Below are positions 1-64,000 of a stretch of 64,000 nt of DNA, one piece after another. The position numbers were made by a program, and so were the translations under genes. The first letter of the stretch is position 1. Every line of letters begins with the position of its first letter. This stretch comes from an uncultured Clostridia bacterium (GTDB lineage Bacteria; Bacillota; Clostridia; Oscillospirales; Acutalibacteraceae). The notes beneath the pieces are model-generated. The model did no database searches, was not told the DNA's origin, and worked only from the letters and a program-made list of their open reading frames with translations. The stretch covers positions 62,001 to 126,000 of the forward strand of contig CANQXE010000002.1 in the NCBI GenBank assembly GCA_947627725.1, given 5' to 3'.

Positions 1-11
1 AAAAGGACGGC

Positions 12-1805
12 GTGAAGTACGAAACGAACGATAACTGGCAGTTTGACGCTGAGGCTCCGACATTAAATAATAATTTGTTTGATACTGCCGATTATCCGGA
101 CAGCAAGGAAGACAAGTCTGAAAAGAAAAGCGATGCTCCTGTGATTTCAGACGATAGGAAGCAGAGTAATCAGATAGTTATCAATAAGGAGCCGCTCAAA
201 TTTATTCCGCTTGCAATTATAACCTTAGCTGTTATAGCCGCTCTTGTTGTACTCGGTATCCGCTATTATACAGTTCCGAACGGCAAAGAGGGTAATATGA
301 TGAATCCCGCGTCGGTTGCCGCAACTATTGACGATAATAAGATTAGTATCGGAATGTACAATCTGTATTTTTCCAGCGTTGTCAGCCAGTATGAGCAGTA
401 CGCTAATTATGGATATTATAACCTTGATACGACTGCCGATTATTCAACACAGTATACGACTGATGAGGACGGCAATAAGGTTTCGTGGATGGAGTATTTT
501 GAAAATCTGACTATAGATCAGATTAAAAATTACAGTATCTTCTACAATGCTGCAAAGAAAGAGGGACTGACGCTTCAAAAGAGTCAAAAGGATACAATCG
601 ACAAGCAGATTGAAAGTCTTAAAACCTCAGCCTCTGAGGCGAATCAGCCTCTTGATGATTACATTGCCTCTGTTTTCGGCGAGTACTGCACGGAGGATAC
701 TGTAAGGCTGTATATGGAGCAGTTCTATCTGACTGCAAACTATAGGGGCAAATATGCGATTGATAATAAGCCGACTGATGAAGAAATCAGCAAATATTAT
801 GATGAGCATAAGAAAGATTATTATCAAATCAATTTCAGCTATCTTGCCGTTCCTTATGACGCAAGCTCTGATGAAAAAAAAGCTGAATCCGAAAAAACAA
901 TTAAAAAATATATGTCCAAGGTTACTGACAGACAGTCGATTATTGATTTAGTTCCCACTGTTTATAAGGATTATATTGACGCGGACGTTCAGAGCGCTAT
1001 GCAGGCTGACAGTGCACTTTCAAAGGAAGAGGCGGTAAAGAACGCTACGGAAACCTATGAGTCAAATGTTGACGGTACCATTTACGCTTCTCAGGCTCCG
1101 TTCAGCGATGAAATAAATAATTGGCTTCTTGATGAAAAACAGCCTACAGGCACTGTTAAGTATTATGCTAATGAAGAGACAGGATATGCGTATATTATTC
1201 TTAAAACAGAGCAGCCCACACGTTCGGAAGATGAAACATATGCGGTAAGACATATTCTGATTATGCCCAAGGCTGATGATGAAAGCCAGACAGATCAAAC
1301 AACAGGTCAAACAACTTACACTGATGAGCAGTGGGCGGCAGCAAAGGAAAAGGCAAATAAAATTTTTGAGGAATATAACAGCGGCAACAAGACTGAATAC
1401 TCGTTTGCTCTTCTTGCGGAAGCAAACAGCGATGATACAGCTTCTACGTCTGCCGGCTCAAGCGATGCCTTCGGCGGACTTTGCGAGGCGGTTGCATTAG
1501 GAGAAATGGTTCCTGAGTTTGAAAACTGGGCTACTGACAAATCACGTAAATACGGTGATACGGATATCGTTAAATCCGATTACGGATATCATATTATGTT
1601 TTTTGTCTATGATAAGCCGAGCTACGAGTCGCAGCTTATTATTGACGCAAGAAACGCAAAGTTTGACAGTATTATTGATGAGGCTGACTTTGTTTTACAC
1701 GATTCCGTTGTTACTAAGGCAAACAATAAATTTTTAGATGCTAAAAAAGCCGCTAATGAAAGCCAGAAGAAAGAAACAACCACACAAGCTACAAGCGGTA
1801 ACTAA
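12..1805 (+). CDS. Membrane-anchored parvulin-type peptidyl-prolyl isomerase (foldase)
   Basis: Probable extracytoplasmic foldase of the PrsA/SurA type that catalyses prolyl cis-trans isomerisation on exported proteins. It has an acidic, lysine-rich cytoplasmic N-terminus (residues 1-62), one membrane segment at about 65-84, a SurA_N-like helical region (about 100-260) and a parvulin rotamase domain at about 415-540. The rotamase domain shows the usual VRHILI strand near its start and a DYGYHIMFF strand near its end. The GTG start at 12 follows AAAAGGA at 1-7; the window edge means an upstream start cannot be excluded. It lacks the PrsA lipobox and is anchored by an uncleaved transmembrane helix. 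A paralogous gene follows at once. Family assignment is firm; the client proteins are unknown. Confidence 0.85.
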   Translation: MKYETNDNWQFDAEAPTLNNNLFDTADYPDSKEDKSEKKSDAPVISDDRKQSNQIVINKEPLKFIPLAIITLAVIAALVVLGIRYYTVPNGKEGNMMNPASVAATIDDNKISIGMYNLYFSSVVSQYEQYANYGYYNLDTTADYSTQYTTDEDGNKVSWMEYFENLTIDQIKNYSIFYNAAKKEGLTLQKSQKDTIDKQIESLKTSASEANQPLDDYIASVFGEYCTEDTVRLYMEQFYLTANYRGKYAIDNKPTDEEISKYYDEHKKDYYQINFSYLAVPYDASSDEKKAESEKTIKKYMSKVTDRQSIIDLVPTVYKDYIDADVQSAMQADSALSKEEAVKNATETYESNVDGTIYASQAPFSDEINNWLLDEKQPTGTVKYYANEETGYAYIILKTEQPTRSEDETYAVRHILIMPKADDESQTDQTTGQTTYTDEQWAAAKEKANKIFEEYNSGNKTEYSFALLAEANSDDTASTSAGSSDAFGGLCEAVALGEMVPEFENWATDKSRKYGDTDIVKSDYGYHIMFFVYDKPSYESQLIIDARNAKFDSIIDEADFVLHDSVVTKANNKFLDAKKAANESQKKETTTQATSGN

Positions 1806-1815
1806 AAAATAACTC

Positions 1816-1844
1816 TTGTATTATTTTCAGTAATAGTGTAAAAT
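1816..1844 (+). promoter_or_regulatory. Sigma-A-type promoter for the second parvulin gene
   Basis: TTGTAT (1816-1821) and TAAAAT (1839-1844) are separated by 17 bases, with TG just before the -10. This lies 42 bases upstream of the next start codon, so the second foldase can probably be transcribed on its own. Confidence 0.5.
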
Positions 1845-1885
1845 ACTGTTAAATAAACTACATCTTTTTAAAAGGAAGAATAAAT

Positions 1886-3742
1886 ATGGCGAAAAAACAA
1901 TTAGATGAAGATTTGCTTGCCGGTGGCAGCTTAAATAAAGAAAAGGACAAGCAGGCTAAAAAGGCTGAAAAGCTTGCTAAGAAAAATGCGAAAATAAAAG
2001 AGAAAAACGAGGCTAAGAGAACTGCTCTCAAAACCAAGATTGATTCTCTTAAAGAAGCTAAGACAAATGAAACCGATGAAAAGAAAATAGAAAAGCTGGA
2101 CAGTCAGATTAAGAAATTATCTGATAAATATTCTGCGGTCGGAGGTAATTCGTCGGTAAGCATCGCTCCCAGAACGGTTAAGATTATTAAATCGGCAGTT
2201 TGCATTGTAATCGTTGTTGCTCTTCTTGTAACATACGTTGCAACCGGTGCTGTCAGAAAGGGCTTTATTGCCTCTCTCAGCTTACCTGCTCAGTATTTTA
2301 CCGGCTTGACTGTAAGTAACGGTGAAAATACGGCTAAAATTAAAGTAAGCACTTATAATTTCTATTTTGCGTCAACCTATAACAGTCTTATGTCTCAGCA
2401 AAGCTCGTATGAGCAGTCCGGAATGGATACCTCTCAAATAGGACTTGATGTCGATTTTTCAAAGAAGCTTTCAAGCCAGACTTATACTGATTCTGAAACC
2501 AATGAAAAGATGACATGGGCAGAGCATATTCATGACCTTGTTCTTGATTCGATTGAAAACACATACACGTATTATCTTGCTGCGGTTGAGGAAAACGGCG
2601 GCAAAGAACCAGAGATTACAGATGACCAGAAATCTCAGATTGACGATACTCTTTCACAGTACAGGGAAACAGCTAATAAAAACGGCTATACGCTCAGCGG
2701 ATATCTTGTATTGGCAATGGGTAAAGGCGTAACCGAGTCAGTATTCAGAACAGAATCTACACGCCAGTATATTGCGCAGAACTATCAGTCCCAGATGAGT
2801 ACAGATTTGGCTGAAAAAGAATATACAGACGATGAAATTAACGCATATAAAGATAAAAACGAGGATTCACTTAAGACAGTCGATATAAAGCTTTTTGAAT
2901 GTTCAAGTGAAGACGAAGCAAAGGAATTTGCAGGAAAGATTAAGGCTGACGGCTCAAACTTTGCCGATCTTTGCGTTGCGTATTCAACTGATGAATTTTA
3001 TAAAAAAGCATATGCTGATGAGGGATATTCAACAGAGCTTGGTATGTCAAAATCAACACTCCAGTCAAGAGGTTACGCAATTGCGTCTGAGGATGCTCAT
3101 GAGCATGAGGAAGGCGAGGAGCACAGCGAGGATGAGGAGCCGGTATATTCAGGACTTAACTGGCTTTTCAGCTCTGACAGAAAAGCCGGGGATATCTATA
3201 ATTACAGCACATCGGTTGTTTATGTGATTTCACCTGCATCACTCTCAAACAGAAAGACGATTAATGTCCGCCATATCCTTATCGCTCCTGAAACTGATGA
3301 GGAAAATGCGTCAGCAACAACCGCGACCGACAAGCAGTGGTCAGCAGCATACGAAAAAGCGAAGGATATTCTTTCAAAGTGGGATAAGACAGAGGATGGC
3401 TTTGCTCAGCTTGCAAAGGATAATTCTTCAGACGGTTCCGCTTCAGACGGCGGTCTTTATTCAAATGTTGTAACAGGACAGATGGTGAATTCGTTCTCAT
3501 CATGGTGCTTTGATGACGGCAGAAAGACCGGCGATACAGCGATTATAAGATCTGATTACGGCTATCATATTATGTACTTTGTCGGCAAAAACGACCAAAC
3601 AGTATGGCAGTATAATGCTCAGCAGGCGCTTGCTTCGGATGACAGCACCTCTGCTTCTGAAAAATTAGAGGAAGAATACACGGTAAAGGAGAACTGGTTC
3701 GGTTCCCGTTACTTTGAAAAGGATGTAGACATCTCTAACTGA
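1886..3742 (+). CDS. Membrane-anchored parvulin-type peptidyl-prolyl isomerase with acidic/His-rich insert
   Basis: Paralogue of the preceding gene and likely also an extracytoplasmic foldase. Residues 1-80 are a highly charged Lys/Glu-rich coiled coil in the cytoplasm. A membrane segment follows at about 98-121, then a SurA_N-like region and a C-terminal parvulin domain (about 460-570) with the same VRHILI and DYGYHIMYF strands as its neighbour. At about residues 403-420 an insert rich in His, Glu and Asp (AHEHEEGEEHSEDEE) could bind divalent metal; that is inference. The start is ATG after AAAAGGAAG. A rho-independent terminator follows the stop. The function call is by family; partners are unknown. 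Confidence 0.83.
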   Translation: MAKKQLDEDLLAGGSLNKEKDKQAKKAEKLAKKNAKIKEKNEAKRTALKTKIDSLKEAKTNETDEKKIEKLDSQIKKLSDKYSAVGGNSSVSIAPRTVKIIKSAVCIVIVVALLVTYVATGAVRKGFIASLSLPAQYFTGLTVSNGENTAKIKVSTYNFYFASTYNSLMSQQSSYEQSGMDTSQIGLDVDFSKKLSSQTYTDSETNEKMTWAEHIHDLVLDSIENTYTYYLAAVEENGGKEPEITDDQKSQIDDTLSQYRETANKNGYTLSGYLVLAMGKGVTESVFRTESTRQYIAQNYQSQMSTDLAEKEYTDDEINAYKDKNEDSLKTVDIKLFECSSEDEAKEFAGKIKADGSNFADLCVAYSTDEFYKKAYADEGYSTELGMSKSTLQSRGYAIASEDAHEHEEGEEHSEDEEPVYSGLNWLFSSDRKAGDIYNYSTSVVYVISPASLSNRKTINVRHILIAPETDEENASATTATDKQWSAAYEKAKDILSKWDKTEDGFAQLAKDNSSDGSASDGGLYSNVVTGQMVNSFSSWCFDDGRKTGDTAIIRSDYGYHIMYFVGKNDQTVWQYNAQQALASDDSTSASEKLEEEYTVKENWFGSRYFEKDVDISN

Positions 3743-3747
3743 TAATG

Positions 3748-3780
3748 AAAAAGAGGTTGTTTAATGCAACCTCTTTTCTT
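3748..3780 (+). terminator. Rho-independent terminator after the parvulin genes
   Basis: AAGAGGTTG and CAACCTCTT form a perfect stem around a seven-base loop, and the 3' arm runs into TTTTCTT. Confidence 0.8.
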
Positions 3781-3818
3781 AATAGTGATATTATGATATT
3801 TAAAAGGAGGGACTGCCT

Positions 3819-4061
3819 GTGACTAATAAAAATGACGTCAAGGAATTAATAAATGAAATATCACGTCTTATGGCAGCCCTTGAGGATGTAAACTTTGAGT
3901 GCCAAAGACTTGAAATTATCAATTCAAATCTTGATTTTCAGTTAAAGTCAGTAAGCCGTGAGCTTAAACAAAATATTGCTATGCTTGAAACGCTTGAAGA
4001 GGAGAATAAGGCGCTTAAAGATAAAAACAGACAGCTAAAAAATGAGTTAGGTAAAAAGTAA
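3819..4061 (+). CDS. Small coiled-coil protein of unknown function
   Basis: An 80-residue, almost entirely helical, charged protein with heptad-like spacing of Leu/Ile (for example the LETLEEENKALKDKNRQLKN stretch), so a coiled coil is likely. The GTG start at 3819 is set by a strong AAAAGGAGG at 3802-3810. Its stop overlaps the start of the next gene (TAATG), so the two are translationally coupled. There is no signal peptide or membrane segment. It resembles ZapA/ZapB-like small coiled coils only in general form; I do not recognise the family. It sits where the alpha subunit of the hydro-lyase would be expected, but is not one. Confidence 0.6.
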   Translation: MTNKNDVKELINEISRLMAALEDVNFECQRLEIINSNLDFQLKSVSRELKQNIAMLETLEEENKALKDKNRQLKNELGKK

Positions 4062-4588
4062 TGGAATATATTCTTAATACAAATCAGCTTAGGGAATATG
4101 CGCCAAAGCTGAAAGCAGGGGACAGGGTTATTCTTTCGGGTACGGTATATACTTCACGGGACGCCGCGCATAAAAGGATTTCGCAGTATATAAGCATGGG
4201 TAAACCGCTCCCGTATGATTTAAAAGACGCGGTTATTTATTATGCAGGTCCTACTCCCGCTCCCGAAAATTTAGCGGTCGGCTCCTGCGGACCTACCACA
4301 TCAAGCAGAATGGATGTTTTTGCACCTGATTTTCTTGACAGAGGCGTTGTCGCTATGGTAGGAAAGGGTGAACGCAGTAAGACTGTGTGCGACGCTATTG
4401 TTCGCAATAAGGCGGTTTACCTTTGTGCCATTGGCGGAGCAGGCGCGCTTGCTTCAAAATGCATTTCCTCGTGTGAGGTTATCGCGTTTGAAGATTTAGG
4501 ATGTGAGTCGGTTAAAAAATTAAATTTCAATAATTTTCCGCTTACTGTCGCAATCGACTGCACGGGAGGAAATATTTTTGTCAGATAA
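4061..4588 (+). CDS. Fe-S hydro-lyase, tartrate/fumarate type, beta subunit (orphan)
   Basis: Corresponds to the C-terminal (beta) half of class I fumarate hydratase or L(+)-tartrate dehydratase, about 175 residues as in the stand-alone beta subunits. Typical features are the LSGTVYTSRDAAHKR segment, YAGPTPA, the GPTTSSRMD active-site loop, GKGER and the GGAGALA motif. In this family the alpha subunit carries the [4Fe-4S] cluster, and the two-subunit enzymes normally have both genes adjacent. Here the preceding gene is a coiled-coil protein and no alpha subunit is visible in the window. It might pair with an alpha subunit encoded elsewhere or have another role. The gene ends one base before the convergent sigK stop. 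Confidence 0.82.
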   Translation: MEYILNTNQLREYAPKLKAGDRVILSGTVYTSRDAAHKRISQYISMGKPLPYDLKDAVIYYAGPTPAPENLAVGSCGPTTSSRMDVFAPDFLDRGVVAMVGKGERSKTVCDAIVRNKAVYLCAIGGAGALASKCISSCEVIAFEDLGCESVKKLNFNNFPLTVAIDCTGGNIFVR

Positions 4589-4589
4589 A

Positions 4590-5273
4590 TCATTCGGTTT
4601 TATTTTTCAAATCCTTTAAAACCTTTTTTTCAATTCTTGATACATAGCTTCGGCTTATATTTAACCTCTGCGCAACTTCTCTCTGCGTCAGAGGCTTTTT
4701 GTTATCCAAACCGTACCGCAGTATGATGATTTCCTTTTCCCTTTCATCTTCCATATTTTCAATTTCTCTTGCAACCTTTTCCCATCTCACTTTAACCTCA
4801 AGGTCCTCCGCCAAATCATTCGGACTGCTTATGGTATCCTCAATTGTCAGCGGATTTCCGTCCTTGTCAACCTCAAGTGTGTCATTTAAGTATACGTCAT
4901 TTGATAGCTTTTTCCCCGCCCTGAAGTGCATCAGTATTTCATTTTCAATACAACGTGATGCGTATGTAGCAAGGCGGGTGCCTTTTTCGGCTTTAAAGGA
5001 ATCAATCGCTTTAATAAGACCTATTGTTCCGATGCTGATTAAATCGTCAGTATCATTTGTTTTTGAATAGTACTTTTTTACAATATGGCTTACAAGTCTC
5101 AAATTTCTTTCAATTAATATTCCACGCGCGTTTTGATCACCGTTTCGCATTCTTTTAATCATTTCAGCCTCTTCCTTAGGGCTGAGCGGTTTCGGAAAGC
5201 TCGACGTATTTTGAATGTGCAGAATAAAATAAATTAAGTGCGCGCTGATTGCGGAAAACAGTGCAGTAAACAT
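4590..5273 (-). CDS. sigK: RNA polymerase sporulation sigma factor SigK (pro-sigma-K)
   Basis: Late mother-cell sigma factor. Region 2 has the SigE/SigK signature DLISIGTIGLIKAIDSF followed by KGTRLATYASRCIENEILMHF. Region 4 ends in an HTH (QREVAQRLNISRSYVSRIEK). The hydrophobic N-terminus (MFTALFSAISAHLIYFILHI) and the following FPKPLSPKEE resemble the membrane-inserted pro-sequence of Bacillus pro-sigma-K, which SpoIVFB removes. I place the start at 5273 because AGGTGAT lies 5 bases upstream; GTG 5282 and ATG 5279 are alternatives. The gene is continuous, with no skin-type interruption. SigE is the other close homologue, but that role is filled by the gene next to spoIIGA in this window. 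Confidence 0.88.
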   Translation of the reverse strand: MFTALFSAISAHLIYFILHIQNTSSFPKPLSPKEEAEMIKRMRNGDQNARGILIERNLRLVSHIVKKYYSKTNDTDDLISIGTIGLIKAIDSFKAEKGTRLATYASRCIENEILMHFRAGKKLSNDVYLNDTLEVDKDGNPLTIEDTISSPNDLAEDLEVKVRWEKVAREIENMEDEREKEIIILRYGLDNKKPLTQREVAQRLNISRSYVSRIEKKVLKDLKNKTE

Positions 5274-5405
5274 TTTCATCACCTATGAAAATACTATTCC
5301 GACATACACTTTTTTATACCTTGACAACATATACACAATTATGTAAATTTATAACGATTACTTGATATAATTAAGCGTTTAAAATTATTAATTTAATACC
5401 GTATC

Positions 5406-5434
5406 TTGAAATCATATAAAACCTATGATATTAT
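5406..5434 (+). promoter_or_regulatory. Sigma-A-type promoter for the Rrf2 regulator
   Basis: TTGAAA (5406-5411) and TATTAT (5429-5434) with 17-base spacing, just ahead of the AAGGCGGTGG ribosome binding site of the rrf2 gene. The rest of 5274-5457 holds AT-rich sequence with the divergent sigK 5' region; no convincing sigma-E or sigma-K site could be assigned there. Confidence 0.6.
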
Positions 5435-5457
5435 TATGTTATTAAGGCGGTGGAAGT

Positions 5458-5895
5458 ATGAAAATTTCAACTAAAGGCAGATATGCGCTTCGTATGCTTG
5501 CTGACCTTGCTGAACATAGGAGCGACGGATATGTTGCGTTAAAGGATATTGCTAAAAGACAGGATATATCTAAAAAATATTTGGAGCAGATTGTGTCTAT
5601 TCTAAACAGACCCGATATATTAAAAACAAACCGCGGTTATCAGGGAGGTTATATGCTTGCGCAGGCGCCTGATAAATATACTGTCGGGGATATTTTGAGA
5701 ATAACTGAGGGAGGCTTGGCGCCCGTTTCCTGTCTTGAGCAGGAGGAAAATACTTGTGAAAGAAGAAATTACTGCCAAACGCTGTTTGTTTGGGAGGGTC
5801 TTTATAAAGCCGTTAACGAGTATCTGGACAGCATAACGCTTCAGGATATTATTGAACGAAAAAATGATTTCTCTGATTTTGATTATGTGATATAA
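5458..5895 (+). CDS. Rrf2 family transcriptional regulator (IscR/CymR-like)
   Basis: A 145-residue winged-helix repressor. The N-terminus (MKISTKGRYALRMLADLAEH) and the QDISKKYLEQIVSILNR recognition helix are typical of Rrf2. Three cysteines at about residues 99-115 (C-x7-C-x5-C) lie where IscR-type members bind an Fe-S cluster, so redox or Fe-S sensing is plausible. It has its own sigma-A-type promoter, and tcdA and larE follow on the same strand, which suggests an operon concerned with tRNA modification or sulfur chemistry. No iscS or iscU is adjacent, unlike many Rrf2 loci. The family is certain; the ligand and regulon are inferred. Confidence 0.88.
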   Translation: MKISTKGRYALRMLADLAEHRSDGYVALKDIAKRQDISKKYLEQIVSILNRPDILKTNRGYQGGYMLAQAPDKYTVGDILRITEGGLAPVSCLEQEENTCERRNYCQTLFVWEGLYKAVNEYLDSITLQDIIERKNDFSDFDYVI

Positions 5896-5937
5896 AGAAA
5901 TTATTTATCAAACAAAATCTGCTTTGAGGGAGTGACT

Positions 5938-6705
5938 ATGTTAAATCAATTTTCAAGAACCGAATTGTTATTCGGCAGAGAGGCTATGGAAAAGCTGATT
6001 AAATGCCGTGTCGCTGTTTTCGGTATCGGCGGTGTCGGAGGTTATACCGCGGAAGCGCTTGTTAGGAGCGGTGTCGGAAGCATTGATTTGATAGATGATG
6101 ATAAGGTTTGCTTGACAAACATTAATCGTCAGATTTTTGCAACACATAAAACTGTCGGTCAATATAAGGTTAATGTGGCGGAAGAGCGCTTGCTTGAAAT
6201 AAATCCGGATGTAAAGATAGTTAAGCATAAGACTTTTTATACGAATGAAACAGCAGATGAGTTTGATTTTTCTCAATATGATTATGTTGTTGACGCTATT
6301 GATACCGTTACGGGCAAGTTACTGCTTGCTGAAAATGCGCAAAAATCAAGTGTGCCGATAATTAGTTCTATGGGCGCCGGAAACAAGATTGACCCGACCG
6401 CGTTTGAGGTGACGGATATTTATAAGACGTCTGTTTGTCCGCTTGCGAAGGTTATGCGGCGCGAGCTTAAAAGCCGAGGTATCAAAAAGCTAAAAGTAGT
6501 ATATTCTAAAGAACCGGCAATGAAACCCATTGATGATATGGAAATAAGCTGCCGTCAGCATTGCATATGTCCTGAAGGCACGAAAAGAAATTGCACTAAA
6601 AGACGGCAGGTACCGGGCAGTAATGCTTTTGTACCGAGTGTTGTCGGATTGATTATTGCGGGCGAGGTTTTAAAGGATTTAACAGGGGTGAGAAATAATT
6701 ACTGA
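5938..6705 (+). CDS. tcdA: tRNA threonylcarbamoyladenosine dehydratase (TcdA/CsdL, ThiF/E1 fold)
   Basis: ATP-dependent enzyme of the E1-like superfamily that cyclises t6A37 to ct6A37 in ANN-decoding tRNAs. It opens with NQFSRTELLFG and the nucleotide-binding loop FGIGGVGGYTAEALVRSGVG. The DIDD-like acidic strand (LIDDDKVCLTNINRQ) and the VDAIDTVTGK segment are characteristic of TcdA. The start at 5938 is chosen over GTG 5932 because GAGGGAG lies 5 bases upstream and the resulting N-terminus matches the family. It overlaps larE by TGATG. The tsaE and tsaB genes, needed earlier in t6A synthesis, are also in this window at about 51 kb. Confidence 0.9.
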   Translation: MLNQFSRTELLFGREAMEKLIKCRVAVFGIGGVGGYTAEALVRSGVGSIDLIDDDKVCLTNINRQIFATHKTVGQYKVNVAEERLLEINPDVKIVKHKTFYTNETADEFDFSQYDYVVDAIDTVTGKLLLAENAQKSSVPIISSMGAGNKIDPTAFEVTDIYKTSVCPLAKVMRRELKSRGIKKLKVVYSKEPAMKPIDDMEISCRQHCICPEGTKRNCTKRRQVPGSNAFVPSVVGLIIAGEVLKDLTGVRNNY

Positions 6706-7535
6706 TGGATGAATTACACGAAAAATATAAAAAGTTGAAAGATTATCTGAAATCTCTTGAAAGCGTTGTCGTTGCTTTTTCAAGCGGTGTTGATTCAACC
6801 TTTCTTCTAAAAACAGCTCATGATATACTTGGAGAAAACGTAATCGCTGTGACCGCTCAGTCCTGTTCATTCCCTAAAAGAGAGCTTGATGAAGCTGTTT
6901 CGTTTTGTAAAAAAGAGAATATAAGGCATATTGTTTTTAAATCTGAAGAGCTTGATATTGACGGCTTTTCTGATAATCCCGTAAACAGATGCTATCTCTG
7001 CAAAAAAGAGCTTTTTGAAAAGATAACAGAAATAGCAAAGAAAAACTCAGTAAAGAATATAATTGAGGGCTCAAATGCAGATGATGTTGGTGATTACAGA
7101 CCCGGTCTTCAAGCTGTAAAGGAATTAAATATTAAAAGTCCTCTGCGTTTTGCCGGGTTATCAAAGACGGAAATTCGTATTCTTTCAAAGGAAGAAGGAC
7201 TTTCCACTTGGGATAAACAGTCATTTGCCTGCCTTTCGTCACGATTTGTTTACGGTGAGACAATAACAAAAGAGAAATTAATTATGGTTGATAAAGCGGA
7301 GCAGTTGCTGCTTGACCTTAATTTCAGTCAGGTAAGAGTGCGAATACATAATAATATAGCAAGAATTGAAGTGAATCCAAATGAATTTGAAAAGCTTATT
7401 CAAAACAGACAGCGGATAGTTTCAATGTTTAAGGAATACGGCTTTGCGTATGTTACTATGGACTTAACAGGCTACCGTACGGGAAGCATGAATGAAACGA
7501 TTGACATTAATAATAAGAAATTAATGGGAGTGTAG
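6705..7535 (+). CDS. larE: LarE-type ATP-dependent sulfur transferase (PP-loop)
   Basis: Member of the LarE family, which in lactate racemase maturation donates sulfur to the nickel-pincer nucleotide cofactor. It carries the PP-loop SSGVDST near residue 27, the CYLCKKELF motif and the FACLSSRFVYG motif; in Lactiplantibacillus LarE the sacrificial cysteine lies in this last region. Length (276) is normal. The larA, larB and larC genes are not visible nearby, so this copy may serve another sulfur-transfer reaction or a remote lar locus. It is coupled to tcdA by a TGATG overlap. A terminator hairpin overlaps its 3' end. Confidence 0.85.
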   Translation: MDELHEKYKKLKDYLKSLESVVVAFSSGVDSTFLLKTAHDILGENVIAVTAQSCSFPKRELDEAVSFCKKENIRHIVFKSEELDIDGFSDNPVNRCYLCKKELFEKITEIAKKNSVKNIIEGSNADDVGDYRPGLQAVKELNIKSPLRFAGLSKTEIRILSKEEGLSTWDKQSFACLSSRFVYGETITKEKLIMVDKAEQLLLDLNFSQVRVRIHNNIARIEVNPNEFEKLIQNRQRIVSMFKEYGFAYVTMDLTGYRTGSMNETIDINNKKLMGV

Positions 7536-7562
7536 GTTATGAAATGAACCCACGCTCTTTTC
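7525..7562 (+). terminator. Terminator overlapping the end of larE
   Basis: GGGAGTGTAGGTT pairs with AACCCACGCTC (with G-U pairs) around a short loop, followed by TTTTCTTTT. The stop codon of larE lies inside the 5' arm. Confidence 0.65.
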
Positions 7563-7619
7563 TTTTCAGGAAAATTAATGTACTATAGTGAAGTGCGCAA
7601 ACAGCGGACATTATTAATA

Positions 7620-7648
7620 TTGCATATATAAAATAAATCTGTTATAAT
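7620..7648 (+). promoter_or_regulatory. Sigma-A-type promoter for the S26 peptidase/ABC exporter pair
   Basis: TTGCAT (7620-7625) and consensus TATAAT (7643-7648) with 17-base spacing, 28 bases before the start codon. Confidence 0.65.
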
Positions 7649-7676
7649 AAATTGATTATACATTCGGAGTATTTGT

Positions 7677-8132
7677 ATGAATGAATTTAAAAGTATAAAG
7701 GAAATACTTGATACAACGGGCAGATATACGGGACTTACTATGGGTACTTCTATGCTGCCGCTTATTCATCATCAGCGTGATAATATTATTGTTGTTAAGA
7801 ATAAAGGCAGATTAAAAAAATACGATATACCCGTTTATGTTACAAAAAGCGGTAAATATGTAATGCACAGAATTATTAAGGTATGTGACGACCATTATAT
7901 TATTGTCGGTGATAACCTGATGAGAAAAGAATGTGTTACCGACGATATGATTTGCGGTGTGCTTGTAGGGTTTTACAAGAACGGCAAGCGGTACATTGAT
8001 TTAGAAAAATCAACCGCGTATAAAATTTATTCAAGAGTGTGGGTCGCGCTTCTTCCGATTAGACCTGTATTTCTTATATTCATAAGAGGAATAAATTATA
8101 TTAAGCGTCATTTATTCAAAAAAGGGGAATAG
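7677..8132 (+). CDS. S24/S26-type signal peptidase-like protein
   Basis: Small membrane-associated serine peptidase of the S26 fold. The motif MGTSMLP places the candidate nucleophile at Ser25. YVMHRI gives a candidate base at His64, as in the SipW/ER-type Ser-His signal peptidases rather than the Ser-Lys type. GDN at 78-80 is the usual box E. A hydrophobic C-terminal segment (about 121-140) followed by basic residues suggests a C-terminal anchor instead of the usual N-terminal one. An ABC exporter gene starts 6 bases downstream, so the pair may process and export a peptide, but no precursor gene was found. Substrate unknown. Confidence 0.75.
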   Translation: MNEFKSIKEILDTTGRYTGLTMGTSMLPLIHHQRDNIIVVKNKGRLKKYDIPVYVTKSGKYVMHRIIKVCDDHYIIVGDNLMRKECVTDDMICGVLVGFYKNGKRYIDLEKSTAYKIYSRVWVALLPIRPVFLIFIRGINYIKRHLFKKGE

Positions 8133-8138
8133 TCAGAT

Positions 8139-9830
8139 TTGGAAAATATAAAAAGTAATATAAATAAATCTGATGGGGCAGTAATCAGTTGGATTATTAA
8201 AACTTGTAAGAGCCAGATGCCGACGTTGATTTTCCTTATAATTGTAAATATCATCCACGGCGTTACGTCAGTCGCCTTCGCGAATTTTTCAAAAAATGTT
8301 ATTGACGGCGCAACTATCCGCCATGATATAAATTATATTGTTAAATTCGCTCTCGCCCTTCTCGGCGTTGTTTTGCTTCAGATGACGCTGAGCATTACAC
8401 GAAGCTGTGTTTCGGAGCGGTGCAAGGGCAGGCTTGATATAATTATCAAACGCCACCTCCTTGATGTAATTATGAAAAAGGATTATTCAAAGGTTACCTC
8501 TTATCATACCGGCGAGCTTCAAAACAGAATGTTTAACGATGTTAATATTGTGACGGAGGGCTTTACAAGAATCCTGCCGCAAAGCATCTTTTTCTTCACA
8601 AAGCTCATTAGCTCGCTTATTTATCTTGTTATTATTGATAAGGTTTTTGCGCTTGTCTTTTTAGCCGGCGGCTGTGTTATATTTTTAATTACCCGCCTGT
8701 TCAGGAAAAGGCTTAAGATGCTTCATAAAAGGGTACAGGAAACAGAGGGAAAGACACGTTCATTTATACAGGAAATAGTGTCAAATCTTTTAGTTGTCAA
8801 GGCATTTTCGGTTGAGGATAAAATTCAGAGCCAGACTGATGTTTTGCAGGAAAATAATTTTGACGCCAAGATAAAGAGAAGGAATTTCAGTATATTCGCA
8901 AATACGGGTCTTAATACTGTGTTCAGCTTCGGAACGGTATTTGCCGTTGCCTTTGGAGCGTGGAGACTTTTAAACGGACTTATGACCTACGGTATGGTTA
9001 CGGCAATGCTCCAGCTTGTCAATCAGGTTCAGACGCCGTTTGCCTCTCTTTCAGGCGTTATGCCACAGTATTTTTCAATGATTGCGTCTGCTGAAAGGCT
9101 TATTGAGATTGATAATATTGAGGATGAAATTCATGTCAACAGCAGTCCGGTTGACGTTGATGATGTATACAATAAGCTGTTGTCAGTTAATTTTGATAAC
9201 ATCAGCTTTAAGTATGACAGAGATATAATATTTGATGATACCACGTTCTCGCTTAGCAAGGGCGATTTCGTTGCGATTATGGGAATATCGGGCATCGGTA
9301 AAAGTACGCTTTTAAAACTTTTGTTAGGTGTTTTTTCCGTACAGAGCGGAAATATTTATATAAAGACTTCTGACGGCAATATACCCGTTGATAAGAGCAC
9401 AAGACGTCTTTTTTCTTATGTGCCTCAGGGTAATATGGTTATATCTGGCACTATCAGAGAAAATCTTACGTTTATCAATGACAATGCGACTGACGAAGAA
9501 ATTGAAAACGCAATCAGGGTAAGCTGCGCTAAGCAGTTTATTGATGAGTTTCCCGACGGGCTTGAAACCGTAATCGGTGAAAAAGGTATGGGACTTTCCG
9601 AAGGACAGATACAGCGCCTTGCCATTGCAAGAAGCCTTCTTTCCAAATCACCGATATTGCTGCTTGATGAGGCAACATCCGCTTTAGATGAAAATACTGA
9701 AAAACAGTTTTTAAAAAATCTTAAGACGCTTGACAATGTGACTTGTATTATTGTATCGCATAAAAAAGCGGCGCTTGAGATTTGTAATAAAAATATTCAA
9801 ATAATAAACGGAAAAATTGTTGAGGGGTAA
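8139..9830 (+). CDS. ABC transporter, fused permease and ATPase (exporter type)
   Basis: Half-size exporter of about 563 residues: an N-terminal membrane domain (about 1-310, several hydrophobic helices) and a C-terminal ATPase. The ATPase has Walker A GISGIGKST, a degenerate signature LSEGQIQR in place of LSGGQ, Walker B ILLLDEATSALDE and the H-loop VSHKK. There is no C39 peptidase domain, so any leader processing would depend on the S26 peptidase encoded just upstream. TTG start at 8139 with AAAGGGGA upstream. It probably works as a homodimer. Such peptidase/ABC pairs occur in Clostridia near peptide-maturation genes (general knowledge), but the cargo here is unknown. Confidence 0.85.
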   Translation: MENIKSNINKSDGAVISWIIKTCKSQMPTLIFLIIVNIIHGVTSVAFANFSKNVIDGATIRHDINYIVKFALALLGVVLLQMTLSITRSCVSERCKGRLDIIIKRHLLDVIMKKDYSKVTSYHTGELQNRMFNDVNIVTEGFTRILPQSIFFFTKLISSLIYLVIIDKVFALVFLAGGCVIFLITRLFRKRLKMLHKRVQETEGKTRSFIQEIVSNLLVVKAFSVEDKIQSQTDVLQENNFDAKIKRRNFSIFANTGLNTVFSFGTVFAVAFGAWRLLNGLMTYGMVTAMLQLVNQVQTPFASLSGVMPQYFSMIASAERLIEIDNIEDEIHVNSSPVDVDDVYNKLLSVNFDNISFKYDRDIIFDDTTFSLSKGDFVAIMGISGIGKSTLLKLLLGVFSVQSGNIYIKTSDGNIPVDKSTRRLFSYVPQGNMVISGTIRENLTFINDNATDEEIENAIRVSCAKQFIDEFPDGLETVIGEKGMGLSEGQIQRLAIARSLLSKSPILLLDEATSALDENTEKQFLKNLKTLDNVTCIIVSHKKAALEICNKNIQIINGKIVEG

Positions 9831-9835
9831 AAATT

Positions 9836-11539
9836 ATGATGTTGACAAGATGGAGCAAAAGTTTCGACAGAGAGCATCCGCTTCCCGAATATCCCAGACC
9901 GCAGTTTGTCAGGGACAGCTACATAAGTCTTAACGGCACGTGGGATTACGTTATCAGAAAGACGGAGAATATGCCGCGTTATTTTACAGCGCAGATTACA
10001 GTTCCTTTCTCGCCTGAAACGGAGCTTTCGGGCGTGTGCAGAATGATTAATCCTGACGAGTATCTTTTTTATCAAAAAAGGTTTACTCTTCCTGAAGGTT
10101 TTAATAAAGGCAGGGTATTTATTAACTTCGGCGCTGTTGACCAGGTCGCAACGGTTTTTCTTAACGGCAGTGTTGTCGGTGCGCATAAGGGAGGCTATAC
10201 GCCTTTCAAACTGGAGCTTACCGATTTTCTTGCTGAAGAGGGTATGGAGAATATCCTTGTAGTTCGTGTCAGGGATTTTACAGATACAAAATCGTATTCA
10301 CGCGGTAAGCAGAAAACGAAGCGCGGCGGTGTTTGGTACACTCCGCAGAGCGGTATATGGCAGTCTGTATGGCTTGAATCCACACCTGAAAAATTTTTAG
10401 AGAGAGTAAAAATTACTCCCGATTACGATAACGAGCAGGTTAAGTTTGAATATTTCGGCGCAGAGGATGTTGAGGTTTTAATCTATGACGGTGAAGAGTT
10501 GATTGCTGACACGACCGACCGTATTGTTAAAATACCTGATTTTAAATCATGGAGCCCCGAATCACCTTTCTTGTACAATGTTGTATTTAAGGCGTGCGGA
10601 GAAAGCATTAAATCATATTTCGGTATGCGTAAGTTTTCAACAGGTGTTGATAAAAACGGTATCAAAAGGCTTTTCCTTAACAACAAGCCGTATTTCCATA
10701 ACGGCCTTCTTGACCAGGGTTATTATTCCGACGGTTATCTTACTCCTCCGACTAATCAGGCAATGGAAAACGATATTCTTTTTGTTAAAAAAGCAGGCTT
10801 TAATATGCTGAGAAAGCATATTAAAATCGAGCCTCTTTTGTGGTATCATTACTGCGACGTAAACGGTATTCTTGTGTGGCAGGATATGGTAAACGGCGGA
10901 GGCAATTACGGTCTCGAGGTTTCCGTTTTTCCTTTTGTCGGTATAACTCTTGACGACAGGAATTACAATAACTTCCACAGAACGGATAAAGAGGGCAGGG
11001 ATCTCTACCTGCAGGAGCTTGAGGATACTGTAAACCACCTTTACAACTGCCCGTGTATTGCGATGTGGGTACCGTTTAACGAGGGATGGGGTCAGTTTGA
11101 CAGCGCGAAGGCATATGATAAAATAAAAGACCTTGATTCGACAAGACTTGTTGACAGCGCATCAGGCTGGCATGATATGGGCAAAAGCGACGTTATTTCA
11201 AAGCATATTTATTTTACTCCTATAAAAGTTAAAAAGGGAAACAGACCGTATGTGCTTTCGGAGTACGGCGGATTCAGTATGAGAATAAACGGACATACAT
11301 TTAACAAAAAGATGTTCGGTTATAAGATTTATAACACGAAAGACGCATTGACTAAAGCGTATTCAAGGCTCTTTAATAACACCATTATCCCCCAGATAAA
11401 GGACGGTCTCTGCGCTGCTGTTTACACCCAGCTTACTGATGTTGAGGATGAGCTTAACGGACTTATGACATACGACAGAGAGGTTGTAAAGATAGATGCC
11501 GATGTGATTAAAGAAATAAATGAAAGGGTTAAATTATAA
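9836..11539 (+). CDS. Glycoside hydrolase family 2 protein (beta-galactosidase/glucuronidase type)
   Basis: Cytoplasmic GH2 enzyme of 567 residues with no signal peptide. It has an N-terminal jelly-roll sugar-binding domain (RDSYISLNGTWDY, VFINFGAVDQVATVFLNG), an immunoglobulin-like domain and a TIM barrel. The acid/base glutamate is E416 in FNEGWGQF and the nucleophile is E476 in SEYGG, both at the family positions. RKHIKIEP matches the conserved arginine region. It lacks the large C-terminal domains of LacZ, so it is closer to the short beta-glucuronidase/beta-galactosidase group; the sugar specificity cannot be read from sequence. A GAGGGG ribosome binding site supports the start at 9836. 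Confidence 0.88.
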   Translation: MMLTRWSKSFDREHPLPEYPRPQFVRDSYISLNGTWDYVIRKTENMPRYFTAQITVPFSPETELSGVCRMINPDEYLFYQKRFTLPEGFNKGRVFINFGAVDQVATVFLNGSVVGAHKGGYTPFKLELTDFLAEEGMENILVVRVRDFTDTKSYSRGKQKTKRGGVWYTPQSGIWQSVWLESTPEKFLERVKITPDYDNEQVKFEYFGAEDVEVLIYDGEELIADTTDRIVKIPDFKSWSPESPFLYNVVFKACGESIKSYFGMRKFSTGVDKNGIKRLFLNNKPYFHNGLLDQGYYSDGYLTPPTNQAMENDILFVKKAGFNMLRKHIKIEPLLWYHYCDVNGILVWQDMVNGGGNYGLEVSVFPFVGITLDDRNYNNFHRTDKEGRDLYLQELEDTVNHLYNCPCIAMWVPFNEGWGQFDSAKAYDKIKDLDSTRLVDSASGWHDMGKSDVISKHIYFTPIKVKKGNRPYVLSEYGGFSMRINGHTFNKKMFGYKIYNTKDALTKAYSRLFNNTIIPQIKDGLCAAVYTQLTDVEDELNGLMTYDREVVKIDADVIKEINERVKL

Positions 11540-12097
11540 ATGAAAGCAACTATTAAAACAAATAAAGGCAATATGTCTTTTGTGCTTAATAAAGAGGCGG
11601 CGCCCAAGGCGGTTGAAAACTTCACTGCCCACGCAAGAAACGGCTATTATGACGGACTTATTTTCCATAGGGTAATCAAAGACTTTATGATTCAGGGCGG
11701 TGACCCTACGGGAACAGGCTGCGGCGGAGAGTCAATCTGGGGCAAACCCTTTGAGGATGAATTTTCTCTTGATGCACGCAATTATTACGGCGCTCTTTCA
11801 ATGGCAAACAGCGGTCCGAATACTAACGGCTCACAGTTTTTTATCGTTCAGGCTAAGACCGTTCCCGATTCTCTGCTTTCACAGATGGAGGGTCTGAAGA
11901 ATAATGGCTTTCCCCGGGAGGTTATTGATAAGTATAAAGAAATCGGAGGCACGCCGTGGCTTGATTTCCACCACACTGTGTTCGGTATGCTTTGCGGCGG
12001 TGCGGATGTGCTTGAGGATATTGCGTCAACTAAAACAGGTATGGCTGATAAGCCTGTATATGACATTGTGATTGAAACAATTGAAATAGAAGATTAA
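11540..12097 (+). CDS. Cyclophilin-type peptidyl-prolyl cis-trans isomerase
   Basis: Cytoplasmic cyclophilin of 185 residues that accelerates prolyl isomerisation. Family motifs are [15 protein letters not shown] (including the catalytic Arg), [18 protein letters not shown] and the C-terminal HHTVFGML. A bacterial insertion (about residues 110-140) precedes the HTVFG segment. The start codon directly abuts the GH2 stop, with AAAGGG as a distant ribosome binding site. A long self-complementary element with a T-rich tail follows the gene and may end its transcript before spoIIGA. Confidence 0.92.
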
Positions 12098-12099
12098 TT

Positions 12100-12132
12100 A
12101 TGACAAATTAAACCCCTTTCGCTGACTATAAT
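12100..12132 (+). promoter_or_regulatory. Candidate spoIIG-type promoter with wide -35/-10 spacing and 0A-like box
   Basis: ATGACA (12100-12105) and consensus TATAAT (12127-12132) are 21 bases apart. The sigma-A spoIIG promoter of Bacillus subtilis is known for similarly wide spacing and for Spo0A boxes at the -35. TGACAAA (12101-12107) differs from the 0A box TGNCGAA at one position. The predicted start of transcription near 12139 falls inside the 3' arm of the overlapping hairpin. This is inference from sequence. Confidence 0.45.
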
Positions 12133-12150
12133 TATAGTTAGCGGGAGGGG
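12113..12150 (+). other. 38-nt self-complementary element covering the spoIIGA promoter -10 and ribosome binding site
   Basis: CCCCTTTCGCTGACTATAA (12113-12131) pairs along its whole length with TTATAGTTAGCGGGAGGGG (12132-12150), allowing three G-U pairs. The tail TATTTTT follows, so on read-through RNA it could act as a terminator for the cyclophilin operon. The 3' arm contains GGGAGGGG, the ribosome binding site for the TTG start at 12156, so upstream-derived RNA would also have that site hidden. Confidence 0.7.
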
Positions 12151-12155
12151 TATTT

Positions 12156-12944
12156 TTGGTTATATATGTTGATGTGCTTTTTGTAGTAAATTTTTTTATT
12201 ACATATTTGCTCCTGCTTTTAACAAAACTGCTTGTAAAGGAAAACGCGAAAACATCAAGACTGCTTTTATCCTCCTTTATGGGAGGAGTGTATTCGCTCG
12301 TTATACTTATTGATGATTTGCATTTTCTTGTTACAGCGGCGGGTAAAATTGTTATATCTGCAATAATAATCCTGATTGCCTTCGGCTTTAAAAGAGTAGC
12401 TGTTTTTCTTAAGACTTTAGGAATTTTTTATTTTTCAAATATGCTTCTTTTAGGCGTAATACTGGCGCTGTGGCTTGTATTTAAACCGCAGGGGATTGCA
12501 ATACATAATGACGTTCCTTATTTTGATATACCCGCGAGAACTCTTTTGATAAGCGCGCTTGCGGCATATCTCGCGGCGCTGTTGGTTGTTAAAGTTTATA
12601 ACAGAACAGTCGGTAAAAATGAGATTTATTCACTGACTATTTTTAAGGACGGCAAGCAGGCACATATGTATGCCTTTGCGGATACAGGGAATAAGCTCAA
12701 GGAGCCGTTTTCCGATTATCCCGTAATTGTTGTGGACAGCAGTAAAGTATCCTTTGATGCTCAGCGTATTATACCGTTTAATTCAGTAGGGGGAGAGGGG
12801 GTGCTCAAAGCATTTAAGCCGGACAAAATAGTAATTTCATCCGGCAAAAAATCCTTTGAAACAGACAAAGTATATGTAGCAGTATCTACAGTGGAGTCAA
12901 AGGATTTTTCAGCAATTTTAAATCCAGAAATAATAAATATATGA
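12156..12944 (+). CDS. spoIIGA: SpoIIGA, sigma-E factor-processing aspartic peptidase
   Basis: Membrane protease that removes the pro-sequence of pro-sigma-E in the mother cell after engulfment signalling. The N-terminal half contains about five hydrophobic helices (MVIYVDVLFVVNFFITYLLL onward), as in known SpoIIGA. The C-terminal cytoplasmic half carries the aspartic protease motif FADTGN, with catalytic Asp176. Length 262 is close to the family norm. TTG start at 12156 with GGGAGGGG 5 bases upstream. sigE, its substrate, follows with overlapping ends, the classic spoIIG arrangement. Expression is probably set by the wide-spaced promoter and hairpin just upstream. Confidence 0.92.
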   Translation: MVIYVDVLFVVNFFITYLLLLLTKLLVKENAKTSRLLLSSFMGGVYSLVILIDDLHFLVTAAGKIVISAIIILIAFGFKRVAVFLKTLGIFYFSNMLLLGVILALWLVFKPQGIAIHNDVPYFDIPARTLLISALAAYLAALLVVKVYNRTVGKNEIYSLTIFKDGKQAHMYAFADTGNKLKEPFSDYPVIVVDSSKVSFDAQRIIPFNSVGGEGVLKAFKPDKIVISSGKKSFETDKVYVAVSTVESKDFSAILNPEIINI

Positions 12945-12952
12945 GGTGCAAT

Positions 12953-13651
12953 ATGTTAGAGAAATTAAAAAAATTTTTTTTAAGACTGTTTAAAAAACAG
13001 AAGTGCTATTATATAAACGGTCCTGAAACTCTGCCTCCTCCGCTTGAAAAGGAGAGAGAGGAGCAGATAATGGAGGAGCTCAGAAACGGAAATAATACAA
13101 ACAGGGAGCTTTTGATAATCCATAATCTGCGCTTGGTCGTTTATATTGCCAAAAAATTTGAGTCAAAAACGACCTCGACGGAGGATTTGGTTTCTATCGG
13201 TACAATCGGACTGATGAAGGCTGTTAAAACATTTAATCCCGAAAAGAATATAAAGCTTGCTACATATGCCTCAAGATGTATTGAAAATGAAATTTTAATG
13301 CACTTGAGAAAGGTGAATAATATGAAAAGTGAGATGTCATTTGACGAGCCTTTGTCTGTTGACTGGGACGGAAATGAGCTTACGCTTCGTGACGTACTCG
13401 GAACAGAGCCTGATGATGTTTATGAAACACTTGAGTATGACGATGAAAAAAGGCTACTGCTGAATATAGTAAATTCTCTGCCGAAAAAGGAACGGGAGCT
13501 TATGGTTATGCGCTTTGGTCTTGAAGGGGGAAAAAGTCATACGCAAAAGCAGCTTGCGGATTCTCTGGGCATATCACAGTCATACATTAGCCGCCTTGAA
13601 AAGAGAATACTCACAAAAATCAGAAACGAGCTTGACAGGCATATTGCCTGA
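12953..13651 (+). CDS. sigE: RNA polymerase sporulation sigma factor SigE (pro-sigma-E)
   Basis: Early mother-cell sigma factor. The basic N-terminus followed by CYYINGPETLPPPLEKE matches the pro-sequence junction cut by SpoIIGA. Region 2 contains DLVSIGTIGLMKAVKTFNPEK and KLATYASRCIENEILMHLR; the SFDEPLSVDWDGNEL and VLGTE segments are diagnostic of SigE. The region 4 HTH is QKQLADSLGISQSYISRLEKR. I choose ATG 12953, which has GAGGTG at 12943-12948, over ATG 12941, which overlaps the spoIIGA stop and lacks a site. The sigG gene, often next in other spore-formers, is absent; a terminator follows. Confidence 0.93.
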   Translation: MLEKLKKFFLRLFKKQKCYYINGPETLPPPLEKEREEQIMEELRNGNNTNRELLIIHNLRLVVYIAKKFESKTTSTEDLVSIGTIGLMKAVKTFNPEKNIKLATYASRCIENEILMHLRKVNNMKSEMSFDEPLSVDWDGNELTLRDVLGTEPDDVYETLEYDDEKRLLLNIVNSLPKKERELMVMRFGLEGGKSHTQKQLADSLGISQSYISRLEKRILTKIRNELDRHIA

Positions 13652-13673
13652 GATTTCAGCATACCGTATTAAT

Positions 13674-13705
13674 ACAAAAGGGACAGATTTTTCTGTCCCT
13701 TTTGT
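13674..13705. terminator. Bidirectional terminator between sigE and the DUF378 gene
   Basis: Perfect 14-base inverted repeat ACAAAAGGGACAGA / TCTGTCCCTTTTGT with a TTTT loop. T-runs on both strands serve sigE (plus) and the convergent DUF378 gene (minus). Confidence 0.85.
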
Positions 13706-13715
13706 ATTTCGCTGT

Positions 13716-13922
13716 TTAGTTTTCAGATGTTCTTCCGTTGAAAAGAAGGCTGATACACCAAATTGCCGCAAGACCTACAAGACTGTAAATGATTCTTGCG
13801 AATACAGCGTCCTGACCTCCGCATATCCAGGCGACTAAATCAAATTTAAAAAGACCGATCAGTCCCCAGTTGATACCGCCAATGATTGCAAGTATCAATG
13901 CTATGTTATTGACTATTTTCAT
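13716..13922 (-). CDS. DUF378 small membrane protein
   Basis: A 68-residue protein with two hydrophobic helices. The first contains the family pattern LAIIGGINWGLIGLF and the second is RIIYSLVGLAAIWCISLLF. The start at 13922 is fixed by AGGTGAT upstream of the ATG; a longer reading frame to 14015 lacks a site and reads non-conserved residues. It lies 65 bases after manA on the same strand. The function of DUF378 is unknown; the product is a membrane protein. Confidence 0.8.
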   Translation of the reverse strand: MKIVNNIALILAIIGGINWGLIGLFKFDLVAWICGGQDAVFARIIYSLVGLAAIWCISLLFNGRTSEN

Positions 13923-13987
13923 TTTTATCACCTCAATAATAAAGTCACAGTTAGTATAGCACCGTCTGTGACTTTTATTCATTGAGA

Positions 13988-14941
13988 TTAAATATTTGTA
14001 ATAATTATTTCGCAATTTCCAAAAATTTCATATTTTCCGAAATTAGCGGGAACAAAAAAGCTGTCGCCTTTTTTTAGATTTTTGCCGTTAATTTTTCCGC
14101 AGCCGTCAACTACTAAAATATGATTAAAGCTCTTTTCGTCTGTGTTGAGGCTGATACTGTTTTTTACATCGTAGTGATAAACGGTAAATAAGTCGCACTT
14201 GGTAAGCAGGGTGGAAATATAATCGCCCTTATCCTCAGGGTTTCCCATCGGTCTTATTTCATAAGCGGGAGGTTTTGTGACAGAAACGTCAACCGCCTTT
14301 TTTATATGCAGCTCTCTCGGCTTGCCGTCAGCGCCGACTCTGCCGTAGTCATAGACACGGTAGGTCGAATTTGAATTTTGCTGAATTTCAGCGATAAGTG
14401 TGCCCTTTCCTATAGCGTGTACCGTTCCTGCCTCGATAAAAAACAAATCTCCCTTTTTAACATTAACGCTGTTTAACACATCCATAAGAGTATTGTTTTC
14501 AATAGCCTCTTTGAACTCATCTGAAGTGATTTCGTTTTTAAAACCATATATTAAATGCGCGTCGTCAGCAGCGTCAAGCACATACCAGATCTCAGTTTTG
14601 CCGAATTCACCCTCAACTCTCTGAGCATAGTTATTGTCAGGGTGAACCTGTATTGAAAGATTGTCCTTAGCGTCAATCAGCTTGATAAGAACAGGGAAGT
14701 AAGGGAAATCAAGGCTTCTCGTACCGACAATTTTTTCCTTTCCGTATTTTTCTATAATATCGTCAAGCGTCTGACCGTCGTATTCTCCTCCGATAACGGT
14801 ATTTTTACCGTCCTTGTGACAGGAAAGCATCCAGCCCTCGGCAACCTTATCAAGCTTGCTTTGAAAGCCAAAATCGTTTTTTAGCCTTTCTCCGCCCCAA
14901 ATATAATCCTTTAAAACGGGTTTTAGTTTTAAAATATCCAT
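13988..14941 (-). CDS. manA: Mannose-6-phosphate isomerase, class I
   Basis: Zinc-dependent interconversion of fructose 6-phosphate and mannose 6-phosphate, feeding mannose use and GDP-mannose synthesis. It is the short (317-residue) Firmicute form. Metal-site motifs are IQVHPD (Gln-His), GKTEIWYVLDA (Glu) and IEAGTVHAIGKGTLIAEIQQ (His). KDYIWGGERL at the N-terminus is typical. The start has AAAGGGAC upstream. Convergent to sigE and divergent from the ABC-F gene. The assignment is secure. Confidence 0.93.
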   Translation of the reverse strand: MDILKLKPVLKDYIWGGERLKNDFGFQSKLDKVAEGWMLSCHKDGKNTVIGGEYDGQTLDDIIEKYGKEKIVGTRSLDFPYFPVLIKLIDAKDNLSIQVHPDNNYAQRVEGEFGKTEIWYVLDAADDAHLIYGFKNEITSDEFKEAIENNTLMDVLNSVNVKKGDLFFIEAGTVHAIGKGTLIAEIQQNSNSTYRVYDYGRVGADGKPRELHIKKAVDVSVTKPPAYEIRPMGNPEDKGDYISTLLTKCDLFTVYHYDVKNSISLNTDEKSFNHILVVDGCGKINGKNLKKGDSFFVPANFGKYEIFGNCEIIITNI

Positions 14942-15048
14942 AATTTTGTCCCTTTATATTTATTTCATTAATATAATATCAAATTTTCACTATACTTTCA
15001 ATCAAAAATAGTGTAAAATATTATAGATTAATTTTGGAGCTTTTTGTT

Positions 15049-16941
15049 ATGAATGTCCTTGATGTGCAAAATTTAACATTATCCTTTGGTGAAAATAATA
15101 TTTTCTCAAATATTTCCTTTGACATAAAGGATAAGGAAAAGGTCGGCTTTGTCGGCGTCAACGGCGTTGGAAAAACATCTCTTTTTAAAATTATTACAGG
15201 CGAATACACGCCTGACAGCGGTAACTGCTTTTTGTCAAAAAATATAAAGCTCGGTTATATGGAGCAGCACACCTGCTCTGATAGCAGAACGATATGGCAG
15301 GAGCTTGTGTCTGTATTTGACGATTTAATAAAAACGGAGCATGAGCTTGAAAATTTATCGGCTCAGCTTTCTGAAAATCCCTTAAAGCAACTGATTGAAA
15401 AGCAGGATTACCTTACAAACGAGTTTAACCGAAACGGCGGTTTGACATATAAATCAATGACACGGTCTGCCCTTATAGGTCTCGGCTTTAATGAGAATGA
15501 TTTTGATAAGCCCACTTCAACTCTTTCGGGCGGACAAAAGTCAAAGCTGATTCTTGCAAAGCTTCTTTTGTCAAAAGCGGATTTTCTGTTGCTTGACGAG
15601 CCCACCAATCATCTTGATATAAGCGCGATTCAGTGGCTTGAGGACTTTTTAAAAAATTTCGGCGGAGCGTGCCTGATAATCAGCCACGACAGATATTTTC
15701 TAGATAAAATCACGGATAAAACCATTGAGCTTGAAAATAAAAAAATGCGCTCATATAAAGGAAATTACTCAACCTTTCTAAAAAAGAAGGAGGCTCATCA
15801 AAAGGCAGTTGAGGATAAATACGAAAATGACATTAAAGAGATAGAGCGCATTGAGGGAATAATTGCTCAGCAACGTCAGTGGAACAGGGAAAAGAATATC
15901 AAAACTGCCGAGAGCAAGGAAAAGGTCATTGAGCGTATTAAGGCACAGCTTGTTATTCCTGACAGCAAGATTGAGAAAATACGCTTTGATTTTACTCCTA
16001 AATGCGTATCGGGCGATGATGTGCTTGAGGTCATTGGACTTAAAAAGAGCTTTGGCGCAAATACGGTTTTTTCCGATGTCTCATTTAACATAAAAAGAGG
16101 CGAGCGTGTTTTTCTTTTGGGCGATAACGGCTGCGGAAAAACAACGCTTCTTAAAATTCTTATGGGTGAGCTTTCACGTGACGACGGTACTTTCCGCTTC
16201 GGCGCCTCGCTTATGACAGGATATTTTGATCAGGTGCAGGCAAAACTGGATTTATCTAAAACTGTTATTGATGAGGTGTGGACGAGCTTTCCGTTTATGA
16301 CGGAAACAAAGGTCAGAAATGCACTTGCCGCATTTTTATTCAAGGGAGAAGACGTTTTCAGAAGGCTGGAGGTCTGCTCGGGCGGTGAGAGGGCACGAGT
16401 AGCGCTTTTAAAGCTGATGCTCGGCGGATTTAACTTTCTTCTTCTGGATGAGCCTACAAATCATCTTGACGCCCGGTCACGCGAGGAGCTTGAAAATACT
16501 TTGCTTAATTATCAGGGAACAATGCTCATTGTGTCGCACGACAGATATTTTATTAACAAACTTGCGACAAGAATAATAGAGCTTACCCCTGGCGGCTGCA
16601 ATAATTATCTTGGCAATTATGACGATTATGCCGAGCACAGATATATTTCCGGGGAGGAAAAGCCTGTTAAGAGCAAACCGAAGGTTAACGACTATAAGCT
16701 GAAAAAGGAAAGACAGAGTAATTTCAGAAAGCTCAATACATTACTTAAAAGGCTTGAAAATGAAATTGAGGAGATAGAAATGCAAATTTCAGCTACTGAG
16801 GATAAGCTGAACGACGCGCCTTATGAGGAGCTTATGCGCCTTACGGAAGAACTGAATGAGTTGACGCAAAAGCGTGATGAGCTTTATGAAAAGTGGGAGG
16901 AAACTTCTTTAAGCATAGACGATTTCGGCGACTTGGATTAA
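15049..16941 (+). CDS. ABC-F family ATPase (Uup-like, with C-terminal coiled coil)
   Basis: Soluble tandem ATPase of the ABC-F family, whose members act on ribosomes. The first cassette has Walker A GVNGVGKTS, signature LSGGQKSK and FLLLDEPTNHLD. The linker is charged and helical. The second cassette has GDNGCGKTT, signature CSGGERAR and another LLLDEPTNHLD. A C-terminal extension (about 540-630) is a coiled coil, as in Uup. There are no membrane segments, so it is not a transporter. The start is placed at ATG 15049, with GGAG 9 bases upstream, instead of an upstream TTG. Whether it is housekeeping or protective against antibiotics cannot be told from sequence. Confidence 0.9.
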   Translation: MNVLDVQNLTLSFGENNIFSNISFDIKDKEKVGFVGVNGVGKTSLFKIITGEYTPDSGNCFLSKNIKLGYMEQHTCSDSRTIWQELVSVFDDLIKTEHELENLSAQLSENPLKQLIEKQDYLTNEFNRNGGLTYKSMTRSALIGLGFNENDFDKPTSTLSGGQKSKLILAKLLLSKADFLLLDEPTNHLDISAIQWLEDFLKNFGGACLIISHDRYFLDKITDKTIELENKKMRSYKGNYSTFLKKKEAHQKAVEDKYENDIKEIERIEGIIAQQRQWNREKNIKTAESKEKVIERIKAQLVIPDSKIEKIRFDFTPKCVSGDDVLEVIGLKKSFGANTVFSDVSFNIKRGERVFLLGDNGCGKTTLLKILMGELSRDDGTFRFGASLMTGYFDQVQAKLDLSKTVIDEVWTSFPFMTETKVRNALAAFLFKGEDVFRRLEVCSGGERARVALLKLMLGGFNFLLLDEPTNHLDARSREELENTLLNYQGTMLIVSHDRYFINKLATRIIELTPGGCNNYLGNYDDYAEHRYISGEEKPVKSKPKVNDYKLKKERQSNFRKLNTLLKRLENEIEEIEMQISATEDKLNDAPYEELMRLTEELNELTQKRDELYEKWEETSLSIDDFGDLD

Positions 16942-16963
16942 TTAACTGTGAAAGGAGAAAGCA

Positions 16964-18187
16964 ATGGCAAAAATTGTTGTTATCGGCGGCGGAGCGTCAG
17001 GTCTTTTGTGCGCTGCGAAAAGCGCCCTTAAAGGCAATGATGTAACTGTTCTTGAAAAAATGGAAAGACCCGCGAGAAAGCTGATGATAACGGGTAAAGG
17101 CAGATGCAATGTTACAAATGCGGTTTTTGACATTGAAACGCTGATTGCAAACGTGCCAACTAATCCGCGCTTTCTCTATTCCGCTTTTTCAAATTTTATG
17201 CCATATGACACAATGGCGCTTTTTGAGGAGCTTGGCGTCCCTCTTAAAATCAAACGGGGAAACCGTGTTTTTCCAAAAAGCGATAGAGCCGTGGATATTG
17301 TCGACGCTCTTGTCAGCTACTGCAAAAACAGCGGCGCGAAAATAATTCACGGCACCGCGAAGGCTTTTGAATGTGAAAATAATAAAATAAAAGCGGTTAT
17401 ACTTGACGATAAAACAAAAATTACCTGTGATAAGGTTGCTGTCTGTACGGGCGGAAAAAGCTATCCGCTTACAGGCTCGACAGGCGACGGCTATACGCTT
17501 GCAAAATCAGTCGGGCATACTGTGACCGAAATCAAGCCGAGTCTCGTCGCGCTTATTTGTTCAAACAATTTTGTGCCGAAATTACAGGGTTTGTCACTTA
17601 AAAATATTTCTATTAAACTCCTTGAAAACGAAAAAGAAATTTATTCCGATTTCGGCGAAATGCTCTTTACGCACTATGGCGTTTCAGGTCCCGTTATTCT
17701 TTCCGCGTCAAGCCATATAAGAAATATGGGCGAAATGCAGTATAAAATATCAATCGACCTCAAGCCCGCTCTTGATGAACAGACGCTTGATAAGCGTATT
17801 CAAAGGGATTTTTCGGATATGTCCAATAAAGATTTTATAAATTCATTAAATAGGCTATTGCCTAAAAAACTAATTCCTGTTATAGTTTTAATTAGCGGTG
17901 TTGCGCCGTCAACAAAGGTCAATCAGATTACGAAAGAGCAGAGAAAGCGCCTTGTTAAACTGATAAAAAGTCTAACTGTTGACATTTCGGATTTCAGACC
18001 TGTTGAGGAGGCTGTTATAACATCGGGCGGAGTAAATGTTAAAGAAATTGACCCGAAAACAATGAGATCAAAAATAATTGATAACCTTTATTTTGCAGGA
18101 GAGGTTATTGATGTTGACGCATATACAGGCGGCTTTAATTTGCAGATTGCATTTTCCACAGCCGTTCTTTGCGCCGAGAATATGTGA
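16964..18187 (+). CDS. BaiN/HI0933-like flavoprotein oxidoreductase
   Basis: NAD(P)/FAD-dependent oxidoreductase of about 407 residues. The N-terminal Rossmann motif VIGGGASGLL binds FAD; RKLMITGKGRCNVTNA is the family signature; CTGGKSYPLTGSTGDGY and the C-terminal YFAGEVIDVDAYTGGFNLQIAF complete the cofactor site. Relatives include BaiN of bile-acid 7-dehydroxylation and many uncharacterised HI0933-type proteins. No bai genes are present, so a bile-acid role should not be assumed. The ribosome binding site is AAAGGAG. The cmk gene follows after 11 bases. Confidence 0.85.
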   Translation: MAKIVVIGGGASGLLCAAKSALKGNDVTVLEKMERPARKLMITGKGRCNVTNAVFDIETLIANVPTNPRFLYSAFSNFMPYDTMALFEELGVPLKIKRGNRVFPKSDRAVDIVDALVSYCKNSGAKIIHGTAKAFECENNKIKAVILDDKTKITCDKVAVCTGGKSYPLTGSTGDGYTLAKSVGHTVTEIKPSLVALICSNNFVPKLQGLSLKNISIKLLENEKEIYSDFGEMLFTHYGVSGPVILSASSHIRNMGEMQYKISIDLKPALDEQTLDKRIQRDFSDMSNKDFINSLNRLLPKKLIPVIVLISGVAPSTKVNQITKEQRKRLVKLIKSLTVDISDFRPVEEAVITSGGVNVKEIDPKTMRSKIIDNLYFAGEVIDVDAYTGGFNLQIAFSTAVLCAENM

Positions 18188-18198
18188 GGTGTGTTATT

Positions 18199-18864
18199 AT
18201 GATTAATGTTGCCATTGACGGACCTGCCGGAGCAGGTAAGTCTACTATTGCCAAAGCTGCCGCAAAAGCTCTCGGTTTTATTTATGTGGATACAGGCGCT
18301 CTGTACCGCACCATTGCGCTTAACGCAGTGCGAACAGGTGTTATTGATGATACTGATAAAATAATTGAGATGCTCGGCTGTACCGATGTTAAGCTGGGAT
18401 TTGCCGACGACGGCACACAATGTGTCTATCTTAACGGAGAGGATGTTTCTTCTCAGATCCGCACGCCTGAAATATCAATGGGCGCGTCTAAGGTTTCGGC
18501 TATCCCAAAGGTACGTGAATTTCTTCTTGATTTGCAAAGGGATATTGCAAAAGAAAATAATGTTATTATGGACGGCAGGGATATTGCAACGGTTGTTCTT
18601 CCTGACGCTAAACCTAAAATTTTTCTCTACGCCTCGCCTGAATGCAGGGCAGAGAGAAGATATAAGGAGCTTATTGAAAAGGGTGAGAGCGTAAGCTACG
18701 AGGATGTACTGGCGGACGTAAATCAAAGGGATTATCAGGATTCGCACAGGGAGATTGCTCCGCTTAAGCCGACTGAAAATTCGGTAATGGCTGATACGTC
18801 AAGCCTCACTCTTGACGAGTCAATTGATTTAATAATTAATGTGATTAAGGAGAATATACAGTGA
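18199..18864 (+). CDS. cmk: Cytidylate kinase
   Basis: Phosphorylates CMP/dCMP with ATP. The P-loop is DGPAGAGKST near the N-terminus; YVDTGALYR, the DGRDIATVVLPDA segment and RDYQDSHREIAPLKP are all diagnostic. ATG 18199 is chosen with GAGGTG at 18186-18191; an upstream in-frame start at 18169 would lie inside the preceding gene. It overlaps plsC by GTGA. The cmk-plsC-ispH-rpsA order is common in Clostridia. Confidence 0.95.
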   Translation: MINVAIDGPAGAGKSTIAKAAAKALGFIYVDTGALYRTIALNAVRTGVIDDTDKIIEMLGCTDVKLGFADDGTQCVYLNGEDVSSQIRTPEISMGASKVSAIPKVREFLLDLQRDIAKENNVIMDGRDIATVVLPDAKPKIFLYASPECRAERRYKELIEKGESVSYEDVLADVNQRDYQDSHREIAPLKPTENSVMADTSSLTLDESIDLIINVIKENIQ

Positions 18865-19517
18865 AAGAATTTGATTATTCACAGGTAAAGCATTACAGGT
18901 TATATAATTTTATTAAGGCGCTGTTCAGACCGCTTGTTAAAATTGTTTATAAAATGGAGTTCAAGGGGCTTGAAAATGTTCCGACCGACACTACTAATTA
19001 CATAGTCGCAATCAATCACACTTGCGCGCTTGACCCTGTTTTTGTCGCATGTCCAAAAAATGTCCCCGCGCTTCACTTTATGGCAAAGGCAGAGCTTTTT
19101 AAAAATCCGATTGTTGCGTGGTTTATAACGCATATGTACGGCTTTCCCGTTAAGCGCGGAAAAGGGGATACATCGGCAATTGATTACGGCATTAAAATCA
19201 TTGAAGAGGGTCACGTAATGGCGATCTGCCCCGAAGGAAAACGCATCAAGGATAAAAACGGCGTACCGCAGAGGGCGAAGGCGGGTGTTGCCGTAATCGC
19301 CAAAGCAACAGGCGCGGACGTTCTTCCCGTAGCAATCTGCTGTAACGGAAAAATTAAAGCGGGAAAAAAGGTTACCGTTTCTTACGGAAAGCTGATTAAA
19401 AATTCAGATTTGGGTCTTGATAAAGAGAAATTAGATCCGCACGATATCAAAGACGCGGCTAATATGGTAATGGATAATATCACTTCACTTTGGGAGGCTG
19501 AAAGGCACATTGATTAA
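18861..19517 (+). CDS. plsC: 1-acyl-sn-glycerol-3-phosphate acyltransferase
   Basis: Second acylation in phosphatidic acid synthesis, at the cytoplasmic membrane face. It has the catalytic NHTCALDPVF motif (HX4D) near residue 52 and the substrate-binding ICPEGKRIKD motif (FPEGT-like). A hydrophobic N-terminal stretch suits membrane association. Length 218 is typical. GTG start overlapping the cmk stop; its own stop overlaps the TTG start of the ispH fusion by 8 bases, so the three genes are tightly coupled. Confidence 0.92.
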   Translation: MKEFDYSQVKHYRLYNFIKALFRPLVKIVYKMEFKGLENVPTDTTNYIVAINHTCALDPVFVACPKNVPALHFMAKAELFKNPIVAWFITHMYGFPVKRGKGDTSAIDYGIKIIEEGHVMAICPEGKRIKDKNGVPQRAKAGVAVIAKATGADVLPVAICCNGKIKAGKKVTVSYGKLIKNSDLGLDKEKLDPHDIKDAANMVMDNITSLWEAERHID

Positions 19518-21684
19518 ACTTGCTAAAACGGCGGGCTTTTGCTTTGGGGTTGACAGAGCAGTAAACCTTGTATATGAGCTTATTGAAAAGGGAGAAAAAG
19601 TTTGCACGCTCGGACCGATAATCCATAACAGCCAGCTTGTAGCCGATTTGGAGTCCAAGGGTGTTAAAATAATTGAGAATATTGAGGACTGCCCGAAAGG
19701 ATATACTGTTGTAATAAGAACCCACGGTGTTGAAAAAAGCGTCATAGACAGCGCAAAGGAGAAAGCTGTTGACTTTATAAACGCCACCTGCCCGTTTGTT
19801 TTGAAAATTCACAGAATAGTGAGCGAGCAGGAGGAGGGGACGGTCACTCTGATTGCAGGCGACGAAAATCATCCTGAGGTTATGGGTATACGCTCATACT
19901 GCAGAGGTGAAAGCTATGTTTTCAAAAATCAGCAGGAGCTTGAAAAAATATTAAATTTGCATAGTTTAGGTGAAAAAAATTCACTGATTTGCGTTGCTCA
20001 AACCACATTTTCACTAAAAGAATGGAAAAAATGCGAGAAAATTCTAAAAAAACTCTATACAAATTGCAGAATTTATAGTACAATATGTAATGCTACGGCT
20101 GATAGACAGCAGGAAGCCGCCTCGCTTTCTCAGGAGGCGGAGGCTATGATTGTTATCGGCGGCAGACATTCATCAAACACTTGTAAGCTGAGAGATGTGT
20201 GCAAAGCGAATGCTGATACATTTCTTATTGAAACAGCAGACGAGCTTAAATCCATTGACCTTTCATCTTATAAAGTTATTGGTGTTACAGCCGGGGCATC
20301 GACACCCTCGGTTATTATTAAGGAGGTACTTAAAACCATGTCCGAAGAAAATATTGAAAAGGAAGTTGAAACAACTTCAGCCGTAACTGAAGAAGTTGTG
20401 GAGACAGCAGATACCGCTGATAAGGCCGATACGGCTGCTGTCAAAGCATCTGCTGATGGTGAGGCAACCTTCGAAGAAATGCTTGAAAAATCATTCAGAG
20501 AAGACGAAAACAGCAAGGTAGTAAAGGGTACTGTTGTAAACATCACTCCGACTGAGGTATTTGTTGATGTTGAGGGCAGAAAACAGACAGGCGTTATCGC
20601 GTTTGAGGATCTTTCAACCCAGCCGGTTGAAAAGCCGGAGGATGCGGTAAGCATAGGCGATAAGCTTGACCTTGTTATTATGAAGACGGATGACAGCGAG
20701 GGTGTTCTCAAGCTTTCCAAGAAGCTTGTTGACCAGTTCAAGGGCTGGGAGGATATTGTTGCTGCCAAGGAGTCTGACGAAATATTAGAGGGTACCGTCA
20801 TTTCTGTTGTTAAGGGCGGCGTTATTGTTGCAACTAAGGGCAGCCGTGTGTTTGTTCCCGCGTCTCTTACCGGGGTTCCGCGCGGTCAGGATTTGGATGT
20901 GCTTAAGGATACAACAGTCCGCTTTAAGATTATTGACGTTAATCAGTCAAGAAGGCGTGCGGTAGGTTCAATCAAGGTCGTTGTGAACGAGGAAAGAAAA
21001 GCACAGCAGGAGGCTTTATGGGCATCTCTTGAAGAGGGTCAAAAGCTTACCGGTACTGTTAAATCGCTTACAAGCTACGGCGCTTTTGTTGATATCGGCG
21101 GTATGGACGGTATGATTCATATCAGCGAGCTTTCCTGGAACAGAATTAAGCATCCGTCAGAAATAGTTAATGTTGGCGATGTTGTTGAGGTAACGATTAA
21201 AAAGCTGGATGAAGAAAATAAGAAGATTTCTCTCGGCTTTAAGAAAATTGAGGACAACCCATGGGAAATTCTTAAGAGGGATTATCCTGTCGGAACAGAT
21301 TGCAAAGCAAAGATTGTAAGCCTTGCAACCTTCGGTGCGTTTGCGAATATTATTCCGGGTATTGACGGTCTTATCCATATCAGCCAGATTTCATGGAAAA
21401 GAGTTAAAACTCCTGCCGACGTATTAAGCGTTGGTGACGAGGTTGATGTAAGAATTATTGATATCGACTTTGATAAAAAGAGAGTATCTCTTTCAATGAA
21501 AGAGCGCATTGAAAAGCCTGAGGAAACAATCGCTATTCTCTCAGACGATGCGCCTGCAGATGAGAAAACCGAAGATGAAGCACCTGCTGAAACAGCGACA
21601 GAGCTTTCACCTGCGGAAGAAGCAGTAGAGGAAGAAACTGTTGTTGAGGAAGAGACAGCCGAAACAACGGAGGACGCCGAATAA
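19510..21684 (+). CDS. ispH-rpsA: Bifunctional 4-hydroxy-3-methylbut-2-enyl diphosphate reductase / ribosomal protein S1
   Basis: Fusion of IspH (about residues 1-276) and an S1-type RNA-binding protein. IspH performs the last MEP-pathway step and shows its three Fe-S cysteines in GFCFGV, NATCPFV and CNATADRQ, plus the ENHPEVMG and THGVEKSV motifs. After an acidic linker come four S1 repeats, the last two well conserved (YGAFVDIGGMDGMIHISELS and FGAFANIIPGIDGLIHISQI). An acidic tail ends the protein. Such fusions are known in Clostridia. An internal AAGGAGG (20320-20326) precedes in-frame ATG 20338 at the domain boundary, so a free S1 product is possible. ispD and ispF lie downstream. Confidence 0.93.
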   Translation: MIKLAKTAGFCFGVDRAVNLVYELIEKGEKVCTLGPIIHNSQLVADLESKGVKIIENIEDCPKGYTVVIRTHGVEKSVIDSAKEKAVDFINATCPFVLKIHRIVSEQEEGTVTLIAGDENHPEVMGIRSYCRGESYVFKNQQELEKILNLHSLGEKNSLICVAQTTFSLKEWKKCEKILKKLYTNCRIYSTICNATADRQQEAASLSQEAEAMIVIGGRHSSNTCKLRDVCKANADTFLIETADELKSIDLSSYKVIGVTAGASTPSVIIKEVLKTMSEENIEKEVETTSAVTEEVVETADTADKADTAAVKASADGEATFEEMLEKSFREDENSKVVKGTVVNITPTEVFVDVEGRKQTGVIAFEDLSTQPVEKPEDAVSIGDKLDLVIMKTDDSEGVLKLSKKLVDQFKGWEDIVAAKESDEILEGTVISVVKGGVIVATKGSRVFVPASLTGVPRGQDLDVLKDTTVRFKIIDVNQSRRRAVGSIKVVVNEERKAQQEALWASLEEGQKLTGTVKSLTSYGAFVDIGGMDGMIHISELSWNRIKHPSEIVNVGDVVEVTIKKLDEENKKISLGFKKIEDNPWEILKRDYPVGTDCKAKIVSLATFGAFANIIPGIDGLIHISQISWKRVKTPADVLSVGDEVDVRIIDIDFDKKRVSLSMKERIEKPEETIAILSDDAPADEKTEDEAPAETATELSPAEEAVEEETVVEEETAETTEDAE

Positions 21685-21701
21685 AAATATACATATTAAT
21701 A

Positions 21702-21741
21702 AAAAATTCCAAGCCGTAAAAAGCTTGGAATTTTGTTTTTT
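21702..21741. terminator. Bidirectional terminator after ispH-rpsA
   Basis: AAAATTCCAAGC pairs with GCTTGGAATTTT and is followed by GTTTTTT. The minus-strand DUF4364-like gene ends at 21744, so the hairpin can serve both strands. Confidence 0.8.
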
Positions 21742-21743
21742 AT

Positions 21744-22310
21744 TTATTTAAAAATAGAATTCATCAGGTTTTCATAGACCTCGGCGGGCTTTTGCTGGAA
21801 TTTCTCCTTAATTACCTGCGCCTGTACCTCAGTCGGGACGTTGAGCGTCAGTACCATAAAATCGGTATCAATGTCGCTTACGTGCAATGTAATTTGGTAA
21901 GTATTGTTCTTTTTCTCAATAGTTACCTTGTTTTCCTTTTTATTTACCTCAACCGCCGCAAGTTTTCTCACAAGCTCAATGCTTTTCTCACGAATTGTAA
22001 GCGGTAAATCATTTTCAACAATATCAATTAAAAATCTGCAGTCAGCGGTGATTTTAAGAGTATGGTCGTCATTTTCAATAATATGACCCTTTTTAATCAT
22101 TTTTGAAATTGCATTTGATACCTCAAAATAATTGGCAATTTTACCATCAACAAGTGCGTCAATTATATTTTGCGCAGTTATTTTTTCCTGACAATTGGCA
22201 AGAATATAACAGACGACTATTGTGATTGATGAGCTTGAACGCAGTCCGCCGTCTTCAATCCCAGCGGTAAACGCGTCAAATTGAAGCGCGGGATTAAATT
22301 CCTTGTCCAT
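21744..22310 (-). CDS. DUF4364-like winged-helix protein
   Basis: Soluble protein of about 188 residues. The N-terminal half reads like a winged helix (ITIVVCYILANCQEKITAQNIIDAL, FEVSNAISKMIKKGHI, LKITADCRFLIDI), followed by a mixed alpha/beta domain. This agrees in layout with the DUF4364 proteins of Clostridia, which may be regulators; the match is from memory and not certain. The start is ATG 22310 with GGTGA upstream; GTG 22319 is an alternative. It is monocistronic and no target is evident. Confidence 0.65.
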   Translation of the reverse strand: MDKEFNPALQFDAFTAGIEDGGLRSSSSITIVVCYILANCQEKITAQNIIDALVDGKIANYFEVSNAISKMIKKGHIIENDDHTLKITADCRFLIDIVENDLPLTIREKSIELVRKLAAVEVNKKENKVTIEKKNNTYQITLHVSDIDTDFMVLTLNVPTEVQAQVIKEKFQQKPAEVYENLMNSIFK

Positions 22311-22358
22311 TCTTTTCACCAGCCTTTGAATTAAAATTATAACATATCTTTATCCGTC

Positions 22359-22387
22359 TTGCAATCAATTATTATTTGTGATATAAA
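22359..22387 (+). promoter_or_regulatory. Sigma-A-type promoter for the DUF1858-trmK-nif3 group
   Basis: TTGCAA (22359-22364) and TATAAA (22382-22387) with 17-base spacing, 30 bases before the DUF1858 start. Confidence 0.55.
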
Positions 22388-22417
22388 TAATATAAAGAAA
22401 AACAAAGGAGAATTAAA

Positions 22418-22618
22418 ATGACACAGATTACTAAAGATACAATTATTGGAGATATTCTTGACGTTTGTCCGCAGGCTGCGCCAATCTTTTTGGAGATTGG
22501 AATGCACTGTCTCGGCTGTCCCGCATCACGTGCCGAAACAGTAGAGCAGGCTTGTATGGTTCACGGTACAGACCCCGATGAGCTTGTTGAAAAGGTAAAC
22601 GCTCTGCTTGAAAAATAA
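22418..22618 (+). CDS. DUF1858 domain protein (redox disulfide type)
   Basis: A 66-residue protein matching DUF1858, the hybrid-cluster-protein-associated redox disulfide family. TIIGDILDVCPQAAPIFLEI is followed by the MHCLGCPAS motif, giving a CxxC pair. It is probably a small thiol-redox or electron-transfer protein in the cytoplasm. The ribosome binding site is AAAGGAG. Its stop overlaps the trmK start (TAATG). No hybrid cluster protein gene is visible in the window. Confidence 0.85.
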   Translation: MTQITKDTIIGDILDVCPQAAPIFLEIGMHCLGCPASRAETVEQACMVHGTDPDELVEKVNALLEK

Positions 22619-23250
22619 TGCAAAAGCTCTCAAAAAGGCTTCGTGCGGTCGCCTCTCTTGTCAAACCCGGCTCACGTATAGCGGACGTTGGTACGGACCA
22701 CGGATATATTCCCGTATATCTCTGCAAGGCAGGTTTAATAAGAGGTGCAGTTGCGTCCGATATTAATGAGGGTCCGCTTTCCTCCTGTAAGGCTTTTGTC
22801 GAGCAGGAGGGGCTTGCGGATAAAATTGAAGTTCGTCTTTCAGACGGGCTTGATAAGCTATGCTCTGATGAATTTGATACTGTGATTATTGCGGGAATGG
22901 GAGGCGAGCTTATTGCCGATATTCTTTCCCGATGTACATATCTTTCGTCAAAGCATATTATTCTTAATCCTATGACTCATCCTGAAATTGCCCGTAAATT
23001 TCTTTATGATAACGGTTATGAGATAATAAGTGATATTGTTGTTCGTGATTCAAATCACTGTTATTCTGTTTTTGACGCTTTATATACGGGTGAGATAATG
23101 GAAAAAAACAGGGCAGACTATTATCTCGGAAATATAAAGGATTTTTCTGAAAAGGAATATTTCATTCATCTGCTGAATTTTCTTAAAAATAAGTCAAAAT
23201 CAGGAGATGATTATTCGGATATAATTACAGCTTTGGAGGAAAAGCTATGA
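22618..23250 (+). CDS. trmK: tRNA (adenine-22-N1)-methyltransferase TrmK
   Basis: SAM-dependent methyltransferase that makes m1A22 in tRNA. N-terminal LSKRLRAVASLVKPG leads to the SAM-binding loop IADVGTDHGYIPVYL. IIAGMGGELIADIL is the family motif IV, and LNPMTHPEIARKFL follows. The length of 210 is slightly short of Bacillus YqfN. It overlaps the Nif3-like gene by ATGA, the same gene pair as trmK-yqfO in Bacillus. Confidence 0.92.
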   Translation: MQKLSKRLRAVASLVKPGSRIADVGTDHGYIPVYLCKAGLIRGAVASDINEGPLSSCKAFVEQEGLADKIEVRLSDGLDKLCSDEFDTVIIAGMGGELIADILSRCTYLSSKHIILNPMTHPEIARKFLYDNGYEIISDIVVRDSNHCYSVFDALYTGEIMEKNRADYYLGNIKDFSEKEYFIHLLNFLKNKSKSGDDYSDIITALEEKL

Positions 23251-23993
23251 CAACGATTAAAAATATTTATGATTACATAAATACAATCTCTCCCTTTGAT
23301 ACACAGGAGGAATGGGATAATTCAGGCTTTCTTCTCGGTGAGTTCAGAAAAGAGGTTAAAGTCGTTGTTTTAAGCCTTGATGGTACAAAGGAGGCTGTTT
23401 CCTTTGCGAAAAGCGTTAATGCCGATTTGCTTTTAACTCATCACCCGGTTATTTTTAACGGGCTTAAAAAAATCGAAAAGGATTCTGCTGTATATGAGCT
23501 TATAAAGAGCGGTATAGCTGTTATTTCGGTACACACTCCGTATGATAAGGCAAAGGGCGGTATTAATGACACGCTTGCTCAAATGCTTGAGCTTAAAAAT
23601 ACTTATACGCTTTCAAACGGTTATCTTGTTGCGGGCGAATTAAGACAGGAAATGAGTATTGATGATTTCGCCGATTTTACCGCACAGACGCTTGACAGCA
23701 AAGGACTGCGATATACTGATACGGATAAGCTGATAAAGCGTGTTTGCGTCGGCGGCGGCGCATGCTCGGAATATATGTGGGATGCGTTTGAAAATGCAGA
23801 CTGCTTTGTAACCGGCGATTTGAAATATCATGAAATGCTTGATATCAGCGAAGCGGGCTTTGCCGCTGTTTCTGCGGGTCACTTTGAAACCGAGAACTTA
23901 CCATTCCTTAAAATTAAGGATAGACTTGAAGGAATTTTTACAGATGTGCAGTTTGTTGCTGCGCCTGTAATGAATCCGATTAGGGATGTTTGA
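23247..23993 (+). CDS. Nif3-like dinuclear metal center protein (YqfO family)
   Basis: Nif3/GTP cyclohydrolase I type 2-like protein of 248 residues that binds two metal ions. EEWDNSGFLLGE, LLLTHHPVIFNG (metal His pair) and ISVHTPYDKAKGGIND are the N-terminal motifs. VCVGGGACSEYMW, FVTGDLKYHEMLD and AVSAGHFETE supply the C-terminal metal ligands. It lacks the middle PII-like domain of longer YqfO proteins. Biochemical role is unresolved in the family; adjacency to trmK is conserved in Firmicutes. Confidence 0.9.
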   Translation: MTTIKNIYDYINTISPFDTQEEWDNSGFLLGEFRKEVKVVVLSLDGTKEAVSFAKSVNADLLLTHHPVIFNGLKKIEKDSAVYELIKSGIAVISVHTPYDKAKGGINDTLAQMLELKNTYTLSNGYLVAGELRQEMSIDDFADFTAQTLDSKGLRYTDTDKLIKRVCVGGGACSEYMWDAFENADCFVTGDLKYHEMLDISEAGFAAVSAGHFETENLPFLKIKDRLEGIFTDVQFVAAPVMNPIRDV

Positions 23994-23995
23994 CT

Positions 23996-25672
23996 ATGGC
24001 TCTTGACGGAATATTTTTATACCATTTAAGAAATGAAATAGCAGATTTTGCGATTGACAGCCGTGTAGATAAAATTTATCAGCCGTCAAGAGACGAGATT
24101 ATCTTAAATCTTCGCTCAAGAGAGGGGAGCAAAAAGCTCCTCATTTCCTGTAACGCTGATTCGGCACGTATTCATTTTACCGATTTTCCGCCTGAAAATC
24201 CTTCAAAGCCGCCTATGTTCTGTCTGCTTCTCAGAAAGAGGCTTACAGGCGCATGGGTTACTTCTGTTGTTCAGGAGGATTTGGAAAGGATACTTAGAAT
24301 TCATTTTTCAGGCACGGATGAACTTGGCGATAAAACGAGCTATTCTCTTATTGTAGAAATAATGGGACGGTATTCCAATATAATCTTTGTTGACAAAGAC
24401 GATAAAATTATTGATTCGTTAAAGCGTGTTGACGAAAATAAATCACAGGTGCGTGAAATTCTGCCCGGTATTACATATGTAACTCCTCCCAAGCAGAATA
24501 AATTAAACATATTCACAAGTGATATTAATGAGATTAAAGAAAAGATAGAAAGCAGTAAAAAGGGAATATATAAGGCGTCTATGGAAACGCTTAAAGGCGT
24601 TTCGCCGATTATCTGCCGTGAGCTTGAAAACGGACTTTCAGTTGATGATTTCAAAGCGCAGGCTGAAAATCCTGTTCCCACTGCTGTTATATTTGACGTA
24701 CCGAAGGATTTTGCGTTTATTGATATAAAACAGTACGGCTCGCTTGCGACGGTTAAGCATTATGATACTTTTTCACAGCTTCTTGATTTCTTTTACTATG
24801 AACGTGTGCGCCTGATGCGTATAAGAGCCCGCGGAGCAGACCTGTTCAAAAAGGTTACTACTCTTCAGGAAAGAGCAGTAAGAAAGTCACTTAACAGAGT
24901 TCAGGAGCTGGAGCGCTGTAAGGACAAGGAAACTTATAAGCTCTTCGGTGATCTTATAATTTCTAATCAGTACAGGCTTGAAAAGGGCGCACCGTATTAT
25001 GATTTGGAAAACTATTATGATAACAACAAGCCTGTCCGTATTCCTGCCGATGTCGCTTTGACTCCCGCGCAGAATGCGCAGAAATATTACAGAGAATACC
25101 GCAAAAAGCAGATAGCTGAAACTAAGCTGTCACAGTTTATTGATGATGCAAACGCGGAAACAGAGTATTTTGAAACGGTGCTTGACGCCCTGTCGCGTGC
25201 CGAAACGGACAGTGAAATTACCGAAATTAAAAACGAACTGTACTTACAGGGATATATTAAAAATCCGACTGACAAAAAGAAAAGTCAAAAACCGCTTAAG
25301 CCTATGAGATTCAGGACAAGAGACGGTTTTTCTGTTTTGGTAGGCAGAAATAATCTTATGAATGACAGGCTGACTCTGAAAACCGCTAAGAATTATGATA
25401 CTTGGTTTCACGTTCAGGACAGCGCCGGCAGTCATGTCATATGCGAAACATCGGGAACGGAAATTACTGACACAGCGATTCACGACTGTGCGGTGATTGC
25501 CGCATATTTCAGCAAGGCGCGCGAATCCTCAAATGTTGCGGTTGATTACACACTCGTAAGAAATGTGAAAAAACCGAATGGTTCAAAGCCGGGTTTTGTA
25601 ATATATGATCCTTATAAAACAGAATACGCTACACCGACTATGGAAGAGGTTGAGAGGTTGAAGAATGAGTAA
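23996..25672 (+). CDS. rqcH: Ribosome quality control protein RqcH (NFACT family)
   Basis: Bacterial homologue of Rqc2 that binds obstructed 50S subunits and directs C-terminal alanine tailing. The N-terminal NFACT-N domain opens MALDGIFLYHLRNEI and contains KPPMFCLLLRKRLTGA. The middle is an alpha-helical coiled coil (about 250-420). The C-terminal NFACT-R domain has FRTRDGFSVLVGRNNLMNDR, WFHVQDSAGSHV and the final KPGFVIYDPYKT. Length 560 is normal. ATG 23996 with AGGGA upstream is preferred to TTG 23990. It overlaps ispD by 8 bases. Confidence 0.92.
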   Translation: MALDGIFLYHLRNEIADFAIDSRVDKIYQPSRDEIILNLRSREGSKKLLISCNADSARIHFTDFPPENPSKPPMFCLLLRKRLTGAWVTSVVQEDLERILRIHFSGTDELGDKTSYSLIVEIMGRYSNIIFVDKDDKIIDSLKRVDENKSQVREILPGITYVTPPKQNKLNIFTSDINEIKEKIESSKKGIYKASMETLKGVSPIICRELENGLSVDDFKAQAENPVPTAVIFDVPKDFAFIDIKQYGSLATVKHYDTFSQLLDFFYYERVRLMRIRARGADLFKKVTTLQERAVRKSLNRVQELERCKDKETYKLFGDLIISNQYRLEKGAPYYDLENYYDNNKPVRIPADVALTPAQNAQKYYREYRKKQIAETKLSQFIDDANAETEYFETVLDALSRAETDSEITEIKNELYLQGYIKNPTDKKKSQKPLKPMRFRTRDGFSVLVGRNNLMNDRLTLKTAKNYDTWFHVQDSAGSHVICETSGTEITDTAIHDCAVIAAYFSKARESSNVAVDYTLVRNVKKPNGSKPGFVIYDPYKTEYATPTMEEVERLKNE

Positions 25673-26342
25673 TATCGCAATAATTTTAGGCGCCGGAAAC
25701 AGCACAAGAATGAAATCTGATAAGAGCAAGCTTCTGCTTGAAATAAACGGCAAAGCTGTTATTGAGAGAACAGTCGCTGTCTTTTCAAAAATAGATTTGA
25801 TTGATGAAATCATTGTCGTCTGCCGAGAAAGCGACCTTGATGATTTTGAAAGCGTATTATTTGATTATGAGCTATCCTACTGCTTTGGCGGAAATACAAG
25901 GCAGGAAAGCGTTATGAATGCTGTGGATACAATCGACGAGTGCGATTTGCTTATTATTCACGACGGCGCAAGACCGCTTGTAACGGAAAAGGAAATCACG
26001 GATACAATAGCTGTGGCAAGGAATAAGGGCGCCGCGGCAGTCGGCGTACCTGTAAAGGACACAATCAAGGTTGTAGACGGAAATATGCAGATTATTGATA
26101 CTCCCGAAAGGTCATCTCTTATTTCAATCAGAACTCCGCAGATTTTTGATTTTGAGACTTATTTGGGCGCCGCTCAGCTTGCCAAGGAGCAGAGCAGAGA
26201 TTTTACGGATGATTGCCGCCTTGTTGAAAATTACGGCAAGCCTGTATACGCTGTGCCGGGTGATTATTCAAACATAAAAATTACAACGCCTGAGGATATA
26301 CCGGTGGCGGAGAACATACTGAAAATGAGAGGTGAAAGGTAA
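25665..26342 (+). CDS. ispD: 2-C-methyl-D-erythritol 4-phosphate cytidylyltransferase
   Basis: MEP-pathway enzyme that transfers CMP from CTP to methylerythritol phosphate. The CTP-binding glycine loop appears as [32 protein letters not shown], the [10 protein letters not shown] motif and [10 protein letters not shown] with RTPQIFDF are family signatures, and the C-terminal DDCRLVE and IKITTPED complete it. Length 225 is standard. It overlaps ispF by TAATG, forming the common ispDF pair. The upstream ispH fusion is in the same region. Confidence 0.95.
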
Positions 26343-26821
26343 TGAGAATAGGGCACGGATACGATGTGCATAGGCTTGTAGAGGGAAGAAAATGCATCAT
26401 CGGCGGTGTGGATATTCCAAGCGAAAAGGGTCTTTTAGGTCACAGTGACGCCGATGTTCTTCTTCACGCGGTTTCCGACTCTGTACTCGGCGCTTGCGCA
26501 ATGGGCGATATAGGTCACCTTTTTCCTGACAGTGATGATAAATGGAAAGGCGCTGACAGTCTTAAACTGCTTGAAGAGGTCGTTCGGCTGGCAAACCTGA
26601 AAGGATATAGGATAATAAATATGGATTCAACCATTCTCGCACAAGCTCCTAAAATGGCTCCATATATTTCTTCTATGAGAAAAAATATTGCGGCAGCCTG
26701 CAAAATTGATATTGAGGCGGTATCTGTTAAAGCAACAACCGAAGAGGGATTGGGCTTTACGGGCGCAAAGGAGGGTATTGCCGCCCATGCGGTTTGTCTT
26801 GTTGACGGAATAAAAAGATAA
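26342..26821 (+). CDS. ispF: 2-C-methyl-D-erythritol 2,4-cyclodiphosphate synthase
   Basis: Trimeric zinc enzyme that closes the cyclodiphosphate ring in the MEP pathway. [12 protein letters not shown] supplies the Zn-binding Asp-x-His, and [33 protein letters not shown] and [22 protein letters not shown] are diagnostic. Length 159 is standard. It ends the trmK-to-ispF run; a hairpin terminator follows. Confidence 0.96.
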
Positions 26822-26835
26822 TAATTAAATATTAA

Positions 26836-26880
26836 CAGCCTGTTGCGGCTATATATTAGCGGCACAGGCTATATTTTTTA
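26836..26880 (+). terminator. Terminator after ispF
   Basis: AGCCTGT (26837-26843) pairs with ACAGGCT (26864-26870) with further partial pairing inside, followed by ATATTTTTTA. Confidence 0.65.
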
Positions 26881-26898
26881 AATATTTTGTTAATACTC

Positions 26899-26926
26899 TT
26901 GACAAATGGAAAAATATTGCTACAAT
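26899..26926 (+). promoter_or_regulatory. Sigma-A promoter of groES-groEL
   Basis: TTGACA (26899-26904) and TACAAT (26921-26926) with 16-base spacing, directly ahead of the CIRCE operator. Confidence 0.75.
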
Positions 26927-26934
26927 AGTAATTG

Positions 26935-26961
26935 TTAGCACTCGAAGTCAGAGAGTGCTAA
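26935..26961 (+). promoter_or_regulatory. CIRCE operator (HrcA-binding site)
   Basis: Exact match to the CIRCE inverted repeat: TTAGCACTC, nine bases, GAGTGCTAA. It lies just downstream of the groE -10, so HrcA would block transcription until heat stress. Confidence 0.97.
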
Positions 26962-26996
26962 TCCATAAAACGACTAATAAAAAATTATAGAGGTGA

Positions 26997-27275
<279 letters not shown>

Positions 27276-27280
27276 TTTAA

Positions 27281-28939
<1,659 letters not shown>

Positions 28940-28950
28940 TTAATAACTAT

Positions 28951-28980
28951 AAAGGTGTTGGGTTGCTCCGACACCTTTGT
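28951..28980 (+). terminator. Terminator after groEL
   Basis: AAAGGTGTTGG pairs with CCGACACCTTT around a six-base loop, followed by GTTGTTT. Confidence 0.75.
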
Positions 28981-29013
28981 TGTTTAAGAATAAAAAAGTT
29001 AAGCGGTGATTAT

Positions 29014-29724
29014 ATGACCTTGCAGGAAATAATTGATGAGAGTGAGAGCATAGTATTTTTCGGCGGCGCAGGTGTCTCGACCGAAAGCGGAATACCTGAT
29101 TTTCGTTCTGTTGACGGACTTTATAACCAAAAGTATGATTATCCTCCCGAGGAAATTTTGTCGCATACATTCTTTGTGAATAACACGGCTGAATTTTATA
29201 AGTTTTACAGGGATAAAATGCTTTGTACAGACGCACTTCCAAATTCAGCTCATATGAAATTAGCGGAGCTTGAAAGGGCAGGAAAGCTGAAAGCGGTTGT
29301 TACGCAAAATATAGACGGTCTTCATCAGAAGGCTGGAAGTAAAAATGTTTTTGAGCTTCACGGTTCAACGCTCAGAAATTACTGCACTAAGTGTAAAAAG
29401 CGCTTTAGCGCCGAATATATTTTAAATTCTGACGGTATACCCAGATGTGATGAATGTGACGCAATTATTAAGCCCGATGTTGTGCTTTATGAGGAGGGGC
29501 TTGATAATGATACCGTAAACGGAGCTCTTGACGCAATTATGAACGCTGATTGTCTGATTGTTGCCGGCACAAGCCTTACCGTTTATCCTGCCGCGAGCTT
29601 TGTTAAATACTTTAACGGCAGGCATTTTGTTCTGATAAACAAAGATAAAACCCCTATGGATAATCTTGCCACACTTGTTATTCACGGCAAGGTTGGAGAG
29701 GTACTGTCGCAAATTAAGGTATGA
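29014..29724 (+). CDS. NAD-dependent protein deacylase (sirtuin)
   Basis: Sir2-family enzyme that removes acyl groups from lysines using NAD. The NAD-binding GAGVSTESGIPDFRS motif is at about residues 18-32; TQNIDGLHQKAG and the catalytic His in ELHGS follow. A four-cysteine zinc site is formed by CTKCKKR and CDECD, and GTSLTVYPAASF is the C-terminal signature. The length of about 236 fits a class U/III bacterial sirtuin. The start at 29014 is set by GGTGAT; an upstream in-frame extension would overlap the groEL terminator. Confidence 0.93.
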   Translation: MTLQEIIDESESIVFFGGAGVSTESGIPDFRSVDGLYNQKYDYPPEEILSHTFFVNNTAEFYKFYRDKMLCTDALPNSAHMKLAELERAGKLKAVVTQNIDGLHQKAGSKNVFELHGSTLRNYCTKCKKRFSAEYILNSDGIPRCDECDAIIKPDVVLYEEGLDNDTVNGALDAIMNADCLIVAGTSLTVYPAASFVKYFNGRHFVLINKDKTPMDNLATLVIHGKVGEVLSQIKV

Positions 29725-29761
29725 ACGGTAAAATTTCTTATTTATTGGATATAAAAACCGC

Positions 29762-29790
29762 TTGACAAATCCATTTGTTCGTATTATTAT
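29762..29790 (+). promoter_or_regulatory. Sigma-A promoter of the T-box-controlled oxidoreductase operon
   Basis: Consensus TTGACA (29762-29767) and TATTAT (29785-29790) with 17-base spacing. It places the start of transcription at about 29797, giving a long leader of some 285 bases. Confidence 0.75.
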
Positions 29791-29796
29791 ATTTCT

Positions 29797-30062
29797 ACAT
29801 AATAGATAACACGTTGATGAGAACAGGTTTTATTTAATGAATTGTTTTAGAGAGCTGACGGATGCTGCAAGTCAGTACAAGGTTAGGTAAGATATCCTCT
29901 CTGAGTGGCTGTGCTGAACTATAGTAGGTGCAGACGGCTTCCTCCGTTACGGGATAGTGTATGATAGTACATAAAGTGCGTTTTTTATAAACGAAAAAGA
30001 GTGGTACCACGGTATTTATATCGCCTCTTTGCCCTAAAAGGCAGGGAGGCTTTTTATTTTTT
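29797..30062 (+). promoter_or_regulatory. T-box riboswitch (probably isoleucine-tRNA specific)
   Basis: tRNA-sensing leader. Stem I has the GATGAGAA region (29816-29823), the AGAGAG segment and the apical CTGACGGATGCTGCAAGTCAG. The later stem shows the conserved ACGG...CCGTTA (29933-29948). The antiterminator bulge contains GAGTGGTACCACGG (30000-30013), and the terminator GCCTCTTTGCC / GGCAGGGAGGC ends in TTTTTATTTTTT. By pairing GAGA (29819-29822) with TCTC (29898-29901) and TTTATTT with AGGTAAG, the specifier loop reads ATATCC, placing ATC (Ile) one base before the lower stem. The UGGU in the T-box requires a tRNA with discriminator A, which fits Ile and excludes an Asp reading. The specifier call is inference. 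Confidence 0.85.
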
Positions 30063-30082
30063 AGAGAAAGAGAGAGATTATT

Positions 30083-30655
30083 ATGGCAGATTTGGTAGAA
30101 ATCCGCTGGCACGGCCGCGGTGGTCAGGGAGCAAAGACTGCCGCGCTTTTGCTTGCGGACGTTGCTTTTAAGACAGGAAGCTTTGTGCAGGGCTTTCCGG
30201 AATACGGTCCGGAGCGTATGGGCGCTCCAATCACAGCGTATAACAGAATAAGCAAAAATGAAATCAGAGTTCATTCCAATATTTATGAGCCTGATTACGT
30301 TGTAGTTGTTGATGAGGGACTTCTTGATGTTGTAAACGTAACCGACGGTCTTAAGGAGTCCGGAGGTATAGTTGTCAACACATCAAAATCACCTGATGAG
30401 ATTAAGCAAAAGCTGGGAGATTATAAGGGCGGTGTTTACACAATCGACGCCCGCAAGGTGTCCGTTGCCTGCCTCGGAAAATATTTCCCAAACACACCGA
30501 TGCTTGCCGCTATTGTAAAAGTATCAGGTGTAATGGATAAGGAAACTTTCCTTAATGAAATGAAAATCTCATTTTCACATAAGTTTTCTTCAAAGCCGGA
30601 GGTTATTGACGGCAATATGAATGCTCTCAAGATGGCTTTTGATGAGGTTAAATAG
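30083..30655 (+). CDS. 2-oxoacid:ferredoxin oxidoreductase, gamma subunit
   Basis: Gamma subunit of a four-subunit, thiamine-diphosphate-dependent oxidoreductase that interconverts a 2-oxoacid plus CoA with an acyl-CoA, CO2 and reduced ferredoxin. The family signature EIRWHGRGGQGAKTAA is at the N-terminus, followed by QGFPEYGPERMGAPITAYNRIS. Length 190 is typical. First gene of a gamma-delta-alpha-beta operon with short gaps, preceded by the T-box leader. The family includes pyruvate (Por) and branched-chain ketoisovalerate (Vor) enzymes; substrate cannot be fixed by sequence alone. Confidence 0.9.
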   Translation: MADLVEIRWHGRGGQGAKTAALLLADVAFKTGSFVQGFPEYGPERMGAPITAYNRISKNEIRVHSNIYEPDYVVVVDEGLLDVVNVTDGLKESGGIVVNTSKSPDEIKQKLGDYKGGVYTIDARKVSVACLGKYFPNTPMLAAIVKVSGVMDKETFLNEMKISFSHKFSSKPEVIDGNMNALKMAFDEVK

Positions 30656-30670
30656 AGGAGGTACTGTAAT

Positions 30671-30973
30671 ATGAAGTCAGATACAAAAAAACTCCATTTA
30701 GAATGTAAATGGCAGGAGCTTACTCAGGGTATGCAGATTTACGGCGAGAAAACCTCCGAGGATTTCAACACAGGCGAGTGGACATCGGTTAAGCCTGAGC
30801 TTGACTGGTCAAAATGTATTCACTGTCTGATGTGCGTTCCTGTTTGCCCTGATAGCTGTATAGCTGTTAAGGACGGTATGAGAAAAGCGTTTGATTATGA
30901 CCATTGCAAGGGCTGCGGCATTTGTGTCAAGGCTTGCCATGTCGGCGCAATAACTATGGAGGGGGTTAAATAA
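30671..30973 (+). CDS. 2-oxoacid:ferredoxin oxidoreductase, delta subunit (2[4Fe-4S] ferredoxin)
   Basis: Ferredoxin-like subunit of 100 residues carrying two [4Fe-4S] clusters. The first motif is CIHCLMCVPVCP and the second CKGCGICVKACHVGAI. The preceding GEWTSVKPELDWSKC is characteristic of PorD/VorD. It relays electrons from the alpha/beta core to ferredoxin. The ribosome binding site AGGAGGT is at about 30657-30663, and the alpha gene starts 2 bases after its stop. Confidence 0.92.
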   Translation: MKSDTKKLHLECKWQELTQGMQIYGEKTSEDFNTGEWTSVKPELDWSKCIHCLMCVPVCPDSCIAVKDGMRKAFDYDHCKGCGICVKACHVGAITMEGVK

Positions 30974-30974
30974 T

Positions 30975-32156
30975 ATGGCAAAGAAAGACAGACTCAGCGG
31001 TAATGAGGCGGTTGCGGAGGCGCTCCGTCAGATTAATCCTGATGTAATGGCGGCGTTTCCGATTACGCCTTCAACCGAAATTCCGCAGTATTTTTCAAAG
31101 CTTGTTGCAAACGGTCAAGTGGACAGTGAATTTATTCCTGTTGAGTCCGAGCATTCCGCAATGTCTGCTGTTATCGGCGCGCAGGCGGCAGGCGCGAGAA
31201 GCGTTACTGCAACCTCCTCGGCAGGTATGGCGCTTATGTGGGAAGAACTTTATCTTGCGGCGTCAAACAGGCTTCCATGTGTATTAACTCTTGTAAACAG
31301 AGCCTTATCAGGTCCTATCAACATTAACTGTGACCACAGTGATTCAATGGGCGCGAGAGATGCCGGATGGATTCAGATTTACGCTGAGAACAATCAGGAG
31401 GTATATGATAATCTATGTATGGCATACCGCATTGCGGAGCATAAGGATGTTATGCTCCCGGTAATGATTTGCCAGGATGGTTTTATCACCTCGCACGCAG
31501 TTGAGAATATCATTCTCAATGAGGATGAGGAGGTTAAGAATTTTGTTGGCGAGTATGAGCCCGAAAATTCACTTTTAAATCCCGAGTGTCCTATGGCGGT
31601 AGGTCCTTACAGCGTAACAAATTATTACTTTGAGGCAAAGAGGGCGCAGGCTGAAGCTCTTAAGAACGCAAAGCAGGTAACTCTTGATGTCGCAAAGGAA
31701 TACGCGGAGCTTACGGGCAGAAAGTACGGGCTTTTTGAAGAATACAGAATGGATGACGCCGATTACGCAGTTGTTATCATAGGCTCGGCAGCAGGCACAA
31801 CAAAGGACGCTGTTGATAAGCTCAGAGAAAAGGGTGTTAAAGCGGGTCTTATAAAAATCAGACTTTTCCGTCCGTTCCCGGCTGAAGAAATAGCAGAGGC
31901 ACTAAAGGGTGTTAAAGCAGTTGCGCTTATGGACAGAACAGAATCCTATAACAATAACTGCGGACCTATCGGCGCGGAGGTCACTACTGCTCTTTACAGG
32001 GCAAAGTCCGACGCCCTCACAGTTAATTATGTTTACGGTCTCGGCGGACGTGATGTTAAGGTATCCGATATGATTAACATTTACAGCGAGCTTGAAAGTA
32101 TTGCCAAAGCAGGTAAAGTTGAAAATCCTTACCGCTATATGGGCGTTAGAGAATAA
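30975..32156 (+). CDS. 2-oxoacid:ferredoxin oxidoreductase, alpha subunit
   Basis: Pyrimidine-binding half of the thiamine-diphosphate enzyme, 393 residues. SGNEAVAEALRQINPDVMAAFPITPSTEIPQ and VESEHSAMSAVIGAQAAGAR (Glu that activates ThDP) are the core motifs; TATSSAGMALMWEELYLAAS and the later RLFRPFP and DRTESYNNNCGPIGAEV segments are typical of the PorA/VorA group. It works as a complex with the adjacent gamma, delta and beta subunits in the cytoplasm. The T-box upstream argues for a role in amino acid supply. Confidence 0.92.
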   Translation: MAKKDRLSGNEAVAEALRQINPDVMAAFPITPSTEIPQYFSKLVANGQVDSEFIPVESEHSAMSAVIGAQAAGARSVTATSSAGMALMWEELYLAASNRLPCVLTLVNRALSGPININCDHSDSMGARDAGWIQIYAENNQEVYDNLCMAYRIAEHKDVMLPVMICQDGFITSHAVENIILNEDEEVKNFVGEYEPENSLLNPECPMAVGPYSVTNYYFEAKRAQAEALKNAKQVTLDVAKEYAELTGRKYGLFEEYRMDDADYAVVIIGSAAGTTKDAVDKLREKGVKAGLIKIRLFRPFPAEEIAEALKGVKAVALMDRTESYNNNCGPIGAEVTTALYRAKSDALTVNYVYGLGGRDVKVSDMINIYSELESIAKAGKVENPYRYMGVRE

Positions 32157-32169
32157 GGAGGCGGTTTTT

Positions 32170-33111
32170 ATGTATAATTTTAAAGAATATGTCGGCAGAG
32201 AAGACCGCCTTGCAGGCGGGCACAGAATGTGTGCAGGCTGCGGCGGCACAATTGCAGTAAGGAATGTTTTAAAGGCAATAAAGCCGGGAGATAAGGCTGT
32301 AATCGGTAACGCAACAGGCTGTCTTGAGGTTTCAAGCTTTATGTATCCGTATACGGCGTACAAAGACAGCTATATACATAATGCGTTTGAAAATGCAGGC
32401 GCTACAATGTCCGGTGTTGAGGGCGCATATAATGTGCTTAAAAGAAAGGGCAAGCTTGACGAAACATATAAGTTCATCACCTTCGGTGGTGACGGCGGTA
32501 CTTATGACATCGGATTTCAGTCACTGAGCGGTGCTATGGAACGCGGTCACGATATGGTTTATGTGTGCTACGATAACGGAGCGTATATGAATACGGGTAT
32601 TCAGCGTTCGTCAGCGACTCCGATGTTTGCTGATACGACCACAACTCCTGTCGGCAGTCAGTCAACAGGCAAGCCGCAGTACAGAAAGGACCTTGCGGCA
32701 ATTATTGCAGAGCATCAGGTGCCTTATGTCGCACAGACTACATTTGTACAGAATTTCCGTGACCTTTACAGAAAGTCTGAAAAGGCTATTTATACAAAGG
32801 GTCCTGCTTTTCTTAACATTATGGCTCCTTGTCCGAGAGGCTGGAGATATCCCGCATATGATATTATGGAAATCTGCAAGCTTGCTGTTGAAACGCGTTA
32901 CTGGCCTTTATTTGAGGTTGTTGACGATAAGTGGATACTTAACTATGAGCCGAGAAATTATGTTCCTATTGAGGAGTGGCTTGTTAAGCAGGGCAGATTT
33001 AAGCATATGTTCAAGCCGGAAAATGAGTGGATGATTGAAGCGTTCCAAAAGGAAGTTGACAGACGCTGGTATGAGCTGCTTGACCGCTGCTCAGAAGTAC
33101 GAGGCGCTTAA
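32170..33111 (+). CDS. 2-oxoacid:ferredoxin oxidoreductase, beta subunit
   Basis: Diphosphate-binding half of the enzyme, about 313 residues. HRMCAGCGGTIAVRN supplies Fe-S/ThDP-site cysteines, NATGCLEV and the ThDP/Mg motif GGDGGTYDIGFQSLSGA follow, and CYDNGAYMNTGIQRSSATP is a strong family signature. FLNIMAPCPRGW closes the catalytic region. The start at 32170 follows AAGGAGG at 32156-32162; a longer in-frame reading from 32092 overlaps the alpha gene and is rejected. A terminator hairpin follows the stop. Confidence 0.93.
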   Translation: MYNFKEYVGREDRLAGGHRMCAGCGGTIAVRNVLKAIKPGDKAVIGNATGCLEVSSFMYPYTAYKDSYIHNAFENAGATMSGVEGAYNVLKRKGKLDETYKFITFGGDGGTYDIGFQSLSGAMERGHDMVYVCYDNGAYMNTGIQRSSATPMFADTTTTPVGSQSTGKPQYRKDLAAIIAEHQVPYVAQTTFVQNFRDLYRKSEKAIYTKGPAFLNIMAPCPRGWRYPAYDIMEICKLAVETRYWPLFEVVDDKWILNYEPRNYVPIEEWLVKQGRFKHMFKPENEWMIEAFQKEVDRRWYELLDRCSEVRGA

Positions 33112-33120
33112 AAAGTAAAA

Positions 33121-33168
33121 TAGGAGGACTGAGCAGCTTTTTCTCTGCTTATGCCCTCCTGTTTTTTT
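33121..33168 (+). terminator. Terminator of the oxidoreductase operon
   Basis: TAGGAGG and CCCTCCTG arms enclose an inner GAGCAG/CTGCTT stem, followed by TTTTTTT. Confidence 0.75.
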
Positions 33169-33169
33169 A

Positions 33170-33199
33170 TTGCCTGAACAGGTATTAATATGTTATAAT
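33170..33199 (+). promoter_or_regulatory. Sigma-A-type promoter for the acyltransferase-lipase pair
   Basis: TTGCCT (33170-33175) and TATAAT (33194-33199) with 18-base spacing, 38 bases before the start codon. Confidence 0.5.
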
Positions 33200-33237
33200 A
33201 TCAAAGTAAAAATTCCGCTGAATACGAGGTGTGAAAT

Positions 33238-34326
33238 ATGATTGTTTTTATTGCCGTTTTTGCCCTTATATGTATGTGGCAGATTCAGCTCAGACCTGCG
33301 GGAAACGATAATTATATTAAAGACTATATGTCAATTGATAAAACAATGGCTATAAAAGGTATTTTTATAATAATTGTTTTCTTTTCTCATTTTAATTCAT
33401 ATGTTGATTTTACAAGCTCTTATGACTTGGCGTATGACAGCGTATACAGTCAGATAGGTCAGCGAATGGTTACTCTCTTTATGTTTTATTCCGGCTACGG
33501 AGTAATGGAGGCAATTTCAAAAAAGAAGATGTCTTATATACACAAGATACCTGTAACAAGAGTGCTTGCCACGCTGTTCAAATTTGATATAGCGGTTCTT
33601 TGCTATACAGTACTAAATATTATAATTAACAAAGGCACTTCTGAAGTAACTGCCAAGAGATTTATTCTCTCTCTTCTCGGCTGGGACAGTATCGGTAATT
33701 CAAACTGGTATATTTTTGCAATACTTATTTGCTATATAGCTACGTTTATCGGTTTTGAAATTTTCCGTGATAAATTAAAGCATATTCCGTCGGCAGTTGC
33801 AGTGACAGGGCTCCTTTTAACATATGTAGTTCTTCTTCATTTTAATGAGCTCAGACCAACACGTTACTATAATACGGTTTTGTGTTATCCGTTAGGTATC
33901 TTTTATTCATTGTACAGGGATAAATTTGAAAGGCTTATCAATAAAAGCAATACTCTGTGGGCTGTTCTTTTTGTTGGCAGCGTGATTGCCGCCAAGATAA
34001 CCTATGACCACAGAAATGACAGATTTTTTATCTATGAGTTGAGTATGTTTGCCTTCGTCGCGGCTGTTGTTCTGTTCACAATGCACTGTTCGCTCAATAA
34101 TAAAATCTTACGTTTTTGCGGTCAGCATTTATTTGGTATCTATATTATGCAGAGAATACCGATGATTGTGTTCCAGAAGCTCGGACTTGATGATTTCAAT
34201 ATTTATATTTATTTCATTGTCTGCCTCGCCGCAACAATACTCATTGCGTATCTGTTTGATAAATATATCGGTATGCTGTGGAATTTAATCATAAAACCGA
34301 AGAGCAAAAAAACGTTGGCTGAATAG
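33238..34326 (+). CDS. Membrane acyltransferase, Acyltransferase_3 (OafA-like) family
   Basis: Polytopic membrane protein of 362 residues with about ten hydrophobic helices. After the first helix, SIDKTMAIKGIFIIIVFFSHFNSY corresponds to the family pattern with the catalytic His (FFSHF). NSNWYIFAILICY matches the conserved Trp-Tyr helix, and a GQHLFGIYIMQ segment lies near the end. Such enzymes move acyl groups onto extracellular polysaccharides or lipids. A lipase gene follows after 10 bases. Substrate unknown. Confidence 0.78.
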   Translation: MIVFIAVFALICMWQIQLRPAGNDNYIKDYMSIDKTMAIKGIFIIIVFFSHFNSYVDFTSSYDLAYDSVYSQIGQRMVTLFMFYSGYGVMEAISKKKMSYIHKIPVTRVLATLFKFDIAVLCYTVLNIIINKGTSEVTAKRFILSLLGWDSIGNSNWYIFAILICYIATFIGFEIFRDKLKHIPSAVAVTGLLLTYVVLLHFNELRPTRYYNTVLCYPLGIFYSLYRDKFERLINKSNTLWAVLFVGSVIAAKITYDHRNDRFFIYELSMFAFVAAVVLFTMHCSLNNKILRFCGQHLFGIYIMQRIPMIVFQKLGLDDFNIYIYFIVCLAATILIAYLFDKYIGMLWNLIIKPKSKKTLAE

Positions 34327-34336
34327 GATTAATATT

Positions 34337-35449
34337 ATGAAAAATAAGGTTCAGACAAAGGAAAAGGCAAAAAAGAATAAAAGAAAAAAGCGTCCGCTAT
34401 GGAAAAGGCTTGCCGCATTTTTAGTAGTTATTGCGGTAATTATCGGAATGGATTACGGCGTTTTTTACTACATTTCAAATATTGTGGTGGAAAATCTGGA
34501 GTCCTTTGCGCAGACGGACGCGCAGGAGCAGATTCATGTCGGTTACAGCAGAGAAAATCTGTCTGCGCTTATAAAGGAATCGGTTATGCTCTCGGGTGTT
34601 GCCTATATGCCGGAAAAGGAAACAATGTGGCGTGACACGCTTTCCGATAACGGTTATGAGAACATTCAGAGAATTGAAAATGATTCATCATTTTTATATG
34701 ACTACTTTACTTTTCATAACAATGCAAATATGGCGTTTATGTTTTCTTCGGTAAGCGCGACCATTGCGTCAAAAAGCATAAATAACGGCAATGAGGACAA
34801 AACTTTGATTGCTATTGCTTTCAGAGGTACTGACCCGTCCGATATTGTTGATGATTTCAGCGATATGTTCACAGCGGTTGATGATGAGGGATTTCATAAG
34901 GGCTTTAAGTGGAATGCTGAAAATTTTATAAAAAAAGCCGATAAAATAAAATTTAATATTGATGGAATCACGGTAACGCTGAATGAAATTATAGAAGATA
35001 TGAAAAGCGATAAAAGCAGGTATACTATGATTGTAACGGGTCACAGTCTCGGCGCCGCGGTTGCCGATGTGCTTACCGGATATATTTTTTATGAGCAGGG
35101 GGTTGCTCCCGAAAATTTCAGTACCGTCACGTTTGGTACTCCTAAATCCGTTTCAAGCGGATACAATTATCCGTACAGCAATATTATTAATATCACAAAC
35201 GGTGATGATTTAGTAACTACTGTCGGCGCACAGGCACACCTCGGCAACACTGTCCTTTACTCTCCGACAGATGAATTTCGTAAAAAAGCATATGGCAATA
35301 AGTATGTTGAAAACGGAATTTCGGATTATTATAATGACCTTGTAGGCGCTATGGAGTCGGGACTGATTGCTCACAATTTAGCCGGCACCTACAACCCAAT
35401 CAGCGAGGATATAATCAATAATATGGATAAATATTTTATATTTGATTAG
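34337..35449 (+). CDS. Membrane-anchored class 3 lipase (alpha/beta hydrolase)
   Basis: Extracytoplasmic lipase/esterase of 370 residues. A very basic N-terminus (1-27) precedes one membrane helix at about 29-49, which probably acts as an uncleaved anchor. The Lipase_3 motifs are AIAFRGTDPSD (oxyanion region) and the nucleophile elbow VTGHSLGAA with Ser237. NGDDLVTTVG and AHNLAGTY provide the probable Asp and His of the triad. It follows the membrane acyltransferase on the same transcript and is closed by a terminator, so the two may act on the same surface lipid or polymer (inference). Confidence 0.83.
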   Translation: MKNKVQTKEKAKKNKRKKRPLWKRLAAFLVVIAVIIGMDYGVFYYISNIVVENLESFAQTDAQEQIHVGYSRENLSALIKESVMLSGVAYMPEKETMWRDTLSDNGYENIQRIENDSSFLYDYFTFHNNANMAFMFSSVSATIASKSINNGNEDKTLIAIAFRGTDPSDIVDDFSDMFTAVDDEGFHKGFKWNAENFIKKADKIKFNIDGITVTLNEIIEDMKSDKSRYTMIVTGHSLGAAVADVLTGYIFYEQGVAPENFSTVTFGTPKSVSSGYNYPYSNIINITNGDDLVTTVGAQAHLGNTVLYSPTDEFRKKAYGNKYVENGISDYYNDLVGAMESGLIAHNLAGTYNPISEDIINNMDKYFIFD

Positions 35450-35453
35450 AAAA

Positions 35454-35494
35454 AACGGTCTGCCTGAATGATGTCAAGCAGACCGTTAATTTTT
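35454..35494. terminator. Terminator between the lipase gene and the convergent ABC ATPase gene
   Basis: AACGGTCTGC (35454-35463) pairs perfectly with GCAGACCGTT (35478-35487), with T-rich flanks on both strands. Confidence 0.8.
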
Positions 35495-35499
35495 AAATT

Positions 35500-36300
35500 T
35501 TATTCCTTTTGCAGAAGAATTCTGTCATTATCAAAATCCTTGTTTTCCTTTTCCTTATACAGCTTAAGGAAATCGGTTACAGTCATTTCACGTCTTGTAT
35601 CACCGTCAAGGTCAATTATAATTTTTCCGCTGTCCATCATTATTGTTCTTGAGCCTGTTGTAAGCGCCTGTGATATATTATGGGTAATCATCATAGTGGT
35701 AATCTTATTTTCCTTAACGATTTTATTTGTTATTTCCATTACCTTGTCTGCTGTTACAGGATCAAGCGCCGCCGTGTGCTCGTCAAGAAGGAGAAGTTTA
35801 GGTGTCACGATTGTACACATAAGCAGAGTGACAACCTGCCTTTGCCCGCCCGATAGCAGACCGATTTTAGTTTTCATACGGTCCTCAAGCCCCATATTGA
35901 ACTTTGAAACCTCTTCCTTGAAAAGCTCGCTCTTTTTCTTGGAAACAGCCTGTGTAAAAAAGCCGGAGCCTGCACGGGAATATGCAAGCGCAAGATTTTC
36001 CTCAATCGTCATATTCGGGGCAGTACCCTTCATCGGGTCCTGAAAAACTCGTCCTATAAGCTTTGCTCTCCTGTGTTCAGGCATAAAGGAAATGTCCTTC
36101 TTGTCAAGCGTAATCTTTCCGCTGTCCTGCAAATATGTTCCGCAAATCATATTAAACAAGGTGGATTTTCCCGCGCCGTTTGAGCCGACTATTGTTACAA
36201 ACTCACCGTCATTAAGCGATAAATTTAAGTCTTTAAGGGCAGTATGCTCGTTGACTGTGCCTTTGGCAAAGGTTTTTGAAAGATTGGCGATTTCAAGCAT
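35500..36300 (-). CDS. TrpXYZ-like ABC importer, ATP-binding protein
   Basis: ATPase of an ABC importer, 266 residues. Walker A is VGSNGAGKST, the signature LSGGQRQ, and Walker B LLLLDEHTAALDP, where His follows the Glu instead of the usual Pro, a feature of this subfamily. The H-loop is ITHNIS. PMKGTAPNMTIEENLALAY is typical of ATPases linked to DUF534-type binding proteins. It is last in a minus-strand operon (dehydrogenase, binding protein, permease, ATPase) and overlaps the permease by 8 bases. Relatives import tryptophan or tyrosine; the ligand here is not known. Confidence 0.87.
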   Translation of the reverse strand: MLEIANLSKTFAKGTVNEHTALKDLNLSLNDGEFVTIVGSNGAGKSTLFNMICGTYLQDSGKITLDKKDISFMPEHRRAKLIGRVFQDPMKGTAPNMTIEENLALAYSRAGSGFFTQAVSKKKSELFKEEVSKFNMGLEDRMKTKIGLLSGGQRQVVTLLMCTIVTPKLLLLDEHTAALDPVTADKVMEITNKIVKENKITTMMITHNISQALTTGSRTIMMDSGKIIIDLDGDTRREMTVTDFLKLYKEKENKDFDNDRILLQKE

Positions 36301-37207
36301 TCTTCCTTGCCTCCTTCTTTATTTTCCCGTTTTCAATTTGCCTTTTGATTTCGGGGATAACAAGTGTGGCGGCAACTATGATTGCGCATGTAAGCTTCAT
36401 AAGATTTTCACTGTTTTTACCAAAGAGTGAAACATCAATGACAAAGGCAACAATGATTTTATAAATCAGTGAGCCGACAACCGCGCTGATTAAGCCGAGA
36501 GCAACATTTCTTTTACCGAATATTGCCTCTCCTATAATAACGGCAGCAAGACCGTATATTAGCATACCGTTTGAAAAGCTCTGGTCGGATAAACCGAGAT
36601 AGTGCGAGATGAGAGCGCCTGAAAGCGCAATCAGACCGTTTGCCAAAGCAAGACCGAATATAAGTGAAAAATCAACATTGATTGATGATGCCTTAACCAT
36701 ATCCTGATTGTCACCCGTCGCTCTTATACAAAGACCTAAATGTGTTCTGAAAAAGATTATTACAAGTACGGTTATAATAACGCAGACTGCCGCGCCTATG
36801 ATTAATCCCGCAACTTTCTTGTCCGCTCCCGCAATGCCGAGCAGATTAAAAATTTTAGTGAACACGGAATTATCATTAAAATTAAGATTGGATGAGCCTC
36901 GCACCATAAGATTAACGGAGTAAAGTCCGCTCATTGTAATAATTCCTGCGAGAACGGGGTGTACCCTCAGCTTAGTTTGCAGCAGTCCCGTTATAACTCC
37001 GGCAAGGACGCCTGCCGCAAATGCCGCAATAAAGCTTAAAAGGCTGAACCCCTGCGCGGCAACGACTGCCGCGACAGCGGAGCCGAAGCCGAATGAGCCT
37101 TCTGTTGTAAGATCGGGTATGTCAAGTATTCTTAGTGAAATATAGATTCCAAGGGCGAGCAGTCCGTAAAGAAAGCCCTCCTCAATAGCTGTAATATAGA
37201 CCTGCAT
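36293..37207 (-). CDS. TrpXYZ-like ABC importer, permease
   Basis: Integral membrane subunit of 304 residues with about eight hydrophobic helices, of the branched-chain amino acid/ribose permease fold (BPD_transp_2). LGIYISLRILDIPDLTTEGSF at the N-terminus and LGLCIRATGDNQDMVKASSIN, the cytoplasmic coupling loop, are characteristic. GLAAVIIGEAIFGKRN is the second conserved loop. It lies between the binding protein (23 bases away) and the ATPase. Confidence 0.87.
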   Translation of the reverse strand: MQVYITAIEEGFLYGLLALGIYISLRILDIPDLTTEGSFGFGSAVAAVVAAQGFSLLSFIAAFAAGVLAGVITGLLQTKLRVHPVLAGIITMSGLYSVNLMVRGSSNLNFNDNSVFTKIFNLLGIAGADKKVAGLIIGAAVCVIITVLVIIFFRTHLGLCIRATGDNQDMVKASSINVDFSLIFGLALANGLIALSGALISHYLGLSDQSFSNGMLIYGLAAVIIGEAIFGKRNVALGLISAVVGSLIYKIIVAFVIDVSLFGKNSENLMKLTCAIIVAATLVIPEIKRQIENGKIKKEARKNA

Positions 37208-37230
37208 AAAATGAATTTCCTGTTTAAAAA

Positions 37231-38250
37231 TTATTTGTTTACTACTTGAATTTCGTATCCGATAGCATCCTTTGTCGGAGTCTCAATGCCGAGTGCCTGA
37301 GCAACGCTGCCGTTAAATGTGCAGTAGTCAATTCCGACAACAACCGACGGAATTTCCGTAATTGCCTTGCCGTTCATATATTCAACGCACATATCAGCGG
37401 TTTTTGCGCCGATTCCCTTATCGTCAATAGCAAGTGTCGCAAGGCAGCCGCTGTTGACAGTTGTTGCGGATGAGCAGTAGCTTGGCACCTTTGACTCACG
37501 GCAAACCTGCGCGAGTGCCTGTACACCGTCCTGAACAATAGCGTCATTTGGAACAAAGATTACATCACAACCGTTTGAAATAAGTGTTTCCGTCGCAGAT
37601 TTAACGTCGGCTGAGGTTTCAACCGTTGCAGATTCATACTTGATGTTTTTTGAGTCAAGATATTTCTGTGCGGACTCAACAGTATTTACGGCATTTATTT
37701 GTGATGTTGAGTAGATAAAGCCCCACTTTGTTACGTCAGGCGTAATTTTGTAGCCCATTTCAATGATGTCTGACACAGGGATTGCGTTTGATGTTCCCGT
37801 AGCGTTTTTATCCGGCATTCCCATATCGGTAATTATCTTTGCCTCAACAGGGGCGGAAACGGCACAGAAGAAACACGGAGTATCTGACTGAAGATTAACA
37901 AGTGTCTGTGTGCAGGCTGTTCCAATTGTGAAAATTGCATTATATGAGCCATCGTCCATTGAACTGATAATTGTTGAAAGCGCGGAAGTATCGTTTTGCG
38001 CGTCCTTGTAAACAAAATCAGCGTTTTCAAATCCCTTTGCTTTCATTTGCTCAATGATACCGTCCTTCATATCAACAAACGCGCCGTTCGCGCCTGTCTG
38101 AACAACAACACCGAACTTTGCCGGCTTTGCGGTATCAGGTGTAGTTGACTCACCTTTACTGTCCTCATTTGCCGAGCATCCCGCAAAGCAAGCGGCAACG
38201 ACAAGCACCGTAAGTAAAATCGCGGTAATTTTTTTTAGTGTCTTTTTCAT
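37231..38250 (-). CDS. TrpXYZ-like ABC importer, substrate-binding lipoprotein
   Basis: Lipid-anchored periplasmic-type binding protein (ABC_sub_bind/DUF534 family), 339 residues. The signal peptide MKKTLKKITAILLTVLVVAA ends in lipobox CFAGC. The two Rossmann-like lobes include DGIIEQMKAKGFENADFVYK, FTIGTACTQTL, VTKWGFIYSTSQINAV and DVIFVPNDAIVQDG. The family includes TrpX and related aromatic-ligand binders. Upstream by 11 bases is an iron-type alcohol dehydrogenase, suggesting that the imported compound may be linked to a small-molecule redox step, but the ligand is not readable. Confidence 0.88.
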   Translation of the reverse strand: MKKTLKKITAILLTVLVVAACFAGCSANEDSKGESTTPDTAKPAKFGVVVQTGANGAFVDMKDGIIEQMKAKGFENADFVYKDAQNDTSALSTIISSMDDGSYNAIFTIGTACTQTLVNLQSDTPCFFCAVSAPVEAKIITDMGMPDKNATGTSNAIPVSDIIEMGYKITPDVTKWGFIYSTSQINAVNTVESAQKYLDSKNIKYESATVETSADVKSATETLISNGCDVIFVPNDAIVQDGVQALAQVCRESKVPSYCSSATTVNSGCLATLAIDDKGIGAKTADMCVEYMNGKAITEIPSVVVGIDYCTFNGSVAQALGIETPTKDAIGYEIQVVNK

Positions 38251-38261
38251 AAAAACCTCTC

Positions 38262-39353
38262 CTAATTATTTTTATTATATTTTTCAAGCTCTTTAAAAGC
38301 TTTTAATACCATTTCTTCAGTAATTTTGTAGGGGTTGTGGTCAATATCCTTCATTTTGCATACCATTGGAACAAGTCTGTCTAAATCGGTCTCGCTCATT
38401 TCTATATCAGCAAGACAAGTTGGAAGTGCGATGGATTTGTTAAAGTCATACATAGTTTTAAACATTTGAGTATCGCCGTCAACAAGCAAGAGAATAAGCA
38501 CTCCGTATGCCACGACCTCACCGTGAAGATGCCTTTCTTCAATATGAGGGTATGAGGTCAGCGCATAAAATACTGCGTGCGCAAGTCCGGTATTATAATC
38601 TATGATATGCTCGGCGGTTAAAAGAATAGACGCTATTCCCGTTGTAACAACAACAGACAGTATTGCCTGTTCAACTTCAAAGCTCGTCTTTCCTTCCTTA
38701 AAATCCTCTAAAGCCTTTTTACCGTATTTTAAAAGCGGATAAAGGCAAAGCCGGCTTGTTGTTACACCAAGAGCGTGATAGTGCACCAAATCCTCATCAC
38801 GGCTGCTCATAGACGCTTCAAAATACTTTGCGTATGTGTCGCCCATACCTGCCCAGATATATTTTGCGGGCGACTGCGCGATAACCGGCGTGTAAATAAA
38901 ACAGTGCTTAGCGGGAGCAGGGAAGAAAAACGGCTCCTTGAAACTGCCGTCGCTGTTATACATAATTGATACGGCTGTTGTGCCCGAGCAGTTTGACGCA
39001 ATAGTCGGGAACGTAAAGATTGTTTTATTAGTCATATAGGCAAGAGCCTTAGCTGTGTCGAGCGCTTTTCCTCCGCCGATTGCAAAAATCATATCAGCTT
39101 TTTTTACGGAAGTGTTATTTTTAAGCATTTCGACATTTTCATAGCTTGCCTCACCGCCGTACCATACAAAATCAAGTATTTCAATAGAGGTGTTCTCAAT
39201 ACTTTTCTGAATTAAATCCCTGACCTTGCTCATAGCGGTTTTACCGCCTATGCATACAGCCTTGCTTCCGAATGGGGAACAAATTTCTCCGATTTTATCA
39301 TATACCTTTTCACCGATTGAATAGCTCGGCAGACTGATTGAATAATTTTCCAA
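38262..39353 (-). CDS. Iron-containing alcohol dehydrogenase family protein (GldA-like)
   Basis: NAD(P)-dependent metal enzyme of 363 residues in the glycerol dehydrogenase branch. LPSYSIGEKVYDKIGEI opens the protein. The nucleotide-binding motif is FAIGGGKALDTAK; metal ligands are expected in GDTYAKYFE (Asp), LAHAVFYAL (His) and HGEVVAYG (His). TTG start at 39353 with GGGAAG upstream; the next residues fit the family N-terminus. It is the first gene of the operon with the TrpXYZ-like importer, transcribed from a consensus promoter. The substrate could be glycerol or another polyol or ketone; not known. Confidence 0.83.
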   Translation of the reverse strand: MENYSISLPSYSIGEKVYDKIGEICSPFGSKAVCIGGKTAMSKVRDLIQKSIENTSIEILDFVWYGGEASYENVEMLKNNTSVKKADMIFAIGGGKALDTAKALAYMTNKTIFTFPTIASNCSGTTAVSIMYNSDGSFKEPFFFPAPAKHCFIYTPVIAQSPAKYIWAGMGDTYAKYFEASMSSRDEDLVHYHALGVTTSRLCLYPLLKYGKKALEDFKEGKTSFEVEQAILSVVVTTGIASILLTAEHIIDYNTGLAHAVFYALTSYPHIEERHLHGEVVAYGVLILLLVDGDTQMFKTMYDFNKSIALPTCLADIEMSETDLDRLVPMVCKMKDIDHNPYKITEEMVLKAFKELEKYNKNN

Positions 39354-39391
39354 ATATAAGACTTCCCATTTGCTTTAATTTAATAAAGTAA

Positions 39392-39420
39392 ATTATATCA
39401 TTATATGACTGTGTTGTCAA
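39392..39420 (-). promoter_or_regulatory. Sigma-A promoter of the dehydrogenase-ABC operon
   Basis: On the minus strand, TTGACA (39420-39415) and TATAAT (39397-39392) with 17-base spacing: a full consensus promoter. The leader before the TTG start is short (about 30 bases), leaving no room for a riboswitch. Confidence 0.85.
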
Positions 39421-39452
39421 ACGAACAATTCTTTATTAAAAATATTTTCTAC

Positions 39453-39481
39453 TTGTCTAATTCGTCAATATGTTATATACT
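39453..39481 (+). promoter_or_regulatory. Sigma-A-type promoter for the radical SAM gene
   Basis: TTGTCT (39453-39458) and TATACT (39476-39481) with 17-base spacing. It is divergent from the dehydrogenase promoter 33 bases away. Confidence 0.6.
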
Positions 39482-39507
39482 AATTGATAGATTCGGAAGG
39501 TGGTTTA

Positions 39508-40584
39508 ATGTCAATATCAGTTATGCTGAAACCTGCGTCAAGTAATTGTAATCTCAGATGCGAGTATTGCTTTTATCATTCTCTTTCCGCTGAAAGGCAA
39601 GAGTTTTCGAAGGGAATGATGAGTATTGATACTGCAAATAGAGTTATTGACTCTGCTCTTGACTTCGCAAAGGGGACAGACGTTTACTTCACCTTTCAGG
39701 GCGGTGAGCCGCTCCTTTGCGGTATGGATTTTTACAGGCATTTTGTTTCATATACTAAGAAAAACAACAGACACGGCTCTCCCATACATATTTGTCTGCA
39801 AACAAACGGTACGCTTATTACAGAGGAGTTCGCTGAGTTTTTTAAGAAAAATAATTTTTTAATCGGCGTTTCCCTTGACGGTGATAAAACGCTTAATTCC
39901 TACAGGATTTATGCGGACGGCTCCGACTCCTTCAGCGATGTTATGCGGGGTATTGAACTGCTTAAAAGATACGGGGTAAACTTTAATGTTTTGTCTGTGC
40001 TTACAAAGCGTACGGCACAAAATTTTCGTAAAGCGTACAGATTTTTTAAAGAAAACGGACTGCGTTATCTTCAGTTTATTCCGTGCCTCAGACCGATGAA
40101 AAGCAATTATGATGAAGAGCTTTATATGGACTGTGATGATTACGCTGAATTTCTCTCACGTGGTTTTAATATCTATTTTAACGACTATATGAGGGGCGAA
40201 TATGTATCAATCCGTTCGTTTGATAATTATGTTTCGCTCTCGGCGGGGAACAATGCCGAGCAGTGCGGAATGAACGGCTGCTGTTCAACGCAGTTTGTTG
40301 TTGAGGGGGACGGAAGTGTTTATCCCTGTGACTTTTATTGTACTGACGAATGGTATCTCGGCAATATCAATGAAAGCTCCTTTGATGCGCTTTATCACGG
40401 CGAAAGGGCTGCTGCGTTTTTAAAGGAGTCATTTAAGCTAAGCGATGAATGTAAAAATTGCGGTTACTTTTATATATGCCGAGGAGGAGGCTGTAAGCGT
40501 AACCGACAGGACAAGGATTACTGCTCTGCCTATAAAAAATTCTTTTCTGTCAGTGAATATAAGATGAAACAAATGAAAGGATAA
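39508..40584 (+). CDS. Radical SAM/SPASM protein (anaerobic sulfatase maturase-like)
   Basis: Radical SAM enzyme of about 358 residues with CNLRCEYC (C14, C18, C21) for the SAM-binding [4Fe-4S] cluster. FTFQGGEPLL and LQTNGTLI are the next conserved strands. The C-terminal SPASM region has many cysteines (QCGMNGCCS, YPCDFYC, CKNCGYFYICRGGGC, YCSAYK) for two auxiliary clusters, as in anaerobic sulfatase maturases that make formylglycine. No sulfatase gene is seen in the window, and the next gene (6 bases on) is a lipoprotein. The target may be a remote sulfatase or another protein. The start at 39508 follows GGAAGGTGG. Confidence 0.87.
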   Translation: MSISVMLKPASSNCNLRCEYCFYHSLSAERQEFSKGMMSIDTANRVIDSALDFAKGTDVYFTFQGGEPLLCGMDFYRHFVSYTKKNNRHGSPIHICLQTNGTLITEEFAEFFKKNNFLIGVSLDGDKTLNSYRIYADGSDSFSDVMRGIELLKRYGVNFNVLSVLTKRTAQNFRKAYRFFKENGLRYLQFIPCLRPMKSNYDEELYMDCDDYAEFLSRGFNIYFNDYMRGEYVSIRSFDNYVSLSAGNNAEQCGMNGCCSTQFVVEGDGSVYPCDFYCTDEWYLGNINESSFDALYHGERAAAFLKESFKLSDECKNCGYFYICRGGGCKRNRQDKDYCSAYKKFFSVSEYKMKQMKG

Positions 40585-40590
40585 ATATTT

Positions 40591-41475
40591 ATGAAAAAAA
40601 CGGTTTGCACTATTATTTCCCTGGTAATGATTATATCTGTATTTTCGGCTTGTTCAAAGGATGACAATACAAAGAATGAGCAGAAAACACAACAAAATAT
40701 CACTCTTGATTCTCATTATGAAAACACGGATGAAAGTGCCGTAAGAGCATATGAAAAGCTCTGTAATGCGGTAATTGCCGGAGAAAAGGAGGTTAAATTC
40801 AACATTTCGCTAATTGACAGCGTCAATCAGCTTTTTTATACTTGCTTTCCGCTTTATCCGCTTGTTGAGAGCATTGATATTTTAGCTGATTCATCGGGCG
40901 TTAAAGTAACATATAAAAACAGTGATGAGGAGCATTTGAGTCTCGTTTCACAGTTTTTTGATAAAATTGATACAATAAAAGCTGAGTGCGAATACGGCAA
41001 GGTTAATAATGACAGATATATTTTTAATGTCTATACCTATATAACAAAGAATTTCTCGCTTGATAATTCTGTATTGACAACCTTTGATACAGTTATGCAG
41101 GGTAAGGGATACTCCGCGCCGATTTGTTCCTTATTTGAGTATCTGGTTTTGCAGGGCGGCGGAAGGGCAAGCCATATATTAAGCGTTAATTCAGCGGAAG
41201 GTATAATATCATACGCGGAATTTAAGGGGAAATGGTATTATTTTAATCCCGTGCTTGATATAAAGAATAATAAAGGCAATGCCCTGACAGGCTTTGCTAT
41301 GAACGACAGCAGGGCAGGCGGCTCGGATTTTAAGTATACCGATGAATCTCCGGTCGATAAAGTAACGGATAAGGCTTTTGATAAACTGAAAAATTCTAAG
41401 TTATATGAGATGGACGGCAATAAGGTAAATGTTACCTGTGGAGATAACAGCAGCTTTGTGATAGAATTTAACTAA
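40591..41475 (+). CDS. Lipoprotein with a degenerate transglutaminase-like domain
   Basis: Surface lipoprotein of 294 residues. The signal peptide ends in a lipobox with Cys21 (FSAC). Residues about 170-225 resemble a transglutaminase core: Cys179 in a SAPICSLFEYLVL helix and the WYYFNPVLD strand near the end. The usual catalytic His is not found in the expected position before KW, and the Asp of the D-P motif is Asn219, so the domain may be inactive or serve in binding. It follows the radical SAM gene closely and is probably cotranscribed. Function unknown; the fold call is tentative. Confidence 0.55.
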   Translation: MKKTVCTIISLVMIISVFSACSKDDNTKNEQKTQQNITLDSHYENTDESAVRAYEKLCNAVIAGEKEVKFNISLIDSVNQLFYTCFPLYPLVESIDILADSSGVKVTYKNSDEEHLSLVSQFFDKIDTIKAECEYGKVNNDRYIFNVYTYITKNFSLDNSVLTTFDTVMQGKGYSAPICSLFEYLVLQGGGRASHILSVNSAEGIISYAEFKGKWYYFNPVLDIKNNKGNALTGFAMNDSRAGGSDFKYTDESPVDKVTDKAFDKLKNSKLYEMDGNKVNVTCGDNSSFVIEFN

Positions 41476-41503
41476 AATAATAGTTTGATTTGTCAGTTTT
41501 TTG

Positions 41504-41532
41504 TTGTAATTGCTTAAATTATATGTTAGAAT
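41504..41532 (+). promoter_or_regulatory. Sigma-A-type promoter for the MFS gene
   Basis: TTGTAA (41504-41509) and TAGAAT (41527-41532) with 17-base spacing, 35 bases before the start codon. Confidence 0.5.
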
Positions 41533-41567
41533 AATTAAGTTAGTAACTTTAGATAAGGAGATTCTGT

Positions 41568-43988
41568 ATGGTCGGAAATGTAAACATTAAGCAAAAAGCA
41601 ATGACCTTGATTGATAATATAAGGTTTTACTGGAAGGAACCTCCTAAGGGCAGATATATGTCCTTTAAGGAAATTGCCGCATATGCCGGCGGAGGAATCG
41701 GCGCTTATTTTATAATTACAGTCGGCAGTAATCTTATTGTTTCAACAACTAATATGATTGTAGCCGGTGCAATCGGTATAGGCGCAATGGATATGTATTA
41801 TCTTTATCTTATTGCCACGCTTGCGAATATTCCGCTTACAGGTATCCGTGCCAATATGATAGATAATACACGAGGTAAAGGCGGAAAATACAGACCTTAT
41901 CTTTTATCAATGGGTATTCCCACAGCAATAATTGCAGTAGGGTATGTCTGGTTTCCTTACGAGTATCTCGGAAATTTATTTACCGGTCAGCTTTTCGGCA
42001 GGAGTGCAGCCTATGTCGCAACCTGCGCAATCGTTTTGATTTTCAATCTTCTGCTACAGTTTTTCTTTAATTTCTTTAATGACGCTTACACAAATTTAAT
42101 TCACGTTTTATCGCCTAATACTCAGGAGCGTACTGATGTTCTGGCTGTAAAGTCTGTTGTTTATTCACTCGCTCCGTCAATTATGAATGCCGCATTACCG
42201 CTTATTTCACAGTTTGCGGCAAATAACAATCTTTACGATATTAGAGTTTACAGAATAGGCTATCCTATTTTTGCGCTTATAGGTGTCTGTCTCACAGTCG
42301 TAGTTTTTGCCAATACAAAGGAAAAAATATTGCAGGCGAAAACTCACACAATCCAGATAAGCTTTATGGATTCGCTTAAGTCGGTTGCCAAAAACAAGTA
42401 TTTCTGGATTATTGCTATTGCAGGATGGGCAGGCTTCCTTGAAGGCGCTTACGGAAATATTTTAACGTGGTCGCAAAGTTACGGTCACTCCTGCAACGGT
42501 GCAACACTTGCCCTTATTAATACACTTACCGGTAACGCTTCTCTTTGGGGAATGCTTCTCGCTCCTATATGTATCCGTAAGTGGGGAAAGAAGAAAGTGC
42601 TTGTTGCTGTCAATCTTCTTAATGTAGTTTGCATTTTAGCAATGCTTATAAATATGCACAGCATCTGGTGGCTGTTTGTATGCGTTTACTTTAATTGGCT
42701 TGTCAGCGCGTTTGAACAGATTACCACCCCTGCCATTCAAGCGGATATCCGTGATTATCAGCAGTTCAAATCAGGCGAGCGTATAGACGGTATGTTTGCT
42801 ACTGTTATGACTATCGGTAATATTGTAACACTGCTTACCGCGTCTGTTGTTCCCGCCGTTCAAAAATACTACGGCGTTTATGAGGGTAACGGCTACGCTA
42901 AGCCGTTTGATATTCTCGATGTCAACAGCGGTCAGCCCGGACTTCTTTATAAGCTGATGGGCGCGCTGATATTAATGGCTGCGGTCGGAGCGTTTTTAAA
43001 TGTAGTTCCGTACTTTTTCTATGATTTTACCGAAAAGAAGCAGAAGAGCATCATTCGTGTTCTTCAGGTTCGCTCTCTCTTTGAGGATTACGCAAATAAT
43101 GCTCTTGATAATCATAAGCTCGTTGAAGCGATTGACCTTGTAAATGACGCAAGAAAGATGGCTGACGAAACACCGAAAAATGTATCAAAGAGCGATTATA
43201 AAAATATTGAAAACAAGCAGGAACGCAAGCAGGCTAAGAAGGCTTACCGTGAGGCTCTTAACTTTAATGAGGAAATTGAAATTTCCAAGTTTGTATGCGG
43301 TGAGCTTGATAAATTCAATTCCGAACTGTTTAAGCATGAGATTGCTGTTTACCGTGAAATTTATAATCAGGGATTTGAAGGAATTAAAAATATAAATCTT
43401 TCCGAGGCGCGCCGTGAGCTTTCAAAGGCAAAGCAATTTCCAAAGGGCACTCCTGAGGAAAAGGAATTGCGCAAATTTGAAATTGAGCTTGCCAAGAAAA
43501 ATATATCAGCGAAAAAAGCGTATGATAAGTATTACGGCAGCGTAAACGCTTTTGAAGAACCCAATATGGAATCACTTACCGAGCTTTTTGATAAGGAAGA
43601 CAGTCTTGATCGTGATATTTATGAATTATCAACTGAAGAGAATGTTGCTAAAAAGTCAAATGATAAACAGCTTGTAAAAGAGATTAAGAATAAAATTAAA
43701 AAGCTCACCGCTGAAAAGAAAACTGTTGTTAAACAGCAAAAGGTTATTATGGATGAATTTGCTAAATTCAACAGAGCGGCAAAGCCGTTTAATGATGCAA
43801 AGAAGCTCCTTGCGCAGGAGGAAAATTACAGTCGGTTTGATGAAATCGCTGCCCTTTATGACGAAGCAAAGGAAAAAGCGGAGGAAGAGGACAGAATCAA
43901 GGATAAGGAAATTGAAAGAAAGCGCGCTGAGGAGCAGGCTGAAATCGCAAGGCGCAAGGCGGAAAAGCTTGCAAGGAAAAATAAGTAA
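41568..43988 (+). CDS. MFS transporter (GPH/MFS_2-like) with long C-terminal coiled coil
   Basis: An 806-residue protein. Residues about 30-480 contain about twelve hydrophobic helices, with GIRANMIDNTRGKGGKYRPY resembling the conserved D-x(3)-R-K-GKYRP loop of glycoside-pentoside-hexuronide carriers. Residues about 490-806 form a charged, helical cytoplasmic tail with repeated Lys/Glu-rich segments, ending EEQAEIARRKAEKLARKNK. The tail shows no IIA phosphotransferase motif, unlike LacS-type fusions. It could be a scaffold or regulatory domain (inference). Substrate unknown. A terminator follows. Confidence 0.78.
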   Translation: MVGNVNIKQKAMTLIDNIRFYWKEPPKGRYMSFKEIAAYAGGGIGAYFIITVGSNLIVSTTNMIVAGAIGIGAMDMYYLYLIATLANIPLTGIRANMIDNTRGKGGKYRPYLLSMGIPTAIIAVGYVWFPYEYLGNLFTGQLFGRSAAYVATCAIVLIFNLLLQFFFNFFNDAYTNLIHVLSPNTQERTDVLAVKSVVYSLAPSIMNAALPLISQFAANNNLYDIRVYRIGYPIFALIGVCLTVVVFANTKEKILQAKTHTIQISFMDSLKSVAKNKYFWIIAIAGWAGFLEGAYGNILTWSQSYGHSCNGATLALINTLTGNASLWGMLLAPICIRKWGKKKVLVAVNLLNVVCILAMLINMHSIWWLFVCVYFNWLVSAFEQITTPAIQADIRDYQQFKSGERIDGMFATVMTIGNIVTLLTASVVPAVQKYYGVYEGNGYAKPFDILDVNSGQPGLLYKLMGALILMAAVGAFLNVVPYFFYDFTEKKQKSIIRVLQVRSLFEDYANNALDNHKLVEAIDLVNDARKMADETPKNVSKSDYKNIENKQERKQAKKAYREALNFNEEIEISKFVCGELDKFNSELFKHEIAVYREIYNQGFEGIKNINLSEARRELSKAKQFPKGTPEEKELRKFEIELAKKNISAKKAYDKYYGSVNAFEEPNMESLTELFDKEDSLDRDIYELSTEENVAKKSNDKQLVKEIKNKIKKLTAEKKTVVKQQKVIMDEFAKFNRAAKPFNDAKKLLAQEENYSRFDEIAALYDEAKEKAEEEDRIKDKEIERKRAEEQAEIARRKAEKLARKNK

Positions 43989-44000
43989 TTATGTACATAA

Positions 44001-44040
44001 AGGGGCTGTCTCTCTCATTTGAGACAGCCTCTTGATATTT
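44001..44040 (+). terminator. Terminator after the MFS gene
   Basis: AGGGGCTGTCTC pairs with GAGACAGCCTCT around an eight-base loop, followed by TGATATTTT. Confidence 0.75.
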
Positions 44041-44124
44041 TGACAATATTCCCAAACATCTCTTTTTTTGCATACAATGAAGTATATCATACTATATGTT
44101 ATGTTACGAAAAGAGGTACTAATT

Positions 44125-44340
44125 ATGACTTTATTTATAAAGGTAGGTTCGATTACAAACGCTCAGCGCGGACAAAGAGTATTGCGCTCAAGCGGATACA
44201 AGGCTCAAATAAAAAAGATAGAAAAGCCCACTAAAACCGAAGGCTGCGGTTATGCGCTTGAAGTTTATGCAAGCGATAACGAGCCTGTCAATATTCTGGA
44301 ACGCAACAGGATAACGATACGCGGGGTTGAGGTAATATGA
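44125..44340 (+). CDS. DUF3343 (putative Se/S carrier-like) protein
   Basis: A 71-residue protein beginning with a short beta strand and helix (FIKVGSITNAQRGQRVLRSS) and containing an EGCGYALEVYA motif with one cysteine in the position typical of DUF3343. This family is annotated as putative selenium/sulfur carrier-like. ATG 44125 is chosen with GAGGT 7 bases upstream. Its stop overlaps the start of the cysteine desulfurase-like gene, and such pairs are common, so it may accept sulfur or selenium from that enzyme (inference). Confidence 0.75.
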   Translation: MTLFIKVGSITNAQRGQRVLRSSGYKAQIKKIEKPTKTEGCGYALEVYASDNEPVNILERNRITIRGVEVI

Positions 44341-45464
44341 TATATTTTGATAACAGCGCGACGACTAATCCAAAGCCTGTTACCGTTCTTTCCGCCTCAA
44401 ACAGCGGTATGAAAAATTACAGCTTTAACAGCGGAAGGGGCGGATACAGACAATCCGTTTTAACCTCCGACAAAATTTATGACGTCAGAGAAAAAATCAG
44501 CGCTCTTATCTCTTTTCCTCCTCAGAATATAGCTTTTACCCTTAATTGCACACATGCTCTCAATATGGCTATTAAAGGAAGTGTAAAGCGTGGAGACCAT
44601 ATTATTATCTCACCCTTGGAGCACAATGCGGTTTCCCGTCCTGTGGATACGCTTGCACGCAAAGGATTAGTAACCTATGATATTGCGAAGTTCAGTTTTG
44701 ATAGGGAAGAGTTGGTTAATAACTTTAAAAAATTAATCAGAAGCAATACATCTCTAATCATTTGTATGCATGCGTCAAATGTTTTCGGATATACTTTTCC
44801 CATCAGGGAAATAGGCGGGCTTTGCCGTGAGAACAATATTAGGTTTATAGTTGACGGTGCGCAAACCTTAGGCATTATGCCAATAAGTTCACAGGATAAT
44901 GTTGATGTTTTGTGCGCTCCCGGTCATAAAGGGCTGTACGGTCCTATGGGTACGGGATTTATGGCAGTTAATGATGATATTGACATTGATACAATCATTG
45001 AAGGCGGAACAGGGTCTTCATCTATGAATTTAAACCAGCCTGATTTTTTACCGGACAGATTCGAATCGGGAACGCTTAATAACAGCGGTATAATCGGACT
45101 TGGCGCCGGTGTCGACTTTGTCATGAAAAGGGGGATTGACAGGATTTATAACCACGAGCTTAATCTTGTTGAGATGCTATATAAGGAAATGGAGAAAAAC
45201 AGCAGAGTTACTTTTTATACACCTTTTCCCCGAAAGTTTGATTATGCTCCCATATTTTCATTCAACTATGCTGATTATCCGTCTGAAAAGACAGCGGAGC
45301 TTTTAGCAAACAGGGGAATTGCGGTTCGCGCGGGGCTTCACTGCGCGCCTTTGGCTCACAGAGCCTTTAACACAATTGACAGGGGAACAGTAAGGGTAAG
45401 TCCGTCCGTGTTTACAACACCCCGTGAATGTGAAATTTTTATTAACACATTGAAAAAACTTTGA
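44337..45464 (+). CDS. Cysteine desulfurase family protein (class V aminotransferase fold)
   Basis: PLP enzyme of 375 residues related to NifS/SufS. It starts MIYFDNSATTNPKP. HNAVSRPVDTLARKG, VDGAQTLG, the PLP lysine in CAPGHKGLYGPMGTG, FESGTLN and the active cysteine in VRAGLHCAPLAH are all present. It corresponds to the shorter cysteine desulfurase-like group that often sits with selD, yedF or DUF3343 genes. Here it is coupled to DUF3343, but selD is not in the window. Probable role: mobilising sulfur or selenium for a small carrier. Confidence 0.87.
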   Translation: MIYFDNSATTNPKPVTVLSASNSGMKNYSFNSGRGGYRQSVLTSDKIYDVREKISALISFPPQNIAFTLNCTHALNMAIKGSVKRGDHIIISPLEHNAVSRPVDTLARKGLVTYDIAKFSFDREELVNNFKKLIRSNTSLIICMHASNVFGYTFPIREIGGLCRENNIRFIVDGAQTLGIMPISSQDNVDVLCAPGHKGLYGPMGTGFMAVNDDIDIDTIIEGGTGSSSMNLNQPDFLPDRFESGTLNNSGIIGLGAGVDFVMKRGIDRIYNHELNLVEMLYKEMEKNSRVTFYTPFPRKFDYAPIFSFNYADYPSEKTAELLANRGIAVRAGLHCAPLAHRAFNTIDRGTVRVSPSVFTTPRECEIFINTLKKL

Positions 45465-45538
45465 TATTCCCTTTATTTCTTGTTTTTATTATGATAAAAT
45501 ATTACAGAAAGTAAAAACGGAATTTAAGGAAGTACAAT

Positions 45539-46408
45539 ATGTTAAACCAGATAACTGATACTTTTAACAAAATATTAAGTGTTTTTTCCACTTTTTCTAT
45601 TACAGACTTTTTGGATATTGTAATGGTTGCCGTTGTTATCTATATATGCATCCGTATTATCAGAGAAACAAGGGCTATACAGCTTGCAAAAGGTCTGATT
45701 TATCTTGCCATAATTTACGGTATTGTAAATCTTTTGGGAATGGAAGCCTCAAGCTTTATATTCAAATCCATTTTTTCCAATATACTGATTATTCTTGTAA
45801 TACTTTTTGCTCCTGAAATCAGAAATATTCTGGAGCAGGTCGGTCACGGCGCTACGGCAAAAAGCCTTAAAACTATTATTCATCCGGGCTTTGCAGTTGA
45901 GCTTGCGGAGATTTCAGATGCAGTTGAGGCAGTCTGCAAGGCGTGTTCCGATATGAGCGACAAGAAAATAGGAGCGCTTATCTGTTTTGAAAACAACACC
46001 ATGCTTGGCGATGTTATCGCTACAGGTACACAGCTTAACGCAAAGGTCACAAAGGAGCTTGTTGAAAACATATTTTTCCCGAAATCTCCTTTGCACGACG
46101 GAGCGATGGTTATCCGTGACGGAAAGATTTTCGCAGCCGGATGTATCCTTCCTCTAACTAAAAAAACAGTTTCAACAGCTCTTGGGACAAGGCACAGAGC
46201 AGGTATAGGCATAACCGAGCAAAGCGACGCTATCGTTGTAATAGTGAGCGAAGAGACAGGCTATATTTCAGTTGCTCAAAACGGCGCTCTTCAAAGGGAT
46301 ATTTCAGATGGGGATTTAAGGGATATTCTTATGACCGCTTTTCTTCCGTCAGGCGCATCCTCTGACGACAAGATTATTACTAAGCTTGTTAGAAGGAGAA
46401 GAAAATAA
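45539..46408 (+). CDS. cdaA: Diadenylate cyclase CdaA
   Basis: Membrane-bound synthase of cyclic di-AMP from two ATP. Three N-terminal hydrophobic helices (about residues 20-90) precede a DisA_N domain with the catalytic SPLHDGAMVI (DGA) and GTRHRAGIG (RHR) motifs. Length 289 is slightly over the norm. cdaR follows with a TAATG overlap. Cyclic di-AMP controls potassium and osmolyte balance and cell-wall integrity. The third gene of the usual operon, glmM, is not here. Confidence 0.95.
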   Translation: MLNQITDTFNKILSVFSTFSITDFLDIVMVAVVIYICIRIIRETRAIQLAKGLIYLAIIYGIVNLLGMEASSFIFKSIFSNILIILVILFAPEIRNILEQVGHGATAKSLKTIIHPGFAVELAEISDAVEAVCKACSDMSDKKIGALICFENNTMLGDVIATGTQLNAKVTKELVENIFFPKSPLHDGAMVIRDGKIFAAGCILPLTKKTVSTALGTRHRAGIGITEQSDAIVVIVSEETGYISVAQNGALQRDISDGDLRDILMTAFLPSGASSDDKIITKLVRRRRK

Positions 46409-47697
46409 TGGCAGAAAAGAAAAGAAAAAAAAGTAAGTTTTCAATAAAAAAGCTGATTTATAATGACAAGTATCTCATTATAATTTCAATAGTTTTGGCA
46501 GTCATTGTATGGATTGTGACGTCAATGAGTCTTTCTCCCGAAACGACAAAGACAATCACCGTATCTCTTCCGGTTGATTTCAGTGATTCCGCCGCTGAAC
46601 AGCTTGGGCTGAAATGTTATGGTGACGAGGTTGTTGATGTAGACGTAACGGTTAGCTGTAAAAAGTATCTCGCGAAGGATATAACTGCTGATAATTTCAA
46701 AGTTTCCCTTCAGACAAATGTTGTAACGTCGAGCGGCAATTTTGATGTGCCGATAAGGGTTGAAACGGGCGAAAATGTTGATTTTACCATATCAAGCTAC
46801 TATCCTACCGTTTACAGAGCATACTTTGATGTTGAGGATGAAAAGACAATGGATCTTGACGTCAGGTATACAAACGAAGATTTTATCGAAAAGGGATATA
46901 CAATGGGTCAGCCTCTCCTTAGTGAAAGCACGGTGACTGTCAAAGGACCTCGTTCCTATGTGTCACAGGTTAAAACCGTTTCTGCCGATGTAACTATTGA
47001 AGAAAAGCTTAAGACGACAACATCAATGGATCTCAATGCGATTGCCCTGGATTCCTACGGTTCTAAGGTTAATTATGTTACGATTGAAAAGGGCGCTGAG
47101 AATTTAACTATAACTATACCTGTATTAAAAGAAATGCAGCTTAATGTTTCAGCATCCTTTGTCGGCAAGCCGAGCAAAATCAATACTGACAGTTTTGCTG
47201 TTTCATACAGTGTAAGCAAGGTAAACGCGGGAGTACTTGAGGACGCGAAAATTACCGAAGCGGTTATCGGAGATATTGATTTTTCACAGCTCAAACCCGG
47301 AGAAAACAAATTCACTTTTGATGTTCAGTCGCTTGACGGTTTTGTAATCCTTGATAACATTAAAGAAATTTCGGCAACTGTTACTATTCCCAAGACCTAT
47401 AAAAGTGAAAGAATTTCTGTAAACGCAGGGAATGTAAATGTTATAAATGCTCCGAAAGGGTATAATGTAAGCGTTACCGATATAAGCGCGAGCGCAGTTA
47501 TGGTTATCGGTACGGAAAGCAATCTTAACGGTCTTACAGCATCAAATATCAAGCTTGTTGTTGATCTTTCGGGTATTGATGTAAATAATATTAAAGAGGG
47601 TATTTCCTCATACAAAATTGTAACTACGCTCGAAAATTCTGATACCTGCTGGATTTACGGCGACTATACCGCTAATGTTAATATCACAAAGGCATAA
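46408..47697 (+). CDS. cdaR: CdaR, YbbR-domain regulator of CdaA
   Basis: Single-pass membrane protein of 429 residues with a basic N-terminus, one membrane helix (about 25-42) and an extracytoplasmic region of about four YbbR repeats (for example EKGYTMGQPLLSESTVTVKG and the related SVTDISASAVMVIG). It binds and modulates CdaA. Translationally coupled to cdaA; the ribosome binding site AAGGAG lies within cdaA. A strong bidirectional terminator follows. Confidence 0.9.
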   Translation: MAEKKRKKSKFSIKKLIYNDKYLIIISIVLAVIVWIVTSMSLSPETTKTITVSLPVDFSDSAAEQLGLKCYGDEVVDVDVTVSCKKYLAKDITADNFKVSLQTNVVTSSGNFDVPIRVETGENVDFTISSYYPTVYRAYFDVEDEKTMDLDVRYTNEDFIEKGYTMGQPLLSESTVTVKGPRSYVSQVKTVSADVTIEEKLKTTTSMDLNAIALDSYGSKVNYVTIEKGAENLTITIPVLKEMQLNVSASFVGKPSKINTDSFAVSYSVSKVNAGVLEDAKITEAVIGDIDFSQLKPGENKFTFDVQSLDGFVILDNIKEISATVTIPKTYKSERISVNAGNVNVINAPKGYNVSVTDISASAVMVIGTESNLNGLTASNIKLVVDLSGIDVNNIKEGISSYKIVTTLENSDTCWIYGDYTANVNITKA

Positions 47698-47700
47698 AAT

Positions 47701-47739
47701 AAAAGACGGTTTTGGCTATTATACCAAAACCGCCTTTTT
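47701..47739. terminator. Bidirectional terminator between cdaR and rodA
   Basis: AAAAGACGGTTTTGG pairs with CCAAAACCGCCTTTTT (one mismatch) around an eight-base loop. Convergent rodA ends at its edge. Confidence 0.85.
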
Positions 47740-48886
47740 ATGTTGTATAAAAAAGTGATTTGCTTTGCGATTGTGAAAATCTGTACACGCTTAACTCTAT
47801 TCCAAGTGCGAGATAAATACAAAGCGATGAGGAGCCGCCCGCTGAAAATAGCGGAAGCGTTATTCCTATACACGGCAGAATTGAAAGCTCCATTCCAACA
47901 TTAATGAATATTTGAGCAAAGAGCATAACAGCTATGCCGCTGCACATAAGGTAACCAACATTATCTCTTGCCTTGAGTCCTGTGAAAAAGACACGTAAAA
48001 CCAAAATAAGCAGCAATATAATTACCGCAAGCGTTCCTATGTATCCGAATTCTTCACCCGCTACCGATAAAATCATATCATTGTCATTTACGGGTACAGC
48101 GCCGCTTTGTGTCATACTTCCTTTAAGAAAGCCCTGACCGAACCAACCGCCTGAGCCCATTGCGATTTTTCCGTTGATTTGCTGGTAAAGCGTGTCCTGA
48201 TACTGTTCGGGATAAAACAAAGCGGTAATCCTTTCACGCTGGAGACCGTCGATTATGTTGAGTCTCCACGCGGCCGCGAACGCAACGATTATTGCACAGA
48301 TGCCCGCGACAAAATAACCAATGTTCACCTTAGCGAAGAAAAGCATTCCGATAAAAATAATCATAAATACGAGCGCCGAGCCTGCGTCGCCTGTCGCGAG
48401 GACAAGCGCAATCGGTATCATTCCGTGTATAACTAACGGTATAATTGTCTTTACCCTGTTGATTTTATCCCTGACTATATCCAGGTGATATGAAAAGGTA
48501 ATAATAAAGCCTACCTTTAAAAGCTCGGAGGTTTGAAAGGTGAAGACACCTAAATCAAGCCATGATCTTGCGTCCTGGCGTGCTTCGTTGGCTGCCGTAC
48601 CGAAAATGAGTGTAACTATCATAAGCAATATACACCCTGCGGCAATCAACGGCCAAAGCTTGGAGATAATTTCATAGTCAATATTGCTTAAAACTAAGGC
48701 TACAAATATTCCTGCCGAAACGGAGATAAGCATGGATTTTACTCCGCCCGATATAACACTTCCGTCCGCAAGGTTAGAGTACGTTGCGCTGTAAACCAAT
48801 GCAAGTCCGTAAAAGGAGCAGAGGAAGGAAGTGATTAATGTGACAAAATCAAGTCCGCCGAAAAAACCTATTCTGTTTTGCTTCAT
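47738..48886 (-). CDS. rodA: Rod shape-determining protein RodA (SEDS glycosyltransferase)
   Basis: Polytopic SEDS protein of about 382 residues that polymerises lipid II for lateral wall growth. Motifs include ARSWLDLGVFTFQTSELLK, ATGDAGSALVF, QQINGKIAMGSGGWFGQGF and the C-terminal GITLPLFSAGGSSSL. The start at 48886 follows a perfect AAAGGAGG; the longer frame to 48949 lacks one. FtsW and SpoVE are close relatives; the absence of nearby division or mur-cluster genes and the sequence favour RodA, but this is not absolute. It is monocistronic. Confidence 0.87.
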   Translation of the reverse strand: MKQNRIGFFGGLDFVTLITSFLCSFYGLALVYSATYSNLADGSVISGGVKSMLISVSAGIFVALVLSNIDYEIISKLWPLIAAGCILLMIVTLIFGTAANEARQDARSWLDLGVFTFQTSELLKVGFIITFSYHLDIVRDKINRVKTIIPLVIHGMIPIALVLATGDAGSALVFMIIFIGMLFFAKVNIGYFVAGICAIIVAFAAAWRLNIIDGLQRERITALFYPEQYQDTLYQQINGKIAMGSGGWFGQGFLKGSMTQSGAVPVNDNDMILSVAGEEFGYIGTLAVIILLLILVLRVFFTGLKARDNVGYLMCSGIAVMLFAQIFINVGMELSILPCIGITLPLFSAGGSSSLCIYLALGIELSVYRFSQSQSKSLFYTT

Positions 48887-48988
48887 TGCAGCCTCCTTTC
48901 CAATATGAAAACCTTTAACTATTATATTAAAATATAGATAACATTTCAAGTCAAGAACAAAATTATGTCTGTATTGTAAAAAATAGTA

Positions 48989-49017
48989 TTGGAATATCTT
49001 TTTCGTTATGCTATAAT
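48989..49017 (+). promoter_or_regulatory. Sigma-A-type promoter of fhs
   Basis: TTGGAA (48989-48994) and consensus TATAAT (49012-49017) with 17-base spacing. The leader to the start at 49074 is short. Confidence 0.65.
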
Positions 49018-49073
49018 AGCTACACGTATATATTAAAATTTTTATTTTTAAAGAAAGTTAAGGAGCATTTAAT

Positions 49074-50741
49074 ATGTTGACGGATATTGAAATTGCACAA
49101 CAGGCTAAGATGAAAAAAATTACCGAAATCGCAGCCGGTATCGGCATAGAAGAGGACGAGCTCGAACCGTACGGTCATTATAAAGCAAAGATTTCTGACA
49201 GCGTATTGAACAGACTCAGCAATAAAGAGGACGGAAAGCTTGTGCTTGTTACCGCTGTTAATCCTACTCCCGCCGGAGAGGGTAAAACAACCGTTTCAAT
49301 CGGTCTCGGTCAAGGTATGGCTAAGCTTGGAAAGAATGCTGTTATTGCACTTCGCGAGCCGTCTCTCGGACCTGTTTTCGGTATTAAGGGCGGAGCGGCA
49401 GGCGGAGGATATTCCCAGGTAGTTCCTATGGAGGATATCAATCTTCATTTTACGGGTGATATGCACGCAATTACAAGCGCGAACAATCTTATGTGCGCTA
49501 TTCTTGATAATCATATTCAGCAGGGTAATGTGCTTGGAATTGACCAGAGACGTGTGCTTATTAAGCGTTGTCTTGATATGAATGACCGTGCATTAAGAAA
49601 TATTGTCTGCTCACTCGGCGGAAAGCTTAACGGTATACCGCGTGAGGACCATTTCATTATTACAGTAGCGTCTGAGGTTATGGCGATTCTATGCCTTAGT
49701 GAGGATTTGTTTGATTTAAAGAGAAGGCTCGGCAATATACTTGTGGCATATACATATGACGGAAAGCCTGTTTTCTGCCGTGATATAAAAGCGGACGGCG
49801 CTATGACAGTTTTACTTAAGGACGCTATTAAACCCAATCTTGTACAGACCCTTGAAAATACGCCCGTTATTATGCACGGAGGACCGTTTGCAAATATTGC
49901 TCACGGCTGTAATTCAATCAGAGCTACAAAGACGGCATTAAAGCTCGGTGATTACTGTATTACTGAGGCAGGCTTCGGCTCGGATTTAGGTGCTGAAAAG
50001 TTCCTTGATATAAAGTGCCGTTTTGCAAAAATAAAACCGTCCTGTATTGTACTCGTTGCAACCGTCCGTTCAATGAAATATAACGGAGGCGTTGAAAAAA
50101 GCGAGCTTTCCAAGGAAAATATGGCAGCTCTTGAAAAGGGTAGTGTAAATCTCGGTGCGCATATTGATAACCTTAAAAAATTCGGAGTGCCTGTCGTTGT
50201 GGCTATCAACCATTTTTATGCGGACACGGACAGAGAAATTGATTTCATTAAAAATTTCTGTGAGAGCAAGGGCGTTGATTTTTCAGTAACAAAATGCTTT
50301 GCTGAGGGCGGAGCAGGCTCAACCGAGCTTGCTCAAAAGGTTGTTGACGCCTGTGAAAAGGAAAATTCATTCAGACATCTTTATGACCTTGATATGCCTC
50401 TTTATGATAAGATTGAGACTATCGCAAGAGAAATTTACGGCGCTGACGGTGTTGATTATACTAAGGAGGCAAAAAAGAGTATTGATGAGTTTATTGCTCT
50501 TGGTGCTGACAAAATTCCCGTATGCATGGCAAAAACACAGTATAGCCTTTCAGATAACCCTTCCGCTTTGGGCAGACCTCAGAATTTCAGAATCACGGTT
50601 TCGTCAGCAAGTCTTTCAAACGGAGCAGGCTTTATTGTCTGCCAGACAGGCTCAATTATGACAATGCCGGGTCTTTCAAAGCAGCCTGCCGCATACAGCA
50701 TTGATATTGATGAAAACGGAAATACAGTAGGTTTGTTTTAA
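49074..50741 (+). CDS. fhs: Formate--tetrahydrofolate ligase
   Basis: ATP-dependent formation of 10-formyl-tetrahydrofolate, used for purines, formyl-Met and acetogenic or purinolytic C1 flow. Length 555 is standard. The ATP-binding loop is [16 protein letters not shown] near residue 66; [19 protein letters not shown] and [12 protein letters not shown] are signatures, and the end [18 protein letters not shown] is typical. The ribosome binding site is AAGGAG. It overlaps tsaE by TAATG. Confidence 0.97.
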
Positions 50742-51187
50742 TGAAAAAATATAAAACCAACAGCTATGAAGAAACTGTTGCTCTTGGTGAACGTATAGCG
50801 AAGAAGCTGCCTAAAGGTACGGTTGTCGCATTTCTCGGCGGTCTGGGTATGGGTAAAACCGCTTTTACAACAGGACTTGCCAGAGGGCTTTCAATAGATG
50901 CCGACGTTTCTTCGCCGACATTTGCTATCTGTAATACATATATCGGTGACAGCAACACACTGTATCATTTCGATATGTACCGTGTTGACGGGTGGGACGA
51001 TTTATACTCAACAGGCTTTTTTGACTTTCTCAATACGGATTCATATATTGCTGTTGAGTGGAGCGAAAATGTTTACGGTGCGCTTCCCGATGATACCTTA
51101 ATCGTTGAAATAGAAAAGCCTGACGAAAATTCGAGAGTGTTTAAAGTATATAAAAAATCAGAGGTTGAAAATGATTCTATCGGTTGA
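50741..51187 (+). CDS. tsaE: tRNA t6A biosynthesis ATPase TsaE
   Basis: P-loop ATPase required for threonylcarbamoyl-adenosine formation with TsaB and TsaD. Walker A is GGLGMGKTAFTTGLARGL; SSPTFAICNTY and HFDMYRVDGWDDLY (with its catalytic Asp) are diagnostic, and VEWSEN follows. Length 148 is normal. It overlaps tsaB by 17 bases. tcdA, which acts later on the same modification, is at 5.9 kb. Confidence 0.94.
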   Translation: MKKYKTNSYEETVALGERIAKKLPKGTVVAFLGGLGMGKTAFTTGLARGLSIDADVSSPTFAICNTYIGDSNTLYHFDMYRVDGWDDLYSTGFFDFLNTDSYIAVEWSENVYGALPDDTLIVEIEKPDENSRVFKVYKKSEVENDSIG

Positions 51188-51839
51188 TTCATCGGCAGTT
51201 ACTGCGTCAGCAGCCTTAACCGACGGCAATAATGTGGTTAAAAGTGAATTTGTCAATGCAGGTCTTACCCACAGTGAAACTCTTTTACCTATGATAAAAA
51301 GAGTTATGCAAGGATATTCATTTGAAGAGCTTGACGCAATCGCGGTTACGGCAGGTCCCGGTTCTTTTACGGGTGTCAGAATAGGTGTTGCAACGGTGAA
51401 GGGTTTGGCGTTTAATGCCGGTATTCCCTGTATAGGTGTATCAACTCTGGAGGCAATCGCCTATAATTTTACTGATAAAAGCGCTGTTGTCTGCGCATTG
51501 ATGGATGCAAGGCGTATGCAGTTTTACAATGCAATATTCAGAGTGAAAAACGGAGAGGTTTTCAGATTGTGCGAGGACAGAGCGGTTTCCATTGATGATT
51601 TAAAAAAGGAACTTCTCTTATTTGAAAATGTCATACTCGCAGGCGATGGCGCGGAACTCTGCTATAATAATATTGGTATTGATAACGTAATTCTGGCTGA
51701 TGATGCGGTTAGGTATCAGAACGGTATCGGAGTTTCAAAAGCAGCCGCTAATAAAGAAAAAATTTCAGCCGCGTCGCTCATACCGGTCTATTTGAGACCA
51801 AGTCAGGCAGAGCGTGAGCTGAAATTAAAGAAAAATTAA
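51171..51839 (+). CDS. tsaB: tRNA t6A biosynthesis protein TsaB
   Basis: Actin-like-fold partner of TsaD. ILSVDSSAVTASAAL at the N-terminus, HSETLLPMIKRVM and the VTAGPGSFTGVRIGVATVKGLA segment are family signatures; ALMDARRMQFYNAIF follows. ATG 51171 with AGAGG upstream is preferred to TTG 51165. The rimI and tsaD genes, often next, are missing here; rpiB follows after 13 bases. Confidence 0.94.
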   Translation: MILSVDSSAVTASAALTDGNNVVKSEFVNAGLTHSETLLPMIKRVMQGYSFEELDAIAVTAGPGSFTGVRIGVATVKGLAFNAGIPCIGVSTLEAIAYNFTDKSAVVCALMDARRMQFYNAIFRVKNGEVFRLCEDRAVSIDDLKKELLLFENVILAGDGAELCYNNIGIDNVILADDAVRYQNGIGVSKAAANKEKISAASLIPVYLRPSQAERELKLKKN

Positions 51840-51852
51840 AGGAGAATCACAA

Positions 51853-52302
51853 ATGATTGCTATCGGAAGTGACCACGCCGGATTTCCGCTAAAGGAGGAA
51901 ATCAAAAAGCATTTGGAGGAAAAAAATATAGATTTTACTGATGTCGGTTGTTATACACCCGAGCGCTTTGATTATGCGGTTTCGGCGCAGAAAGCCTGCG
52001 ATAAGGTGGTGACGGGGGAGTGCGATAAAGCAATTCTCTGCTGCGGAACAGGTGTCGGCATCTCTATGGCGGCTAATAAGGTCAAGGGTATCCGTGCCTG
52101 CTGTTGCTCGGATTATTTCAGCGCTAAGCTAACAAGAGCTCATAATGACGCAAATGTGCTTTGCTTGGGCAATAGGGTAATAGGTGCAGGTCTTGCCTGC
52201 GAGCTTGTTGATGTTTTTCTTAATACGGAATTTGAGGGCGGCAGACACCAGACCCGCATTGACCAGATTACCTCAATTGAGAACGGCGAAAAGCTCTATT
52301 AG
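51853..52302 (+). CDS. rpiB: Ribose-5-phosphate isomerase B
   Basis: Interconverts ribose 5-phosphate and ribulose 5-phosphate. IAIGSDHAGFPLKEEI opens the protein; the active cysteine lies in LCCGTGVGISMAANKVKGIRA and the His in ARAHND-like LTRAHNDANVL. At 149 residues it is the RpiB/LacAB fold; RpiB rather than LacA/B is favoured by its stand-alone form. The ribosome binding site is AAAGGAG. A terminator follows. Confidence 0.93.
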   Translation: MIAIGSDHAGFPLKEEIKKHLEEKNIDFTDVGCYTPERFDYAVSAQKACDKVVTGECDKAILCCGTGVGISMAANKVKGIRACCCSDYFSAKLTRAHNDANVLCLGNRVIGAGLACELVDVFLNTEFEGGRHQTRIDQITSIENGEKLY

Positions 52303-52330
52303 ACTATATATAACATAGAAATCATTATAC

Positions 52331-52366
52331 AAAAGGACCTGCCGCTTGGCAGATCCTTTTATTTTA
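52331..52366. terminator. Terminator after rpiB
   Basis: AAAAGGACCTGCC pairs with GGCAGATCCTTTT (one mismatch) around GCTT, followed by ATTTTAT; also placed for the convergent lipoprotein gene. Confidence 0.8.
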
Positions 52367-52368
52367 TC

Positions 52369-53367
52369 CTATGACCATTTTAGTGCTTTAATTGAGAAGC
52401 CGAGTGTTGCTTCAAGTCTGTTCTTCTGAACAATTGCGATAACTTTATCCATTTTGCAGCCTGTTACGTCTGCGGTAACCTTGTAGTAATTATTTCCTAA
52501 ATCCTCAATCCTTTTTATTGATACGCTCTGTACCTTTGACGTATAGTTTGAAATTTCAAACGTATCGTCCTTTTTGATATATTTGATAGGAGCTTTTACA
52601 TCTTCAGCAAAGTCATTGCATTTTGTTTTAAAGTTTACAACAGTCTGTCCGTAGTATTTGAAAAGATTTAAAACAACGGGACTTGAGGGGTAAATTGTTC
52701 TTGTGCTGCCCTCATGCTCAGCCATCCATATCGCGGTATGAGTGGCAATTTCAATAGGAACGCCGTCGGAATTCTCATAGCTTTTAAGGTAGAGATATGG
52801 AACCTCAAGCATTGACTTGATTATCTCCTGATCTTCCTGAGAAAAGTTTACCTTGGTTCCGCTGTCAGAAGTCTTTGGTACGGATACTTTACCGCTGGGC
52901 TTTTGGGGATTTTCCGATGAGGTAGGCTCCGCGTTTTTATTTGTAGTTCCTGTTGGTTTAGGAGCATTAGTTATTGTGTTACTGCTGCCATTATCTGAAT
53001 TATTATTTTTCTTTTTTGTAGTATTGGTTGTTTCAGATTCAGGTGTCTTTAAAGTAACTTCCTTCCCATTTTTATCCGTAACAGGTTCTCCATTTGCGTC
53101 GAGAAGAACAGCATATTTCCTGCCTTTTTTATCAGTTTTATATTGAACCATAACTTCCGTGGTAACTACCTTACCGTCTTTGTCCGTAACCTCTTTACCA
53201 TTCTTATCCGTTACAGCCTGCGTTTCAAAGCCGTAGTCAGCATCGGAATCATTAAGTCCTTCAGCTGATGTTGTTTCATTTTCATTAGCATCCTTGTTAG
53301 AGCATGCAACAAACGTACAGGATATAAGTACAATTATCGCAAGCAAAAGTAAAATAACTTTTTTCAA
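52369..53367 (-). CDS. Lipoprotein with DKxGKxVT repeats
   Basis: A 332-residue surface lipoprotein. The signal peptide ends at Cys22 (FVAC). Residues 52-105 hold three copies of a short DKNGKEVT/DKDGKVVT/DKNGKEVT motif, with related DKKGRKYAV and DANGEPVT units between. These D-x-(N/D)-G turns resemble calcium-binding loops. A Thr/Asn/Ser/Pro-rich linker (about 106-170) is probably a flexible wall-spanning arm. The C-terminal region (about 175-332) looks like a globular domain with strands and I do not recognise it. TTG start at 53367 with a GGGGG-rich ribosome binding site. Function unknown. Confidence 0.7.
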   Translation of the reverse strand: MKKVILLLLAIIVLISCTFVACSNKDANENETTSAEGLNDSDADYGFETQAVTDKNGKEVTDKDGKVVTTEVMVQYKTDKKGRKYAVLLDANGEPVTDKNGKEVTLKTPESETTNTTKKKNNNSDNGSSNTITNAPKPTGTTNKNAEPTSSENPQKPSGKVSVPKTSDSGTKVNFSQEDQEIIKSMLEVPYLYLKSYENSDGVPIEIATHTAIWMAEHEGSTRTIYPSSPVVLNLFKYYGQTVVNFKTKCNDFAEDVKAPIKYIKKDDTFEISNYTSKVQSVSIKRIEDLGNNYYKVTADVTGCKMDKVIAIVQKNRLEATLGFSIKALKWS

Positions 53368-53522
53368 GGAGAACCCCCTCTTTCTATCATTTTATATATA
53401 AATTATATTAATTATACTGGTAAAAGTAAAGAGATAATATGAAAAATGAACAAAAAATTAACTTATTATTCATACTATTTACATATTTCATAAATAGTAT
53501 TATTCTTAAAAATGGTGATTAA

Positions 53523-54053
53523 ATGAAAAATGCGACAACTCTTGCGGTTTGCTCGATTGTGACAGCACTGTCTGTTGTGCTGATGTTTTTTGGCGGTATA
53601 ACATTTATTTTCGCTTATATTATGCCAATGCTTGTGGGAATGATGATGATTATGCTCAGGCGTACATTCGGCACCGCAAGCGCTTGGATAACATATACGG
53701 CAACTTCTGTACTTTCATTTATACTTGTTACGGACAGGGAATGTATGCTTATGTATGTTTTGCTGTTCGGCTTTTACCCTATAATTCAGCCGAAACTGAA
53801 TAGGATTAAAATTTCATTGCTTAAAATTATAGTTAAGTTTATTCTTTTTAATACGCTTTTTGCGGTAGTACAGATTATGCTTGTGTATGTATTCGGCATT
53901 CCTTTCCTGGAGGAAGGGGAAGGAAAATGGCTGATCATTCTCTTTACCGTTATGATGAATATGCTTTTTATAATTTATGATAAGCTCCTTATAAACCTAA
54001 CGAGGCTTTATGAAATAAAAATCGAAAAGAAAATCAAAAAATACTTTAAATAA
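53523..54053 (+). CDS. Polytopic membrane protein of unknown function
   Basis: A 176-residue protein with about five hydrophobic helices and a short basic C-terminal tail (EIKIEKKIKKYFK). Size and layout resemble small ECF S components or related permease-like proteins, but no ligand motif is recognisable. The GGTGAT ribosome binding site supports ATG 53523. It stands alone between a divergent lipoprotein gene and convergent murC. Confidence 0.65.
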   Translation: MKNATTLAVCSIVTALSVVLMFFGGITFIFAYIMPMLVGMMMIMLRRTFGTASAWITYTATSVLSFILVTDRECMLMYVLLFGFYPIIQPKLNRIKISLLKIIVKFILFNTLFAVVQIMLVYVFGIPFLEEGEGKWLIILFTVMMNMLFIIYDKLLINLTRLYEIKIEKKIKKYFK

Positions 54054-54090
54054 ATAATCCTGAAAATCGACTGATTTTCAGGATTATTTT
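54053..54090. terminator. Bidirectional terminator before murC
   Basis: AATAATCCTGAAAATC pairs with GATTTTCAGGATTATT around a short loop; T-runs on both sides serve both convergent genes. Confidence 0.85.
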
Positions 54091-54093
54091 ACT

Positions 54094-55467
54094 TTATGCT
54101 TTCAGTTTATTTACCATCATTCTTGCCGCCTTGTAAATATCGCCGCAGCCAAGCGTAATGACAAGGTCGCCTTCTTTCGCGTTAGCAAGCACATAGTCGC
54201 ATATATCTTCAAATGTGTCAATCTGGACCGCTCCGGGTATCTTGTCAGATAAATCCTTAGCTTTTATACCGATTGTATTAACCTCACGGCTGCCCATAAT
54301 AGCAGATATAACACATTTGTCGGGAATCTGCAAAACCTTTGCGAAATCATCAAGCAGGAGAGATGTTCTTGAAAAGGTAAACGGCTGATGAACAGCCCAT
54401 ACGTTTTTATATCCCATTTTCATTGCGGCTTCAAGCGTAACCTTGAGCTCTGCGGGGTGATGCGCGTAGTCGTCGGCAAAGGTAATTCCTTTATATTCGC
54501 CCAAAAGCTCAAATCGTCTTGACGCACCGCCGAAGTTTTTAAGTCCGCCGCAAATGCTTTTTACGTCCGCTCCGCTCTCATATGCGGCTGCAAACGCACA
54601 GAGCGAGTTTAAAATATTATGCTCTCCGGGAACGGAAAGCTCAACCTTTGTTACAAATTTGCCGTTGTGATAAGCATCGTATGATGATTTAAAACCGCCG
54701 GGTACATCAATATTTTTTGCGGTCCATTCATTGCTGTCATTCCTGCCGACGGAAATTAACTTCTTACCGCTTATGTCTTTGAGCGTATCTACGGTATTTT
54801 CATCATCACCGTTATAAATTATCGTTTTAGTTGTTTTTTCGGCAAATTTTCTGAACGATTTTTTAATATTATCAAGATTTCCGAAGAAATCGAGATGATC
54901 CTCGTCAATGTTGAGAATAACGGCAATATCGGGGTTCATTTTTAAAAATGTATTGTTGAATTCACAGCTTTCGCAAACGAAATTCTGGCTTTTTCCGTAT
55001 CTTCCGTATGCGTCAATAAGAGGCAGCTTTCCACCAATAACAGCGCTCGGGTCGAGTCCTGCCTCAAGCAGAATCTGCGTGAGCATAGAGGATGTGGTTG
55101 TTTTGCCGTGTGTACCGCATACTCCTATACAGTTTGTAAAAATTCTGCTCATGGCACCGAGAAGCTCAGCACGCTCAAAGCACGGAAAATGTTTTTTAGC
55201 GTATTCAAGCTCTTCATTGCCGTCAAGAATCGCATTTGTATATATTACAAGCTCTATATCGTCTGTCAGATTTTCCTTAACTTGTCCGAGATAAACTTTT
55301 GCGCCTTCCTTTTCAATTTTTCTGAAGGTTTCCGTATCGTTGTTATCAGATCCCGAAATGTTGTATCCGAGTGAAATTAAAATTTCAGCGAGGGGACACA
55401 TACCGGACCCGCCTATACCTATAAAATGTACTCTTTTAACCTGTTTTAATATTTCATCAATACTCAT
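54094..55467 (-). CDS. murC: UDP-N-acetylmuramate--L-alanine ligase
   Basis: Cytoplasmic ATP-dependent ligase adding L-Ala to UDP-MurNAc, the first peptide step of peptidoglycan synthesis. HFIGIGGSGMCPLAEIL is the N-terminal UDP-binding signature; the ATP loop is VCGTHGKTTTSSML; ILNIDEDHLDFFGN, FADDYAHHPAELKVTL and HQPFTFSRT are diagnostic. Length 457 is normal. GGAGG lies 9 bases upstream of the ATG. It stands alone, outside a mur/fts cluster. Confidence 0.96.
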   Translation of the reverse strand: MSIDEILKQVKRVHFIGIGGSGMCPLAEILISLGYNISGSDNNDTETFRKIEKEGAKVYLGQVKENLTDDIELVIYTNAILDGNEELEYAKKHFPCFERAELLGAMSRIFTNCIGVCGTHGKTTTSSMLTQILLEAGLDPSAVIGGKLPLIDAYGRYGKSQNFVCESCEFNNTFLKMNPDIAVILNIDEDHLDFFGNLDNIKKSFRKFAEKTTKTIIYNGDDENTVDTLKDISGKKLISVGRNDSNEWTAKNIDVPGGFKSSYDAYHNGKFVTKVELSVPGEHNILNSLCAFAAAYESGADVKSICGGLKNFGGASRRFELLGEYKGITFADDYAHHPAELKVTLEAAMKMGYKNVWAVHQPFTFSRTSLLLDDFAKVLQIPDKCVISAIMGSREVNTIGIKAKDLSDKIPGAVQIDTFEDICDYVLANAKEGDLVITLGCGDIYKAARMMVNKLKA

Positions 55468-55545
55468 AAGAGCAAGCCTCCGTCAAAATAGTTCAATATA
55501 TTATACTACTTTTATGCAGGAAAATAAACAGTAAGTTGCACATTA

Positions 55546-55572
55546 ACTAATATTTTTTAATTTCATAGTATA
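55546..55572 (+). promoter_or_regulatory. Candidate sigma-K promoter of dpaAB
   Basis: AC (55546-55547) and CATAGTATA (55564-55572) are separated by 16 bases, an exact fit to the Bacillus sigma-K pattern (AC, 16-17 bases, CATANNNTA). The dpaA start is 25 bases beyond. The match is to short, AT-biased motifs, so chance cannot be excluded, but the gene is a known sigma-K target elsewhere. Confidence 0.6.
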
Positions 55573-55596
55573 AAGGGATAGAATGAGGTGTTATCT

Positions 55597-56322
55597 ATGA
55601 AATTAAAAACTTTTACAATTCCTTACTTAACAGATGACAGACTTGAATATGCAAAAGAATATCTTGTTAATAAAGGTTATTCATATACTGATGATATTTC
55701 ATCTGCGGATTTTGTTCTCCTGCCTGTTCCTGTTAAAAAATATATGTTTGATAATTTAGAGGATAAGGTTGTGTTTTACGGAATGGGAGATTACAAAGGC
55801 TTTGATTATAATAAGGTTAAGTCATTTCTTCTTGAAAACGCTTTTTTAACCTCTGAGGGCGCTATTGCGCTTTATAAAGAAAATTCAAATATGTCCATTT
55901 ACAATTCAAAGGTTCTCATTACCGGATACGGCAGAATTGCCCAGGCGCTTCATAAAGCACTTTTTTCAATGGGTGCCGACGTAACAATCTGCTCAAGAAG
56001 CAAGGAGAGCATCGCTATGGCGAAATTTAACGGTGCAAAGCACATAACCTTTGATGAGCTGAAAAATAAAAACAATTATGATATAGTTTTTAACACGGTG
56101 CCTCATATCATTTTCACAAAGGCGGAGCTTGACGCTCTTGACAGTGAGGTTACCTTGATTGATCTCGCATCATTTCCCGGCGGAGTTGATACGCTTTATG
56201 CAAGGTCTAAGGGTATTAAGCTGATTGACGGAAAACGCCTGCCTTCACGCTATTCAAAAAAATCAGCGGGATTTTTAATCGGCAAAACAGTACATCAGAT
56301 AATAAAGGAGGATTTTTCTTGA
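55597..56322 (+). CDS. dpaA: Dipicolinate synthase subunit A (SpoVFA)
   Basis: Mother-cell enzyme that makes dipicolinic acid, with subunit B, from dihydrodipicolinate for the spore core. About 241 residues with an N-terminal domain and a Rossmann NAD(P)-binding loop VLITGYGRIAQALHKAL. CSRSKESIAMAKFNGAK and LIDLASFPGGVD are typical of SpoVFA, and the C-terminus ends with the GKTVHQII helix. ATG 55597 with GAGGTG 7 bases upstream. It overlaps dpaB by 4 bases. Expression is probably from the sigma-K-type promoter. Confidence 0.92.
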   Translation: MKLKTFTIPYLTDDRLEYAKEYLVNKGYSYTDDISSADFVLLPVPVKKYMFDNLEDKVVFYGMGDYKGFDYNKVKSFLLENAFLTSEGAIALYKENSNMSIYNSKVLITGYGRIAQALHKALFSMGADVTICSRSKESIAMAKFNGAKHITFDELKNKNNYDIVFNTVPHIIFTKAELDALDSEVTLIDLASFPGGVDTLYARSKGIKLIDGKRLPSRYSKKSAGFLIGKTVHQIIKEDFS

Positions 56323-56882
56323 ATATTGGTTATTGCTTTACAGGTTCGTTTTGTACCTTTGCAAAATCAATTGCCGCTCTTGAGGACCTGGTAAAAGCAG
56401 GACATAATGTCACACCGATAATGAGTGAAAATGCTTATTCCATTGATACAAGATTCGGTGACGCAGTTGATATACAGAATAAATTGATACAGATAACAGG
56501 AAACAGTATTATCCATACTATTGAACAGGCGGAGCCTGTCGGACCTAAAAAAATGTTTGATGTTTTGGCAATTGTACCGTGTACGGGAAATACTCTCGCA
56601 AAGCTTTCAAACGGAATAACCGACACCTCGGTTACGATGGCAACGAAAAGTCATCTGAGAAACAACAGACCGGTCGTTATCGGCGTTTCAACAAACGACG
56701 CTCTTGGCGCGGCCGCAAAAAACATAGGTACGCTTTTGAATTACAAAAATTATTATTTTGTTCCGTTTGGTATGGATAATTGCCTGATGAAGCCGAAATC
56801 AATGGTTTGCGATTTTAAACAGGTTAAAGAAGCAATTGAAATGGCATATAACGGCAAAGAAATATTGAAAAAAATCTATTGA
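56319..56882 (+). CDS. dpaB: Dipicolinate synthase subunit B (SpoVFB)
   Basis: Flavoprotein-fold partner of DpaA, 187 residues. IGYCFTGSFCTFAKS at the N-terminus, VTPIMSENAYSIDTRFG, the VPCTGNTLAKLSNGITD motif and the KPKSMVCDF segment are characteristic. TTG start at 56319 preceded by AAAGGAGG. Some Clostridia lack SpoVF and use an alternative flavoprotein; here both subunits are present. Confidence 0.93.
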   Translation: MNIGYCFTGSFCTFAKSIAALEDLVKAGHNVTPIMSENAYSIDTRFGDAVDIQNKLIQITGNSIIHTIEQAEPVGPKKMFDVLAIVPCTGNTLAKLSNGITDTSVTMATKSHLRNNRPVVIGVSTNDALGAAAKNIGTLLNYKNYYFVPFGMDNCLMKPKSMVCDFKQVKEAIEMAYNGKEILKKIY

Positions 56883-56907
56883 CTTTTCAATATATATTAT
56901 ATATATT
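56879..56907 (+). promoter_or_regulatory. Sigma-A-type promoter of potABCD
   Basis: TTGACT (56879-56884) and TATATT (56902-56907) with 17-base spacing, at the end of dpaB. Confidence 0.6.
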
Positions 56908-56966
56908 TAGTCTATAACAAGCTGATAATACGTTTGTTAAATCGGGTTAAAATGAGGATGTGTATA

Positions 56967-58103
56967 TTGGAAAAGATAATAGACCTTAAAAATATTACCG
57001 TTAAATACGGTGATAATGTTGTGCTTGATAAATTGAATTTATATATAAACAAAAAAGAGTTTATAACGCTGTTGGGACCTTCAGGCTGCGGCAAGACTAC
57101 TACGCTTCGATGTATTGCGGGTTTTATTGAACCTGATGAGGGCGAGGTAATATTTGAAGGTAAAAAAATAAATGATGTTCCGCCTCACAAAAGGAAGGTG
57201 AACACCATTTTTCAGCGCTATGCTCTTTTTTCTCATTTAAACGTGTATGAGAATATCGCTTTCGGACCTCAGATACAAAAGAAACCAAAGGAGGAAATCC
57301 GCAAAACCGTTGCCCAGATGCTTGAGCTTGTAAATCTTAAGGGCTTTGAAAAGCGGAGTATTGATTCTCTTTCAGGCGGTCAGCAACAGCGTGTGGCAAT
57401 TGCGCGCGCGCTTGCTAATAATCCGCACGTTCTTTTGCTTGACGAGCCTCTCGGCGCCCTTGATTTAAAACTGAGAAAGGATATGCAGAAAGAGCTTAAA
57501 GCAATTCAGAAAAGGCTTGGCATTACCTTTATATATGTTACTCACGATCAGGAGGAGGCTCTCTCTATGTCCGATACGGTTGTAGTAATGGATAAGGGAA
57601 AAATTCAGCAAATAGGCTCGCCTGAGGATATTTATAACGAGCCTGTCAATGCGTTTGTTGCCGACTTTATCGGCGAGTCAAATATAGTTGACGCGATTAT
57701 GATTAAGGATTATGTTGTCTCATTCGGCGGTGTAACCTTTGAATGTCTTGACGCCGGCTTTGGGGAAAACGCTTTTGTTGAGGCTGTTGTTAGACCCGAG
57801 GATATTCAGATTGTTGAGCCGGGTGCCAAAGCCTCACTTACGGGCGAAATTACAAGCGTCACTTTTAAGGGCGTTCACTTTGAAATACTTGTAGATGTCG
57901 GCGGCTTTATATGGATGATTCAGACTACTGAGGAAAATCATAAGATAGGCGAAAAAATCGGTATGTACATTGAGCCTGACGCAATTCATATTATGAACAG
58001 AAGCGAATACAGCGGCGAGTTTGGCGATTATTCCTCTTTCTCCGACGAAATGGATCATATCTCAGATGCCTCTTATAATTGGGAGGACAGCGATGAGGAA
58101 TAA
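56967..58103 (+). CDS. potA: Spermidine/putrescine ABC importer ATPase PotA
   Basis: ATPase driving polyamine uptake, about 378 residues. Walker A is GPSGCGKTT, the signature LSGGQQQR, and Walker [13 protein letters not shown]; the H-loop is [13 protein letters not shown] domain (about 270-350) follows, and then an acidic tail of about 25 residues. [16 protein letters not shown] is typical of PotA. I choose TTG 56967 with GAGGA 8 bases upstream; the longer frame from 56934 adds non-conserved residues. It overlaps potB by 11 bases. Confidence 0.92.
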
Positions 58104-58920
58104 ATATTCATCAAGGCTTTTAGACAAGCCGTATCTTGTCTGGTCTCTGCTTTTCATCATTGCGCCGTTAATTATGGTGGCATATTACGCTTTTACTGAC
58201 AGGACGGGCGCCTTTTCATTAAACAGCGTAGAGCAGATTCCGTCATATATTCCCACAATTCTTTTGTCGGTTTTGTACGGTCTTGCCGCTACGGTTATAT
58301 GCTTAATTATCGGCTATCCTTTTGCTTATATCTTCTCCAAATTCAGTGTGAGAAGACAGCAGATGATGGTTCTTCTTGTTATGCTTCCTATGTGGATGAA
58401 TTTTCTTATAAGGACATATAGCTGGATGACGATTCTCGGCGATTCGGGTGTTATCAATACAATTTTAACCTCTGTCGGGCTTCAGCCTTTAAAGCTGATT
58501 AATACAGGCGGCGCGGTGATTCTGGGTATGGTATATAACTTTTTGCCGTATATGATATTGCCGATTTATTCCGTTATTTCAAAAATGGATAACTCGCTTA
58601 TTGAAGCTGCTCAGGATTTAGGCTCAAATAAAATGCAGGTTATGAAAAGGGTTGTTATACCTCTTTCAATGCCCGGCGTGCTTAGCGGAGTGACGATGGT
58701 ATTTGTTCCGTGCGTTTCTACCTTCTATATTACACAAAAGCTTGGCGGCGGGCAGATTGTATTAATAGGTGATGTTATTGAAACACAGTTTCAAAGCGCA
58801 AATAACTACAATCTCGGTGCGGCTCTTTCATTTGTGCTGATGATTTTAATACTTATTTGTCTTGGAGTTATGAACTATTTCGGCGCTGATGATGAAAATG
58901 ACGGAGGTGTTGTAATATGA
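58093..58920 (+). CDS. potB: Spermidine/putrescine ABC importer permease PotB
   Basis: Inner membrane permease of about 275 residues with six hydrophobic helices. The N-terminal [21 protein letters not shown] helix and the cytoplasmic EAA loop [21 protein letters not shown] identify it. ATG 58093 is set by GGGAGG at 58081-58086. It overlaps potC by 4 bases. Confidence 0.92.
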
Positions 58921-59738
58921 AAAAGAAAACCTCCGTTTCATCAAAAATATATCTGATACTGATTTTTATTTTTCTTTATGCACCGATAGCCGTAATGATG
59001 ATTTTTTCATTTAATTCAACCTCAAGCACATATACATTCGGCGGACTTTCATTTCACTGGTATGAGGAAATGTTTTCGGATTCAGCGGCTGTAAAGTCGC
59101 TGGAGAATACAGTTTTCCTTGCCGTATGTACAGCGGCTATCGCGACCGTGCTCGGAATACTTGCGTCAGTAGGTCTTTTTAATTCAAAAAGCAAGCTATA
59201 TAAAAGGTCGATGATGACGGTAACCAATATTCCTATGATGAATCCTGAAATCGTTACGGGTATCGCGATGATGCTGTTGTTCGTTTTTGCGGGAACACTT
59301 GTGAAAAGGAGTGATGTTCTCGGCTTCTGGACGCTTTTAATTGCTCATGTTACCTTTGCGCTTCCTTATGTTATTTTAAATATTATGCCAAAGCTCAGGC
59401 AGTTTGATATGCATATTTATGAGGCCGCTGTTGATCTCGGCTGTAAGCCTTATAAGGCTTTCTTTAAGGTCGTAATGCCTGAAATTGTGTCTGGTATTAT
59501 AACAGGCTGTGTTATGAGCTTTACTCTGTCTCTTGATGATTTTATCATAAGCTATTTTACAAACGGACCGAGCTTTCAGACGCTTCCTATTTATATATTT
59601 TCAATGACAAAGAAGAGAGTGAAGCCCGATATGTATGCTCTTTCAACCCTAATGTTCGTTGTAATTCTCGTTCTTTTGGTGTTGATGAATTTTGCGCAGA
59701 ATAGGGCTGAGAGAAAGGATAATGGTGATATAAAATGA
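58917..59738 (+). CDS. potC: Spermidine/putrescine ABC importer permease PotC
   Basis: Second permease, 273 residues, six helices. IFLYAPIAVMMIFSFNSTSS and the EAA loop YEAAVDLGCKPYKAFFKVVMP are characteristic, as is the SLDDFIISYFTNGP segment. GGAGGTG precedes the ATG. It overlaps potD by ATGA. Confidence 0.93.
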   Translation: MKKKTSVSSKIYLILIFIFLYAPIAVMMIFSFNSTSSTYTFGGLSFHWYEEMFSDSAAVKSLENTVFLAVCTAAIATVLGILASVGLFNSKSKLYKRSMMTVTNIPMMNPEIVTGIAMMLLFVFAGTLVKRSDVLGFWTLLIAHVTFALPYVILNIMPKLRQFDMHIYEAAVDLGCKPYKAFFKVVMPEIVSGIITGCVMSFTLSLDDFIISYFTNGPSFQTLPIYIFSMTKKRVKPDMYALSTLMFVVILVLLVLMNFAQNRAERKDNGDIK

Positions 59739-60991
59739 AAAAATATATTGCTGTAATTTTATCATTTGTTATCGCCTTTTGTACGTATCCGTCGGTTGTA
59801 TTTGCCGATGACGAATATTTCACTGACGAGCAGATCGCCTACTATAAGAATTTGGGACTTCAGGGAACTACCGTCAACGTCTATAATTGGGGAGAGTATA
59901 TTTCTGACGGCAGCGAGGGGTCAATGGATGTTGTCAGTGAATTTGAGCGTTTGACGGGAGCGGTTGTTAATTATACGAATTTTGAATCGAATGAGAATAT
60001 GTATTCAAAGCTTGCAGGCGGCGGCGCGTCATATGACGTAATAGTTCCGAGCGATTATATGATTGAAAGACTTATTGATGAGGATATGCTGCTTCCTCTT
60101 GATTATGATAATATTCCTAATATGAAATATATCAGCAAGAAGTTTCAAAATCTATTTTATGACCCCGAGCAGATTTATTCTGTTTGCTTCAATGTCGGCA
60201 CAACAGTTTTGATTTATAACAAAAAGCTTGTTTCCGAACCGCCTGACAGTTGGAAGGCGCTTTGGGATGAGCAGTATAAGGGTAAGGTCCTTATGTTCAA
60301 TAATTCGCGCGATGCTTTTGCTATTGCCCAGGCTGTACTTGGAAAGAATTTTAACTCTACTGTTGAACAGGACTGGGTTGAGTGCGCCCAGCTTTTAGCT
60401 GAGCAGAAGGATAAAACCAATCCCGTATATGTTATGGACGAGGTCTTTAATCTGATGGAAAGCGGTGAGTATGCGCTTGCAACTTATTATGCCGGCGACT
60501 ATCTTTTGATGTATGAAAATAATGAGGATTTAGGCTACTGTTTTCCAAAGGAAGGCATAAACTATTTTTATGATGCCTTTTGTATTCCTGTTTGTTCCAA
60601 GAATAAAAGAGGCGGAGAAGCGTTTATTAACTTTATGCATGAGCCGCAGGTTGCGTTTGAAAACTCGGAATATATCTACTACCGCTCGGCAAATACGACT
60701 GTTGAAAAAAATGAGGAAAGCTCTCTTTACGGCAGTGAGGTTATTTATCCGACAGACGATTTAAGCTCACAGTATTTTAAAAATCTTCCCCAGAATATTA
60801 TTGAGCTTGAAAATAATCTTTGGACTCAGGTTAAGAGTGGCAATCTTTCTGCCGACAGTAGGGAGCAGGACAGGAAAATATATATAGAATGTGCGGTTAT
60901 TTCCGTGGCAATAATTGTTGTGGCAATTGCAAAATTAATCTCAAATGTAAAAAAGAAAAGGGAAGAGGATTTAAGCGACCTATATGATTAA
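59735..60991 (+). CDS. potD: Spermidine/putrescine-binding protein PotD with C-terminal membrane anchor
   Basis: Polyamine-binding component of 418 residues. An N-terminal signal peptide (1-24, cleavage expected after VFA) is followed by the binding fold: VNVYNWGEYISDG, YDVIVPSDYMIERL, ALWDEQYKGKVLMFNNSRDA and AFCIPVCSKNK match PotD. There is no lipobox; instead a hydrophobic helix at about 388-406 followed by KKKREED would tether the C-terminus to the membrane. Expression is coupled to potC and the phosphatase gene. Anchoring by the C-terminus is inferred. Confidence 0.9.
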   Translation: MKKYIAVILSFVIAFCTYPSVVFADDEYFTDEQIAYYKNLGLQGTTVNVYNWGEYISDGSEGSMDVVSEFERLTGAVVNYTNFESNENMYSKLAGGGASYDVIVPSDYMIERLIDEDMLLPLDYDNIPNMKYISKKFQNLFYDPEQIYSVCFNVGTTVLIYNKKLVSEPPDSWKALWDEQYKGKVLMFNNSRDAFAIAQAVLGKNFNSTVEQDWVECAQLLAEQKDKTNPVYVMDEVFNLMESGEYALATYYAGDYLLMYENNEDLGYCFPKEGINYFYDAFCIPVCSKNKRGGEAFINFMHEPQVAFENSEYIYYRSANTTVEKNEESSLYGSEVIYPTDDLSSQYFKNLPQNIIELENNLWTQVKSGNLSADSREQDRKIYIECAVISVAIIVVAIAKLISNVKKKREEDLSDLYD

Positions 60992-61631
60992 ATGTGCGAT
61001 TTTTGATTTGGACGGAACTCTGGTTGATACCGCCTATGATTTAGGCAGGGCAACTGCTTATGTACTTGAAAGGTATGGTATTGAGCCGAAATGGACTGAT
61101 GATGATTACAGAGCATTTGTCGGAAACGGTGCGAAAAAGCTCCTTGAGAGAGCGTTTGAGCATCAGCTTTCCGATGAAGAACTGAATAATGCTCTTGAGT
61201 TATTTAAGAAAAAATACAATGAAATACTTCTCGATAACGCATATGTATACGACGGTATTAAAACAGCGCTTGACCAACTAAAAAAGCAGGGAATCAAAAT
61301 TGGTGTTGTTACTAATAAACCTCATTTTGCCGCTGTTAAAATGGTTGAGAAACTTTTTGGTAAGAATTATTTTGATGTTATCATCGGTGCCGAGGAGGAT
61401 GTGGCAAAAAAGCCTGACCCTTTTACAACTAATCTTGCGCTTGAAAGACTCGGATGTTCTTCACAGGATTCGGTTTTTTTCGGTGACAGCGATGTTGATA
61501 TCTATACAGCCAAAAATGCGGGTTTAAAATCGGTTGGCTGTTCGTGGGGATTTCGCAGCCGTGAGTGTCTGCTTTCCGCGTCACCTTCACTTATAATTGA
61601 CAGCCCCTGTTCCATTGCCAAACTTTTTTGA
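60984..61631 (+). CDS. HAD-family phosphatase (phosphoglycolate phosphatase-like)
   Basis: HAD subfamily IA hydrolase of 215 residues. Motif I is IFDLDGTLVDTAYDL, motif II VVTNKP, and motifs III/IV are AKKPDP and FFGDSDVDI. The size and helical cap suggest a Gph/PpaX-type phosphatase; the true substrate is unknown. It overlaps potD by 8 bases, with a distant GAGGA ribosome binding site, and may be part of the pot transcript. Confidence 0.87.
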   Translation: MIKCAIFDLDGTLVDTAYDLGRATAYVLERYGIEPKWTDDDYRAFVGNGAKKLLERAFEHQLSDEELNNALELFKKKYNEILLDNAYVYDGIKTALDQLKKQGIKIGVVTNKPHFAAVKMVEKLFGKNYFDVIIGAEEDVAKKPDPFTTNLALERLGCSSQDSVFFGDSDVDIYTAKNAGLKSVGCSWGFRSRECLLSASPSLIIDSPCSIAKLF

Positions 61632-61649
61632 AGTTGTTTTAAAAAAGTG

Positions 61650-61678
61650 TTGACAAATGTATTTTACTTTGCTATAAT
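61650..61678 (+). promoter_or_regulatory. Sigma-A promoter of tRNA-Leu
   Basis: Consensus TTGACA (61650-61655) and TATAAT (61673-61678) with 17-base spacing, 13 bases before the tRNA. Confidence 0.9.
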
Positions 61679-61691
61679 TCATATCGTTGAC

Positions 61692-61776
61692 GCGAGAGTG
61701 GCGGAATCGGCAGACGCGCACGTTTGAGGGGCGTGTGGGGCGACTCGTACGGGTTCAAGTCCCGTCTCTCGCACCA
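61692..61776 (+). tRNA. tRNA-Leu (anticodon GAG)
   Basis: Class II tRNA with acceptor arms GCGAGAG and CTCTCGC, encoded ACCA end, D-arm with GGCAGA, and anticodon stem CACGT/GCGTG around loop TTGAGGG (anticodon GAG, reading CUC/CUU). There is a long variable arm and a T-arm GGGTTCAAGTCCC. Confidence 0.96.
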
Positions 61777-61815
61777 TTAAAGGCATAGTATCATTTGTTA
61801 CTATGCCTTTAATTT
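61776..61815 (+). terminator. Terminator of tRNA-Leu
   Basis: Perfect 15-base inverted repeat ATTAAAGGCATAGTA / TACTATGCCTTTAAT with an eight-base loop, then TTTTTT. Confidence 0.85.
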
Positions 61816-61887
61816 TTTAATGCCTATTTATAAATGAAATTGGTAATTTTTTTATATTATATTAGGCTGTAAAAAAATGTGCGGATA

Positions 61888-61916
61888 TTGACAAAACTAT
61901 ACTGCTAATTTATAAT
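61888..61916 (+). promoter_or_regulatory. Sigma-A promoter of the Dlt-like cassette
   Basis: Consensus TTGACA (61888-61893) and TATAAT (61911-61916) with exact 17-base spacing in a very AT-rich intergenic stretch, 45 bases before the ligase start. Confidence 0.8.
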
Positions 61917-61960
61917 TATATTATTTTATAACTATATTAATTTTTAATTTGAGGTATTTT

Positions 61961-63475
61961 ATGAAGAATATTTTAGAATACTTAGAAGCAACAGCATATA
62001 AATATCCAAACAAGATTGGCTTTACAGATGCTAAGCGAGAGTCAACATTTGAAGAAACAATGAATAATTCTAAAAGATTGGGAACATTAATTTCTAAGTT
62101 CGGAAACCGAAGAGCTGTTGCAATAATTATAGATAAAACTTGTAATTGTATTGATGCAATGTTAGGCTCACTTTATGCCGGAGATTATTATGTTGTTATT
62201 GATGTTCATTCTCCTATTGATAGAATTCAAACCATCTTATCAACTTTGGACAATCCAATAATTATTACTGACAAAGATTCAATTGATCTCGCACGCAAGA
62301 TCAATTGCGACAGTCAGTTTATAGTATATGAAAATGCTATTGATACTGATATTAATCAGCAAATTCTTGATGAAATAAGAGGCTATATGATAGATTTGGA
62401 TATAGCTTATATATTATTTACAAGTGGTTCTACCGGAATACCTAAGGGTACAGTTATCAGTCATCGTGCATTAATCTCTTATATTAATTGGGTAACTTCT
62501 GCATTCGGTTTTGATGAGAACACGAGATTTGGCTCACAAACTCCATTATATTTTAGTATGTCGGTAACTGATTTATATTCAACAGTAAAGTGTGGATGCA
62601 CATACAATATTATTCCAAAACAATATTTTTCTTTTCCGGTAAATCTCGTTGGCTTTCTTAATGAGAAAGAAATTAATACAATATATTGGGTTCCAACTGC
62701 GATATCAATTCTTGCAAATTGGAATGTATTCGACGTTATAAAACCGGACTATTTAACTACAGTGCTGTTTGCAGGTGAAGTTATGCCGGTAAAGCAGCTT
62801 AACTATTGGATTAATAATTTAAGTGGAGTTACATTTGCAAATCTCTTTGGTCCAACGGAAACTACAGATATTTGTACATTTTATGTTGTTGACAGAGAAT
62901 TTAATGATTCAGATAGTCTTCCTATCGGTAAGCATTGTGATAATTGTGATGTGTTTATTGTTAAGGAGGACGGAACAGAAGCAAAAGCTGGTGAAGAAGG
63001 GGAGCTTTACGTAAGAACAACATTTATGGCGGAAGGATATTATAATAACCCTCAAAAAACTGCAGATGCGTTTGTTCAAAATCCTCTTAATAAGGCATAT
63101 CCTGAAAGAGTGTATAGAACAGGAGATATAGTAAAGCTTAATGACAGAGGGGAAATAATTTATATTTCAAGAAAAGATTTTCAAATAAAGCGCAGCGGTT
63201 ATCGAATTGAACTTGGGGAAATCGAAGCAGGTGCAAATAGTGTCGAAAAAGTCAAAAGCTGCGCGTGCATTTATGACAAGAGCAGTGACTGCTTAGCATT
63301 GATTTATGAGGGTGGACCAAAAGATACCGGAATCATTCTTTCAGCAGTTCAAAGCAAGGTTCCGGCATATATGATTCCGGATAAGGTTGTCAGAATTAAA
63401 GAAATGCCAAAAAATTCTAATGGTAAAATAGATAGAAAATTGTTAATAAAAAACTTTGATAGTTATGTAAAATAA
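61961..63475 (+). CDS. AMP-dependent ligase, DltA-like (carrier-protein loading)
   Basis: Adenylation enzyme of about 504 residues that would activate an amino acid or acid and load it on the carrier protein encoded next. The A3 loop is ILFTSGSTGIPKGTVISH; the A5 region is LFGPTETT; the A7/A8 motifs are YRTGDIVKLND and FQIKRSGYRIELGEIE; the A10 lysine is in NSNGKIDRK. Size and gene order (ligase, carrier, MBOAT) fit a D-alanylation-type system, but the substrate is not established. ATG 61961 with GAGGT 5 bases upstream. Base composition is clearly more AT-rich than the preceding genes. Confidence 0.83.
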   Translation: MKNILEYLEATAYKYPNKIGFTDAKRESTFEETMNNSKRLGTLISKFGNRRAVAIIIDKTCNCIDAMLGSLYAGDYYVVIDVHSPIDRIQTILSTLDNPIIITDKDSIDLARKINCDSQFIVYENAIDTDINQQILDEIRGYMIDLDIAYILFTSGSTGIPKGTVISHRALISYINWVTSAFGFDENTRFGSQTPLYFSMSVTDLYSTVKCGCTYNIIPKQYFSFPVNLVGFLNEKEINTIYWVPTAISILANWNVFDVIKPDYLTTVLFAGEVMPVKQLNYWINNLSGVTFANLFGPTETTDICTFYVVDREFNDSDSLPIGKHCDNCDVFIVKEDGTEAKAGEEGELYVRTTFMAEGYYNNPQKTADAFVQNPLNKAYPERVYRTGDIVKLNDRGEIIYISRKDFQIKRSGYRIELGEIEAGANSVEKVKSCACIYDKSSDCLALIYEGGPKDTGIILSAVQSKVPAYMIPDKVVRIKEMPKNSNGKIDRKLLIKNFDSYVK

Positions 63476-63487
63476 AGGAGATATTTT

Positions 63488-63718
63488 ATGGAAGAGTTAT
63501 TAGAAATTTTAAGTGAAATAAAACCGGGTATTGATTTTAAAAACGAGGTCAGCCTTATTGATAACGGTATATTAGATTCTTTATCAATAATCCGTCTTGT
63601 AGGCGAAATAGAAGATGAATTTGATGTTAGTATCGGTGTAGCTGACCTGGTTCCCGAAAACTTTAATACTGTTCAGGATATTATGGCACTTATTAATAGA
63701 TTAGGCGACGAGGAATAA
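63488..63718 (+). CDS. Acyl/D-alanyl carrier protein (DltC-like)
   Basis: A 76-residue carrier with the phosphopantetheine attachment serine in NGILDSLSIIRLV and the typical DEFDVSIGVADL third-helix region. Strong AAAGGAG upstream. It lies between the AMP ligase and the MBOAT gene. It could equally be a dedicated carrier for another acyl group. Confidence 0.88.
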   Translation: MEELLEILSEIKPGIDFKNEVSLIDNGILDSLSIIRLVGEIEDEFDVSIGVADLVPENFNTVQDIMALINRLGDEE

Positions 63719-63723
63719 ATAAA

Positions 63724-64000
63724 ATGAGTTTAACATCACTTGTTTTCTTTGCCTTTTTAGGTGTATCACTTATTTTGTACTATATTATTCCTAAAAAAGC
63801 ACAATGGGTAATTCTGCTGGCAGTTTCTTTGTTTTTCTTTGCGTATTCAAGCAAACTATTAATCTTATATATGATTGCAACCACATTATTGATTTATGTT
63901 GGTGCATTGTTCATACAAAAATACAATGATGAATTCAAAGCAAAAAAGAAGACCCTAAGTAAAGAAGACAGAAAGCAATTAAAATCTGCTATTAATAAAA
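63724..64000 (+). CDS. MBOAT family O-acyltransferase (DltB/AlgI-like), partial
   Basis: Runs off the right edge; the 92 visible residues contain about three hydrophobic helices starting SLTSLVFFAFLGVSLILYYI, then YIIPKKAQWVILLAVSLFFFAY, the usual start of MBOAT transferases, which move an acyl group across or at the membrane to a surface polymer. A charged cytoplasmic loop follows. GAGGA ribosome binding site inside the end of the carrier gene. DltB or AlgI type cannot be separated from this fragment. Confidence 0.8.
   Translation, partial: MSLTSLVFFAFLGVSLILYYIIPKKAQWVILLAVSLFFFAYSSKLLILYMIATTLLIYVGALFIQKYNDEFKAKKKTLSKEDRKQLKSAINK

What the first reader, a model, noticed from the sequence alone, without database searches (positions are those of the whole stretch)
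29762..33111. T-box riboswitch, apparently Ile-specific, in front of a 2-oxoacid:ferredoxin oxidoreductase operon
A complete T-box leader with its own consensus promoter and terminator precedes all four subunit genes (gamma, delta, alpha, beta). My folding puts ATC in the specifier loop, and the T-box bulge (UGGU) demands discriminator A, consistent with tRNA-Ile. A T-box switches genes on when the amino acid is short. That makes sense only if the enzyme works reductively, carboxylating 2-methylbutyryl-CoA (or isobutyryl-CoA) to the 2-oxoacid for Ile/Val synthesis. Ruminal cocci are known to make branched-chain amino acids from branched short-chain fatty acids by reductive carboxylation, so this would be a genetic control for that route.
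Basis: partly seen in the sequence, partly recalled or inferred. Interest (0 to 1): 0.78.

Follow-up and report, generated by a model that had tools for sequence, protein, structure and literature searches.

The report
Isoleucine T-box before a carboxylase operon
A gut bacterium switches on a four-gene, ferredoxin-dependent CO2-adding enzyme through an RNA sensor that reads isoleucine shortage, which suggests that the enzyme makes isoleucine building blocks rather than burning them.

Summary
A canonical T-box (RF00230, 130.7 bits) at 29805-30031 lies between a near-consensus promoter and a terminator, before the gamma-delta-alpha-beta genes of a 2-oxoacid:ferredoxin oxidoreductase (30083-33111). 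The specifier is AUC (Ile): the register that fits the eight other T-boxes of this genome gives AUC, which is invariant in 24 of 24 aligned leaders beside a covarying helix. Such T-boxes stand before the operon in 37 of 38 examinable genus loci and 5 of 37 more distant ones.

A late check added the strongest support. Eight of 60 genus genomes carry instead a VorB-type enzyme (a fragment in one) behind an MbcS-like acyl-CoA synthetase. All eight operons have a weaker T-box, again AUC; seven of the eight genomes lack ilvC and ilvD.

Best reading: the enzyme runs reductively to supply an isoleucine precursor. The RNA is ordinary; its target looks undescribed in the papers I could search.

The parts
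29762..29790 (+). sigma-70-like promoter, TTGACA-17-TATTAT
   Evidence: consensus match only
29805..30031 (+). T-box leader (Rfam RF00230, full length)
   Evidence: 130.7 bits, E 9.4e-29
29819..29822 (+). 5' strand (GAGA) of the helix below the specifier loop
   Evidence: pairs with 29898-29901; 3 of 4 pairs change on both sides, 100% of cells paired in 24 leaders
29894..29896 (+). specifier AUC (isoleucine)
   Evidence: invariant in 24 of 24 chosen leaders and read in 42 of 42 loci with the T-box core motif (41 by script; L090 by eye)
29898..29901 (+). 3' strand (UCUC) of the helix below the specifier loop
30002..30005 (+). T-box bulge UGGU (would pair with ACCA, discriminator A)
30023..30060 (+). 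intrinsic terminator, 11-bp stem and T-run; CUCU at 30025-30028 lies in both terminator and antiterminator
   Evidence: 6 of 11 pairs with double changes in 24 leaders
30083..30655 (+). gamma subunit (PorC/KorC family, 190 aa)
   Evidence: TIGR02175 215.2 bits over cut-off; PF01558
30671..30973 (+). delta subunit, 4Fe-4S ferredoxin type (PorD/KorD family, 100 aa)
   Evidence: TIGR02179 86.7 bits over cut-off
30975..32156 (+). alpha subunit (393 aa), closest profile PorA_Arch
   Evidence: NF040682 498.9 bits, below its cut-off 550; PF01855 and PF17147
32170..33111 (+). beta subunit, TPP-binding (313 aa), closest profile PorB
   Evidence: NF008819 336.1 bits, below its cut-off 405; PF02775

Best explanation
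This is a transcriptional T-box that reads tRNA-Ile and controls a four-subunit 2-oxoacid:ferredoxin oxidoreductase. When Ile is short, uncharged tRNA-Ile pairs its anticodon with AUC in Stem I and its ACCA end with UGGU. The antiterminator forms and the gamma-delta-alpha-beta operon is transcribed; when tRNA-Ile is charged, the terminator forms. The anatomy, the specifier and the target operon are shown here. Response to tRNA is inferred from the family. The direction is inferred: the enzyme is made when Ile is scarce, so it most likely runs reductively (acyl-CoA + CO2 + reduced ferredoxin to a 2-oxoacid) to feed Ile synthesis, beside the ordinary ilvA-ilvBN-ilvC-ilvD genes that this genome also has. 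The substrate is open: 2-methylbutyryl-CoA to 3-methyl-2-oxopentanoate (about 0.42) or propionyl-CoA to 2-oxobutyrate (about 0.36).
For: T-box. Specifier: eight other T-boxes in the genome, read as codon + 1 nt + helix, fit their genes (aspS AAC, valS GUA, pheS UUC, proS CCU, leuA CUC, cysE-cysS UGC, trpE UGG, thrS ACC; genes named by eye from translations; for pheS the helix is extended by a G-U pair). The same rule gives AUC here, and TBDB gives that register priority (PMC7778990, passages). AUC invariant 24 of 24; helix covariation. Conservation: 19 of 20 genus loci by Rfam; 37 of 38 genus loci with upstream DNA and 5 of 37 distant ones in the named-genome scan, all AUC. A second, VorB-type oxidoreductase operon of the genus, never found together with this one in 60 genomes, has a T-box reading AUC in 8 of 8 loci (63.6-81.6 bits, below the gathering score, E 6.5e-12 or better). 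In 4 of the 20 sampled genus genomes without the intact or partial operon, none of 28 T-boxes has an Ile specifier. A separate single-chain POR_N protein of 1178 aa, PFOR-like by size and domain, can serve pyruvate oxidation. Ferredoxin-dependent Ile routes are recorded in anaerobes.
Against: No expression, binding or enzyme data. The genome already has ilvA, ilvBN, ilvC, ilvD, leuA and leuCD, so no gap has to be filled. 32 of 37 distant operons with upstream DNA lack a T-box, so the link to Ile is not a property of the whole enzyme clade. Single-strand folding of Stem I is no better than shuffles. Profiles name the alpha and beta subunits pyruvate synthase, below cut-off. The frame UCN (Ser) is also kept as an amino acid in all 24 leaders (UCC, UCA, UCG), one base too close to the helix.
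Confidence: 0.78

Rival explanations
1. One reading: the enzyme carboxylates 2-methylbutyryl-CoA (and perhaps isobutyryl-CoA) to the branched 2-oxoacids, salvaging branched short-chain fatty acids for Ile/Val.
For: Precedent in the same genus: the VorB-type operon, with an MbcS-like acyl-CoA synthetase, is behind an Ile T-box in 8 of 8 loci, and 7 of those 8 genomes lack ilvC and ilvD and all 8 lack ilvA (G026 has only a VorB fragment), so its product there can hardly be 2-oxobutyrate. The two operons exclude each other in 60 genomes, as interchangeable parts would. The route is recorded for anaerobes (PMC2812497, passages). Four of 38 operon-bearing genus genomes lack ilvC over cut-off (G030, G036, G079, G082). 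The alpha motif is NRALSGPININCDHSD in 78 of 81 sequences (two with NRTLSGPININCDH, one without the pattern), with Asn where 9bt4 has Trp and 5 single-chain proteins of relatives have Phe (pattern found in 5 of 9 loci tried), which could mean a roomier pocket (lead only).
Against: 34 of 38 operon-bearing genomes keep ilvC, and 36 have an ilvD match (two of them partial); three of the four without ilvC have ilvD, and they are drafts of 50 to 420 contigs. No butyrate kinase over cut-off in any of 60 genomes, and in the own genome no hit at 1e-20 to the VorB-linked synthetase, so a source of 2-methylbutyryl-CoA is not evident. VorB and this alpha are only about 31% identical.
Confidence: 0.42
2. 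2-Oxobutyrate synthase: propionyl-CoA + CO2 gives 2-oxobutyrate, bypassing threonine deaminase, and ilvBN-ilvC-ilvD and a transaminase finish isoleucine.
For: It explains why Ile is sensed and why ilvC and ilvD are kept (ilvC over cut-off in 40 of 41 distant operon-bearing genomes). Closest profiles and structures are pyruvate synthases. The route is recorded in anaerobes (PMC7476758, passages) and in the title of Monticello 1984 (reference lists). An acetate-kinase-like protein is present (416 aa, judged by size and low butyrate-kinase score).
Against: ilvA is kept in 35 of 38 operon-bearing genomes, so there is no clear replacement. No propionate-activating enzyme was tested directly. The sister Ile T-box operon (VorB type) works in genomes where 2-oxobutyrate would lead nowhere.
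Confidence: 0.36
3. Oxidative or unrelated role: a pyruvate or amino-acid-catabolic oxidoreductase whose T-box is a chance acquisition or a general starvation response.
For: Papers on BCAA catabolism name porA in Parabacteroides (search listing with abstract starts only). 32 of 37 distant relatives with upstream DNA lack the T-box.
Against: A catabolic enzyme switched on by shortage of one amino acid would worsen the shortage. AUC is kept across the genus, in distant relatives and on a second enzyme type. A separate PFOR-like protein exists.
Confidence: 0.1
4. The specifier is not Ile but Ser (UCN) or Tyr (UAU) read in a shifted frame.
For: UCN is Ser in all 24 leaders; UAU is present in 22 of 24.
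Against: UAU becomes CAU in L129 and L141 and in L152. The eight other T-boxes in the genome use the register that gives AUC. TBDB reports AUC as 0.99 of Ile and UAU as 0.01 of Tyr specifiers. UGGU asks for discriminator A, whereas tRNA-Ser usually has G (recalled).
Confidence: 0.04

Closest known systems
T-box riboswitch, transcriptional (Rfam RF00230)
   Same: Full-length match to the Rfam consensus: Stem I with specifier loop, later stems, UGGU T-box bulge, antiterminator/terminator exchange (motif names recalled, positions)
   Different: Nothing in the RNA; the controlled operon is unusual
Four-subunit pyruvate/2-ketoisovalerate:ferredoxin oxidoreductases (PorGDAB; PFOR of PDB 9bt4)
   Same: All four subunits in the order gamma-delta-alpha-beta; closest PDB chains are 9bt4 alpha and beta
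   Different: Below the cut-off of every equivalog shown; alpha motif carries Asn-Cys where 9bt4 has Trp-Asn; under an Ile T-box
VorB-type 3-methyl-2-oxobutanoate oxidoreductase with MbcS-like acyl-CoA synthetase (7 of 60 genus genomes plus a fragment in an eighth)
   Same: 2-oxoacid:ferredoxin oxidoreductase operon behind an Ile (AUC) T-box in the same genus
   Different: Alpha only about 31% identical; brings its own acid-activating enzyme; goes with loss of ilvC, ilvD and ilvA; its T-box scores below the gathering threshold
Isoleucine synthesis from propionate or 2-methylbutyrate by reductive carboxylation (C. sporogenes, rumen bacteria, M. ruminantium)
   Same: Predicted chemistry
   Different: No RNA control was mentioned in the passages and titles seen

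Membership tests
T-box riboswitch | Covariance-model score over the curated threshold, full length | tested here: met
   130.7 bits against 93, positions 1-219 of 219
T-box riboswitch | Specifier triplet in an internal loop of Stem I, in register with a covarying helix | tested here: met
   AUC invariant, helix with 3 of 4 pairs doubly changed
T-box riboswitch | Conserved UGGN bulge in an antiterminator, mutually exclusive with a terminator | tested here: met
   UGGU at 30002-30005 and terminator at 30023-30050 sharing CUCU
T-box riboswitch | Control of amino-acid-related genes matching the specifier | tested here: inconclusive
   The operon is plausibly Ile-biosynthetic and a second such operon has the same switch; no independent proof of its substrate
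T-box riboswitch | Antitermination by uncharged cognate tRNA | not testable with these tools
   needs transcription or binding assay
2-oxoacid:ferredoxin oxidoreductase, four-subunit POR/VOR type | gamma, delta (ferredoxin type), alpha (POR_N + PFOR_II) and beta (TPP) subunits | tested here: met
Pyruvate synthase (PorABCD equivalogs) | Score over the equivalog cut-off | tested here: not met
   PorA_Arch 498.9 against 550; PorB 336.1 against 405; PorC 192.1 against 270; PorD 81.8 against 120
VorB-type 3-methyl-2-oxobutanoate dehydrogenase | Score over the VorB cut-off | tested here: not met
   141.9 against 399 for the window's alpha; the other genus enzyme, from L160, meets it with 553.6
Branched-chain 2-oxoacid synthase used for BCAA synthesis | Activity with branched acyl-CoA in the reductive direction | not testable with these tools
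   needs enzyme assay or isotope labelling

The most novel reading that the evidence does not exclude
Gut Clostridia make isoleucine from short-chain fatty acids shed by their neighbours with ferredoxin-dependent carboxylases, and two distantly related enzyme types in one genus have each come under a tRNA-Ile switch: genes and genetic control for a route known mainly from biochemistry.
Probability: 0.5. Interest if true: 0.75.

Novelty: new member of a known kind. Interest (0 to 1): 0.62.

Why it matters
2-Oxoacid:ferredoxin oxidoreductases are reversible, and genomes rarely say which way they run. An Ile-specific T-box in front of the operon, repeated on a second enzyme type in the same genus, is a built-in statement of physiological direction. 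If right, it assigns genes to isoleucine synthesis by reductive carboxylation in uncultured gut bacteria, ties it to propionate or branched fatty acids in gut and rumen, and gives a simple reporter to test it.

Tried and rejected
That rested, which used the gathering score and stretches with too little DNA before the first gene. Fetching the upstream DNA and searching with a laxer threshold found T-boxes in 8 of 8; the claim is withdrawn.

Absence of ilvC as a discriminator between substrates for the window's operon: four operon-bearing genus genomes lack it, but they are drafts and three have ilvD, and 40 of 41 distant hosts have it, so it was set aside as inconclusive. Citramalate synthase as an Ile source: 0 of 60 over cut-off. 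The Fisher value (POR against Vor genomes for ilvC) is not used as a test, because related genomes are not independent. Script readings of specifiers mis-registered some leaders; L090 and several of the 28 were read by eye. Structure prediction was not used, since it would not settle the substrate.

Literature: searches found 0 papers; one search found 1, which on reading passages does not join T-box and PFOR; in the listings (20, 5 and 20 papers listed of 452, 5 and 25) I saw none that joins a T-box to this operon. Supplements could not be read, so TBDB or RegPrecise tables may list the pair without comment.
Full report
Observation. The window carries one T-box over the gathering score, at 29805-30031 (130.7 bits, full length). 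A near-consensus promoter precedes it and an 11-bp terminator with a T-run follows. Four ORFs follow on the same strand with small gaps: gamma 30083-30655, delta 30671-30973, alpha 30975-32156, beta 32170-33111 (beta start read at the ATG at 32170). NCBIfam and Pfam place all four in the POR/2-oxoacid:ferredoxin oxidoreductase family. The coordinates of the finding are right.

Specifier. In this genome nine T-boxes are found at E 0.001 or better, all over the gathering score. For the other eight I read the codon as the triplet that ends one base before the helix below the specifier loop: AAC before aspS, GUA before valS, UUC before pheS (with the helix extended by a G-U pair), CCU before proS, CUC before leuA, UGC before cysE-cysS, UGG before trpE, ACC before thrS. 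The genes were named by eye from the translations, not by a family search; that aspS often has an Asn T-box is recalled. Each codon fits its gene. The same rule gives AUC here. It is the register to which TBDB gives priority (PMC7778990, passages). In 24 chosen leaders (20 of the genus, own included, and 4 distant) AUC is invariant, while the base after it is C, A or G and the base before it is U in 22 and C in 2. The helix under it pairs in 100% of cells with compensatory changes in 3 of 4 pairs; the terminator helix has 6 of 11 such pairs. The lone-strand fold of Stem I shows the same unpaired AUCC but is not more stable than shuffles.

Distribution. One search covered 60 genomes: the own, 36 of the genus and 23 of other families. 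The own genome and 20 of the 36 have a full-length alpha at 85% identity or more, one more (G014) has a piece at a contig end, and none of the 23 has one at that level. Rfam finds the T-box in 19 of those 20 loci; the miss, L031, is a shortened locus, its contig ending about 580 bases before alpha by its length. In an even sample of 60 genomes of the genus, 38 have the full-length alpha and 2 a broken or partial one (tallied). One (L107) lacks upstream DNA; of the other 38, 37 carry the T-box core motif by pattern and one (L092) does not, by pattern or by Rfam. Of 41 more distant loci (68-76%), 37 have at least 1.27 kb upstream; 5 have a T-box (L124, L129, L143 over the gathering score; L152 and L141 just below it at 92.2 and 90.8 bits) and 32 show neither the core motif nor an Rfam match before the operon. 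All 42 T-boxes in this set read AUC (41 by script; L090 by eye). The G-handle set and the named set overlap in species and must not be added.

Phylogeny. On a tree of 46 of the 81 alpha subunits (41 distant, 5 of the genus) the T-box rows lie in two places: the genus clade (100/99) and, far from it, inside a clade of 11 rows (100/100) in which 5 have the T-box, 5 lack it and 1 is unknown. The label needs 3 changes, of which starred branches force 2. That is two or more gains, or an old gain with several losses. Either way both groups read AUC.

A second oxidoreductase under the same switch. Seven of the 60 genus genomes have, instead of this enzyme, a VorB-type alpha (about 31% identical), and an eighth (G026) a fragment of one; no genome has both types. 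Where the locus was laid out (L158, L159, L160) the VorB-type genes stand behind a helix-turn-helix/cupin/AMP-binding acyl-CoA synthetase whose best NCBIfam match is MbcS, below cut-off (L160 copy); the synthetase occurs in all eight genomes. Upstream of it, in 8 of 8, Rfam finds a T-box at 63.6-81.6 bits (below the gathering 93; E 6.5e-12 or better). The triplet one base before the helix (GAAG/CUUC) is AUC in 8 of 8, and the synthetase starts 61-90 bases after the T-box match. Six of the 7 VorB genomes lack ilvC and ilvD and all 7 lack ilvA, and G026 lacks all three; some are incomplete drafts (G020 68%, G071 77%, G026 83%, G012 87%), and related genomes are not independent. There the product can hardly be 2-oxobutyrate, so an Ile switch on branched-acid carboxylation is the natural reading.

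Other Ile T-boxes. In 4 nearly complete genus genomes with neither enzyme (4 of 20 without the window's operon), 28 T-boxes at E 0.001 or better (22 over the gathering score) show no Ile specifier (some read by eye). As far as these show, Ile T-boxes in the genus belong to the two oxidoreductase operons.

Function of the window's enzyme. The own genome has a separate single-chain POR_N protein of 1178 aa, so this is a second enzyme. It also has ilvA and ilvC, ilvD, ilvBN and leuCD and leuA (by eye); ilvE and leuB were not tested. No citramalate synthase passes the cut-off in any of 60 genomes. The operon is therefore an extra, conditional route. Because it should be expressed when tRNA-Ile is uncharged, the net flux that makes sense is towards isoleucine.

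Which precursor. Two routes are on record. PMC7476758 (passages) names ferredoxin-dependent propionate carboxylation to 2-ketobutyrate in several anaerobes; PMC2812497 (passages) infers the 2-methylbutyrate route in M. ruminantium; [quoted passage not shown] For propionate: the enzyme scores nearer to pyruvate synthases than to VorA or VorB models; ilvC stays in 34 and an ilvD match (two of them partial) in 36 of 38 operon-bearing genomes; the own genome has no hit at 1e-20 to the VorB-linked synthetase and no butyrate kinase over cut-off. For 2-methylbutyrate: the VorB-type precedent and mutual exclusion just described, 4 of 38 operon-bearing genomes without ilvC, and an alpha motif without the aromatic residue of 9bt4 and of the 5 single-chain proteins in which the pattern was found (9 loci tried, own genome's not among the 5). 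Neither is decisive; I now put the branched acid slightly ahead. CoA transferases and other activating enzymes were not tested.

Novelty. The RNA is an ordinary T-box. Its use on ferredoxin-dependent 2-oxoacid synthases was not met in the listings, nor in the passages read of PMC2494555, PMC7778990, PMC5171806, PMC3766115 and PMC9026213. Supplementary tables were not available, so a silent database entry is possible.

Noticed in passing
L202-L209 (upstream of the VorB-type operons, e.g. L202 2195-2431): T-boxes with AUC before an acyl-CoA synthetase/VorB-type oxidoreductase operon in 8 of 8 genus genomes; scored below the Rfam gathering threshold, so a default scan misses them.
   Followed up: partly
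L158 478-706 and 710-4656 (G031): A T-box with a Leu specifier (CUC) precedes a short LeuA-like protein and an 841-aa fusion of a xylose-isomerase-like TIM barrel with an AMP-binding domain; proteins of 844-853 aa matching in the AMP-binding part occur in five other genus genomes (G001, G003, G016, G026, G060).
   Followed up: partly
L092 2600-3120: A genus member in which no T-box is found before the operon; other DNA stands there and what looks like the 3' arm of the terminator is left before the gamma gene.
   Followed up: partly
L164 1877-5273 (G065): The operon is broken (alpha in several pieces) while the T-box is still recognisable (102.5 bits) with a mismatch in the helix under the specifier.
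   Followed up: partly
L197 and L198 (G005, G028): T-box-like leaders (about 77 bits, below threshold) reading CUC before a protein that looks like a CstA-type transporter (by eye).
   Followed up: no
window 61692-61773: A tRNA gene, not part of the finding.
   Followed up: no
L122 7650-7919 (-): A further T-box near the operon in a Lachnospira MAG, on the other strand and not before the operon; target not examined.
   Followed up: no
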